From contig JAUPMA010000080.1 in assembly GCA_030836935.1 (NCBI GenBank), forward strand, positions 1 to 7,962: a DNA stretch of 7,962 nt, written 5' to 3'. The stretch is from Pseudomonadota bacterium. Lineage in GTDB: Bacteria; Pseudomonadota; Gammaproteobacteria; SZUA-229. The position numbers and the translations under genes were made by a program. The first letter of the stretch is position 1; every line of letters starts with the position of its first letter. Below, one piece after another: positions 1 to 7,962 of the stretch. The notes under the pieces were generated by a model. It had not been told where the DNA came from. It saw nothing but the letters and a program-made list of their open reading frames with translations, and did not search any database.

Positions 1-99
1 ATGGTATCCGATATGCACCGTGCCATCGGTGAAACCTTGTTTGATGTGCCCGAATTTACCGACTGGGCCGACAGCATTGCCGACCTGATGATTTATTAA
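1..99 (+). CDS. 3' end of a gene, probably a MoxR-type AAA+ ATPase (partial)
   Basis: An open frame runs from the window edge to a TAA at 97-99 and encodes 32 residues ending in DLMIY. An in-frame ATG lies at position 1, but the coding sequence probably began further upstream, so this is treated as the C-terminal tail of a truncated gene. The tail carries no diagnostic motif. The assignment rests on context: DUF2201/VWA proteins such as the next gene are commonly encoded directly after a MoxR-like AAA+ ATPase, and this fragment is co-directional and 87 bp upstream. It could be another small protein. That a coding frame ends here is likely; the product name is an inference. Confidence 0.4.
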   Translation: MVSDMHRAIGETLFDVPEFTDWADSIADLMIY

Positions 100-105
100 A
101 ACTTA

Positions 106-182
106 TGACGCAGAGGCGCAGAGTCACAGAGGAAAGATTTTTTATGTTAAAAAAATCTCTGCGCCTCTGTGACTCTGTGTCA
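106..182. repeat. Interspersed palindromic repeat, copy 1 (CACAGAG/CTCTGTG type)
   Basis: Two 27-nt arms (106-132 and 156-182) are inverted copies of one another at 21 of 27 positions, around an A/T-rich centre. Each arm is itself built from three tandem 8-bp units of the form CRCAGAGK, so the element is both tandem and palindromic. It fills most of the 87-bp gap between the upstream stop and the next start codon. As RNA it would fold into a long imperfect hairpin. Copy 2 lies after the VWA gene. Palindromes of this CACAGAG/CTCTGTG composition recur between genes in many environmental bacterial genomes; their function is unknown to me. Confidence 0.85.
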
Positions 183-186
183 AAAA

Positions 187-1458
187 ATGTCTGACGACTT
201 AGAAAAGAAACTCGCCACCGCGCGTACCAGATTAATCCTGGATAAACCGTTTCTCGGTGCCATGGTATTGCGCCTGCCGATGATCGCCGCCAAACCTGAC
301 TGGTGCCAAACCACGTTCAGCAATGGCAAGGCGCTGTATTACAATCCGCAATACATTGAAGCGTTAAGTGCTGGCCAAACGCAATTCGCGCTGGCGAGTG
401 AAACCCTGCATTGTGCCTTGTCGCATTTTGCGCGCCGTGGTCACCGCATTAAACAGCGCTGGGACATGGCCTGTGATCTCGCAGTGAATCCCATTTTGAT
501 TCAGGATGGCTTAACGCCGACACCGGACGCGCTGATTTTGCGTGAATATGAAGGCATGAGCGCGGAAGAAATTTATCCCTGCCTGCAAGATAACGACAAC
601 GATCGCGAGCGTGAGCTGGAGCAGAATGTCAATCCGGATTCGAATGGCGAAGGGGAAGGCGGCAAGGGCGAGGAGCAAAAACAAAAGGAAGGCAAGAATC
701 AAACGCAGCGCAGTGAGTCGAAAGGACAAGGACAGGAAGACGGTGGAGCGCGCGAAGAAAATTCGCAAAAAAATAATGATGGCGAAGGCCATGGCGCATC
801 GCAACCCGAGCCGTTAACGCAACAGGAAATTGAATCCCTCGCCGTTCAATGGCAGCAACGCATGGCCAGTGCCGCGCAACAGGCGATACAGGCCGGAAAA
901 CTTGGCGGTGCCATGGCGCGTCTGGTGGATCATTTGCTGCAACCGCGTTTGCCCTGGCGCATGTTGCTGGCGCGATATTTATCCATGGTGGTGCGGGATG
1001 ATTACACGTATTCGCGGCCATCCAGCCGGCGTGGCGACCCGGCCGTGTATCCGTCTCTGCGCAGCGCGCAGGTGGATATTGTGGTGGCGCTCGATACCAG
1101 CGGTTCGATTTCCGATAATGAAATTGCCGGATTCATTGGCGAAATTGATGCCATCAAAAGTCATTTGCGCGCGCGTATTACATTACTGGCTTGCGATGCA
1201 AAACTGGCTGGCGGCGCGCCCTGGATTTTTGAACCCTGGGAAACGCTTGAACTGCCGCGCAAGTTTTCCGGTGGCGGCGGCACAAATTTCGAACCCGTTT
1301 TTGACTGGACTGAACAACAGGATCGCAAACCGGATTTACTGGTGTATTTCACCGATGCGCAGGGCAAATTTCCCAAAATCGAACCGGCGTTTCCGGTGAT
1401 CTGGCTGGTGAAAGGCAAAACACCGGTGCCCTGGGGACAGCGCGTACAACTGAATTGA
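187..1458 (+). CDS. DUF2201-type protein: metallopeptidase-like N-terminal domain plus C-terminal VWA domain
   Basis: This gene encodes 423 residues. The N-terminal part (about 1-135) resembles the DUF2201 N-terminal putative metallopeptidase domain: residues 71-80 read SETLHCALSH, where the family normally has an HExxH-like motif. The linker at about 135-210 is very hydrophilic, rich in Gly, Glu, Lys and Gln, and probably disordered. The C-terminal VWA-like domain has a full MIDAS set: DTSGS at 303-307, a Thr in GGGGTN at 362-367, and Asp390 in FTDAQG. Family members usually work with a MoxR-type AAA+ ATPase, consistent with the upstream fragment; the client is unknown. I chose ATG 187 because the protein starts naturally at MSDDLEKKLATARTRL. 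An in-frame GTG at 169 lies inside the palindromic repeat and would add six repeat-derived residues. There is no recognisable Shine-Dalgarno before 187. The putative zinc site may be degenerate, since the first His is Ser. Confidence 0.85.
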   Translation: MSDDLEKKLATARTRLILDKPFLGAMVLRLPMIAAKPDWCQTTFSNGKALYYNPQYIEALSAGQTQFALASETLHCALSHFARRGHRIKQRWDMACDLAVNPILIQDGLTPTPDALILREYEGMSAEEIYPCLQDNDNDRERELEQNVNPDSNGEGEGGKGEEQKQKEGKNQTQRSESKGQGQEDGGAREENSQKNNDGEGHGASQPEPLTQQEIESLAVQWQQRMASAAQQAIQAGKLGGAMARLVDHLLQPRLPWRMLLARYLSMVVRDDYTYSRPSSRRGDPAVYPSLRSAQVDIVVALDTSGSISDNEIAGFIGEIDAIKSHLRARITLLACDAKLAGGAPWIFEPWETLELPRKFSGGGGTNFEPVFDWTEQQDRKPDLLVYFTDAQGKFPKIEPAFPVIWLVKGKTPVPWGQRVQLN

Positions 1459-1470
1459 AAAGAATTTTCT

Positions 1471-1540
1471 CACCACAGAGGACATGGAGGTCACAGAGGA
1501 AAAGAATAAAAAAGAAACCTCTGTGCTCTCTGTGTCCTCT
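1471..1540. repeat. Interspersed palindromic repeat, copy 2, main part (right arm split by the IS)
   Basis: The left arm is 1471-1499 and begins CACCACAGAGG. The right arm starts at 1518 and runs to 1540, where it breaks off at the insertion sequence. Its last six bases, GTGGTG, are found beyond the element at 2936-2941. With these rejoined, both arms are 29 nt and match at 25 positions, around an A-rich loop (1500-1517). The repeat belongs to the same CACAGAG/CTCTGTG class as copy 1 but differs in its outer part. It begins 12 bp after the VWA stop and may have served as the intergenic hairpin between the VWA gene and the dsrS-like gene. Confidence 0.85.
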
Positions 1541-1543
1541 TAC

Positions 1544-1556
1544 ATGGACACCGCCC
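1544..1556 (+). repeat. Subterminal inverted repeat of the IS, transposase 3' side
   Basis: ATGGACACCGCCC is the perfect 13-bp inverse complement of 2916-2928. Only three bases (TAC) separate it from the TCT at the junction with the interrupted palindrome. The match stops at both ends, because the bases inside and outside do not pair. Confidence 0.9.
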
Positions 1557-1598
1557 GTATGCCAAGCAAAAAATAACCGACAAGTGAAGTCATTGCAG

Positions 1599-1606
1599 TC
1601 TTACAT
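1599..1606 (-). other. Putative left donor guide within the bridge RNA
   Basis: TCTTACAT on the + strand is identical to the sequence made when the element ends are joined (2933-2935 followed by 1541-1545), including the CT core. In transposase orientation the RNA would read AUGUAAGA and pair with the bottom strand of the donor junction. The match is 8 nt, so chance cannot be excluded on this site alone. Confidence 0.45.
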
Positions 1607-1687
1607 CCGGCCTGTTCATGGCAAATCTGCCTGGCCTCTATGCTATTCGCCGACGGGGCCCTATCTGAATAACGGGATTTTCTCCCA

Positions 1688-1697
1688 AGAGGACACA
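1688..1697 (-). other. Putative right target guide within the bridge RNA
   Basis: AGAGGACACA is the exact 10-nt inverse complement of the target flank at 1531-1540, ending precisely at the junction with the element. The RNA (UGUGUCCUCU) could pair with the target strand that reads AGAGGACACA, including the core dinucleotide. A GGGA/TCCC hairpin (1674-1686) lies immediately 3' of it in the RNA. Confidence 0.6.
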
Positions 1698-1753
1698 CGG
1701 GTTTGACCCGTCGCGGTTCGACCTGTTGTCGTGTATGTTTTACTTGCGCAATC

Positions 1754-1759
1754 GTGGTG
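1754..1759 (-). other. Putative left target guide within the bridge RNA
   Basis: GTGGTG is identical to the other target flank at 2936-2941, which directly follows the core dinucleotide. In RNA sense (CACCAC) it would pair with the opposite target strand from the guide at 1688-1697, as known bridge RNAs do. Six bases is short, so this site is the weaker of the two and relies on its position. Confidence 0.4.
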
Positions 1760-1820
1760 TTCGTTTTACCTCAAATCAATTTTATTTTGTGTTGCCAAAC
1801 ATCTTTTTTCCATCGCAACA

Positions 1821-2852
1821 TTAGGCTGCCACACGATAATCCTGCTGATGCGCGAGCAATGCCCAGGCCATGCGCGCCATTTTGTTGGCCAGCGCCACAA
1901 TCACTTTGTTGACGTGCATGCGTTGCAAACACTGCTCCACCCAGCGGTTGCCACTGGCCTGGCCGATTTTAATCCGGCGCTGGATGTGGCGCATCACCGC
2001 ACGCGCACCGTGAATCAACAAGCCGCGCACATAACCATCACCGCGTTTGCTGATGCCGAGTAATTTATCTTTGCCGCCCGACGAATGTTGTTTCGGTACC
2101 AATCCCAAAAAGGCCGCCAGTTGCCGGCCATTTTTGAAAACATGGATGTCACTGATCGTCGCTGCCAGTGCAGTGGCGGTGAGTAAACCGATACCCGGTA
2201 TTTGCGCTAAGCGCTGGCTCACTGGATTCGTCTGGTGCCATTGCTGCAATTGGTTTTCAATCATCTGAATGTGTTGATTCAGCGCATCGTGTGCGGTTTT
2301 TAATTCTGCCAGCAGGTGCCGCGTCAACATCGGCAAGGCATTGTCGCCATCTTCCAGCAAGCCCGGCAGCGCTTGCGCCAACACCTTAACGCCCACCGGC
2401 AGGCTGATGCCGTATTCGAGCAGCACGGCGCGCAAGTGATTATTCAAGGCCACCCGCTGCTGCACCAGTAATTGCCGCGCATGATGCAGATGCAGCACGG
2501 ATTGTTGTTCCGGTGTTTTGGCCACCACAAAGCGCATGTTGGGTCGTTGCACCGCTTCGCAAATCGCTTCGGCATCGTTGCGGTCGTTTTTGTTGCCACG
2601 CACATAGGGTTTCACAAAAGCCGGTGCCATCAACTTCACAACGTGACCCAAGCGACTGATTTCCCGATGCCAGTAATGTGCACTCATGCAGGCTTCTATA
2701 CCTACCAGGCACGGCGGCAGCCTGGCAAAATAACGCAACAGATCGGTGCGCTTGAGTTGTTTGCGTACAACCACATCGCCGTCTTCATTGATGCCGTGTA
2801 TCTGAAAGACATTCTTTGCCAAATCCAGACCGATTACGTTAATCTTGTTCAT
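1821..2852 (-). CDS. IS110-family (IS1111 subgroup) transposase / DEDD recombinase
   Basis: This is an intact 343-residue RNA-guided DNA recombinase, a normal length for the family. The N-terminal RuvC-like DEDD domain shows Asp10 (GLDLAKN), Glu53 (GIEACM), Asp90 and Asp93 (NKNDRNDAEA). A coiled-coil-like segment spans about 115-205. The C-terminal Tnp domain has a helix-hairpin-helix-like PGIGLLTATAL (219-229) and the serine-containing motif HSSGGK (256-261), whose Ser257 or Ser258 should be the catalytic nucleophile. The RGDGYVR segment (270-276) is also typical of IS1111 types. The start is ATG at 2852, preceded by a good Shine-Dalgarno (complement of 2861-2869) eight bases away. There is no frameshift or internal stop, so it is probably active. 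It lies antisense to the interrupted host operon. Confidence 0.96.
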   Translation of the reverse strand: MNKINVIGLDLAKNVFQIHGINEDGDVVVRKQLKRTDLLRYFARLPPCLVGIEACMSAHYWHREISRLGHVVKLMAPAFVKPYVRGNKNDRNDAEAICEAVQRPNMRFVVAKTPEQQSVLHLHHARQLLVQQRVALNNHLRAVLLEYGISLPVGVKVLAQALPGLLEDGDNALPMLTRHLLAELKTAHDALNQHIQMIENQLQQWHQTNPVSQRLAQIPGIGLLTATALAATISDIHVFKNGRQLAAFLGLVPKQHSSGGKDKLLGISKRGDGYVRGLLIHGARAVMRHIQRRIKIGQASGNRWVEQCLQRMHVNKVIVALANKMARMAWALLAHQQDYRVAA

Positions 2853-2871
2853 GGATACCGCCCTCTCTTGT

Positions 2872-2892
2872 TAGTTGATTGCAAAACAACTA
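2872..2892 (-). promoter_or_regulatory. Small inverted repeat in the transposase leader
   Basis: TAGTTG (2872-2877) and CAACTA (2887-2892) can form a 6-bp stem with a 9-nt loop. It sits just upstream of the transposase ribosome-binding site. It may shape the leader RNA or simply belong to the end of the element; no promoter could be assigned with confidence. Confidence 0.3.
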
Positions 2893-2915
2893 TGGCACGT
2901 TGATGCCGAATAGGT

Positions 2916-2928
2916 GGGCGGTGTCCAT
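2916..2928 (-). repeat. Subterminal inverted repeat of the IS, transposase 5' side
   Basis: GGGCGGTGTCCAT (+ strand) is the perfect 13-bp partner of 1544-1556. Seven further bases, ATCATCT, reach the junction with the restored palindrome. Confidence 0.9.
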
Positions 2929-2935
2929 ATCATCT

Positions 2936-2941
2936 GTGGTG
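2936..2941. repeat. Displaced tip of palindromic repeat copy 2
   Basis: GTGGTG completes the right arm that breaks off at 1540. It pairs with CACCAC at 1471-1476 and is followed by an A/T-rich stretch leading to the dsrS-like start. Its presence here fixes the right boundary of the insertion. Confidence 0.8.
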
Positions 2942-2970
2942 AATATCTTTATATTTTTTGGTAATTAATA

Positions 2971-4092
2971 ATGGATCTCTCCTCCGAAGACAGTCTGCGT
3001 CTGAACGTATTGTTGCGCCAGGGTTTGCTGGCGGTGCGTATTGATGAATCGCGTCTGTCGGTGCATGCATTAACGTCGCGCGGTGAGGCGAAGGTGCAAT
3101 TGAATCCGAATTGCAGGCCGGAGCAATATGTGCGTAACGTGAAAGCCCTGTTTTCATCACATTCGCTTGGTTCGCCCGGCGGTTATCCGGTGTTTCTCAA
3201 GCACTGGACGCGCATGGGGCAGGCGAAGGATGACAGTCTTGAACAATTGCTGTTGCTGGGTGAAGAAGAAGCCGTGGTGGCTGTTGTGCATGCCGCTGGT
3301 TTAACGAACGAACTGGCGCGTCGTGCCTGGTGGTGCATGCCGACAGCGGATAACGCGCGCCGCATGCTGGAAAAACCGGCCGTTGTTGCAGGTGACATGG
3401 GGCCGGTGCTGGCATCCTTCCTGATCGAAAATTTGCCGTTTGAAGAAGAAGCGCAGGCGATGATTGACAGCGTGCGTGCCGCGCTGCAACCGGGATTGAT
3501 TTCAGAAGATCAGCGCAAGGGTTTGTGGGCCAGGGCGAAAATGAAAAGCGCCTATTACGTTGGATTTCTGCAAGCCGTTGCCGATGATCTGCCGCAGGAA
3601 GTCGCGGCGCATGGTGAATATGAATCAGCGCAGCAGAAATTGCAGTTTCTGGTGCAGCAAAATAACAAAGCCGCCATGCAATTCCTGCGTGTGTTGAGTG
3701 TTGCCGGACAAAATTACCTGAAAACCGTGGAAGCGGCGCTGCAACGTCCCGTTGACCAGAATATGGTGATCGCCCTGTTTGTGGCTATAGAAAAATATTT
3801 CGCGGATATTTGTCCCGGTTTTGACAATCGCCGCGATATTCAAAACATCATCAGCGCCGTGCAGCAATATTGTTTGTGCGGCGGGGCGAATGAAGATCTG
3901 AAACAGCTTCTTGCCGCCGTGCCGGAGCATTCGGAAAAAATCTGCGCCATGATGGTGATGTCGGGTTATTGTGAAACGCTGCTGTTTCCGGTGTTTGGCC
4001 AAAGCAATGCTGTGGGCAGTGTGATGCGCAAGAAACTTTCCCACCTGACTGAACCGCTGCATCAGCAGATAAAAATATTGCGTTCGTCATAA
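2971..4092 (+). CDS. DsrS-like protein (sulfur reduction protein DsrS family, tentative)
   Basis: This gene encodes 373 residues with no signal peptide or membrane segment, so it is probably cytoplasmic. The N-terminus (MDLSSEDSLRLNVLL, then VRIDESRLSVHAL) and the segment around LGSPGGYPVFLKHWTRMGQ at about residues 66-84 resemble, from memory, the DsrS proteins encoded in or near dissimilatory sulfur oxidation (dsr) loci. The biochemical role of DsrS is not established. The sequence is rich in predicted helix and no catalytic motif can be pointed to. ATG 2971 is favoured by the family-like start. The Shine-Dalgarno is poor, and the 35 bp between the IS edge and the start are very A/T-rich (TATATT at 2950-2955). 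Expression from the upstream operon is probably disturbed by the IS. No other dsr gene is visible here, so a role in sulfur metabolism is an inference. Confidence 0.6.
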   Translation: MDLSSEDSLRLNVLLRQGLLAVRIDESRLSVHALTSRGEAKVQLNPNCRPEQYVRNVKALFSSHSLGSPGGYPVFLKHWTRMGQAKDDSLEQLLLLGEEEAVVAVVHAAGLTNELARRAWWCMPTADNARRMLEKPAVVAGDMGPVLASFLIENLPFEEEAQAMIDSVRAALQPGLISEDQRKGLWARAKMKSAYYVGFLQAVADDLPQEVAAHGEYESAQQKLQFLVQQNNKAAMQFLRVLSVAGQNYLKTVEAALQRPVDQNMVIALFVAIEKYFADICPGFDNRRDIQNIISAVQQYCLCGGANEDLKQLLAAVPEHSEKICAMMVMSGYCETLLFPVFGQSNAVGSVMRKKLSHLTEPLHQQIKILRSS

Positions 4093-4093
4093 C

Positions 4094-4106
4094 GGCACTT
4101 TCTGCC
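4094..4106. terminator. Weak hairpin between convergent genes
   Basis: GGCA (4094-4097) and TGCC (4103-4106) form a 4-bp stem with a 5-nt loop in the 33-bp gap between the dsrS-like stop and the stop of the GGDEF-EAL gene. A short T-run (TGTTTT) follows on the + strand. This is too weak to be a confident terminator, but no better candidate exists in the gap. Confidence 0.25.
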
Positions 4107-4125
4107 AGCCTGTTTTGCGTTGGGC

Positions 4126-5823
4126 TCAAATCTTTTTATGGCCCGGTAGTGGTGCCGGTTTTCCAATGGCATAACCCTGCGCGTAATCCACGCCAATTTC
4201 GGCCAGCCGCTGACGGATGGCATCGGATTCAACAAACTCGGCAATGGTTTTGAGTCCGGCAACATGGCCGACACGGTTGATGGCATCGACAATGGCGTGA
4301 TCCATGGTGTCGTCAAGCATGTTGAGGACAAAGCTGCCGTCAATTTTCAGATAATCCGCAGGAATCTGCTTGAGATAGGAAAAAGTGCTGAGGCCGGCGC
4401 CAAAATCATCCAGCGCAACGTGTGCGCCCAGTTGCCGGACCTGTTTGATAAAACTGATGGCACTGCGCAAATTGGCAATCACGGCGGTTTCGGTAATTTC
4501 AAATCCGATTGTGGCCGGGGCCAGGTTGTAAAGCTGCATTTGTTCGGTGACATAGCTGGTGAATTTGTCATCGCCCACAGATGCTCCTGACAGGTTGATG
4601 AAAAACATTTCAGCCGTGACATTTTTTTTCGCGAGCGAGTGCTGCGCCATAAAGGCAAAGGCGTTGTGTACCACCCAGCGATCAAGCGACTGCATCAAAT
4701 TGTAACGCTCGGCTGCGGGGATGAATGCGCCCGGCAGGATGTGCTTGCCCCGGTCGTCGAGCATGCGCAGCAGGAATTCGCAGTGATGCCGGTCGTGGCC
4801 GTTCAGTGGCCGGATGATCTGGTGATAAAGCTCGAAACGGTTTTCTTCCAGTGCGCGGTTGATGCGTTCCACCCACTGCATTTCACCGTGCCGCTGCAAC
4901 AGCTCGGCATCATCGGCGCGATAAATGTGTACCCGGTTACGCCCTTTTTCCTTGGCGGCGTAGCAGGCCATGTCGGCAATGCGCAGGGCGTCGGAGAGGC
5001 TCTGGCCGGAGTCTTCCAGCATTACCAGGCCAATGCTGGCGCCGACACTGAAGGTCTTGTCTTTCCAGACGTAACGAAAATCCCGGACCAGCAACAGCAG
5101 GCGCTCGGCAACCTGCTGCGCATGATCGAGCCGGGAGTGCAGCAGCAATATGCCGAACTCATCACCGCCGAGGCGGGCCAGGGTGTCGGTTTCGCGAATC
5201 GGGCCACGCAGTACCATCGCCAGCTGGCGCAGCAATTCGTCGCCGGCTTCGTGGCCGCAGGTTTCGTTGACGCTTTTGAACTGGTCCAGGTCCATGTAGA
5301 GCAGGGGGTGGTGGGTGCGGCCGTCAGCGGATTCCAGCGCCAGTTGCAGCCGGCTTTCAAATTCGTGCCGGTTGGCCAGGCCGGTAAGCGGATCGTGATA
5401 GGCCAGATGCCGGATGGCTTCCTGTGCCCGCTTGTGTTCGGTGCGGGTCTGGTTTTCCCGCAGTTCCCGCGCTATGGCCGGCACCAGGCGCGCCAGATTG
5501 TTTTTCATGATGTAGTCGCTGGCGCCACGTTTCATGGCTTCCACTGCAATGGCTTCGCCGATGGAGCCGGATACGATGATGACAGGAATATCGAGCTGGC
5601 TGCGCTGGAGACTGGCCAGCACGGCCTGCGAATTGAAACCCGGCAGGTTATGGTCGGTAATGATGATGTCCCAGACCTGCTGTGCCAGGGCGGTTTCCAG
5701 CCCGGCGCTGGTTTCGACGCGCTGATGCGTCACCTGGTAGCCGCCCTTGCGCAGTTCGCGCAGCAGCAGCTCGGCATCATCTTCCGAGTCTTCGACCAGC
5801 AGCAGGCGAATATTCTGGGTCAT
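4126..5823 (-). CDS. Response regulator with REC-GGDEF-EAL architecture (cyclic-di-GMP turnover)
   Basis: This gene encodes 565 residues. The receiver domain (about 5-120) has acidic Glu11/Asp12, phosphoacceptor Asp57 (ITDHNLPG), Ser85 and Lys107. The GGDEF diguanylate cyclase domain (about 140-300) has an intact GGDEF at 219-223 and an RETD inhibitory-site motif at 210-213, five residues upstream as in feedback-inhibited cyclases. The EAL phosphodiesterase domain (about 315-560) carries the signature as EFL (349-351). It keeps the usual metal and catalytic positions: Asn410, Glu442 (FEITET), Asp472/Asp473 (LDDFGAG), Lys493 (LKIDG), Glu529 and Gln549. Both activities are therefore plausible, perhaps switched by phosphorylation. 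I chose ATG 5823, 13 bp after the upstream regulator's stop, because the receiver fold begins there (MTQNIRLLLVEDSEDD). A longer reading to 5976 would overlap the upstream gene and add unrelated residues. Confidence 0.95.
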   Translation of the reverse strand: MTQNIRLLLVEDSEDDAELLLRELRKGGYQVTHQRVETSAGLETALAQQVWDIIITDHNLPGFNSQAVLASLQRSQLDIPVIIVSGSIGEAIAVEAMKRGASDYIMKNNLARLVPAIARELRENQTRTEHKRAQEAIRHLAYHDPLTGLANRHEFESRLQLALESADGRTHHPLLYMDLDQFKSVNETCGHEAGDELLRQLAMVLRGPIRETDTLARLGGDEFGILLLHSRLDHAQQVAERLLLLVRDFRYVWKDKTFSVGASIGLVMLEDSGQSLSDALRIADMACYAAKEKGRNRVHIYRADDAELLQRHGEMQWVERINRALEENRFELYHQIIRPLNGHDRHHCEFLLRMLDDRGKHILPGAFIPAAERYNLMQSLDRWVVHNAFAFMAQHSLAKKNVTAEMFFINLSGASVGDDKFTSYVTEQMQLYNLAPATIGFEITETAVIANLRSAISFIKQVRQLGAHVALDDFGAGLSTFSYLKQIPADYLKIDGSFVLNMLDDTMDHAIVDAINRVGHVAGLKTIAEFVESDAIRQRLAEIGVDYAQGYAIGKPAPLPGHKKI

Positions 5824-5836
5824 GGGAAAATCCGGA

Positions 5837-6277
5837 TCAGGGTGGTGCCACGTTGAGCACCAGCCAGTACAGGCCAAGCTGGCGCACTGCTTCCATGAAT
5901 TGCTCGAAATCCACCGGCTTGCGGATGTAGCTGTTGGCGCCGAGCTGGTAGCCGGAAATGATGTCGCGTTCCTCATTGGAAGTGGTGAGGATCACCACTG
6001 GCAGCAGGCGTGTGTGGGCCTCGCTGCGCAGGCGGCGCAGCACTTCCAGGCCGTCAATCCTGGGCAGCTTGAGATCAAGCAAAACCAGTTGCGGCAGTTC
6101 GCGGATGTCGCGCCCGGCATGGTCGCCGGTGCCAAGCAGGTAGTCGAGCGCCGCCACGCCATCACGGGCGACCATCACCTCATTGAGAATGTTGTTTTTT
6201 TTGATGGCGCGCAGGGTCAGCGCTTCATCATCGGGATTGTCTTCAACCAGCAGTATGATTTTTTTGTCGTTTGCCAA
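5837..6277 (-). CDS. Single-domain response regulator (CheY-like, Rcp1 type)
   Basis: This protein of 146 residues is a stand-alone receiver domain with no output domain. Key residues are Glu12/Asp13 (VEDN), phosphoacceptor Asp68 (LLDLKLP), Thr98/Thr99 and Lys120-Pro121. The extended loop after the second strand (LLGTGDHAGRDIRELPQ) is typical of Rcp1-like regulators, which pair with phytochrome-like kinases. It lies 44 bp after the histidine kinase and 13 bp before the GGDEF-EAL gene, so it is the likely first phosphoryl acceptor or part of a relay. The start is a TTG at 6277, supported by a strong AGGAGG-type Shine-Dalgarno about eight bases upstream and by the fold beginning at once (KKIILLVEDN). 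No ATG is available in that position. Confidence 0.95.
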   Translation of the reverse strand: MANDKKIILLVEDNPDDEALTLRAIKKNNILNEVMVARDGVAALDYLLGTGDHAGRDIRELPQLVLLDLKLPRIDGLEVLRRLRSEAHTRLLPVVILTTSNEERDIISGYQLGANSYIRKPVDFEQFMEAVRQLGLYWLVLNVAPP

Positions 6278-6280
6278 AAT

Positions 6281-6291
6281 GCCTTCCTCCT
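6281..6291 (-). promoter_or_regulatory. Strong ribosome-binding site that fixes a TTG start
   Basis: The complement reads AAGGAGGAAGG and lies just upstream of the response regulator. With an eight-base spacer from AGGAGG it points to TTG at 6277. It is the strongest Shine-Dalgarno in this operon, suggesting the small regulator is made in excess over its kinase. Confidence 0.75.
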
Positions 6292-6321
6292 TCGGTTGGT
6301 GTCCGTGACATGCCAGCAGGG

Positions 6322-7668
6322 TTATAGCTGATCCCGCTCTGGTTTGGATGGATCCGGTGCCGGGCCGGAATGCAGGGCATCGCCTGCCAGGGTGAAGCAG
6401 AACGTGGCGCCGAGCCCGGTCTGGCCTTCGGCCCTGATCCGGCCATGGTGGCGGTGGATGATGCGTGCCACGGTCGCCAGGCCAATGCCCGAGCCGGGAA
6501 ATTCTCCGGCAGAGTGCAGGCGCTGGAAGGGCTGGAACAGCTTGTCGGAAAACTGCATGTCAAAGCCGGCGCCATTGTCGCGCACGCAAAACCACAGCAC
6601 GCCGCCGTCCTCGCGGACACCGCTGAATTCGATGTGTGCCGGACTGGTTTTGCCCGTGTATTTCCAGGCGTTGCCAAGCAGGTTGCCCAGCATAATGTGC
6701 AGCAGCGGCGCATCACCCCGGGTGCTCAGGCCGGGCGCGATGCGGACGCTGACCTGGCGCGACGGCGACTGTTCCTGCAATTCGGCCATGATCCGGGCGG
6801 CCATGTCGCTCAGGTTGATATCCGTCATCACCAGTTCGCGGCGGCTGACCCGCGACAGGGCGAGCAGATCGTCAATCAGTCCGCCCATGCGCTCCACGGC
6901 GGCGGTGATTCGTGTCAGATAGCCGCGTGCGGCCGGGTCGAGCTGCGGGCCGAAATCCTCGAGAATGACGCGGCTGAAGCCGTCGATGGCGCGCAATGGC
7001 GCCCGCAAATCGTGGGATACCGAGTAGCTGAATGATTCCAGCTCCTTGTGCATGATTTCCAGCTCCTTCAGGGCCGCTTCGAGTTCGGCCGTGCGCTGTT
7101 GCAGTTCATGCTCGTTTTTTTCGCGGCGGATGATTTCTGTCCGCAGCGGCACCAGGGCGGTGCGTTTCAGGGTGTCCCACAACAGCCAGCCAAGCAGCAG
7201 TATGAGCAGCACCGATACGAGAGTGGTGTTGATGATGATGGTGGTGAAACCGGTCTGCTTGTATGAAAAATCACTGGTGACATGCAGGGTCAGCAGCAGG
7301 CGGTCATTGAGGCTGACCGGCTGGCTGATGCGGATGGGGTGGCTGGCCGGGATGCTCTTGCGTATTTCAGCCAGGGCAAAGCCGTTGGGCATCACCGCCC
7401 TGATTTCGGCGATGTGCGAATGCTTGTTCACCCAGCGCCGGATCAGGCCTTCGACGCTGGCGTAATCGGAACGCAGCAGCGAATCGGTAGCCAGCTCGCC
7501 GAGCAGGGTCATCTCGACGCGCAGTTCTTCCTTTTCCTTGTCTAGCAAATGACGCTGCTGCAACAGCAGTACGGTGAAGGCTGCCGTGATGACCACGGCG
7601 GACAGCACGGCAATAAAGGCCAGCAGCGCCCGCCGGTTGCTGGTTTGTGATAACGCCAGCTGCTTCAT
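6322..7668 (-). CDS. Membrane sensor histidine kinase (HisKA/HATPase)
   Basis: This protein has 448 residues. There are two membrane segments (about 14-36 and 142-164) around a roughly 105-residue periplasmic sensing region with no motif I recognise. A charged coiled coil follows (about 177-212), then the HisKA dimerisation domain with phosphoacceptor His219 in SYSVSHDLRAPLRAI. The HATPase domain has its N-box near LGNLLGNAWKYT (328-338), G1 box DNGAGFD (364-370), F-box LFQPFQRLH (377-385) and G2 box GSGIGLATV (392-400). All catalytic boxes are intact, and there is no attached receiver domain. The kinase portion is of the class found with Rcp1-like regulators, which matches the next gene. The ATG at 7668 overlaps the stop of the upstream gene by one base (TGATG), indicating translational coupling; there is no strong separate ribosome-binding site. 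The ligand is probably delivered by the PhnD-like binding protein encoded upstream. Confidence 0.95.
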   Translation of the reverse strand: MKQLALSQTSNRRALLAFIAVLSAVVITAAFTVLLLQQRHLLDKEKEELRVEMTLLGELATDSLLRSDYASVEGLIRRWVNKHSHIAEIRAVMPNGFALAEIRKSIPASHPIRISQPVSLNDRLLLTLHVTSDFSYKQTGFTTIIINTTLVSVLLILLLGWLLWDTLKRTALVPLRTEIIRREKNEHELQQRTAELEAALKELEIMHKELESFSYSVSHDLRAPLRAIDGFSRVILEDFGPQLDPAARGYLTRITAAVERMGGLIDDLLALSRVSRRELVMTDINLSDMAARIMAELQEQSPSRQVSVRIAPGLSTRGDAPLLHIMLGNLLGNAWKYTGKTSPAHIEFSGVREDGGVLWFCVRDNGAGFDMQFSDKLFQPFQRLHSAGEFPGSGIGLATVARIIHRHHGRIRAEGQTGLGATFCFTLAGDALHSGPAPDPSKPERDQL

Positions 7669-7962
7669 CAGTAGGATACGCCCAGGTCTTTCATCCGCGT
7701 CAGCACGGCACGCAGGCTGTCATAGTCGCTGTCCTGTACCGGCAACAGTGCGGTGACGCCACGGGTGAGGGTGTTCAGAATCTGGCTGCCGCCCGGTGAC
7801 TGGTGGAGTTGCTGCAGCAGTGCCTGCAGCCGGCGCACTTTTTCGGCTGGCAGCCTGTTGCCGGCAACAAACAGGTGGTCGGACAGGGGCATGGATGTGG
7901 CCAGGCTGCGCAGGCCACGGCTTTCGTATTGCAGGAAAACATCATCCTTGACGGCGCCAGCA
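7668..7962 (-). CDS. PhnD-like periplasmic substrate-binding protein, C-terminal part (partial)
   Basis: The frame is open to the window edge and gives 97 residues of C-terminus, ending DYDSLRAVLTRMKDLGVSY. The order of segments (GAVKDDVFLQYESRGLRSLATS, then PLSDHLFVAGNRLP, then a helix and the YDSLR element) fits the end of PhnD/phosphonate-type periplasmic binding proteins. The N-terminus and signal peptide lie outside the window. No transporter permease or ATPase gene follows. Instead a membrane histidine kinase overlaps the stop, so this protein more likely acts as a ligand-binding partner of that kinase than as part of an uptake system. The bound ligand cannot be told: phosphonate, phosphate or an unrelated anion are all possible. 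Confidence 0.75.
   Translation of the reverse strand, partial: AGAVKDDVFLQYESRGLRSLATSMPLSDHLFVAGNRLPAEKVRRLQALLQQLHQSPGGSQILNTLTRGVTALLPVQDSDYDSLRAVLTRMKDLGVSY

Follow-up and report, generated by a model that had tools for sequence, protein, structure and literature searches.

An IS1111-group insertion sequence within a dispersed palindromic repeat and its predicted bridge RNA, matched to the right half of the site

Published IS1111-group elements with a seekRNA (ISEc11, ISPa11 and ISKpn4) encode a DEDD transposase with PF02371 and the motif GL-P----SG. They carry subterminal inverted repeats (sTIR) which, as a rule of the group, lie inside a 7-bp left and a 3-bp right extension, and they have a 3' non-coding region (PMC11187229, available part). 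According to the same account, the complement of the top strand comes first (5' slot) in the RNA of these elements, the reverse order being that of the IS110 group, and a promoter is formed at the joined ends. In the IS110 group, the bridge RNA of IS621 has a target loop and a donor loop, with a pair of core-containing guides in each loop, and the RNA is mostly encoded in the left end of elements with a short sTIR (PMC11208160, available part). Insertion into dispersed palindromes is likewise described: IS621 targets REP elements, ISPa11 targets a REP palindrome, and insertion sequences entering dispersed extragenic palindromes were surveyed by Tobes and Pareja in 2006 (PMC1525189), a work that predates the RNA and whose abstract names no repeat of the kind found here. 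REP targeting by such elements (PMC1525189; PMC11187229) and redirection via changes in one guide region, as in ISMch6 (PMC11187229), are already known from the parts of these papers at hand.

The DNA analysed here, referred to as the window, is a stretch of 7,962 nucleotides representing contig C54; the assembly is fragmented, with 338 contigs totalling 1.63 Mb, and 58% complete. The window element resembles ISEc11, ISPa11 and ISKpn4 in the features given above for these three, its predicted RNA resembles that of IS621 in its likely two-loop layout, and it resembles ISPa11, IS621 and the elements surveyed by Tobes and Pareja in its insertion into a dispersed palindrome. It differs from the three IS1111 elements in its target repeat and in a mismatched left guide, and its RNA is predicted from sequence. 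We assign a probability of about 0.9 to the reading that a single IS1111-group element lies inside a dispersed palindromic repeat and that its 3' region is the likely source of a bridge RNA (seekRNA) with two loops, with a predicted right-target guide matching at 10/10 and a left-target guide at 3/8 positions.

The insertion sequence occupies 1541-2935 on the minus strand (1395 bp, ends placed with the published extension rule, 7 bp on the left and 3 bp on the right). Its left sTIR, ATGGACACCGCCC (minus strand, 2916-2928), lies 7 bp inside the left end, and its right sTIR, GGGCGGTGTCCAT (minus strand, 1544-1556), lies 3 bp inside the right end; the two agree at 13/13 bp. The core dinucleotide, CT on the plus and AG on the minus strand, was found at 1539-1540 on the right-target side and at 2934-2935 on the left-target side. 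An open frame at 1821-2852 (minus strand) encodes a DEDD transposase of 343 aa, within the IS1111-group range of 330-350 aa, with the Pfam domains PF01548 (E 3.3e-13) and PF02371 (E 4.1e-25). Its translation contains GLVPKQHSSG, corresponding to the IS1111 motif GL-P----S(T)G of the C-terminal domain, and the ISCro4 and IS621 transposases were the top matches in a PDB sequence search. Downstream of the gene a long non-coding region (1541-1820) follows, as is characteristic of the IS1111 group; the RNA predicted in the right end and the sTIR length of 13 bp set the element apart from the IS110 group (IS621 type). Transposase domains, sTIR and extensions thus bear out the IS1111-type assignment of the preliminary description. 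A DNA search of the own assembly (58% complete) found the window's copy only.

Relatives were collected by a scan of genome contigs (80 loci kept of 92 found) and by two whole-genome protein searches, which gave matches in 13 of 145 genomes (E up to 1e-60) and in 15 of 369 genomes (E up to 1e-95), the own genome being counted in both. Ends were set from inverted repeats for 51 of 70 elements (window included) and then for 20 of 43 more, the ends of L051 looking wrong in this second round. Mostly broken or partial loci were not given to the RNA model described below (L051, L068-L071, L073, L075, L077-L081 and L125). Both a model hit and ends were available for 68 entries (window included), of which 8 were dropped because their flanks were cut by contig ends. 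The first of each distinct slot pair among the remaining 60 with full flanks yielded 40 distinct elements; L093, with a weak hit and doubtful ends, was kept in the counts. Viral contigs contained one relative, L125, which stands outside the counts. Among the matches listed from a search of at least 5000 plasmid records all were below 60% identity, and when the non-coding region was searched as DNA against 54 genomes of the family, the only match was the window's own copy. The nearest relative found was L002 (JACRMO010000034.1, a Gammaproteobacteria MAG; transposase 70% identical), which has the same sTIR, right end TGTA, core AG, stem and left-donor slot. It differs in having another target and changed guides, its right guide matching at 9/9 and its left guide at 6/8 positions.

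For RNA structure analysis, a covariance model was built from the target loops of 17 relatives, with the window left out; the training stretches were cut around the flank-matching right guide. These loops aligned nearly without gaps. The consensus fold consists of an outer stem, a block of CCN/NGG pairs and a hairpin that separates two open segments, and its conservation among the relatives is evident from double-sided changes in 13 of 15 predicted pairs. In the 14-pair version on which the model is based, 12 pairs were changed on both sides. Three of five measures were reached by 0/500 shuffles: 90.3% paired cells (57.6% in shuffles), 78 cells changed on both sides (24.8 in shuffles) and a covariation score of 0.827 (0.203 in shuffles). 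The remaining two were less clear, with 30/500 shuffles reaching the number of pairs changed on both sides and 48/500 that of pair types. When the 14-pair structure was slid to other registers, pairing was at most 44.5%.

In the window, the model hit 1638-1724 on the minus strand (51.1 bits, E 7.8e-15), the next-best hit having 10.9 bits (E 0.035); this segment is the predicted target loop and stem. Applied to 93 sources at E up to 0.1, the model matched in 86 (87 hits, L046 being hit twice), and L022, L026, L044, L076, L084, L086 and L091 had no hit. The hairpin between the two predicted target guides, GGGAGAAAATCCC (1674-1686, minus strand), covaries in the relatives. Since the folding energy of the window RNA was no better than that of its own shuffles (z -0.84 and -0.48), the case for the RNA is made by covariation. 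An Rfam scan gave 0 matches at gathering score. The hit of a model built without the window supports the earlier proposal of a bridge RNA in the 3' non-coding end.

The two slots were read by model position: the 5' slot carries, from the core onwards, the complement of the right flank; the 3' slot carries the left flank up to and including the core. Across the 40 distinct slot pairs (window included), the longest right-guide match averaged 6.6 with the own flank and 3.1 with swapped flanks, and the left-guide match averaged 5.3/7 and 2.1/7, respectively. The sum of right-guide matches was 264 against a maximum of 163 in 20,000 flank permutations of the 40 pairs, and the sum of left-guide matches was 212 against 123; because of their shared ancestry the relatives are not independent, and the permutation counts should not be taken as strict probabilities. 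Right-guide matches were shorter than 6 nt in 11 of the 40 elements. The result was similar in 21 held-out elements that were neither training rows nor shared the slots of any (window also left out), with 121 against a maximum of 92 for the right and 111 against 79 for the left guide. This set replaced an earlier one of 23 elements, in which the slots of L017 were the same as in a training row and those of L062 nearly so. Across elements, both target slots therefore covary with their flanks; in the window, the right guide alone agrees with its flank. The guide order in the relatives is the published IS1111 order; in the window the right guide is in the 5' slot, but the 3' slot matches at only 3/8.

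The right-target guide of the window lies at 1688-1697 (minus strand). It is the exact reverse complement of 1531-1540 (10/10), and the match extends to 11 nt with 1687 against 1541. Could a 10-nt match at the junction be a coincidence, with no RNA made? The preliminary description had already judged the match unlikely to be due to chance. A right-flank match of at least 10 nt anywhere in the non-coding region occurred in 2/1560 swapped pairs of the 40 distinct elements, and the match of the window is located in the right-target slot that was predicted without the window. The model hit and the covariation of the slots contradict coincidence, which we regard as extremely improbable. The guide proposed at 1688-1697 is thus upheld, its slot following the flanks across the 40 elements with sums above all 20,000 flank permutations, as a covariation check suggested earlier had called for.

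On the left side the agreement is poor. The left-target guide slot, TTATTCAG in RNA sense (1665-1672, minus strand), is 3' of the right guide and matches the left flank CACCACAG at 3/8 positions, or 5/8 if G-U pairs are allowed; CAG is the only matching stretch. Without the last core base the slot of the window matches at 2/7, a value as low being found among the 60 full-flank insertions only in L093, and the other 58 have at least 4/7. With G-U allowed, the window reaches 4/7, the same as three of the other 39 elements and more than L093, so that with wobble its left guide is at the low end of the range and not alone there. Only one half of the site is thus still matched by a readable guide: of the guide claimed for the current site, the right half stands (10/10) and the left half does not (3/8). 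As a separate observation, TATTCA of the left slot (1666-1671) recurs at 2940-2945, five bases further out, as if ACCAC were looped out. Matches of at least 6 nt between a 9-nt slot and the 14-nt left flank of another element were present in 19/1560 swapped pairs, and the displaced match may be a coincidence.

A different left guide had been proposed at 1754-1759 (CACCAC in RNA sense, minus strand), 5' of the right guide, which would give the site a full match in IS110-group order. The 6-nt identity between 1754-1759 and 2936-2941 (GTGGTG) does exist; it is no more than expected by chance, as 41% of swapped pairs have, at some place in the non-coding region, a match of at least 6 nt to the 16-nt left flank. 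Confined to the region 5' of the right-guide slot, such matches were little commoner with the own flank (12/40) than in swapped pairs (21%). The segment is outside the model hit (1638-1724), and the order with the left guide first is that of the IS110 group and of the published ISEc21 seekRNA, the reverse of the order in the IS1111 elements tested in print (PMC11187229, available part) and in the relatives. L002 differs at the position of 1754-1759, and nowhere in its non-coding region does it match its own left flank over 6 nt or more. The identity was therefore judged a chance match and the segment rejected as left-target guide in favour of the slot at 1665-1672; we consider a guide at 1754-1759 highly improbable.

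The insertion site is a dispersed palindromic repeat, which is interrupted beside the right end of the element (1470-1540, with the right target at 1531-1540) and continues beside its left end (2936-2945, left target). The own genome contains 7 exact copies of CACCACAGAGGACAC and 8 with one mismatch, most of them belonging to palindromes with the pattern TTCACCACAGAGGACACAGAG...CTCTGTG...CTCTGTGGTGAA. With up to one mismatch, CACCACAGAGGACAC was present in 21 of 58 genomes (own included) with up to 54 copies in one; a reversed control pattern had at most one match per strand in any genome. All 7 exact CAGAGGACACA sites of the own assembly fall within repeat copies, and one CAGAGGACACA site, L101, showed a single palindrome arm in the stretch examined. 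Another palindrome of the same broad kind (GCAGAGGCGCAGAGTCACAGAGG...CCTCTGTGACTCTGTG) is uninterrupted and lies at 103-182 of the window, upstream of the DUF2201 gene. Contigs C180 and C420 of a genome from the same family (G004) contain the target repeat in tandem arrays with a period of approximately 165 bp. The literature searched, with most subscription papers and all of bioRxiv outside its coverage, contained no paper on this element or this repeat, and a search by the letters of the repeat returned nothing related.

The element is flanked by genes for a DUF2201/VWA protein and for a 373-aa protein without Pfam match. Because the repeat is multicopy, recombination between its copies after insertion could have rearranged the flanks, in which case the present left flank would not be the original target half. 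The flanking genes were adjacent without the element, with gaps of 3-213 nt, at all 19 loci inspected in relatives (drawn from 43 other genomes that carry the downstream gene; one of the 19 from the same genus), and the genome of the same genus has a related empty palindrome between them. These collinear neighbours rule out a large rearrangement as cause of the left mismatch. Flank rearrangement could survive only as a gene conversion confined to the repeat arm, and we consider it very unlikely.

Alternatively, a left guide that originally fitted the site was altered once the element had inserted, by point mutations or by recombination of the loop, so that it would now address a different, hybrid site. 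A matched ancestor is expected, as all but the window and L093 of the 60 insertions have at least 4/7. Natural redirection has also been published, with the bottom-strand region alone changed between ISEc21 and ISMch6 (PMC11187229, available part) and with both regions differing between ISEc11 and ISXne4, and TATTCA of the slot recurs in the left flank as described above. Such a history would require 5 of 8 positions to be altered without damage to RNA stems, right guide or transposase frame, and the composite address TTATTCAGAGGACACA had no site with fewer than 3 mismatches in the own assembly (58% complete). Later change of the left guide is possible and, in our estimate, rather unlikely. 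Because so many positions would have to be changed with the rest intact, we favour a landing by right guide and CAG: the long right guide, together with the core-adjacent CAG, most likely directed the insertion, the poor left match being tolerated.

The predicted left-donor guide, ATGTAAGA in RNA sense (1599-1606, minus strand), is located downstream of the target loop in the RNA region and equals the right end of the element, the core and one further base (8 nt matched). By regular expression, the left-donor slot was identical to the last four bases of the element in 32/40; by eye, the same match stands at a shifted position in 7 of the remaining 8, and in L039 one base is different. Since most element ends are TATA, this agreement carries less weight than that of the target slots. 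The right-donor guide slot, TAGCATAG in RNA sense (1638-1645, minus strand), was placed by eye from relatives, and agrees with the reverse complement of left end plus core at 5/8 positions (counted by eye).

Variation was also seen at cores and ends of the relatives. In L008, L011, L019-L021, L023, L024 and L089 the left and right cores differ in the second base (TA/TG; CA/CG). In these elements the left-donor guide has the right-side base; the left-target guide shares it in L008, L011 and L019 but has the left-side base in L020, L021, L023 and L024. L049 and L053 are the same element in the same target, with TG after the right end in one and not in the other. The 3' end of L021 has a tandemly doubled right end with two sTIR copies approximately 22 bp apart.

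A -35-like TTGGCA is present in the right end (1560-1565, minus strand). When the ends are joined (1560-1565 with 1541-1542 and 2932-2935), it is followed after 17 nt by the -10-like TAAGAT. The promoter score in the window was 9/12 for the joined ends and at best 8/12 in the integrated right end, a small gain. Scores of at least 9/12 were reached by the joined ends of 32/43 elements and by the integrated right end of 0/43 (two of the 43 with right flanks shortened by contig ends). In the circularised element, joining of the ends would thus provide a better promoter that may drive the transposase gene and the RNA.

The mechanism is likely that of IS1111 seekRNA elements. If the published behaviour of ISEc11 applies, the left mismatch would hinder re-excision of the window copy. 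In ISEc11, circles were no longer formed when target bases had been replaced on either side (PMC11187229, available part), and the copy is therefore predicted to excise poorly. Tolerance may vary, since the IS110-type ISEc21 is reported in the same source to move with as few as 3 matching right-side bases.

The locus provides one more readable address for a programmable recombinase, and the RNA model locates target slots without looking at the flanks. It also corrects the guide order for the IS1111 group, where a reader would expect the layout of IS621. The combination of a matched right and a mismatched left guide is a natural test of the share of each guide in landing and leaving. More speculatively, the locus may represent a natural half-addressed insertion, in which a single long guide brought about integration and the other was not required to match, leaving guide and address out of step; at present this appears unlikely. 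If true, bridge RNAs could acquire new targets guide by guide, through landings in multicopy repeats that depend on one side, and each landing would strand the copy until the second guide or the flank catches up.
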